A DNA stretch of 52,181 nt from positions 1 through 52,181 of the forward strand of contig JAEEXX010000004.1 of NCBI GenBank assembly GCA_016287985.1, given 5' to 3'. A model generated the notes under the pieces. That model did no database searches. It was not told the origin of the DNA and saw only the letters and a list, made by a program, of their open reading frames with translations. This document shows positions 1 to 52,181 of the stretch, piece after piece (position 1 is the stretch's first letter; each line of letters starts with the position of its first letter). Position numbers and translations under genes: made by a program. The DNA comes from Candidatus Gastranaerophilales bacterium. GTDB lineage: Bacteria; Cyanobacteriota; Vampirovibrionia; Gastranaerophilales; Gastranaerophilaceae.

Positions 1-327
1 AGTACCAAAGGTTTCATACATTTTTTTATAATATGTTATTCCTGCTTTTATATTTTCCTCTAAAATATAAGGATTATACCCCATAGTTTTAGCAGTAGCA
101 GGAGATAGCTGAAAAACACCTATATGCCCGCCGGCACTTCTTGCGTTTTGATTAAAGTTGGATTCCGTTTTTGCAATACTCAAAGCAATTGCAGGTTCAA
201 TACCCATTGCATTTGCCTGACTGATAATATTTTGCTTTATTTCATCAGCAGTTTCAGCAAACACAACTGTATTTAAAGCCATAAAAGCCGATATGAAAAA
301 TAATCCGTTTTTAATATTTTTATTCAA
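1..327 (-). CDS. Lytic transglycosylase, SLT domain (partial, 3' end outside window)
   Basis: Probably cleaves peptidoglycan glycan strands in the periplasm. Translated from a TTG at 327, the 109 visible residues start with a signal peptide (about 1-24, ending VVFA), followed by the SLT signature: catalytic Glu55 in AKTESNFN, then GVFQLSPATA at 70-79. The gene runs off the left edge, so the rest of the lysozyme-like fold is not visible. TTG is preferred because it gives a complete signal peptide, with a weak AGG-type ribosome site about 10 bases upstream; the next ATG lies inside the signal peptide. It starts 22 bases after the glycyl-radical gene and may be cotranscribed with it. Confidence 0.85.
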   Translation of the reverse strand, partial: MNKNIKNGLFFISAFMALNTVVFAETADEIKQNIISQANAMGIEPAIALSIAKTESNFNQNARSAGGHIGVFQLSPATAKTMGYNPYILEENIKAGITYYKKMYETFGT

Positions 328-349
328 AATTGTATACCTATTTGTAATA

Positions 350-589
350 CTAACCTAATTTTGAATGAAAAGTTCTTGAAATTACATCATCCTGCTGTTC
401 TTTTGTAAGTTTAACAAAATTAACCGCATAACCTGATACTCTTACCGTTAACTGAGGATATTTTTCAGGATGTGCTTGTGCATCAAGCAAGGTTTCTCTG
501 TTAAAAACATTGACATTAAGATGATGGCCTCCTTTTTCAACATAACCATCAAGTAAATTAATTAAATTCTCTTCTTGTTGTGTAGCCAT
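350..589 (-). CDS. Separate glycyl-radical subunit of pyruvate formate-lyase (GrcA-like)
   Basis: A 79-residue protein equal to the C-terminal glycyl-radical domain of pyruvate formate-lyase: [25 protein letters not shown] and [14 protein letters not shown]. The radical glycine is Gly53. In E. coli this domain is part of PflB, and a loose version (GrcA/YfiD) acts as a spare part for oxygen-damaged enzyme. Here the adjacent core protein has no such domain, so this small protein is probably an obligatory second subunit. The ATG at 589 is chosen because AAAGG lies 9 bases upstream; a longer frame reaching 634 would run into the palindromic repeat. The activating enzyme PflA is not in the window. 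Confidence 0.88.
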
Positions 590-610
590 TATTTTACCTT
601 TCTGTTTATT

Positions 611-680
611 CCCTCTCCTTGCTGGAGAGACCACTAAGTGGCGAGGTTATGGTGATAAGGTAATATCCCCTTCACCATAA
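611..680. repeat. Compound palindromic repeat between the two PFL genes
   Basis: Three consecutive inverted repeats are visible: CTCTCC/GGAGAG (613-629), CCACT/AGTGG (631-641), and TTATGGTG/CACCATAA (647-680) with an inner AAGG/CCTT. The CCTCTCC..GGAGAG part resembles the hairpins at 19416-19431 and the insertion inside rdgB. In RNA it would form a stem-loop row between the PFL core and glycyl-radical cistrons, and could stabilise or separate the two messages. It has no U-tract typical of a terminator. Assignment to one repeat family is an inference. Confidence 0.6.
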
Positions 681-683
681 TTA

Positions 684-2861
684 CTAAATTTTACTATAAG
701 TAGTTTCTTCTGTAGTTTTCTTTTGAGTTTTTTTGATTAAAGGTGTCATATAGCTGTTTGTATAATCACCTTTCGAATTAATACCACCTTCACAGCACCC
801 GCAATCAAGTTGAACATTCAAATCCATATCACCCATAAATACTTCATCTTTCCCGAGTGCATTCGGGATAATAGAGAATGTATTAGAAATACCATCCTGT
901 GCATCGCCAAATGGCAATTTAGCAACAGAAGCTAGGGATGCAACAGCGCCATTACTGTCTCTTCCGTGCATCGGATTCGCCCCGGGAGCCAGAGGTACAC
1001 CAGCTTTTCTTCCATCAGGTGTATTACCCGTTTTCTTTCCGTAAACTACATTTGAAGTTATTGTCAAAATTGACATTGTTGGAATTGAATCTCTGTAAGT
1101 GTAGTGTTTTCTGATTTTGCTCATAAACGAATGAACCAGATTTACTGCAATTTTGTCAACTCTATCATCATTGTTTCCGTATTTCGGGTAGTCGCCTTCA
1201 ATTTCATAGTCGGTAACAATACCATTTTCATCTCGAATTGTTCTGACTTTTGCATATTTAATTGCGGAAAGCGAATCCGCAACGACAGAAAGTCCTGCAA
1301 TTCCTGTTGCAAAATATCTTTTTACATCCCTGTCATGAAGTGCCATTTGAGCTCTTTCATAACAATATTTGTCATGCATATAATGAATTACATTAAGAGT
1401 ATTGACATACAGTCCGGCAAGCCACTCCATCATATCATCGTATTTTTCCATAACTTCATCATAATCAAGATATTCTGAAGTTATTGGTCGATATTTTGGA
1501 CCTACCTGTTCTTTCAATCTTTCGTCAATACCGCCATTAATTGCATATAGAAGGCATTTCGCCAAGTTTGCTCTTGCTCCGAAAAATTGCATTTCTTTTC
1601 CTACAACCATTGAAGATACGCAGCATGCAATTGCATAGTCATCGCCATGTACCTGACGCATCATATCATCATTTTCGTACTGGATTGAAGAAGTTGCGAT
1701 GGAAATATGTGCAGCATATTCTTTAAAATTTTGCGGTAACTTTGTTGACCATAAAACAGTTAAATTCGGTTCCGGTGCTGTTCCAAGGTTTTCAAGAGTA
1801 TGCAAATACCTAAAAGAGTTCTTTGTGACAAGAGTTCTTCCGTCAACACCCATACCACCTATGGATTCCGTAACCCATGAGGGATCACCTGAAAACAGAG
1901 CATTGTATTCAGGTGTTCGTGCGAATTTTACAAGACGCAGTTTCATAACAAAGTGGTCTATTAATTCTTGAGCTTCAGCCTCAGTTATCAACCCTAGCTT
2001 TAAATCTCTTTCAATAAATATATCAAGGAAAGTTGAAGTTCTTCCGATACTCATAGCAGCACCGTTCTGTTCTTTTACGGCAGATAAGTATCCAAAGTAT
2101 AACCATTGAACAGCTTCTCTGGCATTTTGAGCAGGCTTGGAAATATCACATCCGTATATGTTCCCCAATTCTTTCATCTCTTCCAGTGCTCTAATTTGCT
2201 CTGCGAGTTCTTCTTTAAGCTGAATTTTTTCGGGTGTCATTTCTCCGTCAATCGAGGCATGCTGTTCAAGTTTATCTTTGATAAGCCTGTCGATGCCATA
2301 CAAAGCGATTCTTCTGTAATCGCCTATAATTCTTCCTCTGCCGTAAGCGTCAGGAAGTCCGGTTAGAATTGCTGCATGGCGAGCTTTTCTCATCTCCGGA
2401 GTGTAAACATCAAAAACACCCTGATTATGTGTTTTTCTGTATTTTGTAAAAATCTCCGTAATTTCATTGTCTACTTTATAGTCATAGGCTTCGCATGCAC
2501 TTTCTGCCATTCTTATTCCGCCAAATGGCTGCAGCGAACGTTTAAGCGGTTTATCTGTCTGTAAACCCACTATTTTTTCAAGGTCTTTATCTATATATCC
2601 TGCACTGTGCGAAGTTATTGTGGATACAATTTTTGTATCCATATCCAAAACACCGAGATTTTCCCGTTCTTTTTTAAATAAATCCAAGCATTTTTGCCAT
2701 AATTTTTTTGTTGCATCCGTAGGTTCTGCCAGAAAACTCGAGTCACCATAATACGGGGTATAATTTCGCTGTATAAAATCCCTTACATTAATTTCTGTTT
2801 CCCACTTTCCTCCGACAAATCCCGTTAAAGAGGCAGTTTCACCCGCAGTCATTTCTGACAT
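684..2861 (-). CDS. pflB: Pyruvate formate-lyase core subunit lacking the glycyl-radical domain
   Basis: Converts pyruvate and CoA to acetyl-CoA and formate in anaerobic metabolism. The 725 residues follow PflB from the N-terminus: [11 protein letters not shown] (174-184), the catalytic pair Cys413-Cys414 in AIACCVSSM, and [14 protein letters not shown] near 608. Similarity ends at about residue 673 (NALGKDE), just where the glycyl-radical domain should begin. The last ~50 residues are unrelated to PflB and include a CGCC motif and a Lys/Thr-rich end. The missing domain is supplied by the downstream gene at 350-589. The frame is clean with no nonsense or frameshift sign, so this looks like a stable split. 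ATG at 2861 with AGGAG upstream. Confidence 0.92.
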
Positions 2862-2944
2862 ATTAACAATCTCCTATAATATAAAAATACTTATATCTAA
2901 AATTTCCAAGTCTTACTTTACTATGTTGCCAAAATTGACAATAC

Positions 2945-2976
2945 TTTATTATAACTCGTAAATATTTTTTTTGCTA
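2945..2976 (-). promoter_or_regulatory. Promoter-like element upstream of pflB (shared box)
   Basis: On the minus strand TAGCAA (2976-2971) is followed after 17 bases by a perfect TATAAT (2953-2948). The spacer AAAAAATATTTACGAGT matches the TAGCAAAA..TTTTTTAC[GA]GGTT pattern found before coaD, 45774 and 46511. Start of transcription would leave a leader of about 80 bases before the pflB ATG. Role as promoter is inferred from spacing and the -10 match. Confidence 0.6.
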
Positions 2977-3059
2977 TTTTGTAAGGATATGTAAACATAA
3001 ATTTTAATTAAAAATTGAATACAAAAATTAAAAAATTGATGAAATATTTAAAAATTTCC

Positions 3060-3305
3060 TTATTTAACAATTTTAGAAATAAATCTTATAGAGTCATCTC
3101 TGAGTTCTTTGAAGAAGTCAACGGTAATTTTGGAGAGAGGTCTGCTGTCGATTTTATCAAAAATAGCGTAGATAGGGTCGCCGCCGTTGTTGAATCTCAT
3201 TTGGCGGTCTCTTTTTCTCAAATAATATAAATCAAAATCTTCAGGAATTTCTAAAGCGCCTGCGGGTTTTTTATTTCTTTCTACTGCTGAATAAGTTGTT
3301 GACAT
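3060..3305 (-). CDS. Conserved 81-residue protein, copy 1 (unknown function)
   Basis: I do not recognise this family. The protein is small, charged and predicted soluble, with no signal peptide or membrane segment. Conserved-looking stretches include RNKKPAGALEIPEDF, DRQMRFNNGG and DFFKELRDDSI. It is 69/81 identical to the protein at 51881-52126, and the two genes also share an identical 32-base upstream stretch, so both the product and its control are under constraint. The ATG at 3305 is supported by AGAGAG about 8 bases upstream and by the paralogue, which starts at the same residue. It is monocistronic as far as can be seen. Confidence 0.8.
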   Translation of the reverse strand: MSTTYSAVERNKKPAGALEIPEDFDLYYLRKRDRQMRFNNGGDPIYAIFDKIDSRPLSKITVDFFKELRDDSIRFISKIVK

Positions 3306-3324
3306 TTTTGAAATCTCTCTTTTA

Positions 3325-3356
3325 AATAACTCTTACATATATATAAAGTATATAAG
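3325..3356 (-). promoter_or_regulatory. Conserved leader/promoter of 81-residue gene, copy 1
   Basis: Thirty-two bases (minus strand beginning CTTATATACTTTATATATAT and ending GTAAGAGTTATT) are identical to 52146-52177 upstream of the paralogue. On the minus strand TTGCAA (about 3362-3357) precedes this block and TATATA-type -10 candidates lie within it, so it probably contains the promoter and 5' leader. Confidence 0.6.
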
Positions 3357-3663
3357 TTGCAAAAAATTGCCTTTTGAGGTATGATTTGTTAAGAAATGTT
3401 ACAGAAACTCTCAAAAAGTAATTTAAATTTTACAAAGAAATAAAAATTTATAGCCTTACTATAGGTGAGTTCAAAAAGTATGTAGTTCGCCTTTACTATG
3501 GCGATTTATTTATTGTTGGCATAACAATGTCAACCTATAATTTTGGTGACATTTTTTTTTTAACGAGATATAGATTGCTTCATCATCCTGCCTATTTCCA
3601 GTTGGGTGATTTAAATGAAATTCACAATTCACAATTCACGATTTACGAATCAATCTAAAACCA

Positions 3664-3820
3664 CATGCCTGATTTTTTACAAAACTTAACGAAAAATTGA
3701 ATCCATGTAAATCCATGACATGAGCATGTTTTCATGTTTTAAGTTATCTCAAACCATGTGGGCATGGCATGTTTGCATGTGGTAAATTTGGCAATTTCAG
3801 ACTATTTGCGGGTTAACATG
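3664..3820. repeat. CATG-rich cluster (11 CATG in 157 bases)
   Basis: CATG occurs at 3664, 3704, 3714, 3719, 3725, 3733, 3755, 3763, 3768, 3776 and 3817. At roughly one-third GC about 0.5 would be expected here. Sub-structure includes CCATG-TGGG-CATGG (3754-3767) and a longer inverted repeat, CCACATGC (3661-3668) with GCATGTGG (3775-3782). No coding frame explains it. It may be a protein-binding array or a folded RNA; function unknown. Confidence 0.7.
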
Positions 3821-3856
3821 TATGTAAAAAAGTCTTTACATTTTGTTTAAGGTGGG

Positions 3857-3884
3857 TTGTAAATGAATTCTCAAGCCATATAAT
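3857..3884 (+). promoter_or_regulatory. Predicted promoter of the Cys-rich gene
   Basis: TTGTAA (3857-3862), a 16-base spacer, and a perfect TATAAT (3879-3884). Transcription would begin near 3891 and give a leader of about 70 bases that contains the TCGAGA direct repeat. Confidence 0.6.
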
Positions 3885-3961
3885 AAAAGAATGGTCGAGA
3901 ATGAATTGTTCGAGATTTGGGGATTTTTTAATTTTAGATAACTCGTTTTTGGAGGATATAA

Positions 3962-4180
3962 GTGTTTAAGAGTCGTGATATGGGAAGAGCTATTGCCGTT
4001 AAAAGGTGGACGCCTACGGCTTTGGAATGTTATAAACGCGGTTGTAATTGTGAAGGCTGCTTTTACAGCGATTTTTTCAGTGCAACTGCTCAAAAATGCC
4101 AGATGAAGGCTGCTGTTTTAGAGTTAGTCCGTACAATTGGTGCACCTAATGTTGAGATGCCTCAGGTTTTAGAATATTAA
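3962..4180 (+). CDS. Small Cys-rich putative metal-binding protein, copy A
   Basis: A 72-residue protein with the pattern C-x4-C-x-C-x2-C-x12-C (Cys23, 28, 30, 33, 46), followed by a helix-like VLELVRTIGAP. The same pattern, with matching flanks (W-T-x2-A before it and K-C-x-M-K at its end), occurs in the protein at 41263-41505, so this is a real family. The cysteine spacing suggests an Fe-S or zinc site; I do not know its function. The GTG start at 3962 follows GGAGGAT at about 6 bases. The gene has its own promoter and lies between the CATG cluster and hpf. Confidence 0.75.
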   Translation: MFKSRDMGRAIAVKRWTPTALECYKRGCNCEGCFYSDFFSATAQKCQMKAAVLELVRTIGAPNVEMPQVLEY

Positions 4181-4243
4181 TCATACACTTTAAAAATGTT
4201 CTGAAATGTTGTACAATGGTTAGGTAGACATTAGGAGGTGTAA

Positions 4244-4609
4244 ATGTATATACACGTAAATGGAAAAAACATTGAGATTACTGATGCAATCAAGGCTTAT
4301 GTGAAAGAGAAGCTCGGTAAGGTTACAAACCACTATGATCAGATTACCGGTATGGATGTAATTCTCTCTGTTATTAAAAACCCCGCTGCTACAGGTAAAC
4401 ATGTGGCAGAAGTTTCATGCAAAATGAATACCGGTGTACTTCGTTGTGAAGAATCGGCTGAATCTATGTATGAAAGTATTGATCTTCTTGCTGACAAACT
4501 CGACAGACAGGTTAAAAAGTTCAAAAACAAAGCGCTCTATTCTGACAAAACTACTATCAGAAATGCGGAGATGAAAGAAGAGCTTAAAGAAGAGGCTGTT
4601 GAGAGCTAG
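4244..4609 (+). CDS. hpf: Ribosome hibernation promoting factor, short form
   Basis: A 121-residue HPF/RaiA (YfiA) family protein that binds the small ribosomal subunit and silences ribosomes in stationary phase or stress. The N-terminal half shows the family pattern: IHVNGKNIEITDAIKAYVKEKL, then a V-E-V-S-x-K-type strand (HVAEVSCKM) and the helix YESIDLLADKLDRQVKKFK. The C-terminal dimerisation domain of long HPF is absent; the tail is only a short acidic/basic extension. ATG at 4244 has AGGAGG 5-10 bases upstream. It lies 15 bases before a GT2 gene, so the two may share a transcript. Confidence 0.92.
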   Translation: MYIHVNGKNIEITDAIKAYVKEKLGKVTNHYDQITGMDVILSVIKNPAATGKHVAEVSCKMNTGVLRCEESAESMYESIDLLADKLDRQVKKFKNKALYSDKTTIRNAEMKEELKEEAVES

Positions 4610-4624
4610 GGTTTACGGCTAATA

Positions 4625-5419
4625 ATGATTAATAATAAAAAAGTTGTTGTAATAATGCCTGCATATAATGCAGAGAAAACTTTAGAAAAAACTTATAATG
4701 AGATTTATCAAAATTTCGTCGACGAGATTATTCTCGTCGACGATTTCTCTAAAGATGATACAAAAGATGTTGCAAAAAAACTAAATATTACAACTATTGT
4801 TCATGAAAAAAACACCGGTTACGGTGGGAATCAAAAAACATGTTACAGGGCGGCATTGAAAGCAAATGCGGATATTGTGATAATGCTGCATCCGGATTAT
4901 CAGTATACCCCGAAACTTATACCGGCAATGGCATCTATGATGGCTTTTGAAGAGTATGATGCTGTAATTGGTTCGAGAATGCTGGGTAATTCTGCTTTAA
5001 AAGGCGGAATGCCTTTGTATAAATATATTTCAAATCGCTTTTTAACCTATTTCCAAAATTTTGTTATAGGAGAAAAGTTATCGGAATACCATACCGGTTT
5101 TAGGGGGTTTACTAAAAAGATTCTTGAAAATTTACCTTTAGAGGATTGCAGTGATGATTTTATTTTTGACAATCAAATGCTGGCTTTGATTCTGTATAAT
5201 GGCTATAAGATAGGTGAAATATCCTGCCCTACAAAATATTTTCCCGAGGCTTCATCGATAAACTTTATGCGTTCATGCAAATATGGTTTACAGGTTTTGC
5301 TTGTAAGTTTAAAGTATCGTATGGCGAGATTGGGTTTGCCGATAAAGCTTTTTAACAGGTCAGGACAGTCATTGGATAGCTCTTTGGAATTGAATTACTA
5401 TTATAAACGATTGGGTTAG
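4625..5419 (+). CDS. Family 2 glycosyltransferase (dolichol-phosphate-mannose-synthase-like)
   Basis: A 264-residue GT-A glycosyltransferase. It opens with VVVIMPAYNAEKTLEKTY, has the nucleotide-binding DEIILVDDFSKDDT region, the DxD-like site at IVIMLHPDYQYTP, and HTGFRGF in the acceptor region. It lacks C-terminal membrane helices, so it is a single-domain, probably cytoplasmic or membrane-peripheral enzyme that transfers sugar from a nucleotide donor, perhaps to a lipid carrier. It sits between hpf and the glycosyltransferase/acyltransferase operon; substrate cannot be read from sequence. Confidence 0.88.
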   Translation: MINNKKVVVIMPAYNAEKTLEKTYNEIYQNFVDEIILVDDFSKDDTKDVAKKLNITTIVHEKNTGYGGNQKTCYRAALKANADIVIMLHPDYQYTPKLIPAMASMMAFEEYDAVIGSRMLGNSALKGGMPLYKYISNRFLTYFQNFVIGEKLSEYHTGFRGFTKKILENLPLEDCSDDFIFDNQMLALILYNGYKIGEISCPTKYFPEASSINFMRSCKYGLQVLLVSLKYRMARLGLPIKLFNRSGQSLDSSLELNYYYKRLG

Positions 5420-5455
5420 TGGTCTATACAAAACTTAACATTAAAAATATGTTTT

Positions 5456-5484
5456 TTGCATACATAATCTATTTTGGGTATTAT
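5456..5484 (+). promoter_or_regulatory. Predicted promoter of the GT8/acyltransferase operon
   Basis: TTGCAT (5456-5461), 17-base spacer, TATTAT (5479-5484), about 30 bases before the first gene of the run 5519-12139, whose genes are closely spaced or overlap. Confidence 0.55.
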
Positions 5485-5518
5485 AAAAATGTTATATGTA
5501 TTGCATAGAGGTGCTTTG

Positions 5519-7483
5519 ATGACAGTATTACGCAATGAATGCATAAATGTATGTGTATCCTGTGATGATAATTATTCACAATATGCAGGTGTTGTCATCG
5601 CTTCTATTCTATATAATGCTGCAGAAAACGATAAGTTAAACTTTTTTGTGCTTGATGGAGGAATTTCTGAAGAGCATAAAAAAGAAATTTTATCTCTTAA
5701 ATATATTAAAGACTGTAATATCAGTTTTGTTAAAATTAACGATGAATTATTTGAAGAATACAAAAAAATAAAAACACACAGCTACATTACCCTGCCTGCA
5801 TGTTACAGATTAAGACTTTCGAGTTTGCTTCCTGACATAGACAGGATAATATATTTTGACTGTGATATAGTTGTAAATTCAAGTTTATCGGCCTTATTTA
5901 ATATTGACATGGGGAATTATTCCATTGCAGGTGTTAAAGATATTAACAGAAGAATGCTTTTAAAATCAGAATCATATATAAATTCAGGCGTTTTGCTTTT
6001 GGATTTGAACAGATGGCGAAAGAATAATGTAGAAGAGAAGTTATTCGAGTTTACAAAGGCCAATGTTAATAATATTAAAAAAGGTGATCAGGAAATTATC
6101 AACAGGTGTATGGCTGGTGATATAAAAGTAATTGACGATGTGTGGAATGTACAATCCTCAAACTTCACAAATCGTTCAAGTTATACCAATAAACCTAAAG
6201 TTGTTCATTTTGTTGCACAAAAGAAACCTTGGCACTGGGCAAGTCTTTCGTATCATAGAGATTTATATTTTAAATATTTGCAGCTTACTCCGTGGAAACT
6301 TAGCGAAAATGATTTGGAACATTGGACAAAAGATAATCAGATTGCTTCTCTTTTTGCGTATCTCAAATATCGTCCGTTTTTTTTCTTGAGACCTCGATTT
6401 TATGAGGCAGTTTTTAAAACATATATAAAACCGATTTTTGAGCCCAAACAGCCGATAATTAAAAGCAACACATTTATAGTCTGGGAGCCTTGCAGTAAAT
6501 CTCACAGTGAAGTTGTTCCGGGATATGTCAAGTATTTAGTGGATTTGGGTTATCATGTATCCGTAATTTGTCATACTGCAAGGTTTAAAGAAGGTTTATT
6601 TGCAAGATTTAAGGATGAAAAGGTTTCTTTGAATAAAATGAACAGGAAACAAGTCATTAAATATTTTCAAAAATCGGATTTATCAGATGTGTCAGGTGTT
6701 CTTGTTACAACGGTCGGAAAGTTATGTGATGAAATTCATTTTGAAGATGCGTATAAAATGTTTAATGAAAACGCTGACAAATCAAAAATTTATTTTGTTG
6801 CACATGAAGCTGTTCACGCTGTGGATGCAAATACATGGAATAAAAAACTTATTACTTTGCGTGAGTTGAATTACAAAGGAGCAGAATCTGTTGTTGTGAA
6901 TCCGCATTATTTTGGGAAAATAAATATTTTGCCAAAAAATGATATAACAAATTTTGTTATGGTTGGGGCGATTAAGTCATACAAGAAAAATGATAATACA
7001 ATAATAAATGCGGTCAGAGAACTTGATAAAGAAGGGATAAGAAATTTCAAGATTACGGTAATAGGGAAAGGTCACATTAGAAATATTCCGCCGAATATTC
7101 GTAAGTATTTTGATATGAAAGGCAGGCTGTCATTTAAAAAAATGTACAATGAACTTGAAAAGGCTGATTTTTTGCTGACGGCTTACGATGTGGATAATCC
7201 TGCACATGTTCGTTACAATACGACTGGCACAAGCGGGAATTTTCAGTTAGTATACGGATTTACACTTCTGCCTGTTATTATTAAAGAATTTGCACAAATA
7301 AACAGATTTACTTCCCAAAATGCCATTCTTTATTCAGCGCCTGCGAACTATTCTGATGCGATGGAAAGAGCAATAAATATGACTAAAGCGGAATATGCCG
7401 AGATGGAGAATGAGCTTAAAAAAACTGCGGATGAAATTTATTCCGAGTCTTTGAAAAACTTAAAGGATTTGATTAATGACTAA
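5519..7483 (+). CDS. Two-domain glycosyltransferase: GT8 fused to a GT-B-like domain
   Basis: 654 residues. The first half (about 7-265) is a GT8 enzyme: NVCVSCDDNYSQYAGVVIAS, the metal-binding Asp114-Cys-Asp116 in YFDCDIVV, NSGVLLLDLNRWR, DQEIIN and a final KPWHW. The second half (about 310-654) resembles a GT-B/GT4 domain, with a Rossmann-like core (VMVGAIKSYKKND, ITVIGKGHI) and a donor-site-like TTGTSGNFQLVYG region. One protein may thus add two sugars in sequence. ATG 5519 is chosen over a TTG at 5474 because AGAGG stands 8 bases upstream. It overlaps the next gene by 8 bases, indicating translational coupling. Confidence 0.82.
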   Translation: MTVLRNECINVCVSCDDNYSQYAGVVIASILYNAAENDKLNFFVLDGGISEEHKKEILSLKYIKDCNISFVKINDELFEEYKKIKTHSYITLPACYRLRLSSLLPDIDRIIYFDCDIVVNSSLSALFNIDMGNYSIAGVKDINRRMLLKSESYINSGVLLLDLNRWRKNNVEEKLFEFTKANVNNIKKGDQEIINRCMAGDIKVIDDVWNVQSSNFTNRSSYTNKPKVVHFVAQKKPWHWASLSYHRDLYFKYLQLTPWKLSENDLEHWTKDNQIASLFAYLKYRPFFFLRPRFYEAVFKTYIKPIFEPKQPIIKSNTFIVWEPCSKSHSEVVPGYVKYLVDLGYHVSVICHTARFKEGLFARFKDEKVSLNKMNRKQVIKYFQKSDLSDVSGVLVTTVGKLCDEIHFEDAYKMFNENADKSKIYFVAHEAVHAVDANTWNKKLITLRELNYKGAESVVVNPHYFGKINILPKNDITNFVMVGAIKSYKKNDNTIINAVRELDKEGIRNFKITVIGKGHIRNIPPNIRKYFDMKGRLSFKKMYNELEKADFLLTAYDVDNPAHVRYNTTGTSGNFQLVYGFTLLPVIIKEFAQINRFTSQNAILYSAPANYSDAMERAINMTKAEYAEMENELKKTADEIYSESLKNLKDLIND

Positions 7484-8363
7484 TATTATTCCTATAGTAT
7501 TTTGTTTTGATAAAAGAATTATTCTTGGGGCATCAGTAGCAATAAAGAGCCTTATCGATTGTGCGGAAATAAATACTAGTTACGATATAAGAATTTTTCA
7601 TTCGGATTTAAGCTTAGAAAATCAAAGAAACATTAGTAAATTAACTTATGGGACAAAACATAATATAGCGTTTCATTATATAAATCCGAAAATATTTAAT
7701 GGTTGTCCAAAATCTAATGGTTCCTGGACTGAAATTGTATATTATAGATTAATAATCCCTGAAATATTAAAAGAATATGATAAAGCAATTTATTCTGATG
7801 TAGATGTTTTATTTAAAGGTGATTTGGCGGAATTATACAATAATGATATTTCGAATTATCAGTTTGGTGCGGTAAGCGCTGAAAAGAATACGCAGGATAC
7901 GATTTGTCACAAACATTTTGATGAAAATAAAAATGAATATATTTACTGGTCCGGTTTAATGCTTTTGAACTGTAAAAAATTTAGAGAAGAAAAACTTTTT
8001 GATAAATTAATTGAAAATGCCAAGAGACTCTATAAAGAGCTTAAGTTTTTTGATTTGGATTTGATAAATATTACTTGTAACAAAATTTACCCCCTTGATA
8101 TGAAGTATTGCGTAATGCAGAGTATTTATTATAACGAAGATTACAATAAAAAGGCTGATTATCAGTATTTGAAGAGTGTTTATTCCGATGAAGAAATCGA
8201 AACTTCAAAAGGAAATACTGTGATAGTTCATTATGGTGGAAAACCGGGAAAACCTTGGAGATTAAAAAAGCCTTACCTGGATTATAAAGAATACATAGAA
8301 AAGCTTCCTAAAGAATTAAGAATATATACATTCAGAGATTTTAGAAAGAGGTTATTCAGCTAA
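7476..8363 (+). CDS. Family 8 glycosyltransferase
   Basis: 295 residues, GT8 type (LPS galactosyl/glucosyltransferase-like). The N-terminal strand IIPIVFCFDKRIILGASVAI, the Asp108-Val-Asp110 metal/nucleotide-sugar site in AIYSDVDVLFKG, YWSGLMLLNCKKFR, and the terminal HYGGKPGKPW, which fits the family's usual HxxGxxKPW ending. It is coupled to its neighbours: start overlaps the preceding stop by 8 bases, and its TAA overlaps the next ATG by one base. Likely acts on the cytoplasmic face in building a surface glycan; donor and acceptor unknown. Confidence 0.9.
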   Translation: MTNIIPIVFCFDKRIILGASVAIKSLIDCAEINTSYDIRIFHSDLSLENQRNISKLTYGTKHNIAFHYINPKIFNGCPKSNGSWTEIVYYRLIIPEILKEYDKAIYSDVDVLFKGDLAELYNNDISNYQFGAVSAEKNTQDTICHKHFDENKNEYIYWSGLMLLNCKKFREEKLFDKLIENAKRLYKELKFFDLDLINITCNKIYPLDMKYCVMQSIYYNEDYNKKADYQYLKSVYSDEEIETSKGNTVIVHYGGKPGKPWRLKKPYLDYKEYIEKLPKELRIYTFRDFRKRLFS

Positions 8364-8914
8364 TGTACACAATTCTTGTAAAAATATTTTTAAACCTGTT
8401 TTGCCCGAAAAAATACAGAGCAGAGATGAAGTATAAGTTGTTAGGTTTTTGGACCTGTATTGCCGTAAGGCATAGAGCAAAATCATGTGGGGAACACCTT
8501 CATTGTGGAGATAATAAAGTCCGAATAACCAAAAATACAATAATCGGAAATAATTGCTGGCTGGGTGGAATTGATATACTCGGCACAGGGGATGTTGAAT
8601 TTGGAAATTATGTTCATACAGGGAAAAATATTACGATAATTACAGATAATCATAATTATGAAGGAGAAACAATTCCTTATGACAAAACAGTCATTAAAAA
8701 GAAAACTGTAATTTCTTCTTTTGTTTGGCTTGGTGCAAATGTAATAATTCTACCAGGAACAAAAATCGGCGAAGGTGCTGTTATTCAAGCCGGAGCCGTC
8801 GTACACGGTGAAATTCCTCCTTATGCAATAGCTGGCGGCAACCCCGCTAAAGTTTTTAAATACAGAGATATAGAGCATTTTAAAAAATTGAAAAAAGAAC
8901 AAAAGTATTATTAA
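8363..8914 (+). CDS. Left-handed beta-helix O-acyltransferase 1
   Basis: 183 residues of the maltose/galactoside acetyltransferase type. Hexapeptide coils run from about residue 45 to 165 (IGNNCWLGG, FGNYVHTGKNI, LGANVIILPGTKIGEGAVIQAGAVV), with the catalytic-type histidine in TDNHNYEG (about residue 95), ending AGGNPAKVFKYR. Such enzymes transfer acetyl or similar groups from acyl-CoA to sugars. First of seven such genes in a row. Start overlaps the GT8 stop by one base. Confidence 0.88.
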   Translation: MYTILVKIFLNLFCPKKYRAEMKYKLLGFWTCIAVRHRAKSCGEHLHCGDNKVRITKNTIIGNNCWLGGIDILGTGDVEFGNYVHTGKNITIITDNHNYEGETIPYDKTVIKKKTVISSFVWLGANVIILPGTKIGEGAVIQAGAVVHGEIPPYAIAGGNPAKVFKYRDIEHFKKLKKEQKYY

Positions 8915-8929
8915 AAAGAGGATTGAAAA

Positions 8930-9517
8930 ATGAGCATGCAAAGATTTAGAGAAAACCTTATACAGAAGATACCGATACGAAAACTAAGAAAATATCTGGC
9001 ATTTAAATATGGTTGGTTTCCAGGAAATTATGTACAGCCTGATGTGAAAATAAGTTCAATAAAAAAGTTAAAAGTGGGCGGTAATGTATATATAAGTGGA
9101 GGTGGCACTAAACTATGCTGTGAGGGCGGACTTGAAATAGGTAAAAATACAGGTATTGGAGAAGGCTGCTTTTTTATTACGACAAATCATAATTATAAAT
9201 CTAAAACGCACGTACCTTATGATAATGGCGGAATAATGCAGAAAACTATAGTGGGTGAAAATTGCTGGATTGGTGCGAGGAGTATGATTTGTCCTGGAGT
9301 AAAAATTGATGACGGTGCAATTGTTGCAATGGGTAGCGTTGTTACAAAATCGGTTCCGAAATGCGCTATAGTAGGAGGGAATCCTGCTAAAATTATCGGT
9401 TGGAGAAATATTGAAGAATATGAAGAAAATGCAAAAGCTAACAGGACGATACACAGAGATAAACCTATTGTTTTTACTGTAAAAGATGAATTTAAAAAAT
9501 ATCTTGAGAGTTGTTAA
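8930..9517 (+). CDS. Left-handed beta-helix O-acyltransferase 2 (type A)
   Basis: 195 residues. A basic N-terminal helical part with GWFPGN precedes hexapeptide coils ([15 protein letters not shown]), the active-site-like [15 protein letters not shown], then [21 protein letters not shown] and [14 protein letters not shown]. It is paralogous to 11055-11645; over 9251-9441 the two genes are 190/191 identical in DNA, while the 5' parts are clearly diverged. Probable sugar O-acetyltransferase acting with the neighbouring glycosyltransferases. ATG follows AGAGGA. Confidence 0.88.
9251..9441 (+). repeat. 191-base near-identical block, copy 1
   Basis: Matches 11376-11566 at 190 of 191 positions (single difference A9376 versus G11501). 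It covers the C-terminal hexapeptide coils of the two type A acyltransferases. Sequence on either side is much less similar, which points to recent gene conversion rather than simple duplication. Confidence 0.85.
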
Positions 9518-9538
9518 GGTTGTTTTAAGGTTGGTTAA

Positions 9539-9979
9539 ATGATAAGTAGCAGGATTAGAATAATACGAGAAGAAGGATACATTTGTATAAATATTTTAGG
9601 ATTCAAGGCTCGATTTAAAAACCCAATGGTGAGCCAGTTAGGCGATTGCTGTTCTCTTCATGGTTTGCAAAGATTGCTGGATTTTGAAGTAAATTTCCCT
9701 AATCCTATCGGTATAGTAATAGCAAGGGATGTTGTTATAGGTAAAAATTGCACTATTTATCAAAATGTTACTATAGGCAAAAAAAAATTCGGATTTATCG
9801 AAAATAAGCACACGATAATAGGCGATAACGTTACTATATGTGCAAATGCATGTATTATAGGTGATTTAAATATTGGTAACAATGCAATAATTGAAGCGGG
9901 TGCGGTTGTTTTAGAAGATGTTCCCGATAATGCTTACGTTGCAGGGAATCCGGCTAAAGTGATAGAATTTATGAAATAA
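9539..9979 (+). CDS. Serine-acetyltransferase-like acyltransferase 3 (type B, active-site His replaced)
   Basis: 146 residues, resembling the C-terminal hexapeptide half of CysE and the related polysaccharide acetyltransferases: QLGDCCSLHGLQRLLD, FPNPIGIVIARDVVIG, IYQNVTIG, ending AGNPAKVIEFMK. In the two other type B paralogues the motif is HPIGIV, where His aligns with the CysE catalytic His in HATGIVV. Here it is Asn (codon AAT). A different His (NKHTIIGDN) sits where CysE has its second active-site His. It may have lost or changed activity. It is not a biosynthetic CysE, since the N-terminal helical domain is missing. Confidence 0.82.
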   Translation: MISSRIRIIREEGYICINILGFKARFKNPMVSQLGDCCSLHGLQRLLDFEVNFPNPIGIVIARDVVIGKNCTIYQNVTIGKKKFGFIENKHTIIGDNVTICANACIIGDLNIGNNAIIEAGAVVLEDVPDNAYVAGNPAKVIEFMK

Positions 9980-10000
9980 GGATGAATAAGGGAATAAATA

Positions 10001-10438
10001 ATGTTAGGTAAATTATTCAAGATTATGAGAGAAAACGGACGCATATTGATAGTATTTTTCGGTATGAGAATTAAATTTAAAAATCCGCTGGTGAGTCAAC
10101 TGGGTGATTGCTGTTGTATTGGTGATTTACAAAAACTACTTGATAACCGTACAAGGTTCCCTCATCCTATTGGAATAGTTGTTACAAAAGATGTTGTAAT
10201 AGGTAAAGATTGTGCTATTTACCAAAATGTAACTATAGATGCGAAATATTTCGCAAAAGACAAGCCTCCAATATTGGGAGATAATGTAAGAATATACGCA
10301 AATGCTTGTATTATAGGTGATATTAAGATAGGAAATAATGCAGTAATAGCAGCCGGGGCTGTTGTTCTGGAAGATGTTCCGCCGAATGCAGTGGTTGCAG
10401 GAAATCCTGCTAAAATTATCGGGTATCAGCAAAGTTGA
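10001..10438 (+). CDS. Serine-acetyltransferase-like acyltransferase 4 (type B)
   Basis: 145 residues, closely related in order and length to 9539-9979 and 11690-12139: [83 protein letters not shown]. The His in PHPIGIVV aligns with the CysE catalytic His. Probably acetylates a sugar of the locus-encoded glycan. It starts 21 bases after the previous gene. Confidence 0.87.
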   Translation: MLGKLFKIMRENGRILIVFFGMRIKFKNPLVSQLGDCCCIGDLQKLLDNRTRFPHPIGIVVTKDVVIGKDCAIYQNVTIDAKYFAKDKPPILGDNVRIYANACIIGDIKIGNNAVIAAGAVVLEDVPPNAVVAGNPAKIIGYQQS

Positions 10439-10470
10439 AATTGACAAAAAAATAAGCTAGGAGGATTATT

Positions 10471-11058
10471 ATTTTAAATTTTATATTAGATAAGTTAAAA
10501 CTTACGTCTTATCACAGACGCAGAAGAAAATATGATATAGGTGAACACAGTTATATACAGCATAATACAAAATTAAGCCCGCTTGTGCATATCGGGAAAT
10601 ATTGTTCAATTGCTGATTGTGTTGTTTTAGGTTGTGGTGATCACCCGATTAATACTCTTTCAACTTCACCATTTCAATATGTATATAATAAACCTGAAAT
10701 GTACGGTAATATTATAGTACCAAAATCTAATATCATTAAAAGAGAATATTCTGAGACTTTTATAGGCAATGATGTTTGGATTGGCTATAGAGCATTTATA
10801 AAGTTGGGCGTGAAAATTGGCGATGGTGCTATCATAGGTGCGGGTGCCGTTGTTACAAAGGACGTTGAGCCATATGCAATTGTTGGCGGTGTTCCTGCAA
10901 AGCTTATAAAATACAGATTTGATGAAAATATAAGAAAGCAACTTTTAGAACTCAAATGGTGGGATTTGCCGGAAAAATTCATAATAACTTTGCCATTTGA
11001 GGATATAGATAAATGTATAGAAAAAATTAGAGAATACAAAGAACGGAGCGAAAAATGA
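10471..11058 (+). CDS. Left-handed beta-helix acyltransferase 5 (xenobiotic/CatB-like), non-canonical start
   Basis: 195 residues if translated from ATT at 10471. Family features: [27 protein letters not shown] (the CatB/Vat-type acetyltransferase signature), [38 protein letters not shown] and a C-terminal KWWDLP helix. A strong AGGAGG stands at 10459-10464, but no ATG, GTG or TTG follows in this frame until GTG 10585, which would delete the first helix turn and the RRRRKYDIG region. ATT, six bases after the ribosome site, is therefore the best start; AUU starts are rare but known (infC). Start is uncertain; the family call is firm. Confidence 0.75.
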
Positions 11059-11645
11059 ATATAAAAAATATGGTACAGAAATTTATTAATCTTGTTCCGA
11101 TAAAAAGTTTAAAAGAATGGCTTACGTGTAAAAATGGATGGTTTCCCGGAAACAGCGTTCACTATAGCGTCAAAATAAGTGCAATTAAAAATTTAAAACT
11201 TGGTGGTAATGTTTATATAGGCGGAGGCGGAACTAAGTTATCATGTGAAGGCGGGCTGGAGATAGGCAAAAATACTGCAGTTGCAGAAGGTTGTTTTTTT
11301 ATGACAGCAAATCATAATTATAAATCCAAAACCCATGTTCCATTTGATAGAACAGGACTTTTTCATAAAATTGTTGTGGGTGAAAATTGCTGGATTGGTG
11401 CGAGGAGTATGATTTGTCCTGGAGTAAAAATTGATGACGGTGCAATTGTTGCAATGGGTAGCGTTGTTACAAAATCGGTTCCGAAATGCGCTATAGTAGG
11501 GGGGAATCCTGCTAAAATTATCGGTTGGAGAAATATTGAAGAATATGAAGAAAATGCAAAAGCTAATAGAACTTGGAATTCAGAATCTGAAATTAAAACA
11601 ATTATATTAGAAGGATTTAAAAATTTTCTTGAAGTTGAAAAATAA
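11055..11645 (+). CDS. Left-handed beta-helix O-acyltransferase 6 (type A)
   Basis: 196 residues, paralogue of 8930-9517 with the same layout: a basic helical N-terminus with [57 protein letters not shown] and [14 protein letters not shown]. The ATG overlaps the previous TGA by four bases (ATGA), so translation is coupled. Bases 11376-11566 are almost identical to the earlier copy. Probably the same reaction on a different position or sugar, with specificity set by the diverged N-terminal half. Confidence 0.88.
11376..11566 (+). repeat. 191-base near-identical block, copy 2
   Basis: Partner of 9251-9441, offset by 2125 bases; one mismatch. Direct orientation, so recombination between copies would remove acyltransferases 3 to 5 and make a hybrid type A gene. 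Confidence 0.85.
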
Positions 11646-11689
11646 CAAAAGAAATTGATAAAGTATACAAAAAGATGAGGAAATGTGTA

Positions 11690-12139
11690 ATGTCAAATAA
11701 AATTTTTAAAATTATGAGAGAAGACGGGCATGTTTTAATAAAATTGTTTGGGTTAAAAATAAGATTTAAAAATCCCCTTGTAAGTCAAATTGGTGATTGT
11801 TGTTGTATCCCTGATTTACAAAGATTGCTTGATAATGGTGTAATATTTCCGCATCCTGTAGGGATAGTAATAGCTAAAGATGCTGTAATAGGTAAGAATT
11901 GTATTATATACCAAAATGTTACGATTGGTAAAAAAGCTGGTTTAACAAAACAAGAAAGCGCTGTTATAGGTGACAATGTCCGTATATACGCAAACGCTTG
12001 TATTATAGGAAATTTAAATATCGGCAATAATGCAATGATAGGTGCAGGTTCAGTTGTGACGAAGGACATTCCGGATAATGCTATTGTTGCAGGTAATCCA
12101 GCTAAGATTTTAAAATACAGAAAAGATGTTAATGACTAG
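11690..12139 (+). CDS. Serine-acetyltransferase-like acyltransferase 7 (type B)
   Basis: 149 residues, last of the seven. Same plan as 10001-10438: IFKIMREDGHVLI, LVSQIGDCCCIPDLQRLLD, IFPHPVGIVIAKDAVIG, IYQNVTIGKKAG, AGNPAKILKYRKD. The His in PHPVGIV is present. ATG 11690 is preferred to ATG 11675 because it matches the paralogues' N-termini and GAGGA lies 8 bases upstream. Its 3' end overlaps the convergent rdgB by 11 bases. Confidence 0.85.
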   Translation: MSNKIFKIMREDGHVLIKLFGLKIRFKNPLVSQIGDCCCIPDLQRLLDNGVIFPHPVGIVIAKDAVIGKNCIIYQNVTIGKKAGLTKQESAVIGDNVRIYANACIIGNLNIGNNAMIGAGSVVTKDIPDNAIVAGNPAKILKYRKDVND

Positions 12140-12734
12140 TTTTTAAAAAGTTAATAACTTGTATTAATGCTTTCGAGCGGTGGGAGATTCTGTTTTTTTC
12201 ATCTTCAGGCAGTTCTGCTATTGTTTTATCGTATCCATCCGGCATGAAAATCGGATCATAACCAAACCCGTTAATTCCTTTTGCTTCACTTATAATTTTA
12301 CCCTCGCAAATCCCTTCGCATGAAAGTGCAACCTCTCCTTTGGGGTTAATTAAGGTCATATGGCATATAAAATGTGCTTTCCTGTTCTCAATTCCTTCAA
12401 GCTCTCTTAATACTCTTTCAATCCTTTTTTGAGCAGTTTCTGCATATCTTGCGGAAAAAATTCCGGGTTTTCCGTCTAGCGCATCTATACAAAGTCCGGA
12501 ATCATCCGCTAAAGCCCAATCGTGTGAAAGTTTCCATGCTTCCTGCGCTTTAATTAACGCATTTTCTGCAAAAGATTTACCACTTTCATCAGGGTCAAAA
12601 CCTTTTGTAGGTAGAATAAATTCAATATTAAACCCCTCGCCTCTGCCTTCTTTCTTAAGGAGTGAAGTGGATTTGATGATTTCATTAATTTCTTTAACTT
12701 TATGTGGATTCGATGAACCTAAAACTATTTTCAT
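12129..12734 (-). CDS. rdgB: Non-canonical purine NTP pyrophosphatase (RdgB/HAM1) with in-frame repeat insertion
   Basis: Hydrolyses dITP, ITP and XTP to monophosphates, keeping deaminated purines out of nucleic acids. 201 residues with the family marks SSNPHKVKEI (7-16), ADDSGLCIDALDGKPGIFSARYA, FGYDPIFMPDGYDKTIAEL and ISHRSKAL. Between EINEII and IEFILPTKGFDPDESG about 13 extra residues (SLLKKEGRGEG, roughly 23-35) are present; their DNA looks like a degraded copy of the palindromic repeats seen elsewhere in the window. The insertion falls before a core strand, so activity is probably kept. ATG 12734 is supported by AAGGAT; upstream starts lie inside bamA. It is 16 bases behind bamA. Confidence 0.9.
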   Translation of the reverse strand: MKIVLGSSNPHKVKEINEIIKSTSLLKKEGRGEGFNIEFILPTKGFDPDESGKSFAENALIKAQEAWKLSHDWALADDSGLCIDALDGKPGIFSARYAETAQKRIERVLRELEGIENRKAHFICHMTLINPKGEVALSCEGICEGKIISEAKGINGFGYDPIFMPDGYDKTIAELPEDEKNRISHRSKALIQVINFLKTSH

Positions 12735-12750
12735 TAACTTGTTATCCTTT

Positions 12751-15102
12751 CTAATAACTGTCATACAAGCCGCCGGTACCGAAAGTAAAGTAACCATGCT
12801 GTGAGCTGTAATGTCCTGTATTTGTGAGCGGCAAGCCGTAGTCAACAGTAATCGTACTCATACCTGGGATGTTTATTCTTAAACCCACACCTGCCGTAAT
12901 TGCACTGAGCGGTCTGTCATAAAGTTTGCTTGTAATTGTTGGGTCATAAATTTTACCTGCATCTACAAAGAATGCAAACCGCAGATTCTTAACGAAATCG
13001 AATTTACATCTGTCTGCAAAAGGTATTGGCGTTTGAAGTTCTGTGGAAGCCATCATGAATGATTCGCCGGTACCGACACCATTCATTCTGAAGCCTCTTA
13101 TTGTATAAGGTCCGCCAAGTCTGAACGCCATAACTTCAGGCATTTCACTTCCATGAACTTTAAATCCGCCTTTAGCACCGATTAACAAAGTTGACTTTTT
13201 AGCAATAGGAATGTATTTTGTAATACTTCCTATAAGTCTGCCGTTGGTTCTGCGAGAACTTGAAAGGCTTACTGCTTCCATTAAATTTGCTTTTGCGATA
13301 AATCCTTCTCTCGGCATATTTTCGTCATCTAATGTGCTATATTTTACCCCTGGCGATATATTAAAGAATGCACCTGCTTTCAGTTGCTCTTGTCTATTCA
13401 TAAAGTCTATGTTGCTTCTTCGGTACATTTCAGTAATTTTGTTCAAGTCGCCTTCTTTAAGATGGATATATTCGTATCCGAGAGCAAGGTTTGTAGATAA
13501 ATTATCATAGCCCCTGACTTTGTGTTCAAGTGTATTATTAAAGCCCCAGCGCCTTTCTATAGCAAGCGGAATTTGGTAACTGCCTAAATCTCTATAAAAT
13601 ATTTTTGATGCAAAAGTGTTATTTTCATTTATGAAATATGGCTCGAAGAAATTCATTTCTAAATTCCAGTTCATTTTGTTCTTTATGGAAGCATCGCTGA
13701 GCAAAAGTCCTGATCCGAGCATACCTGATATAGAGAATTTTTGATTACGCCCGAACAGATTTTTTTCATTGAAACTGATAGAGCCAAAACCACCAAGAGC
13801 GTTATCAACACCTAATCCAATACTGACATTATTTGAAGAGCTTTCTTTAACTTTGACTGTTACAATATACTCTCCGTCTTTCTCTTTACTGGGTTCAATA
13901 ATTCTGTCAACTTTTTCAAAAATTTGAGTTGAATATATTTTTGCCAAATCTTTCTTAATATAGTTTTCGTTATAAACATTTCCGGGTTTGGTTAAAATAT
14001 TACGCTCGATTATATAATCTTTTGTCTTTTCGTTTCCTTCAAGATTGATTTTCTCAATGATACCTTCCGATATGACAAATGTTAATTTTCCGTCGGCTTT
14101 ATCATCAACATTGGAAACTTTTGCAAGAATATATCCGTTTTCTTCGTAATATTTATTAATTTGTTCAATTGTTTCATTAATCAGATTGAGATTTTGAGGA
14201 AGCCCTTCAAGTTTTTTTACAAAAGTTCTTAATTCTGAATCTTTAAACACAGTATTACCAACTATTTCTACTTTTTTAACGGTAATGTTTTCCTCTAAAA
14301 CAAAAGTCAAACTCACAGTTCCATTTTTTTTCAATTCAGGTTCAACATACATACTATCGGTAAAATATCCGAGAGCATATATACTTTGTAAGTCCTTTTC
14401 AATATTTTGGGAATTAAATAAAGCTCCCTCACGTGTTTTTATTATACCGGTTAAAATGCTTTCCTTTATGTAAAATAAACCCTTAAAATTAATATTGGAA
14501 ATTTCTAATCCTTCATAATCGTTTTCATGCGGAATAAAATCTTCAATGACTGATGAAACGTAACTTTGGTCTTGTGTACCAAATTGTCGGGAGTTTGTAT
14601 TTTTTTGCGTGACGGCATCTTCTATTATATTAGTTTTTTTATTAATTTTGTATTGTGATGGTAAAACAATATTATCCATTATTTTAAATGGGTTATCTCC
14701 AAATTCTGGGAGAATTTTGTTTGTATTTATAACAGTTTTCTGTGCGGGCGGTTTATTTTCCATAGTTGTTTGAGTTTTATCGATTTGTTTGAAAGGGGAG
14801 TCTGCCGGTATTGCTGAAGGTTTTTGAGGGATTTCTTCTAATTCCTCAAGTTCTTCTACCGGAGCAAAGAAAGAATTTACTATTTCAGGAATCGGGATAT
14901 CAGAAGCTGGAATATTTCTGCTTTCAGAGTTTCGTGATGTTTCGGTATTAATTTCAGCAGTAGTTTTTATTTGTGCGGGTTCGAATGCGGCTGGGTTCGG
15001 GAGGTTTATATCATCACCAAAAATCGGGCATGCGGAGTATAGCAGCGCTATGAATGCTGTTGGTATTATTCTGTAAAAATTTTTATTCTTCCCGCTTATC
15101 AT
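12751..15102 (-). CDS. bamA: Omp85 family outer-membrane assembly factor (BamA-like)
   Basis: 783 residues. Signal-peptide-like N-terminus (to about residue 28), a low-complexity Pro/Glu-rich linker, POTRA repeats over roughly 195-430 (LEISNINFKGLFYIKESIL, VKKVEIVGNTVFKDSEL, KINLEGNEKTKDYIIERNI), and a beta-barrel starting near 435 (NNVSIGLGVDNALGGFGS). The IRGF motif near residue 667 is the barrel-lumen signature of Omp85 proteins. It inserts beta-barrel proteins into the outer membrane, so the cell is diderm. Ends with an aromatic-rich strand. It is upstream of rdgB with 16 bases between them; a pilin-like gene lies 44 bases upstream on the same strand. Confidence 0.9.
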   Translation of the reverse strand: MISGKNKNFYRIIPTAFIALLYSACPIFGDDINLPNPAAFEPAQIKTTAEINTETSRNSESRNIPASDIPIPEIVNSFFAPVEELEELEEIPQKPSAIPADSPFKQIDKTQTTMENKPPAQKTVINTNKILPEFGDNPFKIMDNIVLPSQYKINKKTNIIEDAVTQKNTNSRQFGTQDQSYVSSVIEDFIPHENDYEGLEISNINFKGLFYIKESILTGIIKTREGALFNSQNIEKDLQSIYALGYFTDSMYVEPELKKNGTVSLTFVLEENITVKKVEIVGNTVFKDSELRTFVKKLEGLPQNLNLINETIEQINKYYEENGYILAKVSNVDDKADGKLTFVISEGIIEKINLEGNEKTKDYIIERNILTKPGNVYNENYIKKDLAKIYSTQIFEKVDRIIEPSKEKDGEYIVTVKVKESSSNNVSIGLGVDNALGGFGSISFNEKNLFGRNQKFSISGMLGSGLLLSDASIKNKMNWNLEMNFFEPYFINENNTFASKIFYRDLGSYQIPLAIERRWGFNNTLEHKVRGYDNLSTNLALGYEYIHLKEGDLNKITEMYRRSNIDFMNRQEQLKAGAFFNISPGVKYSTLDDENMPREGFIAKANLMEAVSLSSSRRTNGRLIGSITKYIPIAKKSTLLIGAKGGFKVHGSEMPEVMAFRLGGPYTIRGFRMNGVGTGESFMMASTELQTPIPFADRCKFDFVKNLRFAFFVDAGKIYDPTITSKLYDRPLSAITAGVGLRINIPGMSTITVDYGLPLTNTGHYSSQHGYFTFGTGGLYDSY

Positions 15103-15146
15103 TGCTTGATTTTTAATCCCTTTCGGTTAAGAGATACCGTTTTGTT

Positions 15147-15779
15147 TTATATGTCTGCTTCCGTTAATGATAATATTGCCTGATAAAATCCTCTGGGGTC
15201 ATTAGCTGCAAACGAAGATTGCAACACATTTGAGCCTATATTTACGGTAATATTAGTTGTCCCGTTGTTTACATACACTTCATATTTATTTTTACCTTTT
15301 AAAAACTTGTGATTTGCTCCAAACACAGATGTTACCGGATATGCTACAACTCCAGGACTGTCTTTTGGCATTCCGCCCATTTTACAATTTGCCAGAGATT
15401 GTGAAGTAGGTATTTTCCGAAGACTACCAAATGCAACATAAACCTGCCCGCCTTGTTCAAACATAGAGCTTTCATATCCGCCTTGAGTCGTAATGTTAGA
15501 TTGAAGGTAGAGTGTTTTTGTTTCGGCGGAATTAGTTATTACCCTGAAAGTCGTATGTAGAGGTGCATAAAGATTACCTGTTCTGTCAGTAATATTTGCG
15601 GTTAATACAGGACTTGTAATAGGTTTAATATGTGTGTATTCAGGCAGTGTAAAAGAAAAAACTGCTTGCGCACTGTCACATGTGCAGAATCCTGCTGAAA
15701 TGCTTGTAAAAAATCCAAAAATTACTATAAATAACTTTGCAAAAACTTTATATTTATTTGCGATACTCACTCCGCTCAT
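15147..15779 (-). CDS. Secreted pilin-like protein, divergent from the fimbrial operon
   Basis: 210 residues with a signal peptide (to about residue 35) and an all-beta-looking mature part. The C-terminal GFYQAILSLTEADI resembles the ends of the two operon pilins (GTYQAILKLSHTNP and GYYQAVITFTAFGK), and TANITDRTGNLYAPLHTTFRVITN parallels their STATPTEDY..AATFHVVTN region. It is probably an additional fimbrial subunit or tip protein of the system starting at 16087, but transcribed away from it with bamA and rdgB. ATG 15779 has GGAGGA 11 bases upstream; a TTG at 15800 would include that ribosome site and is less likely. Confidence 0.65.
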   Translation of the reverse strand: MSGVSIANKYKVFAKLFIVIFGFFTSISAGFCTCDSAQAVFSFTLPEYTHIKPITSPVLTANITDRTGNLYAPLHTTFRVITNSAETKTLYLQSNITTQGGYESSMFEQGGQVYVAFGSLRKIPTSQSLANCKMGGMPKDSPGVVAYPVTSVFGANHKFLKGKNKYEVYVNNGTTNITVNIGSNVLQSSFAANDPRGFYQAILSLTEADI

Positions 15780-16086
15780 TTTTATAAAATCCTCCGCCAA
15801 ATCCCATTCCCTACAAGACTTATCCCTGTATTTATATTAAATTACGATTACAATTGTAACAATATGTAAAAATTTTAAAAAAACATTAAAGTTTTTGGTC
15901 AAATGTGCCGTTATACATGAAAATGAAAGGTTTAACCATTTAAAAAAAATTTCATACAAACGGATGAAATTTAAGCGAAAATATCATATAAACAGAGGAA
16001 TTGATTCAAATAAACATTGAAGTTTTGTTACAAATTGTTACAATCGGGGTAGGATATCCCAATAAATCAGAAAGAAAAAGTTTTTC
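15780..16086. promoter_or_regulatory. Divergent promoter region with TTGTTACAA tandem boxes
   Basis: This 307-base gap separates two divergent transcripts. TTGTTACAA occurs twice exactly 10 bases apart at 16025-16033 and 16035-16043, about 50 bases before the fimbrial operon ATG. A related TTGTAACAA..TATGTAAAA lies near 15854-15872 on the other side. One-turn-spaced direct repeats are typical of OmpR/PhoB-type regulators, so phase- or stress-dependent control of fimbriae is plausible. No gene is seen here. Confidence 0.5.
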
Positions 16087-16956
16087 ATGAAAAAGACACT
16101 TATCACAACTATACTGCTATTTGCAAGCTGTATGTTCCTGAGGGCGGACGCAGGAATGGTAATTATGGATTACCAAGGGGAGACTTTTGTTCGTCCAAAC
16201 AGCATAGAGCGTAATTTGCTTATTAACAGTAATGATGGCGGGGAATATGATATTGCTATTAAACCTTTAGATGACGGGCTTATGAGTTCTGACGGAAGAG
16301 TGAAAATACCGTTGCAGTATGTATACATAAACAATACCAGAGAAGATGTATATATGCGCTACAATGAGTATTCAAACATCTTGAAAAGAACTGTCATGGG
16401 AGGTATACCAAAAAGTTTAACCCTAAAAGTGCGCGATTACGGCATGGTACCGGCAGGGATTTACAACTTGAATATTGAAATTCAGGCACTTGATTCAGAT
16501 AATCAAACGGTTGAAGGAACTACAACTTTTAATTTACAGATGATAGTTCCTAAAATTCAATCAATGAACTTTCATGGCGAATCTGCCACTATAAATATTA
16601 GTGCAAGAGATGCTTTTGCAAGAAATAAAAAAATAACAACCGAAACTAATCCTATGTTGTACATAAATTCAAATTGTGATTGGGTATTAACTCTTAAAAC
16701 AAATGATTTTGATAATGAAGCAGGCAATTATTATGTAAGAACAATTTCAGCATCGACAAATGTTAATGAAAGGCTTCAGGAAAGAGTTCTTATGGAACCT
16801 AACAGAGAAATAATAATTGCTAAAGGCAAAGCTCCTGCGAATAACGAATATGTAACCATAGAATTTGCTGTAGAAGGAAAAGACGGCAATATAATTCGTG
16901 CGGGTAATTACAACAATCACCTGAAATTTAGGTTAAGTGAGGATAGAGGGAGATAG
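16087..16956 (+). CDS. Fimbrial operon subunit with two pilin-like domains (possible tip adhesin)
   Basis: 289 residues with a signal peptide (MKKTLITTILLFASC.. to about residue 22). Two halves each end in a Pro/Ala-Gly-x-Tyr strand, VPAGIYNLNIEIQAL near 125-139 and IRAGNYNNHLKFRLSED near the C-terminus, as in pilin domains of chaperone-usher systems (compare PAGTYxDxVxVxL). A two-domain subunit is the usual form of a tip adhesin. It is the first gene of the operon and only three bases before the chaperone gene. Function is inferred from context and these motifs; I recognise no named family. Confidence 0.65.
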   Translation: MKKTLITTILLFASCMFLRADAGMVIMDYQGETFVRPNSIERNLLINSNDGGEYDIAIKPLDDGLMSSDGRVKIPLQYVYINNTREDVYMRYNEYSNILKRTVMGGIPKSLTLKVRDYGMVPAGIYNLNIEIQALDSDNQTVEGTTTFNLQMIVPKIQSMNFHGESATINISARDAFARNKKITTETNPMLYINSNCDWVLTLKTNDFDNEAGNYYVRTISASTNVNERLQERVLMEPNREIIIAKGKAPANNEYVTIEFAVEGKDGNIIRAGNYNNHLKFRLSEDRGR

Positions 16957-16959
16957 GAA

Positions 16960-17775
16960 ATGATTAAAAAGATTTTAGGAATAATTACAGCATTAACGAT
17001 AATGACACAGGCGCAGGCATCAATAGGTTTGTCGCCTACTAAAATTGAAATCAATGCAAATAAGTTAAAAACTAACTATGTAACTACGGCTGTTGAAGTC
17101 AAGGGTGATGTACACAAACCTATGCGTTTCAGAGTTTATCCCGGTTTCTTTACTATAAACGAAAGAGGAGAAATGGTTTTAATGGACGTTTCTGATGATC
17201 CTCATAATATTGCGAAAAAAATTAGGTATGTGCCTTCTGAATTTAATGTTATGCCGGGGAAAACACAAAAACTTCGTGTAAACATTGCGAACATAAATAC
17301 TTTACCGGAAGGTGAAAACAGATGTGTTCTTTATATCGAGGATGTCAATCCGAAAGAACAAATGATTGATACCGGAAGACCGGGGATTGGTGCTCAGCTT
17401 ATTGTAAAAACCCGTATCGGAGTTCCGATTTATGTTGACAAAGGTAAATTTACAAAGGAAGGTGAAATTGAGTCTTTAAAAATTATAAAAGACAAAGGCG
17501 GTCTTTATACCGAGATGAAGGTTCTGTCTAAAGGCAACAGCAAAATAAGATGTAACGGAAAAGTTCAGATATACGAAGACAAGAAAATTTTACATGAATA
17601 CGGACTCAGCGAAAAAGTTGTAGGCGAGAACAATTATCTGATTACAAAAGACAAAATTGAGACCGGTGATATAAAAGAAAAAGGTTTATACACACTCAGA
17701 GTTATTTTGAATTATGCCGATGAAAAAGGTAAGAGACAAAATATAACAAAAGAAGCACAAATAGAAATAATATAG
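16960..17775 (+). CDS. Periplasmic fimbrial chaperone (PapD-like, alternative type)
   Basis: 271 residues: signal peptide (cleavage after AQA, about residue 20), then ASIGLSPTKIEI and a first Ig-like domain with IRYVPSEFNVMPGKTQKLRV and ENRCVLYIEDVNP, matching the F1-G1 region used by pilus chaperones to complete subunits by donor-strand complementation. The second Ig-like domain (about 150-271) is longer than in PapD, as in alternative (CS1/alpha) chaperones. It stands upstream of the major subunit and usher, the order known for alpha-type fimbriae. Confidence 0.8.
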   Translation: MIKKILGIITALTIMTQAQASIGLSPTKIEINANKLKTNYVTTAVEVKGDVHKPMRFRVYPGFFTINERGEMVLMDVSDDPHNIAKKIRYVPSEFNVMPGKTQKLRVNIANINTLPEGENRCVLYIEDVNPKEQMIDTGRPGIGAQLIVKTRIGVPIYVDKGKFTKEGEIESLKIIKDKGGLYTEMKVLSKGNSKIRCNGKVQIYEDKKILHEYGLSEKVVGENNYLITKDKIETGDIKEKGLYTLRVILNYADEKGKRQNITKEAQIEII

Positions 17776-17845
17776 AAAGGCAGAAAAAACAAAAAAGGTG
17801 AAATATAGTAGTACAAAAACAAAAAGAGAAAGGAAGGTTTACCCT

Positions 17846-18511
17846 ATGAAATTCACAAAATTTATCCCACTAGTATTTGCTTTAGCATTAGCAGTTCCTG
17901 CATTTGCTGAAGGCAGCAGTAATGCGACATCTACAATGATAATTGGTGTTGATGAATACATCAACATTACAACTGAAGATGTAACGCTCAACTCTACTGC
18001 TACTCCAACAGAAGATTATGCATCACTTAACTTAGATCCTACATTGGCAGCTACATTCCATGTAGTAACAAATCACCCCGGTGACCATGTTTATTTGACT
18101 GCTACTACATTAGCAGACGGCAATGCTGTTAATGCGCTTTGTGCAGGCAGTGCAGCAAATAAATACTATATGGTTTTCGGTAAACAGGCAGCTGTTGCAA
18201 CTGCAGCATTTAATACAACCACAGGTGCAGTTCAAAATATTACAAACGGCGGTAATGCAGTTGCGGTAGAAAGCAATCCAAATGCAATAGCATTTGAAGT
18301 AACTCCATCATTTGCTCGTTCAGGTGCAGCAACAGCAGATCCAAGTCCTACAGCAATTACAAACACAGGTGTTGTAGCTTATGATATAGACAATGGTATC
18401 TATGATATGACATACACATTGGCAAGTTCTCCTGTCGCAACTACGTTCTCAACTCATGATACCAATGGTACATATCAAGCAATCTTGAAATTGTCACACA
18501 CAAATCCGTAG
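17846..18511 (+). CDS. Major fimbrial subunit (pilin)
   Basis: 221 residues with a clear signal peptide (LVFALALAVPAFA, cleavage near 20) and an Ala/Thr/Asn-rich mature part lacking charged residues, typical of major pilins. The C-terminal GTYQAILKL matches other subunits at this locus. ATG 17846 is chosen over the upstream ATG 17798 because of AAGGAAGG 10 bases before and because translation from 17798 would bury the signal peptide. A strong hairpin follows the gene (18527-18564), as often found after major pilin genes to raise their transcript level relative to the usher. Confidence 0.8.
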   Translation: MKFTKFIPLVFALALAVPAFAEGSSNATSTMIIGVDEYINITTEDVTLNSTATPTEDYASLNLDPTLAATFHVVTNHPGDHVYLTATTLADGNAVNALCAGSAANKYYMVFGKQAAVATAAFNTTTGAVQNITNGGNAVAVESNPNAIAFEVTPSFARSGAATADPSPTAITNTGVVAYDIDNGIYDMTYTLASSPVATTFSTHDTNGTYQAILKLSHTNP

Positions 18512-18526
18512 TTATTAAATAAATAA

Positions 18527-18564
18527 GTTTGCAAGTCGGGGGATTTTCCCCCGGCGAGGCAAAC
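18527..18564 (+). terminator. Hairpin after the major pilin gene (attenuator or mRNA stabiliser)
   Basis: CGGGGGA (18537-18543), loop TTT, TCCCCCG (18547-18553), enclosed by an outer GTTTGC (18527-18532) and GCAAAC (18559-18564). No U-run follows, so it is probably a partial terminator or a 3' stabilising stem that gives more pilin than usher message. Confidence 0.7.
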
Positions 18565-18577
18565 AAAATAATAAAAA

Positions 18578-18641
18578 CCCTCTATATCAACAAGTTGAAA
18601 CTACTTCCTTCGGGTGATGATGCCCGAAAGGCAGGAGAGGG
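18578..18641 (+). ncRNA. Predicted three-way-junction RNA in the leader of the second pilin gene
   Basis: Outer stem CCCTCT (18578-18583) with AGAGGG (18636-18641); inside it TCAAC-AA-GTTGA (18587-18598) and CCTTCGGG-TGATGATG-CCCGAAAGG (18607-18631). The structure ends about 9 bases before the AGAAGAAG ribosome site of the gene at 18660, so it could affect its translation. It may be a member of the palindromic repeat family. Prediction by eye only. Confidence 0.5.
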
Positions 18642-18659
18642 TAAGAAAAAGAGAAGAAG

Positions 18660-19280
18660 ATGAAGAGAGTTAGTAAAGAGAAAATTTTAATATTGATAAT
18701 TACCGCTATGTTTGGTTGTTTGTCTATATATGCGGGTACTGAAGAGGATCTTTTGCTCAGCGTAAAAGCACCTGCAACCGTATCGATAGAAAAATCTTCT
18801 GAATCAATTGAAAACGGTTCCGCAACACCCGGAACGGGTGTCGTACCTACTGATTTGAAGTCTGTTTTTACCTTGCAGACCTCAGGAACTGACAGTGATT
18901 TTGATTTTATAGTGACTTCTTCGGTTAATATTGATGGCGGAACAGTATCTGCATATGGTAAAAATGAGTCAATAATCTTTGCTCATACAACACATCTTCC
19001 CACTCTTGATGCCGTAAATAATGCAAAAAATTGGTCAGCTAACAATAACAATGTTATTACATATCCGCTTAATGTTTCTGTCGAAAGTCCTATGAGTGTT
19101 GTACATAAACCGACTCACGGGACGTATGGTGACTGTTATGTAGTAAAAGTTAACGGCGGTACAGGCGGTAAAGTAACTAATACGGTATCCGGTACTCCTA
19201 TATCAAATACTTATGATGTGACCGGAGATGAAGCAGGATATTATCAAGCTGTGATAACATTTACGGCATTTGGTAAATAG
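18660..19280 (+). CDS. Second fimbrial subunit (minor pilin)
   Basis: 206 residues with a signal peptide (ending about residue 25, LSIYA) and a beta-rich mature part with few charged residues. The mature start (LLLSVKAPATVSIEKSS) and the end (GYYQAVITFTAFGK) resemble the major subunit plan. It lies between the major pilin and the usher, where minor or initiator subunits are encoded in alternative chaperone-usher operons. No closer family is recognised. Confidence 0.7.
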   Translation: MKRVSKEKILILIITAMFGCLSIYAGTEEDLLLSVKAPATVSIEKSSESIENGSATPGTGVVPTDLKSVFTLQTSGTDSDFDFIVTSSVNIDGGTVSAYGKNESIIFAHTTHLPTLDAVNNAKNWSANNNNVITYPLNVSVESPMSVVHKPTHGTYGDCYVVKVNGGTGGKVTNTVSGTPISNTYDVTGDEAGYYQAVITFTAFGK

Positions 19281-19398
19281 TTGAGAAAATTGAAAATTTA
19301 ATATAGATAAAGTGAAGGTTAAATAGAAACAGGCAAGGATTGCCTTTATGTGAATAAAGAGTAAATAGAATAAGGCAAATAAGATAACCCCTTTGCCG

Positions 19399-19431
19399 GC
19401 CCTCAAAAGGGCGCCCTCTCTGCAAAGAGAG
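19399..19431 (+). repeat. Double hairpin in the leader of the usher gene
   Basis: GCCCT-CAAA-AGGGC (19399-19412) followed by CTCTCT-GCAA-AGAGAG (19416-19431), ending 16 bases before the usher ATG and next to its GGGAG ribosome site. The second hairpin resembles CTCTCC..GGAGAG at 613-629. It could lower usher translation relative to the pilins. Confidence 0.65.
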
Positions 19432-19447
19432 CGGGAGACAGATAAAG

Positions 19448-22400
19448 ATGTTAAATAGAGTCAAAAAAAATATAATAACAGCAGCAATAGCAGGCACAAT
19501 GTGTCTGTCATTGCCGTCTTTTGCAATTGACTCTACAATCTCTTATGTTAATATCAATAACCTTGCTTATCAGGATGTTGAAATTGTTATTGATAATAAT
19601 AAGATTTTAGTTCCGTTTAAACAATTAGCGGATTTATTTGATATTAAATACACTGCAAACAGAACAGATAAACATATAGGATTTACTACATATGACGGTA
19701 GGGAAGCTGTTTTAAATCAGAACGGAATCTTTATTGATGATGTTCCTGTCTGGTCTGGCAAGCCGATTTTTATGGGCATGGGAATTATGGACGGAGTATT
19801 CAATGAAGCATATATTCCGGCGGATGTTGTATCAAAGCTTATGGGTGTTACTCTTGATACAAATTTTGAAGACCTCACACTCATGGCTCAGGTTGACAGA
19901 GATATATCCATATTGAAAAATGTAAATCCGTATGAAATTGATGATAAATCACCGCATGCATATCAAGATGTTGTTGTTCCGAAAAAATCTGGCAGAATAA
20001 CTCTGAAAACAATAGGTTTGAGGAGTAATGCAATTAATGATGTTATGTCAATAAAACCACGTTTTGGACGTAGTGATACGACAGATTCTTTCTATTCAAC
20101 TTCTCAATTGAGTTTGAATGGTGATTTAGGCGGTGGAAGATATCGTGTTGAAGCAACTGAATACAGTTACAAGAATGACGGTTTTATGTTCGGCGGTTTG
20201 ACCGCAACATACAGAAATAAGTTTACTATGGAAGATGGTGGTAAAGAGTATTTTTACGAATTGGGGAAAGTAAGAGGTATTGTTGATGAAGATGCTCAAT
20301 TGGGAACAAGTATATTTGGTGCTCAGGTTTGGAATTATGATAATGAAAAATTAAAACCGCAGGATATAAAAGGTTATGTTAAACCTACAAGCTTGGTCAG
20401 GTTGACTGTTAATGATTTGGAACCTGTTACGTTAAGTACCTATGCAGGATATTATTCACTTAGAGATGTTCAACTTCCAAATCCTGTTAAAAATATTAAA
20501 CTTGAAGAAATAAATGAAGACGGTACTGTTGAATTAATTTGTGATGAAAGGTATTCAGTATTCGGTAATCATGTACCTTTGGAAAAGGAAAAAAGAGCAA
20601 CAGCATATGCAGGGGTTTGGGGATACCAAAACAGATTATTCAGAGATGGTTCAAACATATATCGCGGTATGAGTAAAAAAGTTACAGCAGGAGGTGAATA
20701 TCAGTATGGTATTAATGATAATACAACATTTAAATCAAAATTATCCGCAGATAAAATTTATGAAAAAGGCCAGTCAAAAGTAGTGTTCAGAGTACCTACA
20801 AATGATGTTTTGCTTGTGAGCGGTACTCAAAAAAGTGTAAATTACCTTGACGGTGCAACTTCCTTAAATACTATTGAGTGGAAAAGTGATAAAAATAAGG
20901 AGGTAAAAGCCAGAGCAATAGCCGGTGCAAGTGTTGCTCACGATTATAGAATTCACGATGTGCATGCAGGTTACTTATTAAAGGGTATAGGTGAATATGC
21001 AAAGAGTCTTGATAAATGGAAACTGGGTATATTTAAACCAAAAAGAGTAAACGGAAAACTGGAACTGTTCCATTCTTCACCGGATTGGTATATTGCAAGC
21101 AGTGATTCTACTTCTCAAAATGACAGAACCGGAGGTCGTGTATCCGGCGGTTTCGGATTTAATTCTACCAATGCAGGCGGAAGTTACGGTAAATATGCAT
21201 CAAATATGAATCATCGCTACAGAGGCGGTACGATAGTATTCGATGAAGCAAGCGTTAATGGTAATACCAGAATACCTAAAGTCGCTGATTTGAGATTTAC
21301 AAGTTATTGGAGACATGGTGAAAATGATTTAGGCAGAAATGTTAACTACAATTATGATGCCAATGCTACACGTAATTTATGGCTTGGTGCAAAAGTTCAG
21401 TCCGGATTCAGACGGAATTATTATGATACAAGATTTAGACAACCTACAGAAGAAGAGAGAAATTACCACTCAAAGTATGATGATTTGTATGCTCAGTTTG
21501 ATACTATGCTCCCTAAAAATACCGGCAAATTTATGTTTGGTCACAATATTGTCAGATATAATTCCGGGACATATAAAAATGGCTTTAACATGTTTAGATT
21601 TGGATACTCATTCCCGACATGGAGACGTACAACATTAAGCCTCATGTACGGATTCCGTTATCACGGTCAGGGCGGGCATGATTTTGGTGCAAATATAAAT
21701 TATCGTGCAAAATCCGGTCAATCAATAGCTGTCGGTTACCAATGGACCCAATACGGCGGTTATTTTATTGACAATATGTTTATGCCCACGTCAAACAGAC
21801 ATTCGGTTAACTTTACGTTCAATGATGCATTCCAAATATTTAACCATGGTTTGAAATCTGTTGGCGATGAAGATATGGGCAGAGGTCTGTTTGAAGCTAT
21901 CGCTTTCGTTGATGTTGACGGTGATGGTAAGTTTACTAATAAAATAGATGTTCCTGTGCGTGATGTTCCACTCATGACAAGCTGGACAGGAGAAGTAAAT
22001 GTTACTAACAAAAAAGGACGAGTTTCTTCTTCAAGTTTAGATGAAGGTGTATATACAGTTACAATAGATATGAACAATTTGCCTATAACAGTTGCTCCTT
22101 TGACTAATGATAAAATTCTTAACAGAATAAAAATTGACGGAGGTAAAACAACAAGGCTGGAAATTCCTCTCGCTTCAACAGTTGGTTCTGTTTCTGGTGT
22201 GCTGAAAATTACGGATGATTTTGACAGAAACCTAAAAATAACCGATTTTGTTGTTGTGCTTCTTGATTCGCAGGGTAATGAAGTTAATTATTCAACGCTT
22301 ACTGAATCGGGAGATTTCTATATTTCAGGTTTGGCACCGGGTAATTATACTTTGAGGCTTGATGAAAACTTTATCAATGAGTATGGACTGGAAGAAATAC

Positions 22401-22498
22401 CGGATAAATCTACTATAAGTATATTTATTCCGTATGATTATGAGAATCCTACTGATATAACGGATTTAGATTTGGAATATAAGACTATGTCTTTATAA
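19448..22498 (+). CDS. Outer-membrane fimbrial usher
   Basis: 1016 residues. Signal peptide to about residue 26, then two short domains with the pattern VEIVIDNNKILVPFKQLADLF and AVLNQNGIFIDDVPVW..AYIPADVV that resemble stalk/copper-amine-oxidase-N-like modules, then a long beta-barrel (about 165-790) rich in alternating aromatic strands, and C-terminal Ig-like parts with DVDGDGKF and a carboxypeptidase-regulatory-like GDFYISGLAPGNYTLRLDE. It exports and assembles chaperone-bound pilins through the outer membrane. Order chaperone-pilin-pilin-usher resembles alpha (CS1-type) systems. The N-terminal domain call is tentative; the usher role rests on size, barrel and context. Confidence 0.78.
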   Translation: MLNRVKKNIITAAIAGTMCLSLPSFAIDSTISYVNINNLAYQDVEIVIDNNKILVPFKQLADLFDIKYTANRTDKHIGFTTYDGREAVLNQNGIFIDDVPVWSGKPIFMGMGIMDGVFNEAYIPADVVSKLMGVTLDTNFEDLTLMAQVDRDISILKNVNPYEIDDKSPHAYQDVVVPKKSGRITLKTIGLRSNAINDVMSIKPRFGRSDTTDSFYSTSQLSLNGDLGGGRYRVEATEYSYKNDGFMFGGLTATYRNKFTMEDGGKEYFYELGKVRGIVDEDAQLGTSIFGAQVWNYDNEKLKPQDIKGYVKPTSLVRLTVNDLEPVTLSTYAGYYSLRDVQLPNPVKNIKLEEINEDGTVELICDERYSVFGNHVPLEKEKRATAYAGVWGYQNRLFRDGSNIYRGMSKKVTAGGEYQYGINDNTTFKSKLSADKIYEKGQSKVVFRVPTNDVLLVSGTQKSVNYLDGATSLNTIEWKSDKNKEVKARAIAGASVAHDYRIHDVHAGYLLKGIGEYAKSLDKWKLGIFKPKRVNGKLELFHSSPDWYIASSDSTSQNDRTGGRVSGGFGFNSTNAGGSYGKYASNMNHRYRGGTIVFDEASVNGNTRIPKVADLRFTSYWRHGENDLGRNVNYNYDANATRNLWLGAKVQSGFRRNYYDTRFRQPTEEERNYHSKYDDLYAQFDTMLPKNTGKFMFGHNIVRYNSGTYKNGFNMFRFGYSFPTWRRTTLSLMYGFRYHGQGGHDFGANINYRAKSGQSIAVGYQWTQYGGYFIDNMFMPTSNRHSVNFTFNDAFQIFNHGLKSVGDEDMGRGLFEAIAFVDVDGDGKFTNKIDVPVRDVPLMTSWTGEVNVTNKKGRVSSSSLDEGVYTVTIDMNNLPITVAPLTNDKILNRIKIDGGKTTRLEIPLASTVGSVSGVLKITDDFDRNLKITDFVVVLLDSQGNEVNYSTLTESGDFYISGLAPGNYTLRLDENFINEYGLEEIPDKSTISIFIPYDYENPTDITDLDLEYKTMSL

Positions 22499-22537
22499 AA
22501 ATTTTCTATTTAACATAAATTAACACATATGTGGCAT

Positions 22538-22562
22538 GCTGCGGTAACGCAGCTTTTTTTTG
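22538..22562 (+). terminator. Rho-independent terminator of the fimbrial operon
   Basis: GCTGCG (22538-22543), loop GTAA, CGCAGC (22548-22553), followed directly by eight T's. Confidence 0.9.
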
Positions 22563-22721
22563 TGATATAATTTGTTTATTGAAAGGGGTATATCATATCA
22601 CAAGCCGGTAAAATTAATAAGAATTCGGCGACTATTAAGAATTGTAAAAATTTATAAATCCGACTAGCAAATTATTATTTCAGCGTTTTTAAGTTTATCA
22701 GTTAATAGTGTGGGATATGAA

Positions 22722-22749
22722 TTGCGTATACACATAATAAAAATATAAG
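22722..22749 (+). promoter_or_regulatory. Predicted promoter of the 18-residue-repeat protein gene
   Basis: TTGCGT (22722-22727), 16-base spacer, TATAAG (22744-22749). The rest of the gap 22563-22793 shows no gene or strong structure. Confidence 0.4.
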
Positions 22750-22793
22750 AAAAATATTTAAAAGCTACATGGAACATCAGAAAGGAGAAAAAA

Positions 22794-25784
22794 ATGAGTT
22801 CTGTACCAAAAGTTATTAGCTTGAAAGCGGTAAATTCAAGCAAGTTGAAAACAAATCAAATGCAAAATCAAAATTTTGCGACAAAGGATTATGAATATGA
22901 TTCTTTTACACCATCGTTTAAAGGTAAACAGTCAAAGTTTGCAAGTGGAGTTAAGATGGCTCTTTTGGCTGCAATGACAGCTTTAGCAGCAACAAGTTGT
23001 AAAAAAGAAGAACCGTTAACACCGGTTCAACCAACACCTCCAATTCATGTAGAACAAACGCAGGAAACCAATGTTACTGTAACATTATCTACAGAGCAAA
23101 TTGAAGCATATTTAGCTCAAATATTGGAAGCAGTTCAACAAGGTAATACTATAAACCAAAATATTCTTAATGAATTAATTAACGGTGGCGTTTCAATGCA
23201 GACTATTATTGATTATTTGGAACAAAATAATCAACAATTAGAGAACCTTGTTCATGGACAGGAAGATTTAACTGCAATATTGTTGGATATTAAAGAGATT
23301 GCTTCTCATATTGAAAGCTTAGGGCAAGCAGGCAACGATTTATTGAATCAAATACTTCAAGCTGTATTGAGTTTGGATGCTAATAACAATGCTAATCATG
23401 ATGCTATTGTTGCGTTAATTAATGAATTACTTGCTCAAATGGAAAACCTCAACGGTCAGGTTGGCCAAATGAATGAACAGCAAGCCGCAAACTTTGCAGC
23501 AATCATTGAAGCATTGAATCATATGACCCAAACAATGCAAGCACAATTACTTGCTATAATGAATGCTATACACACTCTTGATGCTAATATGCAGGCAGGT
23601 TACCAGGCATTATTGGCACAGCTTAATGGTATGCAGAGCTGGCAGCAAAATGCACTTATGCAATTGCTTGGTATGTTAAATAACATCAACGGTTCAATCA
23701 ATAACCTTAGTGCAAATGTAATTGCTAAGTTAAATGAATTAATCGGTCAGGTTAATAATATGAGCCAGAATATGCAGTCGGGTATAGCGTTATTGTTAGC
23801 TCAACTTCAAAATATGCAGTCTTGGAATCAGGAAGCACTTCTTGAATTATTTAACAATATGAACAACCTGAACATTAATGTTCAAGCACAGCTTGATCAA
23901 TTGATGGGTATTCTCAATACTATGAACCAAAATCAACAGGCAGGTATTGCGGCATTACTGGCACAACTTCAGGGTATGCAACAGTGGAATCAACAAGCAT
24001 TGCTTCAATTATTGAATAATATGAATACTTTGGGCAGTGATATTGTAGCAAAAATTAATGAGTTGTTTGAACAATTGCAACAAATGAATCAAAATCAACA
24101 AGCTGGTGTGGCTGTAATTTTGGCACAATTACAATCAATGCAATTAGAACAACAGGCTCAAGTTCTTGAATTGCTTAACAATATGAATCAATTGGCTGCA
24201 AATGTTCAAGCTCAATTGAATGCATTACTTGCACAATTAAATACAATGAATCAAAATCAGCAGGCAGGTATTGCAGCGTTATTAGCTCAGCTTCAAAGCT
24301 TGCAATCGTCTCAACAAGAAGGACTTTTACAATTATTGAATAGTATACATAATTTAGGCGCTGGTGTTCAGGCTAAGTTGAATCAAATACTTAGTATGAT
24401 GAATACTATGAATGCTAATATGCAGGCAGGCGTTGCAGCAATACTCGCCCAGATGAATACAATGGATGAACATCAACAAGAAGGTCTTGCAGCATTGATT
24501 CTTCAAATGCAGCAAATGGATGAAAATAATCAAGCAGGCTTATTAGCGTTGTTAACTAATATGAATCATTTAGGCAGTGGTATCCAAGCTAAATTGAACC
24601 AAATATTTGCATTACTGAAAAATATGAACAACAATCAACAGGCAGGTGTTGCTGCATTATTGGCTCAATTACAGAATATGCAAGCATCTTATCAGGAAGG
24701 ATTGCTTCAATTATTAAGTACAATGAATACTTTAGGTGCAGGTCTTCAAAATCAATTGAATCAAATTCTTGAAAAATTGAATACAATGGATGCTAATACT
24801 CAAGCAAACCTTGCTACTATTCTTGCACAATTACAGACAATGAATTCAAATCAGCAAGCTTCATATCTGGCAATATTAAATAAACTGGATACTATGGATC
24901 AAAATCAACAGCAAGCAGTTACTGCATTTATGGCTCAAATAATGCAGAACAATTCATTGTTGCAGCAGATTCTTAACCAAATGCAAGGTATGGATGCTAA
25001 CCAGGAAGCTTGGTTTATGGCAATCTTAGCTCAAGCTCAGAGTATGCAGACAGATCTTCAAGATATTTTGGCTGCTTTGAACCAAAGTAACGCTAAGTTA
25101 AATCAAATTCTTGCTAGATTGAAGGATTTGAATGTAAATCTTCAAAACGGTATTGTTCAAATTCTTGCAAAACTTGATCAAATGGGTAATCCTGGCGGTG
25201 TTGATATGACCGAATTGTTGGCTAAGTTGACACAAATGGATCAACATCAGCAAGCAGGTGTTCAGGCAATTATTGCTGCTATCAATGCAATGTCTTCAAG
25301 TAATGCCGGTCATTTTGCTGAATTGTTAGCTCATCTGCAAACTATCGAAGCAAATCAGTTAACACAAATTCAACAATTAGCTGATATTTATGCTGCAATT
25401 CAAGCAGGAAATGTACAACTTGGTGAAATCACAACTCTGATTGAAAACTTGTCGTTCGATCCGCAATTTGATGCTACTGTTATTGAAGATTTGTTAGGTC
25501 AAATTCGTGATTTGGCACAAACTAACAACACTTTGTTAGGCAACATTTCACAAAATACAGCATTAATGAATACAACATTAAATGCACTCCATACACAAAT
25601 GACAGAATTGTGTGAGGATCAAGATACAATCATTGATTGGGAAATCAATATCTTCAATGCAATTCAAGATTTGATTGATGTATGCGGTGACACAAGCTGC
25701 TGCGATTCGATTCTTGTATATCTTGAAGAAATCGCAGAACACCTTGAAAATCTTGATTGGAACCATGAAGGAATTCTTGATTAA
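22794..25784 (+). CDS. Large lipoprotein-like protein of 18-residue helical repeats
   Basis: 996 residues. Residues 1-50 are hydrophilic and contain TPSFKG (39-44); then a hydrophobic stretch (55-68) runs into AATSC, a lipobox-like site with Cys69 followed by KKEEP. From about 85 to 930 the protein is a row of 18-residue helical units such as MNQNQQAGIAALLAQLQG, three of which form a 54-residue super-repeat; a few units have 14 residues. Met, Asn, Gln, Leu and Ala dominate. The C-terminal end (about 950-996) is acidic with four Cys in VCGDTSCC plus LCED. Likely a long rod on the cell surface or in the periplasm; function unknown. AAGGAG precedes the ATG. Confidence 0.8.
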   Translation: MSSVPKVISLKAVNSSKLKTNQMQNQNFATKDYEYDSFTPSFKGKQSKFASGVKMALLAAMTALAATSCKKEEPLTPVQPTPPIHVEQTQETNVTVTLSTEQIEAYLAQILEAVQQGNTINQNILNELINGGVSMQTIIDYLEQNNQQLENLVHGQEDLTAILLDIKEIASHIESLGQAGNDLLNQILQAVLSLDANNNANHDAIVALINELLAQMENLNGQVGQMNEQQAANFAAIIEALNHMTQTMQAQLLAIMNAIHTLDANMQAGYQALLAQLNGMQSWQQNALMQLLGMLNNINGSINNLSANVIAKLNELIGQVNNMSQNMQSGIALLLAQLQNMQSWNQEALLELFNNMNNLNINVQAQLDQLMGILNTMNQNQQAGIAALLAQLQGMQQWNQQALLQLLNNMNTLGSDIVAKINELFEQLQQMNQNQQAGVAVILAQLQSMQLEQQAQVLELLNNMNQLAANVQAQLNALLAQLNTMNQNQQAGIAALLAQLQSLQSSQQEGLLQLLNSIHNLGAGVQAKLNQILSMMNTMNANMQAGVAAILAQMNTMDEHQQEGLAALILQMQQMDENNQAGLLALLTNMNHLGSGIQAKLNQIFALLKNMNNNQQAGVAALLAQLQNMQASYQEGLLQLLSTMNTLGAGLQNQLNQILEKLNTMDANTQANLATILAQLQTMNSNQQASYLAILNKLDTMDQNQQQAVTAFMAQIMQNNSLLQQILNQMQGMDANQEAWFMAILAQAQSMQTDLQDILAALNQSNAKLNQILARLKDLNVNLQNGIVQILAKLDQMGNPGGVDMTELLAKLTQMDQHQQAGVQAIIAAINAMSSSNAGHFAELLAHLQTIEANQLTQIQQLADIYAAIQAGNVQLGEITTLIENLSFDPQFDATVIEDLLGQIRDLAQTNNTLLGNISQNTALMNTTLNALHTQMTELCEDQDTIIDWEINIFNAIQDLIDVCGDTSCCDSILVYLEEIAEHLENLDWNHEGILD

Positions 25785-25800
25785 AGATTTTTTCGGAATA

Positions 25801-25834
25801 AAAAGGCCCTGCTTAAAAAGCGGGGTCTTTTATT
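25801..25834 (+). terminator. Rho-independent terminator after the repeat protein
   Basis: AAAAGGCCCTGCT, loop, AGCGGGGTCTTTT with G-T wobble pairs, followed by TATTTAT; 17 bases after the stop codon. Confidence 0.85.
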
Positions 25835-25904
25835 TATAAATTTTTTAATTAAATATTGAACATTTTTTTTATTTATTCGTTATACTAATGTAAAGAGGTA
25901 AAAA

Positions 25905-26249
25905 ATGGAAAATAAATGTTCAAAATACGAAGGTCTTTTTATATTCTCCAACGGGGAAGAATTTGAAGAACATTTGAAAGACTGTCAGGATTGCCGTGAA
26001 GAACACGAAAAAATGCAGCGTGTTTCGGATTTGATACAGGAAGTAAGGCCGTATTATCTTAAGAAGAAAAGCAAATTACGTAAATTGCGAGCTGTCGCAG
26101 CACTTTTATTTATAATGCTTTTTTCAGCAACTTTCGGGGTTATATATACAAACGAGGATTTGTCTGATTCTTTAATGTACGGAGAAACTTTAACTGCTGA
26201 GGATTTGGGCTTCCCGGTTGATTCGTACGGTTTATTAATGGTGGATTAA
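25905..26249 (+). CDS. Zinc-binding anti-sigma factor with one membrane helix
   Basis: 114 residues. N-terminal ZAS-type motif His23-x3-Cys27-x2-Cys30 (EEHLKDCQDC) with Cys5 upstream, a basic linker, one membrane helix at about 64-83 (AVAALLFIMLFSATFGVIYT) and a short outer tail. Such proteins hold an ECF sigma factor at the membrane until a signal releases it. The downstream gene is an ECF sigma whose ATG overlaps this stop (TAATG), so they are coupled. The anti-sigma gene standing first is the less common order. Confidence 0.85.
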   Translation: MENKCSKYEGLFIFSNGEEFEEHLKDCQDCREEHEKMQRVSDLIQEVRPYYLKKKSKLRKLRAVAALLFIMLFSATFGVIYTNEDLSDSLMYGETLTAEDLGFPVDSYGLLMVD

Positions 26250-26746
26250 TGGATTTTAACGAGCTTGTTAAACTAAATAAAAACAATGTTAAAAGTATTA
26301 TAAGGCTTATTACCAAACAGGAAAATGAGGATCTTGAGCAAGAGGTCTATATAAAAGCATGGCGCAACAGAGAAAGGTATCAAGAAAAAGGCAGTTTGAA
26401 AAGTTGGATAAATACCATAGCTGCTAATGTTGCCAAGGATTATCTTAAATCTGCATGGTTTAAAAATTCTCAAAACTCCACCAGTGATGATTATACATTA
26501 AGTTCTGTAAAAGACAATAAAATAACTCCGGAAGATTCTGTCGTATCGCTCGAACGTCAAAAAAGAATAATTTCCGCAATTGAATCTCTTAAACCAAAAA
26601 TGAAAGAAGTAATTATGCTTTGTGAAATTCAAGGTTATACTTATGAAGATGCATCAAAAAAGTTAAAATGTCCTATAGGAACAATCAAATCCAGAATATT
26701 TAATGCAAAAAAAGAACTCGGGGATAAATTGGAAGATTTGTTATAA
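26249..26746 (+). CDS. ECF-type RNA polymerase sigma factor
   Basis: 165 residues with the two sigma domains of the extracytoplasmic-function class: region 2 (about 25-75, EDLEQEVYIKAWRNRERY and GSLKSWINTIAANVAKDYL) and region 4 (about 110-160, LKPKMKEVIMLCEIQGYTY and CPIGTIKSRIFNAKKEL, the helix-turn-helix that reads the -35). Directs polymerase to stress or envelope promoters when released by the anti-sigma encoded just upstream. Probably autoregulates this operon. Confidence 0.93.
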   Translation: MDFNELVKLNKNNVKSIIRLITKQENEDLEQEVYIKAWRNRERYQEKGSLKSWINTIAANVAKDYLKSAWFKNSQNSTSDDYTLSSVKDNKITPEDSVVSLERQKRIISAIESLKPKMKEVIMLCEIQGYTYEDASKKLKCPIGTIKSRIFNAKKELGDKLEDLL

Positions 26747-26776
26747 CCCCCGAAGATTAAAAAAATAGAGGTGACT

Positions 26777-27271
26777 ATGAAAAAAATATTAGTTTTATTA
26801 TTTGCTGTTTTCTTGACTTCATCATTAGCTCAGGCAAAGATTCCTGAGGATAACATGAAAAATCCTACTATACGGCCAAAGATGACAGAACAGGAAAGAA
26901 TCCAAAGAGAAAAAGCATTCGAACAGCGTTTGGGCTTAACAGAAGAGCAAATTCAAAAATCAAAAGAACTCAGGTTTGAAGGCAGAGAAAAAATTAAGCC
27001 TGTCATTGAAGAAATTAGAGCAAAAGAGTCGGCTAAAGAATTGGTAAGAAACTCAACTCTTGATGTTAAGAAACAGGAAGAAAAATTAAACAGTTTGAAC
27101 GCAGATTTAAAAATGCTTCGCAAACAAGCTCATGATATTAGAGTTGAAAATATGAAAGAGTTTGAGAGCATACTGACAGTTGAACAGAGAAAAACTTTGA
27201 AAGAAATGAAACAAGAAGGCAGGCAGGAATTCAACAAACATCGCATGCTGCCTCCTCCACAGAAAAGATAA
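26777..27271 (+). CDS. Spy/CpxP-like periplasmic LTxxQ protein
   Basis: 164 residues: signal peptide (about 1-20, ending AQA), then a long, charged, alpha-helical part with two LTxxQ motifs (LTEEQIQ and LTVEQRK), the mark of the Spy/CpxP/CnrX family of periplasmic stress sensors or chaperones. As the third gene after an anti-sigma and an ECF sigma it may be the periplasmic sensor or a target of the sigma, as CnrX is in metal-resistance systems. The Met/His-rich metal ligands seen in some members are not evident. ATG 26777 with GAGG upstream is preferred to GTG 26771. Confidence 0.78.
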   Translation: MKKILVLLFAVFLTSSLAQAKIPEDNMKNPTIRPKMTEQERIQREKAFEQRLGLTEEQIQKSKELRFEGREKIKPVIEEIRAKESAKELVRNSTLDVKKQEEKLNSLNADLKMLRKQAHDIRVENMKEFESILTVEQRKTLKEMKQEGRQEFNKHRMLPPPQKR

Positions 27272-27276
27272 CAAAA

Positions 27277-27302
27277 ACGGTCGATTTATCGACCGTTTTT
27301 TA
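27277..27302. terminator. Bidirectional terminator between the Spy-like gene and fliD
   Basis: ACGGTCGA (27277-27284), loop TTTA, TCGACCGT (27289-27296), followed by T's on the plus strand and preceded by A's that give T's on the minus strand; lies between two converging genes. Confidence 0.9.
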
Positions 27303-27324
27303 TTACTTGTAATTTATTAAAAAA

Positions 27325-29064
27325 TTATTGAGTCAAGAACGAGCTGTAATTCTGCTGCATTTGTGAAATCAATGTTTCCATTGCACTGAATTTCTTTTCT
27401 AATTGAGCTCTGTAAGTACTAATTTTTTCTTGCTGCTTTTTCACTTTTGTTTGCGCTTTTTTGATATCATTATCAAAAGTTGATTGTTTAACATCAAAGA
27501 AACCAGAAGCAGCTTTCAATGATACTTCAATAGCAGATTCCATCTGTCCAAGGATACCTGTATCACTGCCAATAAGAGCTTCTACAGATGCTGGGTCTTC
27601 TTCCAATGCTTGCATAAAAGTCTGTTCATCAAATTGAAGAGCATATGTTTCAGTAGATAAATTGTCTCCGCTTGCTTGCGCCGTTGAAATACCTATTTGT
27701 GAAAGTAATCCAAATGCTCCGCCATTAGAAGAATTCATTCCGTTTGCATAGTTTCTTAAAGTACTCTTCAGGCTTGTCAAAGAGGACTCCCTTTGCAAAT
27801 CTGCGCCTTTTGCTGTGACTTCTTCAATCTTACTTATTGTCTCATTATATGCAGAAACAAAGTTTTTGAGAGCTTCAATTAATGGTGCAGAATCTTGTTC
27901 AATCCTCAAAGTAGATTCACCGTCTTCTTCCGAACTTACTTTTTTAAGAGTAAGCGTTACACCTGCGAGTCTTGATACATCCGAAGTTACTGTATTTGAA
28001 GTTGAAGTCATTGCTGTACCGTTTATTGTAAACTGAGCATTTTGACCCAATTCTTGAGCGTCTATATACATTATCTGCGAAAGAATATTTCCTTCACCGT
28101 CTCTTGTTGTTTCGGTAAATCCCATTACGTCTGTAAAGTTACTTGTTCCGGCTTCAATATTAATGTATGATGAACCTTCTTTAGTCGATGTAAGAGTAAG
28201 CTTTCCGGTGGTATCATCCCAATATGCGCTTACTTGAGCTTCATCGTTATTATTAATTTCTCTGATTATATCAGAAAGTGTTGTATTTTCGGTAATATTA
28301 AAAACTGCATTACCTATAGTAAAAGTTCCTGCGGTGATTTGAGTATTAAAACCTGAATTTTCAGCAGTTAAAACTGATGCCCCTGTCGCTTTATACATTG
28401 ATACTGAAGATGCATAACTGCCATCCTCTTGCGCTGACAATCCCGACATTGAAACAAAATTGGTGGTATCATTTGTTGAACCAACATGTATAGCCTGCCC
28501 CGGATTGCTGGAAGTCAGAGTCAAAATCCCGTCTTCACCGATATCAGCATTAACACCAACAGCCGACAAATTTGTTTTTAAATCACCAAAAGTATCGCCT
28601 TCTTCAATTTCAATAACATTTTTAATGCCGTCGACATATACCGTAAACTTTCCGTTCGTAATTCCCAAATTAGATAACGGTGTAGAATCATCAGCTATTG
28701 AACTTGCACTATTTAAAGAGGTTGCTTTTGTCATTGTTGCAAGTTGTTGAACCGAAATGTTATAGGTTTGTTTGATTGCAGAATTTGAAGCAGTAGCAGT
28801 AAAAACATCCTCATTCGAAGAAATTGCACTGTTTTTTTCAAATAAATTATACGTACCGCCAAATTTTTTATCGGTTAACTTTTCAATTGCAGTTCTTAAT
28901 GCAGAGACACTTGAACGGGTAGCCGTTAAAGTACCCTTTTTAGTTTGAATAGATTGCAATTCTTGCTGCAACGAAGTAATTTTAGCCTGCTTTACAGAAA
29001 CGAAGGCTTCAACCCAGCTTGATGTATCTAAACCTGACGCTAATCCGCTAAATGATATTGACAT
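27325..29064 (-). CDS. fliD: Flagellar hook-associated protein 2 / filament cap
   Basis: 579 residues. The N-terminal D0 coil (ISFSGLASGLDTSSWVEAFV..TSLQQELQSIQTKKG) and the C-terminal coil (KKQQEKISTYRAQLEKKFSAMETLISQMQ) are typical of FliD, which caps the flagellar filament and guides flagellin folding. The middle holds flagellin-hook-IN-like repeats (TFTIGNAVFNITENTTLSDIIREINN). No other certain flagellar gene lies nearby, though 38161 might be FliK-like. A promoter TTGAAT-17-TATAAT and an AAGGAT ribosome site precede it. Confidence 0.95.
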   Translation of the reverse strand: MSISFSGLASGLDTSSWVEAFVSVKQAKITSLQQELQSIQTKKGTLTATRSSVSALRTAIEKLTDKKFGGTYNLFEKNSAISSNEDVFTATASNSAIKQTYNISVQQLATMTKATSLNSASSIADDSTPLSNLGITNGKFTVYVDGIKNVIEIEEGDTFGDLKTNLSAVGVNADIGEDGILTLTSSNPGQAIHVGSTNDTTNFVSMSGLSAQEDGSYASSVSMYKATGASVLTAENSGFNTQITAGTFTIGNAVFNITENTTLSDIIREINNNDEAQVSAYWDDTTGKLTLTSTKEGSSYINIEAGTSNFTDVMGFTETTRDGEGNILSQIMYIDAQELGQNAQFTINGTAMTSTSNTVTSDVSRLAGVTLTLKKVSSEEDGESTLRIEQDSAPLIEALKNFVSAYNETISKIEEVTAKGADLQRESSLTSLKSTLRNYANGMNSSNGGAFGLLSQIGISTAQASGDNLSTETYALQFDEQTFMQALEEDPASVEALIGSDTGILGQMESAIEVSLKAASGFFDVKQSTFDNDIKKAQTKVKKQQEKISTYRAQLEKKFSAMETLISQMQQNYSSFLTQ

Positions 29065-29113
29065 TTTAAAATCCTTTTTGTTAATTCAATAGTATATATT
29101 ATAATATATACTA

Positions 29114-29142
29114 ATTATAAACCATGTAAATAAGAAATTCAA
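29114..29142 (-). promoter_or_regulatory. Predicted promoter of fliD
   Basis: On the minus strand TTGAAT (29142-29137), 17-base spacer, TATAAT (29119-29114): a housekeeping-type promoter, not the sigma-28 pattern. The leader is about 45 bases. Confidence 0.6.
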
Positions 29143-29162
29143 CCCCTTTTATAAAGGAAATT

Positions 29163-29627
29163 TTAATTCAATTCAGAAGTGCAATTAGGACATCTTTTTG
29201 CATTTATAGGAATAGAAGTACAGCAAAACGGGCACTCTTTTTCTGTGACAGCCACTTCTTCTTTTTCTTCTTTACAAGCTTTGTCTTTGATTGTATTAAC
29301 GGCTTTAATAATAGCAAAAATAGCACAAGCTACAATCAAAAAGCTTATTACAGTGTTGATAAACAGTCCGTAGTTAATTGTAACGGCGCCTGCAGCTGCT
29401 GCAGCATCAAGCGAATCATATTTTTCACCCAAAGGGTACAACGTTACATACAGATTTGAAAAATCAACTTTTCCAAGGGCAAATCCTATTGGAGGCATAA
29501 TAATGTCTTTAACGAGAGAATCAACAATTTTACCAAAAGCTGCACCGATAATTATACCTACAGCCATGTCCATAACATTTCCGCGCAAAATGAAATCACG
29601 CAATTCTTTACCTAAATTTTTACACAT
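29163..29627 (-). CDS. mscL: Large-conductance mechanosensitive channel with C-terminal zinc ribbon
   Basis: 154 residues. Typical MscL start ([42 protein letters not shown]), a periplasmic loop, the second helix ([24 protein letters not shown]) and then, instead of the usual short helix end, a CPFC..CPNC zinc ribbon (about 133-152). It opens under membrane tension to release solutes during osmotic downshock. The ATG at 29627 is preceded by AAGGAG; an upstream ATG would only add a non-conserved stretch. Confidence 0.95.
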
Positions 29628-29683
29628 AATTAACTCCTTTTTTCTAAATACTATCAAAATTAATTGTAATTTACAATCCAAAA

Positions 29684-30361
29684 TTACTTATAGAAATTCC
29701 TCAATAAATTTTCCGCAATAATCCAGTCATGCTTTTCATCAATTTCATAAGCAGTTTCCGGTGGAAGTTCATAAGTTTCTATTTTCCCTGAAAGCCTGCA
29801 ATTATCATGCTTGATATTCCCGACTGAATTAATGTAGCAAGCTCCGTTTTCTGCAATCAGGCCTTGGAAATCTTGTCTTCTCGGGCGATTTTTCGGGTCA
29901 TAATTAACAGGTTTTACACCATTTTCTGTTTCTATCCAATGAAATTGTTTTTCTCTGACTCCAGAAAATATTGAATCTGCGCCGCTTGCTCTCAGTTTTT
30001 CAAACATTCCGTCAATATGTTTGGCTTGGAGGAGCGGAGATGTTGCTTGAATGAGTATAAATAGATCATCCTCATTCAATTGGGCATAATTTATATATTC
30101 CAGCATAACACTTTCTGTAGAAGATGTATCCTGAGCGTTTGCAGGATCTCTGTCATAAACTTCCGCTTTGTCGAATCCAAAAGCCAAAACAGTTTCTCTA
30201 ATCTTTTCACTATCTGTTGCGACAACAACTTTTTCGATATTTTTTGATTCGCAAGCTGATTTCATTGTCCAATAAACAAGCGGTTTTCCGTTTATAACTT
30301 TGATATTTTTAAGTGGAATCGACTTTGAGCCTCCTCTTACCGGTATAAAAGCAATGTTCAT
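29684..30361 (-). CDS. CMP-sialic-acid-type cytidylyltransferase (NeuA/PseF family)
   Basis: 225 residues. N-terminal [23 protein letters not shown] is the nucleotide-binding loop of acylneuraminate cytidylyltransferases; [24 protein letters not shown] and the [10 protein letters not shown] end are also family marks. It activates a nonulosonic acid (sialic, pseudaminic or legionaminic acid) with CTP. Two genes upstream of fliD on the same strand, it may serve flagellin or surface-glycan glycosylation; which sugar cannot be read from the sequence. It begins two bases after the reductase gene. Confidence 0.87.
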
Positions 30362-30363
30362 AA

Positions 30364-31266
30364 TTAAAAACTCTCCTCTATAATTTTAATCATATCATAC
30401 ATTAACTGATTGTAGGGTGTGGCAATATTGTATTTTTCCCCTAAACGTAGAATTTCGCCGGCAAAAATATCAACTTCGGTTGGCCTTTTTGCTAAAATAT
30501 CTTGGAGCATTGAAGTTTTTCCGCTGTCAATCATTCTGTCAAGCGATGATATAGAATCACTTTCCAAATTTTCAAGATTTCTAACCCCTTCTTTTTCAGC
30601 AATTATTTTCACTTCTGAAATAACTTTTTTTGCAAATTCTTTAAATTTTATACTTTTTTTCATTTCTCCAAAAGTTAAATTCATTATGGCAGAAGCTTGA
30701 TTGGAAAAAAGGTTAAAGACATATTTTAGCCACATTGAATAAATGATATCTTTTGGAATTTCATAATCAATATTATTTTTTTCAAAAAATTCTTTAAGTT
30801 TTATAACATTAGCCCGATTTTCTTCGTATGGTGAGCCAAAAACTATTGTTCCGACTCCGTCTTGGTAAACTTTATTCCCGTTTCTTACAGCACTGTGTCC
30901 AATAAAATAAGAATGCAGTACTTTTTCTTTGCCATAAACGTTTGCAATTTTATTCTCACTTGTAATACCGTTTAAAAGCGAGATTATTATTGTTTTGTCT
31001 TTTACAAAATTTTTAATGTAATCTATTGCTGAATCTAATCCCTGCGCTTTTGTTGTAATTATTATTAAATCAGGCTCCCAGTTAGAATCGGGTGTTATAT
31101 AATCAAAAATAATTTGCCTGTCATTAAGTTCTGGCGGGGTTTTTGCATACCTTTCTATTCTTGAAGAGTCCGCAAGTATTTTTAACTCACAAACATTTTT
31201 CAACTTATTTGCATATGTAAGCCCAACAGCTCCCAAACCGCACAACAAAACTTTATCTATACTCAT
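30364..31266 (-). CDS. Ketopantoate reductase family protein (PanE/ApbA)
   Basis: 300 residues. N-terminal Rossmann nucleotide site VLLCGLGAVGLTYANKL, VFGSPYEE, KYVFNLFSNQASAIMNLTFGEM, and RPTEVDIFAGEILRLGEKYNIATPYNQLMYDMIK near the end, the classic 2-dehydropantoate 2-reductase ending. It would reduce ketopantoate to pantoate with NADPH, but it is directly coupled to a CMP-sugar synthetase gene rather than panB/panC, so a different 2-oxo-acid substrate is possible. The ATG at 31266 is chosen; a GTG at 31293 is possible. No clear ribosome site at either. Confidence 0.82.
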   Translation of the reverse strand: MSIDKVLLCGLGAVGLTYANKLKNVCELKILADSSRIERYAKTPPELNDRQIIFDYITPDSNWEPDLIIITTKAQGLDSAIDYIKNFVKDKTIIISLLNGITSENKIANVYGKEKVLHSYFIGHSAVRNGNKVYQDGVGTIVFGSPYEENRANVIKLKEFFEKNNIDYEIPKDIIYSMWLKYVFNLFSNQASAIMNLTFGEMKKSIKFKEFAKKVISEVKIIAEKEGVRNLENLESDSISSLDRMIDSGKTSMLQDILAKRPTEVDIFAGEILRLGEKYNIATPYNQLMYDMIKIIEESF

Positions 31267-31327
31267 AGATGTAATTTTACAACCATTTATCACTTATAAC
31301 AAGTAGTGTAATGTTTTAACTGATTTA

Positions 31328-31756
31328 TCAGGCTTCTTGTTCAATAATTCCGGCAGGGAATTGTGTGGAATTATTAAGATATGAACTTAAAATTCTTCCC
31401 ATATTTGTGACAGAAAACTTAAACAATCCTGTTTGTGAATCTTCACCTGCCCAAAAAGTTGTACTTGATTTAGGAATATTGTATTTGGAAGAGATGTTTT
31501 CTGTTACATATTTAACATATTCATCATAAGTAATTATGCCATCACTATTCGAATCAATTTCTTGTTTATATTTCGAATCACCTTCGACGGCATAGGCGAG
31601 TTTGTCAAAGCTGTTTGTGGCTGTGAGACTTGTAATCCAGTTATTTTTATTGTCTTTTTGGGAATTACCGATATTTGCAATTACATTAAAAGTATCCTGC
31701 ATAATTTGAGAATGCAGATTATTTATCATTAACTGATGCGTTGTTGTTTCGGTCAT
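31328..31756 (-). CDS. Small EF-hand-containing protein
   Basis: 142 residues, unrecognised family. One canonical EF-hand loop, D-S-N-S-D-G-I-I-T-Y-D-E (about residues 68-79), with all calcium-binding positions present. No signal peptide or membrane segment is visible. It is probably a calcium-binding or structural protein. It is separated from the reductase gene by about 60 bases and from ribD by 42, so it could be cotranscribed with either. Confidence 0.7.
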   Translation of the reverse strand: MTETTTHQLMINNLHSQIMQDTFNVIANIGNSQKDNKNNWITSLTATNSFDKLAYAVEGDSKYKQEIDSNSDGIITYDEYVKYVTENISSKYNIPKSSTTFWAGEDSQTGLFKFSVTNMGRILSSYLNNSTQFPAGIIEQEA

Positions 31757-31798
31757 CTGTACTTATAATCCCTTTTTCTTTATGCAGTAATTATAACG

Positions 31799-32821
31799 TT
31801 ATAGGTTCTTTTTTACAAGTGTTTTAATTAGAATATCAGGAGGGAATCTTTTAATTTCGTAAATTTCAAGATTTACACATTCGGATATCTTGTTATATTG
31901 CCCCCCGTTAAAACAACTCATTCCTTCATTGTCATTTAGTATTTTGGGGGCGATGAATTGATAAACTTCGTCAATTAAACCTTCTTTGAGAAAAGCTCCG
32001 GCTAAAATTCCGCCGCATTCTATGAATACGGAGTAAATTCCTTTACCGAATAATGTTTTCAATATTTCACCCAAATCAAGTTGACCGTTTGTTATTGAGG
32101 TGTTTTCTTTTGAGGCAATATATATTTTGCCTTGCTTAAATATATTTGCGTTTTCAGGTATTTTTAAATCTTTATCCAATATACATTTGAATTTATGTTT
32201 CATGCTTGGATTATCGGCAAGAATAGTACTTGAACTTGTAAGAATACAATCAAAATTTTTTCGCATTCTATAGACTTCTTGTCTTGCTTTTTCTGATGTT
32301 ACCCATTTTGAATCACCTGTTTTTGAAGCAATTTTTCCGTCCATTGTTGTTGCGGTTTTGAGTACCACGTAGGGAAGTTTTTGAGTCATATTTTTTATAA
32401 AAACACGATTTAAAAACTTCGCTTCATCTTCCAAAATTCCTGCTACGATCTCAATACCTGCAGCTTTTAATTTTTTTGCCCCGTCTACTTCAGGATTACA
32501 GTCATTCATTCCATAAACAACACGTGCAATTTTCTTTTCTATAATTAAATCCGTACAAGGCGGAGTTTTTCCGAAATGTGAACAAGGTTCAAGATTCACG
32601 TATAAAGTTCCGCCTTCTGCTTCGTTATTTTTTAATTTTAATAATGCATCACGTTCTGCGTGATTTTCACCATACTTTTTATGATAGCCCTTTGAGATAA
32701 TATTTCCGTTTTTGTCCAAAACCACACACCCAACAAGCGGATTTGGCGCAACTTTACCCAATCCCTTTTTTGCCAGCGCAAAACACATTCTCATATATTT
32801 TTCGTCTTGATTAAGTGTCAT
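31799..32821 (-). CDS. ribD: Riboflavin biosynthesis bifunctional deaminase-reductase
   Basis: 340 residues. N-terminal cytidine-deaminase-like domain with zinc ligands in NHAERDALL and PCSHFGKTPPC, and a C-terminal reductase domain (PYVVLKTATTMDGKIA, SKWVTSEKARQEVYRMR, IECGGILAGAFLKEGLIDE). It carries out the deamination and NADPH reduction steps after GTP cyclohydrolase II. Other rib genes are not in the window. ATG 32821 is chosen because the family begins DEKYMRMCFALA; an upstream ATG would add an unrelated stretch. Divergent from the ABC transporter genes with a 56-base spacer. Confidence 0.95.
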   Translation of the reverse strand: MTLNQDEKYMRMCFALAKKGLGKVAPNPLVGCVVLDKNGNIISKGYHKKYGENHAERDALLKLKNNEAEGGTLYVNLEPCSHFGKTPPCTDLIIEKKIARVVYGMNDCNPEVDGAKKLKAAGIEIVAGILEDEAKFLNRVFIKNMTQKLPYVVLKTATTMDGKIASKTGDSKWVTSEKARQEVYRMRKNFDCILTSSSTILADNPSMKHKFKCILDKDLKIPENANIFKQGKIYIASKENTSITNGQLDLGEILKTLFGKGIYSVFIECGGILAGAFLKEGLIDEVYQFIAPKILNDNEGMSCFNGGQYNKISECVNLEIYEIKRFPPDILIKTLVKKNL

Positions 32822-32877
32822 AAATTTATTATACACTATAAGAAAATATGTTATAATAATTTCAATAGGGGTTATAT

Positions 32878-33594
32878 GTGTCATTAATTGAAGTTAAAAA
32901 TGCAGTAAAAACATACCAAATGGGGGAAGAAACATTTTATGCGCTGAATGATGTTTCATTTTCTGTTGAAGAAGGCGAGTTTGTGGCAATTATGGGTGCA
33001 TCCGGTTCAGGCAAATCTACCTGTATGAATATGCTTGGTACTCTTGATAAACCGACTAGCGGAGAATACTACCTTGAGGGAGTTGATGTATTTTCTATGA
33101 GTGCAGATGAGCTTTCAGATATAAGAAATAACAAAATAGGGTTTGTATTTCAGGGATTTAACCTGATTTCAAGAACTTCTGCTCTTGATAATGTTTGTAT
33201 GCCTATGATTTATAAGGGGTTATCGGAGGAAGAACGATACAAAAGGGCACGAGAAGCATTAAAAGTTGTTGGTTTGGAGAATAAAGAAAATAATATGCCG
33301 TCACAGATGTCCGGCGGTCAGCAGCAGAGGGTTGCAATAGCGAGAGCTATAGTAAATGATGCACCATTAATTCTAGCCGACGAGCCGACAGGTAATTTGG
33401 ATACCAAAACCAGTATTGATGTTATGGAATTTTTTGTTAATCTCAACGAAAAATATGGTAAAACAATAGTTTTGGTTACACATGAACCTGATATTGCGGA
33501 GTATACAAAGCGTATAATCAAGTTTAAAGACGGCCAAATTGTTTCGGATATGAGAAAAGAGGAATGGCTAAAACAGCGTAATAGGGAAACCTAG
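32878..33594 (+). CDS. ABC transporter ATP-binding protein (MacB/LolD type)
   Basis: 238 residues. Walker A GASGSGKST (40-48), Q-loop VFQGFNLI, signature SGGQQQRVAIARA, Walker B LILADEPTGNLD and the switch histidine in LVTHEPD. It is the ATPase of a mechanotransmitting (MacB-like) exporter whose permease is encoded 95 bases downstream. GTG start with AGGGG upstream; the promoter probably uses TATAAT at 32852-32857. Substrate unknown; the adaptor (MacA-like) protein is not in the window. Confidence 0.95.
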   Translation: MSLIEVKNAVKTYQMGEETFYALNDVSFSVEEGEFVAIMGASGSGKSTCMNMLGTLDKPTSGEYYLEGVDVFSMSADELSDIRNNKIGFVFQGFNLISRTSALDNVCMPMIYKGLSEEERYKRAREALKVVGLENKENNMPSQMSGGQQQRVAIARAIVNDAPLILADEPTGNLDTKTSIDVMEFFVNLNEKYGKTIVLVTHEPDIAEYTKRIIKFKDGQIVSDMRKEEWLKQRNRET

Positions 33595-33689
33595 TATTCT
33601 TTGTAATGAAAGGAGGAGGGTTAATAAGAATTAAGTTAATAAGTTAATAAGAAATTACTTATTCATTTAATCATTTATTTACTCAAAAA

Positions 33690-34916
33690 ATGATAGACTT
33701 TAAATCCACATTAAAAATAGCATTAAAATCTCTAGAGGTTAATAAAATGCGCTCTGCACTGACGAGTTTGGGCATAATAATCGGTATTGCAGCAGTTATT
33801 GCAATGATGGCAATCGGTGCCGGAACAACCAAAAAAGTTCAGGATAATATTGAATCTATGGGTTCAAACCTTTTAACCATACGCTCTGCTGCCGCAAAGA
33901 CTGGTGGAATTTCAATGGGGATAGGTTCTAAACCGACACTGAGTGTTAAAGATTCTGAGGCAATAAAAAATTCGGTAAGAGGGATTGAAGCTGTTGCGCC
34001 GATTATGAATTCTACCAGACAAACCATGTACGGAAATCAAAACTGGTCAACAACTGTTTACGGAGTAACAACGGATTATCTTTATGTAAAAAACTATGAA
34101 ATTGAGGTTGGCAGGGGCTTTAATAAAGATGACGATAACAATGCTGCAAAAATAGCTATTATTGGTTCTACTGTTGCTTCAGAGCTTTTTGGGGATGTAA
34201 ATCCTATAGACAAGACTATCAGAATTGGTAATATTCCATTTAAAGTTATTGGCACACTTGTATCTAAAGGCGCACAGGGGCCCATGGATCAAGACGATTT
34301 AATTTTGATACCGCTTACCACTGCACAGAGAAAAGTGTTTGGAACGGATTTCCCCGGATCAGTCAGTCAGATAATTGTAAAAGCATCGTCCGTTGAAGAG
34401 AGTGCAACTGCTCAAAGTGACATTACACAAATTCTTCGTTTAAGGCATAATCTGGGTAAAACTCAGGAAAATGATTTTGAAATCAGGAATAATGCGGAAT
34501 TTCAAGAAAAGATGAAGTCTACAATCTCAATGATATCAACATTTATAGTCATTGTTGCTTTTATTTCACTAATTGTTGGCGGGATTGGGGTTATGAATAT
34601 TATGCTTGTATCTGTGACCGAAAGGACGAAAGAAATAGGTATCCGAATGGCGATTGGTGCCAGAGCAAGCGATATAAGGCTTCAATTCTTAACAGAAGCA
34701 GTTACTTTGACACTTATCGGCGGCTTAATTGGCATAGTAGTTGGAATTTTTGCTGCATTGATTTTTTCTCTAATATCCAAAATGCCTGTAGTTTTCACTT
34801 TTTTCCCGATTATACTTTCATTCGGTTTTTCAGGACTTGTTGGAATAGGATTTGGCTTTTATCCGGCATACAAAGCTTCTCTGCTCAATCCGATTGACGC
34901 ATTAAGGTACGAATAG
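33690..34916 (+). CDS. MacB-like ABC transporter permease (FtsX family)
   Basis: 408 residues. N-terminal helix with LEVNKMRSALTSLGIIIGIAAVIAMMAIG, a large periplasmic domain (about 45-270), then three helices with GGIGVMNIMLVSVTERTKEIGIRMAIGA and the C-terminal GFYPAYKASLLNPIDALRYE. It works with the upstream ATPase to drive export across the envelope. No obvious ribosome site stands before ATG 33690, whereas a strong GGAGGAGGG sits 70 bases upstream next to three TTAATAAG repeats. Confidence 0.95.
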   Translation: MIDFKSTLKIALKSLEVNKMRSALTSLGIIIGIAAVIAMMAIGAGTTKKVQDNIESMGSNLLTIRSAAAKTGGISMGIGSKPTLSVKDSEAIKNSVRGIEAVAPIMNSTRQTMYGNQNWSTTVYGVTTDYLYVKNYEIEVGRGFNKDDDNNAAKIAIIGSTVASELFGDVNPIDKTIRIGNIPFKVIGTLVSKGAQGPMDQDDLILIPLTTAQRKVFGTDFPGSVSQIIVKASSVEESATAQSDITQILRLRHNLGKTQENDFEIRNNAEFQEKMKSTISMISTFIVIVAFISLIVGGIGVMNIMLVSVTERTKEIGIRMAIGARASDIRLQFLTEAVTLTLIGGLIGIVVGIFAALIFSLISKMPVVFTFFPIILSFGFSGLVGIGFGFYPAYKASLLNPIDALRYE

Positions 34917-35010
34917 GTGTAATATTTGATATTTTAAATGCAGGACTCTATAATGGGATTAAATTTAATCTACATAGGTATGATGTAGCTTCGGTAATAT
35001 TTTATTTGGA

Positions 35011-35038
35011 TTGTTAAATACATTTTTTGAGTTATACT
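35011..35038 (+). promoter_or_regulatory. Predicted promoter of rnpB
   Basis: TTGTTA (35011-35016), 16-base spacer, TATACT (35033-35038). The start point predicted about 6 bases downstream agrees with the P1 stem beginning at 35044. Confidence 0.65.
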
Positions 35039-35043
35039 GATAG

Positions 35044-35405
35044 AAAAGTAGCCGGATAATCGCACGGGGTAAATTATTATCTTGTGAGGAAAGTCCGTGC
35101 ATCCAAGGACAGACCGCCGGAGAAACTCCGGGCAGCGTGAGCTGGCGGATAGGACCACAGAAATTATACTGCTAACCGCCCTTTTAGGTAGGAGCGATGG
35201 TGCAACGGTGAGGTAAGAGCATCACCAGCGATATCGGAAGGTATCGGCTAGGCAACCCCCGGTCGGATGCAAGATTGAAACAAGCGTTTGAGGTGTCCGC
35301 CGAGCTTGGAAAAATCGCTCGAGCTTGGGAGCAATCTCAAGACCAGACAGATGATTATCAGGGTATTAATTTACCCCAACAGAACACGGCTTATGAGCTG
35401 CTTTT
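35044..35405 (+). ncRNA. rnpB: RNase P RNA (bacterial type A)
   Basis: Catalytic RNA that matures tRNA 5' ends. Clear landmarks: GAGGAAAGTCCG (35089 on), ACAGACCGCC, GGATAGGACCACAGAAA, GGTAAGAGCATCACCAGCG, GGCAACCCC, and the 3' core ACAGAACACGGCTTATGAGC. The ends pair as P1: AAAAGTAGC (35044-35052) with GCTGCTTTT (35397-35405), nine base pairs including one G-U. Length about 362 is normal. A frame that stays open through part of it is not a gene. Confidence 0.95.
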
Positions 35406-35411
35406 TTATTT

Positions 35412-35441
35412 AAAAAGACCTGCCATTTGGCAGGTCTTTTT
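35412..35441. terminator. Bidirectional terminator for rnpB and fabG
   Basis: AAAAAGACCTGCC (35412-35424), loop ATTT, GGCAGGTCTTTTT (35429-35441): perfect 13-pair stem with T-runs on both strands, between converging rnpB and fabG. Confidence 0.93.
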
Positions 35442-35466
35442 AACTTCTAAATTTTTTCCAAATATT

Positions 35467-36198
35467 TTATATAATCAAACCACCCGAAACTTCCAGCACT
35501 TGGCCTGTTACGTAGTCGGCATCGAGTGCCAGGAATTTAATAACTTTTGCAACGTCTTCAGGCGTTCCCATTCTTTTTAGAGGAATCATTTTCATATATT
35601 CTTCGGTATTAGTAAGGTTTGCTGTCATAGCTGTTTGAATGAATCCCGGAGCTACTGCATTTACCCTAATATTTCTTGAACCGAATTCCTTAGCAAGTGA
35701 TTTTGTTAAACCTACCAAACCGGCTTTTGAAGCTGAATAGTTTGCTTGTCCCGGGTTTCCGTGGAGACCTACTACGCTTGACAAACTTACAATCGAACCC
35801 TGTCTTGCTTTCATCATGTGCTTGATTACCGCATGAGTTACATAATATGCGCTTGAAAGGTTGACATTGATAACGGCTTCCCATTGAGCGGCATCCATTC
35901 TTACAAACAAGCCGTCTTTTGTAATTCCGGCATTATTAATAAGTACATCAATTTTGCCGTGTTCAGCAATAATTTTTTCGATAGCAGCTTCTACTTGGTC
36001 ATTTTTAGAGACATCAAATTGGTAGTAATAAGCGTTAACGCCGCATTCTTTAATCTGTTTTAAAGCATCTTCCGCTGTTTCAATTCCGCCGATACCGTTT
36101 ATAACAATATCACATCCGGCTTTTGCGAGTTCAAGAGCTGTACTTAAACCGATACCTCTGCCTCCGCCTGTAATTAACGCAATTTTTCTCTCTGTCAT
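35467..36198 (-). CDS. fabG: 3-oxoacyl-[acyl-carrier-protein] reductase
   Basis: 243 residues, classical short-chain dehydrogenase. NADPH site TGGGRGIG (10-17), NNAG (88-91), catalytic Ser141, Tyr154 and Lys158 in the SVVG..YSASK arrangement, and the C-terminal VTGQVLEVSGGL that is typical of FabG. It reduces 3-ketoacyl-ACP in each round of fatty acid elongation. In one operon with fabD and a 62-residue gene. Confidence 0.95.
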   Translation of the reverse strand: MTERKIALITGGGRGIGLSTALELAKAGCDIVINGIGGIETAEDALKQIKECGVNAYYYQFDVSKNDQVEAAIEKIIAEHGKIDVLINNAGITKDGLFVRMDAAQWEAVINVNLSSAYYVTHAVIKHMMKARQGSIVSLSSVVGLHGNPGQANYSASKAGLVGLTKSLAKEFGSRNIRVNAVAPGFIQTAMTANLTNTEEYMKMIPLKRMGTPEDVAKVIKFLALDADYVTGQVLEVSGGLII

Positions 36199-36215
36199 AA
36201 TTAATTCTCCTTATT

Positions 36216-36404
36216 TTATTTTTTAAATATACCTTTTATAAAATTTATAAATTTATCTAATTTTTCTTCTATTGAAACTCTTCTTACTATTTTATCTAAA
36301 TATCTGTCAATTTCTTTTTCGGGTATAAGTCTATGATTATCTATATAAACATTTTTAAAATTTATCTCAGGATGTACTTTATAACTTTCGTATGTAATTC
36401 TCAT
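36216..36404 (-). CDS. Small 62-residue protein between fabD and fabG (unknown)
   Basis: Lys/Ile/Arg-rich, no Cys, no membrane segment; contains KEIDRYLDKIVRRVSIEEKLDKF, probably helical. Starts 6 bases after the fabD stop and ends 17 bases before the fabG start; TGAGGT from the end of fabD serves as ribosome site about 8 bases upstream of its ATG. I recognise no family. The position usually taken by acpP or nothing makes it of interest; it is not an acyl carrier protein (no DSL motif). Confidence 0.65.
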   Translation of the reverse strand: MRITYESYKVHPEINFKNVYIDNHRLIPEKEIDRYLDKIVRRVSIEEKLDKFINFIKGIFKK

Positions 36405-36410
36405 AATAAT

Positions 36411-37352
36411 CTAAACCTCAGCCATTTGTTCATTGAGTGCTCTTATAGTTTTTTCTAATGATTCTTTATCAAAAATATTGTAAACGATTGCTTCAGGTGC
36501 AATTTTTTTATTTAATCCCGCAAGAACTTTCCCCGGGCCGATTTCTATGAATGTATCCACGCCTTCAGATACCATTTTTTGAATAGTTTGCGTCCAATGG
36601 ACTGAAGAATGGATTTGTTTAGGCATTTTAGCTCTGAAATGCTCTGCGTTTGTTGTAATCTCTGCATCTACGTTCGTAATAACAGGGATTTCGGCATTGT
36701 TAATTGTCAAATTTTTGACAAATTCTTTAAATTCATTCCCTGCACTTTCCATATATTTAGAATGAAATGCCCCAGAAACCGCAAGCGGTACAACTCTTTT
36801 TACTCCGTTTGAAAGCATAAAATCACCAGCTGCCTTAACGGCCTCCGCATCTCCTGTTATAACTACCTGCACAGGGGAGTTGTAATTAGCAATATCAACA
36901 TAGCCGATTTTAGAACCTTCAGCCAAACCTGCTTTTAACTGTTCTTCCGTTGCGTTCAAAACAGCCGCCATACTTCCATTAGAAACGGAATTCATTAATT
37001 CGGCACGTTTTTGAATTGCTTTTAGTGTATGCTCCAAATCCATTACTCCCGAAGCGTACATTGCGCAATATTCGCCTAAAGAATGTCCTGCTGTATAATC
37101 TGCCTTTATTCCGGATTCTTTAAATACTTCTAATGCAGCAATTGACATAGTTACAATTGCAGGCTGAGTATTAATTGTTTGTTTTAAATCTTCTTCCGGA
37201 CCTTCAAAGCAGAGCTTTGTAATACTTTTACCCAGAATAGAATCTGCTGTATCAAAAATTTTTTTTGCTGATTCAAAATTACTATATAAATCCATTCCCA
37301 TTCCGACAAACTGAGAACCTTGTCCCGGGAAAAGAAAAGCTGTTTTTGTCAT
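36411..37352 (-). CDS. fabD: Malonyl-CoA:ACP transacylase
   Basis: 313 residues. FPGQGSQFVGMG (8-19), active-site Ser91 in GHSLGEY, and catalytic His197 in AVSGAFHSKYM, plus IEIGPGKVLAGL near the end. It loads malonyl groups onto acyl carrier protein, starting fatty acid elongation. First gene of the visible fabD-62aa-fabG operon; GGGAG precedes the ATG. Confidence 0.95.
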   Translation of the reverse strand: MTKTAFLFPGQGSQFVGMGMDLYSNFESAKKIFDTADSILGKSITKLCFEGPEEDLKQTINTQPAIVTMSIAALEVFKESGIKADYTAGHSLGEYCAMYASGVMDLEHTLKAIQKRAELMNSVSNGSMAAVLNATEEQLKAGLAEGSKIGYVDIANYNSPVQVVITGDAEAVKAAGDFMLSNGVKRVVPLAVSGAFHSKYMESAGNEFKEFVKNLTINNAEIPVITNVDAEITTNAEHFRAKMPKQIHSSVHWTQTIQKMVSEGVDTFIEIGPGKVLAGLNKKIAPEAIVYNIFDKESLEKTIRALNEQMAEV

Positions 37353-37448
37353 TTAATCGCTCCCTTATATGTCTTTGCCGATTATAATACAAATATGGTC
37401 AAATGTAAAAAACCTTGATTTTATCTTTAAAACCGTTAAAATATATTT

Positions 37449-38153
37449 ATGTTTAAGAAATTAATTATATTAACAATTTTTCTTGCAATCCCCATGGCTC
37501 CTGTATTTGTTCAGGAAGCTTTTGCAGGTGCACAGGAAGAATATACGGAAGAATGGGACTCGCCTGAATTTGTTTACCCCTCACAAAATTCTCAGGAAAG
37601 ACAGGGAGAGAATGGTCAGCCGAATATCGTTTCAATTTCTTCCCCAAAAACAAGTGAAGATTATGTAAAAATATATAATGAACTCGAACCGGCTGATTTT
37701 TCGTATATGCATGATATAGATCCGGACCAGTATTATGATATAAAAGATACAACTTGGGCGCCATATCCCCTATTGCGGCTAAATTCGTATATATATTTTA
37801 AAAATCAGGCAATTGAACCGGGGTATTATTTGATTAACCCAAGAGAGTATAAAGGTAAATGGTATATGCTTTTCAAGCAAAACGGCAGAGTTTCTCATAT
37901 TATACCTGTTTATGAAAGAGGTTTAGTGCCGGAAACTTTTTACGAAACACATCTGCCTAAGCCAAAACTCACACCTTCTCAAAAAGTTCATATGGGGTTT
38001 TTGAGTTTTCTCGGTAAATTTGATAGCACCAAAAGGCGTGACCCTGTAAAATCTTATATGGAGATTAATGATTTAGAGAATTATTTTGTTTCTATCGTAA
38101 TATATTATGGACCGCATAAATACTCTACAATTTTTAGAACAATAAGGTTATAA
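37449..38153 (+). CDS. Secreted protein of unknown function
   Basis: 234 residues with a signal peptide (LIILTIFLAIPMAP.. AFA, to about residue 26). The mature part is acidic at first, then rich in Tyr and Lys with LYFKNQAIEPGYYLINPREY-like strands; I do not recognise it. It probably lies in the periplasm or on the envelope. Seven bases before the next gene, so cotranscribed with it. A possible promoter TTGATT-16-TAAAAT lies just upstream. Confidence 0.75.
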   Translation: MFKKLIILTIFLAIPMAPVFVQEAFAGAQEEYTEEWDSPEFVYPSQNSQERQGENGQPNIVSISSPKTSEDYVKIYNELEPADFSYMHDIDPDQYYDIKDTTWAPYPLLRLNSYIYFKNQAIEPGYYLINPREYKGKWYMLFKQNGRVSHIIPVYERGLVPETFYETHLPKPKLTPSQKVHMGFLSFLGKFDSTKRRDPVKSYMEINDLENYFVSIVIYYGPHKYSTIFRTIRL

Positions 38154-38160
38154 TTATTTT

Positions 38161-39294
38161 ATGGATTTTAGCATACGTAAAATTATATTCGGGCTGAGAG
38201 ATCCGAAATTACTTTTAAAACCTGATAAAACGGATGCGGGAAAAATTAGCGGTTTTGCACCTGAACTTAGTGCCGGGTTAGCAAACGGTAAGTCGCAGGT
38301 AAATAATACTGTTCAAAATATTGATACTCTGACGCAACTTGCAAAAACTCAACAAAACTTTAATTTTGGAGATAGAGCTGCGTACATTAAAACCCTGCTT
38401 GGATTACCGCAAAATCTCAGCGATGTATTGTTAAGCCTCCAGAACCCTAACAGACCGCTGGCAGGTGGAACTCTTGGGCTTGGGAATATTAATCCGGCAC
38501 TTCTGCAAAATCAAAAAGTACTGTCAGAATTGTTTGAAGAGTTAAATCCTGCATTACAAAATACACAGAATGTGATAAATAATCTGAATGCCCAAACTGT
38601 GGCTGCAAAATCAGGTCAGGATGCTGTTGCTCTTTTATTTAGCGGAATGATAAGTTTGCCGGATATATCCAATGTAATATTGCAGAACAGTAAGCAAGCC
38701 GTAGCAGCACTTGTAATAGCTATGGCATCGGCATCAAAAAACGGATTAGATAGTAAACAGCTTCAGGATACATTAGGTGTTATTAATTCTTGTATTGCTA
38801 TGGCAGAGTCGGATAATCCGACACAAAATTTAAAAAGTCTTATGATGCTTTATCTTCCTTGGCTTCCCTTGAATGAAGGTGTCGGATTTGATTTGGAGAT
38901 TACACCACCTGAAGGTGAAAATGATTCTAATGATTCAAAGCTTACAGTATTAATTCAGACAAAAAATTTCGGCAATTTAAAAGGGGTATTTACATTAACA
39001 ACGACAAATTCCGTTGATATTTATATAATATGTTCGGATAAATTCCCCAAGAATACTCTTTTGAAGGATTTGCAGGCTGAAAGCTCTTCTCATGCCATGA
39101 ACACAAATATTGATATTGAAGACATTAAACCTACAAAAGATGAATTGAATGAGCAAAGGGAAACTAAAGTTAATCTTTCTGCTACCAACGAAATGAATCC
39201 GTACCTTCTTTTAATGGCGCATGCTTTTATTCGATATACGATATTGATTGACAATGGAAGTATTGCCGAATTAAATACGAGCAGTGAGTCTTGA
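38161..39294 (+). CDS. Unknown protein with FliK-like C-terminal part (tentative)
   Basis: 377 residues without signal peptide. N-terminal two thirds is Asn/Gln/Leu-rich and helical. The part at about 225-300 (LMMLYLPWLPLNEG, LTVLIQTKNFGNLKGVF) recalls the FliK C-terminal domain, which has a 'YLPLP..L.L.T.NLG.V.V' layout in some bacteria, and would fit with fliD elsewhere in the window. Evidence is weak, so function remains open. Its end overlaps the opposing UROD-like gene by 24 bases. Confidence 0.6.
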   Translation: MDFSIRKIIFGLRDPKLLLKPDKTDAGKISGFAPELSAGLANGKSQVNNTVQNIDTLTQLAKTQQNFNFGDRAAYIKTLLGLPQNLSDVLLSLQNPNRPLAGGTLGLGNINPALLQNQKVLSELFEELNPALQNTQNVINNLNAQTVAAKSGQDAVALLFSGMISLPDISNVILQNSKQAVAALVIAMASASKNGLDSKQLQDTLGVINSCIAMAESDNPTQNLKSLMMLYLPWLPLNEGVGFDLEITPPEGENDSNDSKLTVLIQTKNFGNLKGVFTLTTTNSVDIYIICSDKFPKNTLLKDLQAESSSHAMNTNIDIEDIKPTKDELNEQRETKVNLSATNEMNPYLLLMAHAFIRYTILIDNGSIAELNTSSES

Positions 39295-40317
39295 ACATAG
39301 TTGTGTTGCAAGCATTGACGCTTTTTCTGCGAACATAACTGACAGATGATTTGTATCTCCGTTGAGAGAAACAAGGGCAGATTTATAAATCAAATCAGCA
39401 GGCACACCGGAAAGTATAATACCGTCAAAGGTAGTCAACAGTCGTTTGTGCAAATAATCAGTTCCCAGTTCTTTAATCATATTATCTGATAAAGTTGGAA
39501 CAATGCCCCAGTTAATCATACCGCCTCGCCGCAAAAACTCTGTCAAAATATCAGGAATTATTCCCAAATTGTTAGGGTTGTTATAGGCATCGTAAGAAAT
39601 TAAGTCTACACCGGATTTAATAGGGATTGACCAGTCACATTTTTCCATGCATTGAATCCCTACAATAGCTCCATATTTTTTAAGTTTTTCAACTACTTGC
39701 GATAACATCACGGTTACAAGTTCTGAGGTGATGTCACTATTCTCTCTTTTAATTACTCCTAACTGATATAACATTGGTTCTTCAAGGATAACTACAGGCA
39801 CTGTATCAGGACAATATTGTTTGATTTTTTCTATTACCCATAAGGTTTTCACGCATATAGATTGTATAAAAAGTTTCCTGTAGCTTTTATCTGCAAGAAT
39901 TTGTTCTTTCGCTGCTGCGGTTAGCAGTTGAGAAACTGTAAAAGGCCCTAAGATATTAATACATGCATTAGGACTCTTAAACTTCTTGATCATTTGAAAA
40001 TATTTTTCCAAAAAAACCGAGTTAAAGGAAAAAGCCTCAAGGGTTTCAAGTGATGGAGAATTATATGCCTTGTTTAAGTCAGACATTAATTTTTCATACT
40101 TTGAAGTTCCCGTGTGAAATTCGATTTTATTATTTTGAAATACAATTCCGGGCATATTTTCAAATGTAAGATTTTGTATATTATCCGTAGAAGAAATATT
40201 TGGTAATAATGCTATAAACGGAAATGTTTGATATAATTTTGCAACCATTGCGACGGCATGTTTAAGGCTTGTATATGGCAACATTCCTACCGGTATGCAT
40301 TTGGTTGCAATTTTCAT
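39271..40317 (-). CDS. UROD/MetE-like superfamily protein
   Basis: 348 residues. The barrel features of the uroporphyrinogen decarboxylase / cobalamin-independent methionine synthase superfamily are visible: GPFTVSQLL, VVILEEPML, VGIQCMEKCDWSIPIKSGVDLISYDAYN and GGMINWGIVPT. The Cys in QCMEKCDW aligns with the usual H-C-C-G-N zinc or substrate site, where the His is replaced here by Gln. Not a complete MetE (about 750 residues) nor a canonical HemE, so substrate is unknown, perhaps a corrinoid-dependent methyltransferase relative. Confidence 0.75.
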   Translation of the reverse strand: MKIATKCIPVGMLPYTSLKHAVAMVAKLYQTFPFIALLPNISSTDNIQNLTFENMPGIVFQNNKIEFHTGTSKYEKLMSDLNKAYNSPSLETLEAFSFNSVFLEKYFQMIKKFKSPNACINILGPFTVSQLLTAAAKEQILADKSYRKLFIQSICVKTLWVIEKIKQYCPDTVPVVILEEPMLYQLGVIKRENSDITSELVTVMLSQVVEKLKKYGAIVGIQCMEKCDWSIPIKSGVDLISYDAYNNPNNLGIIPDILTEFLRRGGMINWGIVPTLSDNMIKELGTDYLHKRLLTTFDGIILSGVPADLIYKSALVSLNGDTNHLSVMFAEKASMLATQLCSRLTARI

Positions 40318-40335
40318 TTTAAAACTCTCCTTTTT

Positions 40336-40369
40336 ATAAAATATGCCGGCTTTATTAAAGTCGGCATAT
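40336..40369 (-). terminator. Terminator of rplI
   Basis: On the minus strand ATATGCCGACTTT, loop AAT, AAAGCCGGCATAT, followed by TTTTAT: a 13-pair stem with one G-U, located between rplI and the UROD-like gene. Confidence 0.75.
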
Positions 40370-40392
40370 TTCTGATCAAATCTGTAATTAAA

Positions 40393-40896
40393 CTATGCCT
40401 CGGTTGATTCTTCAGCAACTTCTTCTTCAATAGATTCCTTTACAACTTCAGAAGCTGTTACAACAACCTTAAGCTCAGTTTTAACTTTAGATGTTAATTT
40501 AATTAACATCGTGAATTCGCCAATTTTGTTTATAGGTGCATTTAATGAAACCATCTTTTTGTCGATTTCAATATTTGCTTTTTCCTTTAATTCTTCGCAT
40601 AATTTCTTTGTTGTAATCGTTCCGAACAATTTTCCGCTTTCACCGGCTCTGGCAGAAAGTTCAAGTTGTCCGACTTTTTCAATTTCAGCTGCTTTTGCAA
40701 GCGCTTCCTGATGCAATTTTTCTTGTTTTGCTTTAATTCTTGCAATGTTTTGTTCTCTGTTTTTGAGAGCACCTTCAGTTGCTATTTCAGCGAAGTTTCT
40801 TGGAATAAGCATATTTCTAGCGTAACCGTCTTTAACGTTTACAACATCACCGGCTTCACCAAGATTTTGAACATCTTTTTTCAATATTACCTGCAT
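40393..40896 (-). CDS. rplI: Large ribosomal subunit protein bL9
   Basis: 167 residues. MQVILKKDVQNLGEAGDVVNVKDGYARNMLIPRN is the well-known L9 N-terminal domain; the connecting helix (about 40-75) and C-terminal rRNA-binding domain with GKLFGTITTKKL follow. An acidic tail (about 150-167) is added. L9 bridges 23S rRNA and helps frame maintenance. Single gene with AAGGAG; rpsF, rpsR and ssb are not next to it. Confidence 0.97.
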   Translation of the reverse strand: MQVILKKDVQNLGEAGDVVNVKDGYARNMLIPRNFAEIATEGALKNREQNIARIKAKQEKLHQEALAKAAEIEKVGQLELSARAGESGKLFGTITTKKLCEELKEKANIEIDKKMVSLNAPINKIGEFTMLIKLTSKVKTELKVVVTASEVVKESIEEEVAEESTEA

Positions 40897-40985
40897 TGTT
40901 TTTCTCCTTTTGCATATTTATAGGCTAGTATATATTGATAATAATAAAAAAAAGATTAAATGTACAGTCCCCATGGTTTTTTAGC

Positions 40986-41300
40986 TTAATTTTTCGTAAT
41001 GTTACTTATTTTTATTGCTTCATTGATGACCCAGCCATCAGAACGAAAATGGGCATAATTGTTTTTACCCAGATATTTTTCAGCTTTTGGCGAGCCCGAC
41101 ATAAACCAGTTGTCTAAAATACTGATAGCCTTCTTTAATATTTCATGCCCATAATGTGCTTTTAGTTTATCGTATTGCTGCTGTGTAAGAATAACAAATT
41201 TAATGTCAGGAATGGTAATATATATTTTTGAGTCTTGTTTTGGTCTGCCGCCTTTTTGTCCGTTATTCTTGTGAAACCAATTTTTGTTTTTGAATGTCAT
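40986..41300 (-). CDS. Phage/plasmid-type replication-associated small protein (putative)
   Basis: 104 residues from ATG 41300 (AAGGA is 8 bases upstream; ATG 41306 is also possible). It has a basic NGQKGGRPK stretch and then LTQQQYDKLKAHYGHEILKKAISILDNW..KNNYAHFRSDGWV, which resembles a segment common in phage and mobile-element replication proteins (L-T-x2-E-Y-x2-L-x3-Y-G-x10-L-D-x-Y..Y..I..W-V). Too short to be a full initiator. It overlaps the Cys-rich gene upstream, so the two are coupled. Family match is from memory and tentative. Confidence 0.6.
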   Translation of the reverse strand: MTFKNKNWFHKNNGQKGGRPKQDSKIYITIPDIKFVILTQQQYDKLKAHYGHEILKKAISILDNWFMSGSPKAEKYLGKNNYAHFRSDGWVINEAIKISNITKN

Positions 41301-41505
41301 ATTCATCTTCCTTTGGCATACCTAATTGCCTTACAAGTTCTATTACTGTTTCTTTCATCATGCATTTGTAATTACGTCTCGAAAACATGACTTTATATAT
41401 AAAACATTTAGAACAAATGCATCCTATTGCATAGCAGTCTATGGCGCTTTGCGTCCACTTTTTGTTTAATGTTTCAGAGCATGATACATTGTATTTGTAT
41501 GCCAT
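41263..41505 (-). CDS. Small Cys-rich putative metal-binding protein, copy B
   Basis: 80 residues with C-x4-C-x-C-x2-C-x13-C (Cys24, 29, 31, 34, 48) and the flanks WTQSAIDCY and KCMMKETVIELVRQLGMP, shared with 3962-4180. Its start follows GGGGAGGAG at about 10 bases. Its last 38 bases overlap the replication-like gene in another frame. It is divergent from a CI-like repressor, and its minus-strand -10 (TATAAT, 41551-41546) lies in a palindrome, so it is probably repressor controlled. Function unknown; Fe-S or zinc binding inferred. Confidence 0.78.
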   Translation of the reverse strand: MAYKYNVSCSETLNKKWTQSAIDCYAIGCICSKCFIYKVMFSRRNYKCMMKETVIELVRQLGMPKEDEYDIQKQKLVSQE

Positions 41506-41541
41506 TTAAAAGACATCTCCTCCCCAAAAAAGCAGTAATAA

Positions 41542-41560
41542 ACTAATTATATGTAATAGT
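41542..41560. promoter_or_regulatory. Palindrome over the -10 of the Cys-rich operon
   Basis: ACTAATTATATGTAATAGT is an imperfect 19-base palindrome; the minus-strand TATAAT (41551-41546) is within it. Candidate operator for the divergent S24 repressor. Confidence 0.5.
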
Positions 41561-41575
41561 TTTTGATTGACAGAA

Positions 41576-41611
41576 GTTAATTTATATGTTTAAATAACAT
41601 GTAAAATTAAC
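41576..41611. promoter_or_regulatory. Long inverted repeat: probable operator of the S24 repressor
   Basis: Left arm GTTAATTTATATGTT (41576-41590), spacer TAAAT, right arm AACATGTAAAATTAAC (41596-41611); the arms agree except for one base and one extra T. It lies directly behind a TTGACA (41567-41572) whose 17-base-spaced -10 (TTAAAT, 41590-41595) is inside the repeat. Binding here would block the repressor's own promoter. A perfect TATAAT also lies at 41633-41638. Confidence 0.7.
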
Positions 41612-41677
41612 ATCCTGTATTATATTGTAAGATATAATAATACATATGTCAAGTAATAACTTCCAAAATGGTGAAAG

Positions 41678-42295
41678 ATGAAATTAGATGAGTTACTGAA
41701 AATTATTTCCAAGAAAACAGAAAAGTATGTGAATCAGTCGCTTTTAGCCGAGGCTCTCGGTATCACAAGACAAACCGTAAGTAATCGTATTAAAAACGGA
41801 AGTCAGGTAACTGTCAGTGAACTCAAGCGAATTGAAGAGTTTTTTAATATATCACTTTTCAGCGAAAATGATGTTAATAATGGCGATGTTGTATATATAG
41901 ACTACTATACGGATATTTTTGCGAGCTGCGGAAACGGAAATATATTGTTTTCAGACGAAAAAGTAAGAATTCCTATTCCGGTAGCTTTAATAGGCGGATT
42001 TTCAAAACAAAAAACATATTCAATGATCAACGCTTCCGGAAACAGTATGAATCCTACAATTTGCGACAGTGACAGACTAATAGTAGAACACTGGAGCGGT
42101 GAGCAGATTCAGGATAATCGCATTTATGTATTTTGTTTTAATCAGGAATTTTTTATAAAGAGGTTGTCAAAAAATCTTGATGAAATTATTATAAAATCTG
42201 ATAATCCGGAATACAGAGTGCGGACAATTAGTGGCAGTACAATGAATGAACTAACACTAATTGGTAAAATAATTGGTATTATAAAAACATTGTAA
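41678..42295 (+). CDS. CI/LexA-like self-cleaving repressor (XRE HTH + S24 peptidase)
   Basis: 205 residues. An N-terminal helix-turn-helix (LLAEALGITRQTVSNRIKNG, about 22-41) is joined to an S24 domain with catalytic Ser123 (ASGNSMNPT) and Lys161 (FFIKRL). The expected cleavage site is Cys84-Gly85 in FASCGNG; most repressors have Ala-Gly, but a Cys-Gly site is known for the phage phi80 repressor. It probably represses the divergent Cys-rich/replication-like pair until DNA damage. Codons of its end abut the mtnA stop, with no intergenic space. Confidence 0.88.
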   Translation: MKLDELLKIISKKTEKYVNQSLLAEALGITRQTVSNRIKNGSQVTVSELKRIEEFFNISLFSENDVNNGDVVYIDYYTDIFASCGNGNILFSDEKVRIPIPVALIGGFSKQKTYSMINASGNSMNPTICDSDRLIVEHWSGEQIQDNRIYVFCFNQEFFIKRLSKNLDEIIIKSDNPEYRVRTISGSTMNELTLIGKIIGIIKTL

Positions 42296-43351
42296 TTATT
42301 TCAAAAAGGCTTCAGCAATTGATTTATTGTAATCAGGTCTTAGGATGCCTTTTTCGGTTATTATTCCTGCAATTAATTCATTTGGTGTCACGTCAAACCC
42401 GGGATTAATAATATTTACTCCTTCGGCGCAAATTCGTTTTCCGTTAATATGCGTAACTTCTTCATGCGAGCGTTCTTCAATCGGAATTTCTTTTCCTGAA
42501 GCAATAGAAGTATCTATGGTTGAAAGAGGAGCTGCGACATAGAATGGAATATTATGGTATTTTGCAGCGATTGCAACAGTATATGTTCCGATTTTGTTTG
42601 CACTATCTCCGTTGGCAGCAATTCTATCAGCTCCGACCACTACCATGTCAATCATTCCTTTATTCATGAAATAGGAACACATTCCGTCTGTAATAAGTGT
42701 TACAGGAATCCCGTCCATAGCGAGTTCAAATGTCGTAAGTCTTGCGCCTTGCTGGCGTGGTCTGGTCTCATCTGCAAAAACCTTAACCGTGTTGTCTTTT
42801 GCATAGGCAGAACGAACTACCCCGAGAGCTGTTCCATACCCGCCTGTGGCTAAAGCACCTGCATTACAGTGTGTGAGAATTGTTGCACCTTTAGGAACAA
42901 CTTCTGCCCCGAAATCACCTATTTTTTTACATCTTTCTATATCGTCTTTTTCTATTTCTATCGCTTTTTCGGTTAATTCCTTTATTAAACCTTCTATATC
43001 AGATTTTGAATTTTCAATAACTTTTTTTTGTTCAGCGCATGCCCACATAAGATTTACTGCAGTTGGGCGGGAAGTAGCCATATAGTCAGCTTTTTCTAAA
43101 AGCCATTTTTTAAATTCATCAATATTATCATATCTTTCTCTGCCTTCCTGTGCATACAATACAATCCCGTGAGCGCCTGCTATACCGATTGCAGGGGCTC
43201 CTCTTACAATCATGTCTCTGATTGCGTGGAACATATCATCACCTCTGGTGATGTTAATAAACTTGTATTCATAAGGTATTACAGTTTGGTCAACCATTCT
43301 GGAATACCCATCGACCCATTCTATTGGCCTTATCTTTGATTCAAATGCCAT
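42296..43351 (-). CDS. mtnA: S-methyl-5-thioribose-1-phosphate isomerase
   Basis: 351 residues. RGAPAIGIAGAHGIVLYA, LTHCNAGALATGGYGTALGVVRSA (with the catalytic Cys) and DETRPRQQGARLT are diagnostic for MtnA, which isomerises methylthioribose-1-phosphate to the ribulose form in methionine salvage. VVVGADRIAANGDSANKIGT carries the catalytic Asp. No other mtn genes are visible. AGGGA precedes the ATG. Confidence 0.95.
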   Translation of the reverse strand: MAFESKIRPIEWVDGYSRMVDQTVIPYEYKFINITRGDDMFHAIRDMIVRGAPAIGIAGAHGIVLYAQEGRERYDNIDEFKKWLLEKADYMATSRPTAVNLMWACAEQKKVIENSKSDIEGLIKELTEKAIEIEKDDIERCKKIGDFGAEVVPKGATILTHCNAGALATGGYGTALGVVRSAYAKDNTVKVFADETRPRQQGARLTTFELAMDGIPVTLITDGMCSYFMNKGMIDMVVVGADRIAANGDSANKIGTYTVAIAAKYHNIPFYVAAPLSTIDTSIASGKEIPIEERSHEEVTHINGKRICAEGVNIINPGFDVTPNELIAGIITEKGILRPDYNKSIAEAFLK

Positions 43352-43411
43352 AATATTTCCCTCTCAGATTCTTTATAAAAGGATACCATGAAAACTATCG
43401 GGGGTAAAATA

Positions 43412-44482
43412 TTAATCAGTTATTTTTCTTTCCAAATTTAAGTCATCCAAAACTTTTTCTATTTCAGGCATTTGAGGGCAGCTTCTTTCATAAAAATCTC
43501 TTGCATTTAATGGTTTATCCGGTTTTGTATAGCGTGCGCATTCCCAATCTATTACGGCGCCCTTCGGATATTTAACTTTATTTTTTCTTATGTGGTGTGG
43601 TGCTGTATTGATGTGAATATTATGCGCAATTTCTTTTGGAACTCCTATTGCATACATAATTAACTTGTCCAAATCATGCAAATATCCGCGCAATGTGTTT
43701 TTGCCGGTCAATTTCTTCTCCACGGCTAAATAGGCTTTTTTATGTTCCCAAGTGTATTTAATACGTTTTGGGTAACCTATAAAGTATTTTCTTATAGCAT
43801 CATCAATTTTTTCAACCAAGCTTTGTTTTTCCCAAGCGTAGTGATGTTCTAACGTATCAATTAAATTTTCAACCTGATCAATTGTAATATCAGCTCCAAA
43901 AGAATTATCAATAATAAAATCGGCCTTTTTGGCTTTTATACGTTGATCCATTTGAGAATTTATTCTGTCTTTTGCGGTTTCCTCTGTTAGGAATGGATTT
44001 CTTGCAAGAAGTCTTTTTAGTTGTAATTGTGGTCCTATTTTTATGAACAAAACTTTGTCATAATCTTTCTGTTTCCCTGTTTCAAACAAAAGCGGATTAA
44101 AAATAGCTACATATTTTTCTTCTTTATTTTCTTTTACAAAATTATCTACATATTTTTCCACCGCAGGATGAACAATTTCTTCCAAAGCTTTTTTAATTTC
44201 AGGGTTTTTGAATACAAAAGTTCTTATTTTACTTCTGTCAATAAAATCATCATTATCAAGTTCATGGAAGCCGAAGCTGCCGAACATGGCTTTTACTTTT
44301 TCTATAACATTTTTGTCGGATTCATAAAGTTTATGGCATACATCGTCGACATCAATACATTTTATTCTTTGATTTTCAAAATATCTTTGCACTGTTGATT
44401 TACCTGATGCAATGTTGCCTGTTACACCAAGTTTATATGCTTCAAAATTAGGTGAATATGATGATGTCGAATTTATATTCAT
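43412..44482 (-). CDS. coaE: Dephospho-CoA kinase with N-terminal F-motif tag and C-terminal His-rich domain
   Basis: 356 residues; CoaE alone is about 200. Residues 1-16 form an extension containing YSPNFEAY. The kinase follows: P-loop GVTGNIASGKST (19-30), IDVDDVCHKLY, VHPAVEKY and the lid NPFLTEETAKDRINSQM. From about 225 to 356 there is an added domain with HDLDK (269-273), His287, His290 and His296-His297, and IDWECARYTKP, resembling DUF5662-like or HD-type metal sites. CoaE phosphorylates dephospho-CoA, the last CoA step; coaD, which makes its substrate, is 4 bases upstream. Role of the added domain is unknown. Confidence 0.9.
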   Translation of the reverse strand: MNINSTSSYSPNFEAYKLGVTGNIASGKSTVQRYFENQRIKCIDVDDVCHKLYESDKNVIEKVKAMFGSFGFHELDNDDFIDRSKIRTFVFKNPEIKKALEEIVHPAVEKYVDNFVKENKEEKYVAIFNPLLFETGKQKDYDKVLFIKIGPQLQLKRLLARNPFLTEETAKDRINSQMDQRIKAKKADFIIDNSFGADITIDQVENLIDTLEHHYAWEKQSLVEKIDDAIRKYFIGYPKRIKYTWEHKKAYLAVEKKLTGKNTLRGYLHDLDKLIMYAIGVPKEIAHNIHINTAPHHIRKNKVKYPKGAVIDWECARYTKPDKPLNARDFYERSCPQMPEIEKVLDDLNLERKITD

Positions 44483-44486
44483 TTCT

Positions 44487-45071
44487 TTATGCCTTATCTT
44501 CGAATTTTTTAATTATGTAATTATATACAGGTTCAGGAACAATTTCTTTAATCTTGTTAAAATCTTTTTTTTGAATTAATTTTCTTACAGCACTTGAAGA
44601 AACCGCTTTGTTAATAGCACTTGATAATATATATAATGTCAGTATCCCGGGAGCAAGCTTTTCATTAGTATCATGCACTTTGACTTCTTCCTTAAAGTCT
44701 TGCGTATTTGGACGCATTCCCCTTAGTAGTGTATTGGCGCCATGTTCTTTTGCATAATCGACAGTAAGTCCTTCATAGTAATCAACTTTTACATTCGGCA
44801 AATCTTTTACTGATTGTTTTATAAGTTCTTTTCTTTCATCTACAGAAAACCAAGGTTTCTTATTAGGATTTATAGCAATTAATACAATTAATTTGTCAAA
44901 GTATTTTGCCATAGCTTTTACTAAGTCAAAGTGCCCGTTGGTTATAGGGTCAAATGTTCCAGCATAAACTGCAATATTTTTGACTTTTTGGCAAAAACTC
45001 AGATTTTTTATTTTTGGATTATCGTGAATTATCGGTTTAGCATAATATACCGGATTATGTTGAATCTTCAT
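44487..45071 (-). CDS. coaD: Phosphopantetheine adenylyltransferase with N-terminal extension
   Basis: 194 residues; CoaD is usually about 160. After an extra 31 residues (with KNLSFCQK at about 22-29) comes the core: AVYAGTFDPITNGHFD (TNGH at 44-47, nucleotide binding), NPNKKPWFSVDER, LLRGMRPNTQDFKEE and the C-terminal SSSAVRKLI. It transfers AMP from ATP to 4'-phosphopantetheine. The TSSSxVRE-type region and RGxR are normal. The extension is unlikely to be a false start because GGAGG stands 8 bases before the ATG at 45071. Confidence 0.93.
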   Translation of the reverse strand: MKIQHNPVYYAKPIIHDNPKIKNLSFCQKVKNIAVYAGTFDPITNGHFDLVKAMAKYFDKLIVLIAINPNKKPWFSVDERKELIKQSVKDLPNVKVDYYEGLTVDYAKEHGANTLLRGMRPNTQDFKEEVKVHDTNEKLAPGILTLYILSSAINKAVSSSAVRKLIQKKDFNKIKEIVPEPVYNYIIKKFEDKA

Positions 45072-45090
45072 TAACAGCCTCCATATGACT

Positions 45091-45121
45091 ATACCAAAAC
45101 CTGTAAAAAATAATTTTGCTA
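45091..45121 (-). promoter_or_regulatory. Promoter-like element upstream of coaD (shared box)
   Basis: On the minus strand TAGCAAAATTATTTTTTACA followed by GGTTTTGGTATAGT. It matches the boxes before pflB, 45774 and 46511; a -10-like TATAGT follows. Leader about 20 bases. Confidence 0.55.
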
Positions 45122-45137
45122 TTTTATATGTAAAAAA

Positions 45138-45626
45138 CTATTTAATCTCAAAATCTATACTTGTATTTTCGTTATTACCTTTTTTCATGCCCGTAATGAG
45201 TTCATATACGTAGGCGGTAATTAAACCTGAAAAACCATTAAATAATGCACTTATACCTGCCATAAAAACGATAAGCATTAACATTACTATAGTAGTGCCT
45301 AATCCTCCGGTGAGGAAAAATCGCATGAAACCTTGGGTATAAGAGGGAACAAGCCAGCCCACGAGCATGCTTATCGGGGTGTAAACAACAGCGAATGCAA
45401 TAAAAGAAATAAAACCTATAACTGCACCAAAAATGCAGCCTTCCCTAATACTTATGATTCCTATCAGGTCATTTTGTTTAAGATATGCAATAATGATGGC
45501 CGAGAGAAAAAGAATCAGGGTGAAAAAGCTTATTGCACTTATGTAAGGAATAACTGTTATAAACCCCAAAACAGCACCTGCGAAAGCACTTAAAATTGCC
45601 AATTGTTTTAATATTAATAAATTCAT
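45138..45626 (-). CDS. Small integral membrane protein (unknown)
   Basis: 162 residues with about four transmembrane helices (roughly 10-30, 32-48, 62-92 and 105-142) separated by short loops, and a polar C-terminus. Gly-rich turns (GGLGTTIVMLMLIVFMAGISALFNGF) suggest tightly packed helices. I recognise no family. It is upstream of coaD on the same strand with a 66-base gap that holds the coaD box, so probably a separate unit. Confidence 0.75.
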   Translation of the reverse strand: MNLLILKQLAILSAFAGAVLGFITVIPYISAISFFTLILFLSAIIIAYLKQNDLIGIISIREGCIFGAVIGFISFIAFAVVYTPISMLVGWLVPSYTQGFMRFFLTGGLGTTIVMLMLIVFMAGISALFNGFSGLITAYVYELITGMKKGNNENTSIDFEIK

Positions 45627-45703
45627 ATTTTTTCTTCCCCTGTTTGATTATATCAAATGTTTTTTAAATCTTCAATATTACTGTTATAACGACTTTTGTA
45701 AGA

Positions 45704-45765
45704 ATTGTAACATCTTTTATACTTACTGTGCAAAAATTTTTTACGGGGTTAATATATATTAGAGG
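45704..45765 (+). promoter_or_regulatory. Conserved upstream block, copy 1 (before 45774)
   Basis: ATTGTAACAT..TTTTATA.., GCAAAAATTTTTTACGGGGTT and ATATATATTA line up with 46424-46485 over about 60 bases with few changes. TTGTAAGAA-TTGTAACAT is a 9-base-spaced direct repeat (45696-45713). Contains the shared promoter-like box at 45728-45752. Confidence 0.65.
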
Positions 45766-45773
45766 GAAATATA

Positions 45774-46406
45774 GTGCAAATTACACCAATAAGTTGTAAA
45801 GTATATCACCAGAATAAAACAACTCAAAAAAATACGTTAGGCATTTCCAATTTAGCTTTTTCAGGGGCTAAACAACAGCTGATTGCAGTTGCAACAGAAG
45901 ATTTTCGAACCGAAACAGCCAAAAAATTATATTCGAGCATCCGTAATCTTTTCCAAAACATAGGTAATGCCGGAAATATAAATGATGTAAAAATTCTCAG
46001 CGAAAATCTTGAATTTTACAATAAAAAAATAAGACAAAAATTTACTACAAATGTTGATACTTTGCTGTCAATTAAAAAAAGTCCGAATACCGCAGTTTTG
46101 CAGCTATTTAGGCAGTATCCCAGCAAGTTCAAACACTGTGTATTTGAAGCAGAGCTTGACAAAGACGGTCAAATGGTCAATGGTAGTTACCAGATAGGGA
46201 ATTTGAAATTTGAACGAAAAAATTACAATATAAGGAGAATGCAAGTCGGAGAAAGAACATTATTACCGCATGGTGATAATGATAGAGAGTGGAACATAAC
46301 TTCTGAAATTTTACCGGCATGGCAACGCTATGGCGACAATTCAACCCGCGGAATGTATGAAATATTTATCGAATTGGCACGTCTGTATACAACTTTATAC
46401 AAATAA
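45774..46406 (+). CDS. Unknown protein with N-terminal F-x-G tag
   Basis: 210 residues from a GTG preceded by AGAGGGAA. N-terminus MQITPIS.., then a short linker ending GISNLAFSGA (F29-S-G31), similar to the tags of the CoaE, CoaD and repeat-protein N-termini. The rest (TETAKKLYSSIRNLFQNIGN, FEAELDKDGQMVNG, LLPHGDNDREWN) is soluble and unrecognised. No signal peptide. Its upstream region is a near copy of that before 46511, so both genes are probably co-regulated. Confidence 0.72.
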   Translation: MQITPISCKVYHQNKTTQKNTLGISNLAFSGAKQQLIAVATEDFRTETAKKLYSSIRNLFQNIGNAGNINDVKILSENLEFYNKKIRQKFTTNVDTLLSIKKSPNTAVLQLFRQYPSKFKHCVFEAELDKDGQMVNGSYQIGNLKFERKNYNIRRMQVGERTLLPHGDNDREWNITSEILPAWQRYGDNSTRGMYEIFIELARLYTTLYK

Positions 46407-46423
46407 AAGCACGGCTGACAAAA

Positions 46424-46485
46424 ATTGTAACATTTTGTATATCTACTTAGCAAAAAAATTTTTTACGGGTTTTATATGTGTTATA
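46424..46485 (+). promoter_or_regulatory. Conserved upstream block, copy 2 (before 46511)
   Basis: ATTGTAACATTTTGTATATC, CTACTTAGCAAAAAAATTTT and TTACGGGTTTTATATGTG match the block at 45704-45765, and the TAGCAAAA..TTTACGGG part matches the boxes of pflB and coaD. Confidence 0.65.
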
Positions 46486-46510
46486 AAGAATGTAACGGAG
46501 GTTGAGTATA

Positions 46511-47023
46511 ATGGAAATTGCTGCAATAAGAACAGAAATAATAAGCAAATATAAGACATTGACCGATATGGCGCATATTAAGCCGAAAGACAATATTGAA
46601 GTTCCATTTTGGCAGCTGAGAATGGGAAGATGGGGTATAAGTCAAGGTCTTGATATATGGTGCAGTTCAAGAGCTTTGGAAAGAAAATTGGCTAAACAAA
46701 GAAAATGGGAAGAAAAACACCCTTACGAATCACATTGGCGGGCAATGACATCAAAACAATTCAAAAGAGAAGAAAAAAGGGATAATTATATTATGGCGGA
46801 TGTAGGCGTTGATAGATTCGAATTAAAAATTAAACCTTTTTGGATGCGTAAAAAACGTGCAATGACAATAATTAGTGAACAACTTGATAAATTTATAAAT
46901 AATTACAATAGTGATGCGGTTAAGAAAGAGCAAGTTCCTGTTAGAATCTACACAAAAGAATACCTCGATTATCTGACAGGGGAAAATCCTGATTTTAAAA
47001 AAGTTGAATATAAAGATCAGTAG
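46511..47023 (+). CDS. Basic unknown protein
   Basis: 170 residues, very basic, with WQLRMGRWGISQGLDIWCSS and KQRKWEEKHPYESHWRAM, no signal peptide or membrane helix; it could bind nucleic acid. ATG 46511 is preferred over TTG 46502 because GGAGG lies about 8 bases upstream. I recognise no family. It is downstream of 45774 behind a copied promoter region and converges on leuC. Confidence 0.72.
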   Translation: MEIAAIRTEIISKYKTLTDMAHIKPKDNIEVPFWQLRMGRWGISQGLDIWCSSRALERKLAKQRKWEEKHPYESHWRAMTSKQFKREEKRDNYIMADVGVDRFELKIKPFWMRKKRAMTIISEQLDKFINNYNSDAVKKEQVPVRIYTKEYLDYLTGENPDFKKVEYKDQ

Positions 47024-47046
47024 ATTAGGTAGAACCAAATCTTGCC

Positions 47047-48291
47047 TTATTCTGCCGAGATGTATCCTCTTAATGCAGTATATGCCGCTACATAAGGTGA
47101 TGCTAGATATATAAACCCTTTAGTATTCCCCATTCTGCCTTGGAAGTTTCTGTTTTGTGTCGCAAGACAGACTTCTCCGTCACCTAAGATTCCGGCATGA
47201 ACTCCTACGCAAGGCCCGCAGCCAGGGGGTAAAATTGAGGCGTTTGCGTCAACAAAAATGTCTATCAAACCTTCTTTTAGTGCCTGTTTATAGACATCTC
47301 TTGATGCGGGGCAAATAAGCATCCTGACATCATCATGGACTTTGTTCCCCTTGAGAATATCCGCAACAATTCTCAAATCTTCAATTCTTCCGTTCGTACA
47401 AGTCCCAACATAAACCTGATTAACCTTGATATGTCCTAATTCATTTACCCCCTTGGTATTGTCTACGGTATGCGGACAAGAAACCGTATGCGGAACATCT
47501 TCGGCATTGATTTCAATTATCCTTTCATATTCTGCATCTGAATCAGGCAGGATTTGTCTGAATTTATCCCCTCTGCCTCTTTCTTCAAGGAATGCTTTTG
47601 TTTTATCATCTGCAATAAATAAACCGCATTTTGCGCCAGCCTCAACTGCCATATTGGCAAGGGTAAACCTTTCTGACATCGGCATATTATCAATCGTATC
47701 GCCTGTAAATTCAAGTGCTTTGTATGTAGCGCCGTCTGCCCCTATCATGCCGATAAAATAGAGCATCAAATCTTTTGCACAGACTCCTTTTCTGAATTTA
47801 CCTCTAACAACAACTTTGAATGTTGCGGGGACTTTAAGCCAAGTTTTTCCGAGAGCCATTCCGACAGCAATATCTGTTGAGCCCATCCCTGTTGCAAATG
47901 CACCCAATGCACCTGATGTGCAGGTATGAGAATCTGCACCAATCAAAATTTCTCCGGGGTTAACATAGGATTCTACAAGCCTCTGGTGACAAACACCGGT
48001 TCCTGTCTCGGAAAGCACCGCACCATATTCCTTTGCAAACTCTCTTAATACCATATGGGTATTCGAAAGCTCTTTTCTGGGACTTGGAGAAGCATGGTCA
48101 ATAAATAGAATAGTTCGCCCGGGGTTTTTTAATTTATTTACCCCCCCAAGTTTTTTAAATTCTTGTACAGTTAAAGGTCCGGTTCCGTCTTGAACCGCTG
48201 TAACATCAACATGCGATATAACGAGTTCGCCGGCGTGTACGGTTTTACCTGAATGTTCCGAAATTATTTTTTCAACGAGTGTTTGCCCCAT
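47047..48291 (-). CDS. leuC: 3-isopropylmalate dehydratase large subunit (LeuC family)
   Basis: 414 residues. MGQTLVEKIISEHSGKTVHAGE, FIDHASPSPRKEL, IGADSHTCTSGALGAFATGMGSTD, the Fe-S ligands in VGTCTNGR and ILPPGCGPCVG, and NRNFQGRMG are LeuC/homoaconitase-type marks. The 4Fe-4S enzyme isomerises 2- to 3-isopropylmalate in leucine synthesis. The small subunit LeuD is not in the window. The ATG 48291 with AAGGGAG is used; an open frame continues 116 codons upstream but does not resemble LeuC. Confidence 0.93.
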   Translation of the reverse strand: MGQTLVEKIISEHSGKTVHAGELVISHVDVTAVQDGTGPLTVQEFKKLGGVNKLKNPGRTILFIDHASPSPRKELSNTHMVLREFAKEYGAVLSETGTGVCHQRLVESYVNPGEILIGADSHTCTSGALGAFATGMGSTDIAVGMALGKTWLKVPATFKVVVRGKFRKGVCAKDLMLYFIGMIGADGATYKALEFTGDTIDNMPMSERFTLANMAVEAGAKCGLFIADDKTKAFLEERGRGDKFRQILPDSDAEYERIIEINAEDVPHTVSCPHTVDNTKGVNELGHIKVNQVYVGTCTNGRIEDLRIVADILKGNKVHDDVRMLICPASRDVYKQALKEGLIDIFVDANASILPPGCGPCVGVHAGILGDGEVCLATQNRNFQGRMGNTKGFIYLASPYVAAYTALRGYISAE

Positions 48292-48411
48292 AAAAATTCT
48301 CCCTTTAATCATTATAACTATACCACAAATTTGTATGTTTATATTAAAATTTATTTTAGGGAGAGTGTAGGATTGATTTATGAGTAATTCCCGTAATAAT
48401 AAGGATAAGTA

Positions 48412-49593
48412 ATGGTTAATCATTTGAAATATACATGTTTGTTTGGTGGTGGTGCTGTCCGTGGGCTTGCATATGTGGGGGCAATACGCGCACTTGAAGA
48501 ACTCGGGGTTGAATATGATATTATAGGGGGTTCTTCTGTAGGTTCCGTATTTGCTGCTTTGGTTGCCTGCGGATATAAGTCCTACGAACTTGAAAATCTT
48601 TTTATGAAAGTTAATTTTGAGCTTTTTAAGGATATCCATTTTGGATTTGGTAAACCGTTTGCTTTGAGCAGGGGAGAAATTTTTGTTGATTGGCTTAATG
48701 AATTGATTTCAAGAAAAATTACAAACAAAAATAAGACTAACCTTACTTTCGCAGATTTGGACCAGGATTTAGTTATAGTTACGACCAACTTGAAAACCTT
48801 TACAACACAAGAATTTTCTAAAATTAAAACCCCTGATTTTGAAATAGCAAAAGCCATAAGGATATCTTCGAGTATGCCGGGTCTTATGCCGCCGTACAAA
48901 TATGGTGATGCAGAGCTGGTCGACGGAGATTTGCAAAAGGCTTCTCCTATGTGGAGATTGACGGATACACTTGAAAACTCCGCAAGCAGAATTATGGAAT
49001 TTCGTCTTGAAGGGGATTGCTCAAATGAAGCGAAGAGTCCGGTTTCGTTTATTAATACAATTTACAGCTGTATAACCGATATAGCAACTAATTTTGTAAC
49101 AGAAATTTATGGGCAAAATGACAGATACGATTGTATAAGAATTAATACCGGAAGTATCTTTTTTGCGGACTTTAATTTGGATAGGGATTCCAGAAGAAAT
49201 CTGATAAATAGCGGTTATGAACAAACCATGAAATATTTTAAAGAAATTTTACCCGCAAAAAAAGAAAAAATTGAAAATGTTTATTCTGCAATACTAAAGT
49301 ATCTTAAAAATGCAAATAAAGGACTGAAAGCAAACAATGTTGAAGAAGTTCAGTGGTGGTTTGGAGATTTGTTCACTATTTTATGTGAAAATAAAGAAAT
49401 TGTGGATAAAACAGTCTATGACAAAATTGTTAATCTAAAAAACATGCTTATGGATTCATCTTCAAAATTTTTGATTTTTTATACCAAGTTTAATGACAGA
49501 AAAGATTTGGAAAAATGCATGCAAGAAGTTATAAATCTTGTGGATGAACATGCTTCCGAGGTAAAACTGTTTTTACAGAACCAAAATCAATAA
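48412..49593 (+). CDS. Patatin-like phospholipase
   Basis: 393 residues. Oxyanion-hole GGGAVRG (12-18), nucleophile elbow Gly40-Ser-Ser42-Val-Gly44, and the dyad aspartate Asp171-Gly172. These are the three patatin marks. It probably hydrolyses membrane lipids or esters. The part after about residue 280 is helical and unrelated to the core. No signal peptide, so cytoplasmic or injected. AAGGAT precedes the ATG; divergent from leuC. Confidence 0.92.
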   Translation: MVNHLKYTCLFGGGAVRGLAYVGAIRALEELGVEYDIIGGSSVGSVFAALVACGYKSYELENLFMKVNFELFKDIHFGFGKPFALSRGEIFVDWLNELISRKITNKNKTNLTFADLDQDLVIVTTNLKTFTTQEFSKIKTPDFEIAKAIRISSSMPGLMPPYKYGDAELVDGDLQKASPMWRLTDTLENSASRIMEFRLEGDCSNEAKSPVSFINTIYSCITDIATNFVTEIYGQNDRYDCIRINTGSIFFADFNLDRDSRRNLINSGYEQTMKYFKEILPAKKEKIENVYSAILKYLKNANKGLKANNVEEVQWWFGDLFTILCENKEIVDKTVYDKIVNLKNMLMDSSSKFLIFYTKFNDRKDLEKCMQEVINLVDEHASEVKLFLQNQNQ

Positions 49594-49594
49594 A

Positions 49595-50740
49595 CTACAC
49601 AAGGTGGGTTATGTTATCTCTCGTGATTATTGCATCGTAGTTTTTGTATCCAAGTGCTTGCACAATATTGTCAGAGTGTCCGCCTGCGATTTTTCGACAT
49701 TCCTCAGAATCGTAATTTACCATACCTCTGGCGAATTCTAAACCGCTTTCGTCACAAATTGAAACAACTTCTCCCTGTTTGAAATCATTTATAATTTTCA
49801 GTATTCCAATCGGCAAAAGGCTTTTGTATTGTTTTAATATAGCTTCTTTTGCACCTTCGTTAACGATAATTTTTCCTAAAACGTTTGTGGCATAACCAAT
49901 CCAGCGTTTTTTCCCGGAAAGATTTTCATCTGTCGGCATGAACATCGTTCCAAAGTCTTCTCCGTTAAATATTTTGCTGATTATATATGGGATTTTTCCG
50001 TTTGCAATAAGAACTTTGCCTCCGGAGCGGGTAACGAGTTTTGCCGCTTCAAGTTTAGTTTTCATTCCGCCTCGGCCGCCTTCTGAAGCATCTGTCCCAA
50101 GAGCAAGGATCTCATCAGTTACGCCGTTAACCTCTTTAATGAGTTCTGCGTTCGGATTTTTTTTAGGATTAGCAGTATAAAGTCCATTGATATCTGATAG
50201 GAGTATCAGCAATTCGGCATCAAGTTCACTGGATACAAGCGCTGATAATTTGTCATTATCCGAAAAAGAAACTTTAATTCCGGCTAACCTATCAGCCAGT
50301 TCTATTGTGGAAACGGTATCATTTTGATTTATAATGGGAACTACGCCCATTTCAATCAATTTATTTAACGTTGTTCTCAGGCTTAAATATCTGTGGCGTA
50401 AAGAAAAATCGTCTTCTGTCAAAAGGATTTGCGCAATCGGAATATCAAAAACTCCAAAACCATTCTCATAGAATGACATCAAACGACTCTGGCCAACAGC
50501 TGCGCATGCTTGTTTAACACCATCGCCGTCAGTTGTTTCAAGGTTTAATTTTTTCTTGCCTAACCCTACTGCACCTGAAGTTATAACAATAACTTCTTTT
50601 CCGGATTTAACAAGTTTGGAAATATCTTCGATAAATGAATAAATCCTAGAAAGAGCAACCTCGCCTTCTTCATTTCTCAAAATATTTGTTCCGAATTTGA
50701 CTACAATTCTTTTTGCATTTATGAATTCTTCTCTTTGCAT
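49595..50740 (-). CDS. proB: Glutamate 5-kinase with PUA domain
   Basis: 381 residues. Amino-acid-kinase domain (VVKFGTNIL, ITSGAVGLGKKKL, QNDTVST, SDNDKLSALV, LSDINGLYTANP, GGRGGMKTKLEAAK) and a C-terminal PUA domain (about 285-365, KIIVNEGAKEAILK and SLLPIGI). It phosphorylates glutamate, the first committed step to proline. proA is not visible. It begins four bases after the thrC stop, so the two are one operon. Confidence 0.95.
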   Translation of the reverse strand: MQREEFINAKRIVVKFGTNILRNEEGEVALSRIYSFIEDISKLVKSGKEVIVITSGAVGLGKKKLNLETTDGDGVKQACAAVGQSRLMSFYENGFGVFDIPIAQILLTEDDFSLRHRYLSLRTTLNKLIEMGVVPIINQNDTVSTIELADRLAGIKVSFSDNDKLSALVSSELDAELLILLSDINGLYTANPKKNPNAELIKEVNGVTDEILALGTDASEGGRGGMKTKLEAAKLVTRSGGKVLIANGKIPYIISKIFNGEDFGTMFMPTDENLSGKKRWIGYATNVLGKIIVNEGAKEAILKQYKSLLPIGILKIINDFKQGEVVSICDESGLEFARGMVNYDSEECRKIAGGHSDNIVQALGYKNYDAIITRDNITHLV

Positions 50741-50744
50741 AGTT

Positions 50745-51803
50745 CTATATTCCCATAACCCTTAATACATCTTCTAATTCTGCCGAACTCTTTTTGACAT
50801 CCGCATTTGAATATTTTATAGCATTGTCCGGGTCTTTTAAGCCATTGCCGGTAAGAATGCAAACGATATCTGTACCTTGTTTTACCAATCCTTGAGAATG
50901 TGCCTGAATCAATCCCGCTACGGATGCTGCGCTTGCAGGCTCGCAAAGAACGCCTTCTGTCGAAGCAAGCAGTTTATATGCTTCTACTATTTTTTCATCA
51001 TTTACGCATCCGATTTTACCGCCGCTCTCGTCACGTGCTGCTTCTGCTTGCTTCCAGCTTGCAGGATTGCCTATTCTTATCGCTGTGGCAAGAGTTTCCG
51101 GTTTCATAATTCTTTCACCGCGAACAATTGCAGCAGCGCCTTCCGCCTCAAAGCCCATCATCATAGGTAAATTATTGATTACTCCTGCTGCTTTATATTC
51201 TTTGTAGCCTTTCCAGTAAGCTGTTATGTTTCCGGCATTCCCGACGGGGATAAAATGATAATCCGGAGCTTTGCCTAGAGAATCGCAAATCTCAAACGCT
51301 CCGGTCTTTTGACCTTCAATTCTGAATGGATTAACCGAATTAACTAAAGTAATCGGATGGGTGTCGGAAATAGCTCTTACACATTCCAGCGCCTGATCAA
51401 AATTCCCCTGAATAGCAATAATTTCTGCTCCATACATCATTGCTTGAGAGAGTTTGCCCAGTGCAATATACCCGTCAGGAATAAGCACAAAGGTCTTTAT
51501 ACCGGCCTTTGCGCCATAAGCTGCAGCAGATGCCGAAGTATTCCCTGTAGATGCGCAAATAATTGCTCCGGCTCCAGCTTCTTTAGCTTTTGTAACAGCC
51601 ATAGTCATACCGCGATCTTTAAAACTCCCTGTAGGATTACAGCCCTCAAATTTCAAATACAAATTGCATTCCAACCCAATTTTCTTAGCAAGGTTATCTG
51701 CCTTAATTAAAGGCGTGTTCCCTTCATTAAGTGTAACAATTTCTGTATCATCGCTCACCGGCAGATATTTCCGGTATTTATCAATTAAACCTTTGTAATA
51801 CAT
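50745..51803 (-). CDS. thrC: Threonine synthase
   Basis: 352 residues. PLP-binding Lys62 in [34 protein letters not shown] and a terminal [11 protein letters not shown]. This short form makes threonine from O-phosphohomoserine. Operon with proB. ATG has GGAGAG upstream and a predicted promoter at 51828-51855. Confidence 0.95.
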
Positions 51804-51827
51804 TATTTCTCTCCAATCCCTTAATCA

Positions 51828-51855
51828 AATATAGCATAATCGGACGTTAATGCAA
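51828..51855 (-). promoter_or_regulatory. Predicted promoter of thrC-proB
   Basis: On the minus strand TTGCAT (51855-51850), 16-base spacer, TATATT (51833-51828), giving a leader of about 18 bases. Confidence 0.6.
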
Positions 51856-51880
51856 AATGATGTTTTTGGATTGACGAGAT

Positions 51881-52126
51881 TTATTTCATAATTGAAGAAA
51901 TAAATTTTATAGAATCATCCCTAAGTTCTTTGAAGAAATCAACTGTAAGTTTTGATAACGGTCTTTCGTCCATCTTGTCAAAAATAGCATATAAAGGTTC
52001 GCCGCCATTATTAAATCTCATTTGACGGTCTTTTTTAGTCAGATAATATAATTCAAAATCTTCAGGAATTTCCAATGCCCCTGCCGGTTTTTTGTTTCTT
52101 TCTATAGCTGAATAAGTTGTTGACAT
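51881..52126 (-). CDS. Conserved 81-residue protein, copy 2 (unknown function)
   Basis: 81 residues, 69 identical to the protein at 3060-3305. Most of the 12 changes are conservative (Asp/Glu, Ile/Leu/Val, Lys/Arg). Unchanged segments RNKKPAGALEIPEDF, DRQMRFNNGG and DFFKELRDDSI may form the functional core. No known family, signal peptide or membrane helix. Stands in the same orientation, about 48.8 kb from copy 1. AGAGAG precedes the ATG as in copy 1. Confidence 0.8.
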   Translation of the reverse strand: MSTTYSAIERNKKPAGALEIPEDFELYYLTKKDRQMRFNNGGEPLYAIFDKMDERPLSKLTVDFFKELRDDSIKFISSIMK

Positions 52127-52145
52127 ATTTTCAATCTCTCTTTTT

Positions 52146-52177
52146 AATAACTCTTACATATATATAAAGTATATAAG
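52146..52177 (-). promoter_or_regulatory. Conserved leader/promoter of 81-residue gene, copy 2
   Basis: All 32 bases equal 3325-3356, including TACTTTATATATATGTAAGA on the minus strand. Identity in a non-coding stretch is higher than in the coding regions next to it, which indicates selection on this sequence. Confidence 0.6.
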
Positions 52178-52181
52178 ATTC

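What the first reader, a model, noticed from the sequence alone, without database searches (positions are those of the whole stretch)
22794..25784. Rod-like protein of 18-residue repeats behind an atypical lipobox
About 45 helical units of 18 residues (five turns, so a straight rather than twisted helix), grouped by threes into 54-residue super-repeats, with occasional 14-residue units. The lipobox-like AATSC at 65-69 follows a 50-residue hydrophilic segment with PSFKG, which is not a normal signal peptide. It could be an unusual surface filament or tether, and it lies next to an envelope stress operon.
Basis: partly seen in the sequence, partly recalled or inferred. Interest (0 to 1): 0.6.

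Follow-up and report, generated by a model that had tools for sequence, protein, structure and literature searches.

The report
Paired long lipid-anchored surface rods
This gut bacterium related to cyanobacteria makes a very long helical rod that appears to be lipid-anchored to its envelope and ends in a conserved tip; nearly every relative carries two such rods whose lengths and tips change together, which suggests a matched pair of surface tethers not described before.

Summary
The repeat protein is real (996 aa, window 22794-25784) and belongs to a genus-restricted, undescribed family in Candidatus Gastranaerophilales. The 18-residue repeat is far above chance, but about 31 units are recognisable, not 45. 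Relatives settle several points. The start codon at 22794 is right. The Ser-Cys lipobox is invariant, usually canonical (L/M-T-S-C), and followed by an acidic tract. A 70-370-residue hydrophilic region before the signal segment is a family trait. Lgt and LspA are encoded. The C-terminal tip is the best-conserved part. Most genomes carry two paralogues (types I and II). The post-Cys lengths of I and II covary: r = 0.92 over 28 genomes; 0.86 after phylogenetic contrasts; 0.60 without the two longest pairs. Their tips are also more alike within than between genomes, and in two genomes a type I gene carries a type II tip. The neighbouring ECF sigma operon is not a conserved neighbour. Best reading: a length-matched pair of lipid-anchored helical rods, probably on the cell surface, presenting a shared docking tip. 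Lipidation, surface location and oligomeric state are inferred. No known family was found; it works like a long coiled-coil lipoprotein tether.

The parts
22782..22787 (+). Ribosome-binding site AAGGAG of the rod gene
   Evidence: read directly; a similar strong site precedes M1 in 50 of 51 family genes
22794..25784 (+). Type I rod lipoprotein gene, 996 aa plus stop
   Evidence: homologues
22794..22943 (+). Hydrophilic pre-region ahead of the signal segment (residues 1-50), with PSFKG at 22911-22925
   Evidence: conserved in L054, L051 and L007; type I pre-regions elsewhere in the genus are 61% identical and 96-112 aa long
22950..23000 (+). Hydrophobic segment and lipobox A-T-S-C; lipid-attachment Cys69 at 22998-23000
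   Evidence: S68-C69 invariant in the type I set; Ser-Cys invariant in the type II set; family lipobox table
23001..23012 (+). Lys-Lys-Glu-Glu directly after the Cys (resembles the surface-export signal K-(D/E)2)
   Evidence: D/E at 39-55% of positions +3 to +6 across 49 members; motif definition in PMC6222051
23091..25433 (+). Alpha-helical rod, residues 100-880, N/Q-rich, one Pro (residue 800), no Cys
23469..24947 (+). Clearest 18-residue repeats (residues 226-718), with 54-residue super-repeats
25452..25781 (+). C-terminal tip domain: Cys 940, 964, 969, 970 and end peptide NHEGILD (25761-25781); lacks the final ~7 residues seen in most relatives
25804..25834 (+). Terminator-like hairpin with T run just after the gene: looks monocistronic
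   Evidence: read directly; not scored with a tool

Best explanation
The gene encodes one member of a pair of lipid-anchored helical rods. The protein is made with a long cytoplasmic pre-region. The hydrophobic segment enters the membrane N-in; Lgt and LspA lipidate Cys69 and cut off the pre-region. The rest is a helical rod, about 120 nm if it is one continuous helical bundle. It is carried to the outer membrane and, guided by the acidic residues after the Cys, displayed on the cell surface. The C-terminal tip is the functional end: it docks on a partner shared with the second rod of the same cell (here G000:C211, 820 aa). The two rods act as matched spacers or tethers holding that partner at a set distance. 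SHOWN by sequence: family, conserved start, invariant Ser-Cys, helical periodicity, conserved tip, pairing, length and tip covariation. INFERRED: lipidation and cleavage, outer-membrane and surface location, oligomer, docking, partner.
For: Homologues with the same architecture in 58 of 65 genomes of the genus, usually two per genome, and only weak hits elsewhere in the order. Ser-Cys invariant in both alignments; lipoboxes mostly LTS/MTS/LSS/FAS-C, followed by an acidic tract. LspA and Lgt found in the own genome; an Omp85 protein in the window shows an outer membrane. Tip identity 80-85% against rod 50-53%. All rods sampled peak at 3.48-3.62 residues, with lengths of 36-200 nm if extended. 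Post-Cys lengths of the two rods: r = 0.92, n = 28; independent contrasts r = 0.86, p = 8e-8. Control contrasts, rod of one paralogue against pre-region of the other, 0.16 and 0.03; rods of one genome are hardly more alike (79 against 71 bits) than rods of different genomes. Tip end peptides more alike within a genome than between (permutation p below 1e-4). Type I gene with type II tip in G061 and G064.
Against: No experiment. AlphaFold models are poor (pLDDT 40 and 57), so a coiled coil is not shown; 5% Gly leaves room for a solenoid or hairpin fold. No LolA match in the own genome, so the route to the outer membrane is unknown. Conventional lipoproteins are rare in the sample (4 in 1472 ORFs), so the acidic tract has almost no control. 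The length correlation leans on long pairs: contrasts fall to 0.60 without G000 and G038; the tree is one gene, partly incomplete. The tip comparison was not phylogenetically corrected. The window protein lacks the last ~7 residues of the tip. Two paralogues could track a third variable (surface-layer thickness) without touching.
Confidence: 0.5

Rival explanations
1. Inner-membrane protein: the hydrophobic segment is never cleaved, the pre-region stays as a cytoplasmic domain, and the rod lies in the periplasm, perhaps along the envelope.
For: Pre-regions are conserved (type I 61% identity); part of the type II one is modelled as folded, with pLDDT 70-88. A lipoprotein signal this long is abnormal. 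No LolA match.
Against: Invariant Ser-Cys at the end of the hydrophobic segment with normal lipobox residues is unexplained by a plain transmembrane anchor. Rods of 36-200 nm do not fit across a periplasm of usual width (general knowledge).
Confidence: 0.2
2. Ordinary lipoprotein started at ATG55 (22956): the upstream 54 codons are not part of the main product in this species.
For: A GGAG site lies five bases before ATG55.
Against: Only 5 of 51 family genes have such a start, and most type II genes have none with a ribosome site. The first 61 residues are 49% identical to G009. A start at ATG55 would leave no positive charge before the hydrophobic core.
Confidence: 0.1
3. Secreted or membrane-lying amphipathic helix protein: the pre-region is the export signal of a lineage-specific non-Sec route, and the 18-residue helix coats a membrane.
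For: Hydrophobic positions 1, 9, 12, 13 and 16 fall on one straight face. The type II pre-region domain also occurs near the start of giant proteins with no evident signal peptide. F-x-G N-terminal tags occur on other genes.
Against: The rod of this protein is almost uncharged and lacks the flanking basic residues usual in membrane-binding helices (general knowledge), and relatives have quite different charge. It does not explain the invariant Ser-Cys.
Confidence: 0.12
4. The covariation reflects shared ancestry or repeat-assembly errors in draft metagenome genomes, with no functional pairing.
For: Draft genomes; repeats are hard to assemble; the correlation is partly driven by the longest pairs.
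Against: Contrasts stay high (0.86, or 0.60 without extremes). Assembly errors at separate contigs would not correlate. The repeats differ in kind between paralogues: type II of G044 has 50-residue repeats and type I does not.
Confidence: 0.2

Closest known systems
Lpp (Braun's lipoprotein) of Enterobacteria
   Same: Lipobox followed by a helical coiled-coil rod acting as envelope spacer (PMC8824477, abstract seen; the rest from general knowledge)
   Different: Lpp is about 58 residues with a short signal peptide and a C-terminal Lys linked to the wall; here 435-1717 residues, a long pre-region and a Cys/Glu-Gly tip
Bacteroidota surface lipoproteins with a lipoprotein export signal (LES)
   Same: Acidic tract just after the lipidated Cys; the window's C-K-K-E-E fits K-(D/E)2 (PMC6222051)
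   Different: Different phylum; rod proteins, not hydrolases; long pre-region; export machinery unknown
SlpA of Deinococcus (outer-membrane to cell-wall connector)
   Same: Long connector anchored in an outer membrane (PMC9388160, abstract)
   Different: SlpA is anchored by other domains (SLH and beta-barrel, general knowledge), not by a lipidated Cys; no such domain found here
Autotransporters with an extended signal peptide region
   Same: Long extra segment ahead of a Sec-type signal; rod-like surface stalks (PMC2805444)
   Different: That extension is a short extra region; here 50-350 residues and diverse, no beta-barrel translocator, and a lipobox is present

Membership tests
Bacterial lipoprotein (signal peptidase II substrate) | Hydrophobic segment ending in a lipobox with Cys | tested here: met
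   Ser-Cys invariant in the alignments, mostly LTSC or MTSC
Bacterial lipoprotein (signal peptidase II substrate) | Short positively charged N-terminal region before the hydrophobic core | tested here: not met
   Cys at residues 69-371 with starts supported by ribosome sites
Bacterial lipoprotein (signal peptidase II substrate) | Lgt and LspA encoded by the organism | tested here: met
   Lgt, E 1.8e-64; LspA, E 1.5e-23
Bacterial lipoprotein (signal peptidase II substrate) | Lipidated mature N-terminal Cys | not testable with these tools
   needs mass spectrometry or lipid labelling
LES-type surface lipoprotein | Acidic or K-(D/E)2 residues right after the Cys | tested here: met
   against the definition in PMC6222051; control set of only 4 proteins
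LES-type surface lipoprotein | Surface exposure dependent on that motif | not testable with these tools
   needs proteinase K or antibody test with motif mutants
Lpp family | About 58 residues with C-terminal Lys | tested here: not met
   996 residues ending in Asp; no Lpp match in Pfam
Trimeric autotransporter adhesin | C-terminal beta-barrel anchor domain | tested here: not met
   no such Pfam match; C-terminus modelled helical at low confidence
Pfam DUF3106 | Score above the curated cut-off throughout the family | tested here: inconclusive
   window protein 75 bits, but orthologues and paralogues are at or below the cut-off or unmatched; probably a Q/L repeat effect
Phage tail fibre or tape-measure protein | Homologues in phages | tested here: not met
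   no tblastn match in 50,697 phage records; only weak PHROG hits

The most novel reading that the evidence does not exclude
A two-part, length-matched extracellular tether system: two different lipoprotein rods per cell whose lengths and C-terminal docking peptides coevolve, so that both reach and bind the same outer structure (a surface layer, sheath or partner cell) 50-150 nm from the membrane, and which are exported after removal of large cytoplasmic pre-domains, a precursor form I know of for no other lipoprotein.
Probability: 0.3. Interest if true: 0.8.

Novelty: new variant of a known kind. Interest (0 to 1): 0.62.

Why it matters
The cell surface of Gastranaerophilales, common gut relatives of cyanobacteria, is almost unknown. 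This family gives a concrete candidate for a surface architecture, found in most genomes of one genus and nearly absent outside it. If true, it shows lipoproteins with very large cleaved pre-regions and two surface rods under selection to keep matched lengths: a natural case of length control by a partner. It also hints at an acidic surface-export signal outside Bacteroidota. The claims can be tested by heterologous expression in laboratory strains, lipid labelling and electron microscopy.

Tried and rejected
Chance or low complexity: rejected by shuffles, silent-site saturation and family conservation. Phage origin: no match. Known domain: Pfam, NCBIfam, PHROGs and PDB sequences gave only coiled-coil noise. 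Fold search of the type II model matched designed helical repeats and TALE proteins with E no better than 2e-3, not usable. Link to the ECF sigma operon: not conserved. Genome-wide PSFKG tag: F-x-G motifs recur in N-terminal hydrophilic stretches of unrelated genes, but the loose pattern gives 16 of 479 genes against 7 of 479 in a control stretch, so enrichment is suggestive only. First genome-contig scan found nothing with the window protein; the type II alignment worked and named the organisms.

Full report
OBSERVATION. The ORF at 22794-25784 encodes 996 residues and starts behind AAGGAG. Counting I, L, V, M and F, the rod has a period of 3.59 residues with power 71.6; the largest shuffle value is 10.7. 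Identity autocorrelation peaks at lags 54, 108 and 18. A profile built from the central units finds 31 units, 29 above the shuffle threshold. The unit consensus is MNANQQAGLAALLAQLNT, with hydrophobic positions 1, 9, 12, 13 and 16 on one face. Copies of the 54-residue super-repeat share 35% of residues, and identical residues use different codons as often as random (0.52 against 0.54). The pattern is old and held by selection on the protein.

FAMILY. The window is contig 67 of a 2.0 Mb draft genome. Named relatives are Candidatus Gastranaerophilales (Melainabacteria) genomes, several of them from gut or rumen samples. A profile of the C-terminal 110 residues finds 58 of 65 genomes of the genus, mostly with two copies, while genomes elsewhere in the order give only six weak hits. 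Every complete member has the same order of parts: hydrophilic pre-region, hydrophobic segment, Ser-Cys, acidic residues, long helical rod, Cys-rich tip ending in (N/H)-E-G-I-x-G-D-L-E-D-x-L-G. The window protein ends at NHEGILD, so it lacks the last part. There are two paralogue types. Type I, including the window gene, typically has a pre-region of 96-112 residues with F-x-G motifs; the window's is shorter. Type II has a pre-region of 120-350 residues; in the own genome it is G000:C211 (820 aa, L055). Assignment of the window gene to type I rests on its pre-region and on C211 being the other copy, not on a tree.

START AND LIPOBOX. M1 carries a strong ribosome site in 50 of 51 genes, and only 5 of 51 have a start codon with a weak site near the hydrophobic segment; the window gene is one of the five. 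Type I pre-regions are 61% identical, more than their rods (53%). The long pre-region is therefore real. The lipobox reads LTS, MTS, FAS, LSS or similar before Cys in nearly all of 49 members, and D or E fills 39-55% of positions +3 to +6. The window's C-K-K-E-E fits the K-(D/E)2 surface-export signal described for Capnocytophaga and compared with Bacteroides in PMC6222051. Lgt and LspA are present, LolA was not found, and an Omp85 protein with POTRA domains in the window supports an outer membrane. Only four conventional lipoproteins were found among 1472 ORFs, so there is no adequate control for the acidic tract.

LENGTH AND TIP COVARIATION. Post-Cys lengths of type I and type II in the same genome correlate with r = 0.91 in 23 genomes and 0.92 in 28. 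With a pyruvate formate-lyase tree (sequences), contrasts over 24 genomes give r = 0.86 (p = 8e-8), or 0.80 on logarithms. Contrasts of rod I with pre-region II and of rod II with pre-region I give 0.16 and 0.03. Removing the two longest pairs leaves 0.60. Type I is longer by 141 residues on average (SD 57). Rods of one genome are not clearly more alike than rods of different genomes (median 79 against 71 bits), and the repeats differ in kind, so sequence exchange between rods is an unlikely cause. The tips do track each other: the last 22 or 35 residues are more alike within a genome than between (permutation p below 1e-4), with G058 ending HEGILDDLEDLFN in both genes. In G061 and G064 a type I gene carries a type II tip. 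The tip test was not phylogenetically corrected. One of the 28 type I genes (G043, L197) is cut by a contig end about 12 residues before its likely stop.

MECHANISM. These facts fit two lipid-anchored rods that present equivalent tips to one partner at matched distances. Whether they form a mixed bundle or reach the same layer separately is open. Extended rods would be 36-200 nm, too long to stand across a periplasm of usual width, which favours surface display. AlphaFold predicts an all-helical rod but with low confidence (pLDDT 40; 57), so oligomeric state and fold are not settled. In the type II model, part of the pre-region is folded: a helical stretch and a beta domain with pLDDT 70-88. 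Relatives of that beta domain sit near the N-terminus of two giant proteins with no evident signal peptide, so a role in a lineage-specific export step is conceivable.

CONTEXT. The gene looks monocistronic and is followed by a terminator-like hairpin. Relatives lie in different neighbourhoods, so the ECF sigma, anti-sigma and LTXXQ genes at 25905-27271 are not conserved neighbours.

COMPARISON. It works like a very long relative of coiled-coil lipoprotein spacers such as Lpp, but it is not a member of Lpp, trimeric autotransporters, SlpA-type connectors or phage fibres. No library held a matching family. The DUF3106 match is not shared by the family.

Noticed in passing
L055:15221-19984 (own genome contig C211): A 1587-residue ORF with an ADP-ribosyltransferase domain (PF03496, E 1.1e-18) and a weak calpain-like match, some 12 kb from the type II rod gene; looks like a polymorphic toxin or effector.
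   Followed up: partly
window 43412-44482, 44487-45071, 45774-46406; L158:14815-15687; L176:404-1093; L059:11677-12744; L058:2411-2719: Unrelated proteins, including CoaE- and CoaD-like enzymes, carry hydrophilic N-terminal extensions, most with an F-x-G-like motif (PNFEA, NLAFSGA, TNFKG, PSFKG, VSFKG, VSFQG). May be a lineage-wide N-terminal tag; statistics weak.
   Followed up: partly
L261 and L262 (genome G034): Giant proteins (open frames of 2937 and 1568 aa) without an evident signal peptide carry near their N-terminus the same beta domain (SGR...YYAADGT.LK.EYF) as the type II rod pre-region.
   Followed up: partly
window 15147-22498: Cluster of small secreted proteins, two chaperone-like proteins and a 1016-residue outer-membrane-like protein resembling a chaperone-usher fimbrial locus, with no usher or chaperone Pfam match.
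   Followed up: no
L191 (G061) and L204 (G064): Type I rod genes carrying a type II tip, suggesting exchange of the tip between paralogues.
   Followed up: partly
L151 and L152 (genome G002): Two exceptionally long members, 1578 and 1717 residues, in one genome: longest rods of the family and again both long together; not included in the correlation because L151 could not be typed.
   Followed up: no
loci over 7 kb from the genus: Only 4 conventional short-signal lipoproteins among 1472 called ORFs; the lineage may use few lipoproteins or an unusual signal form.
   Followed up: no
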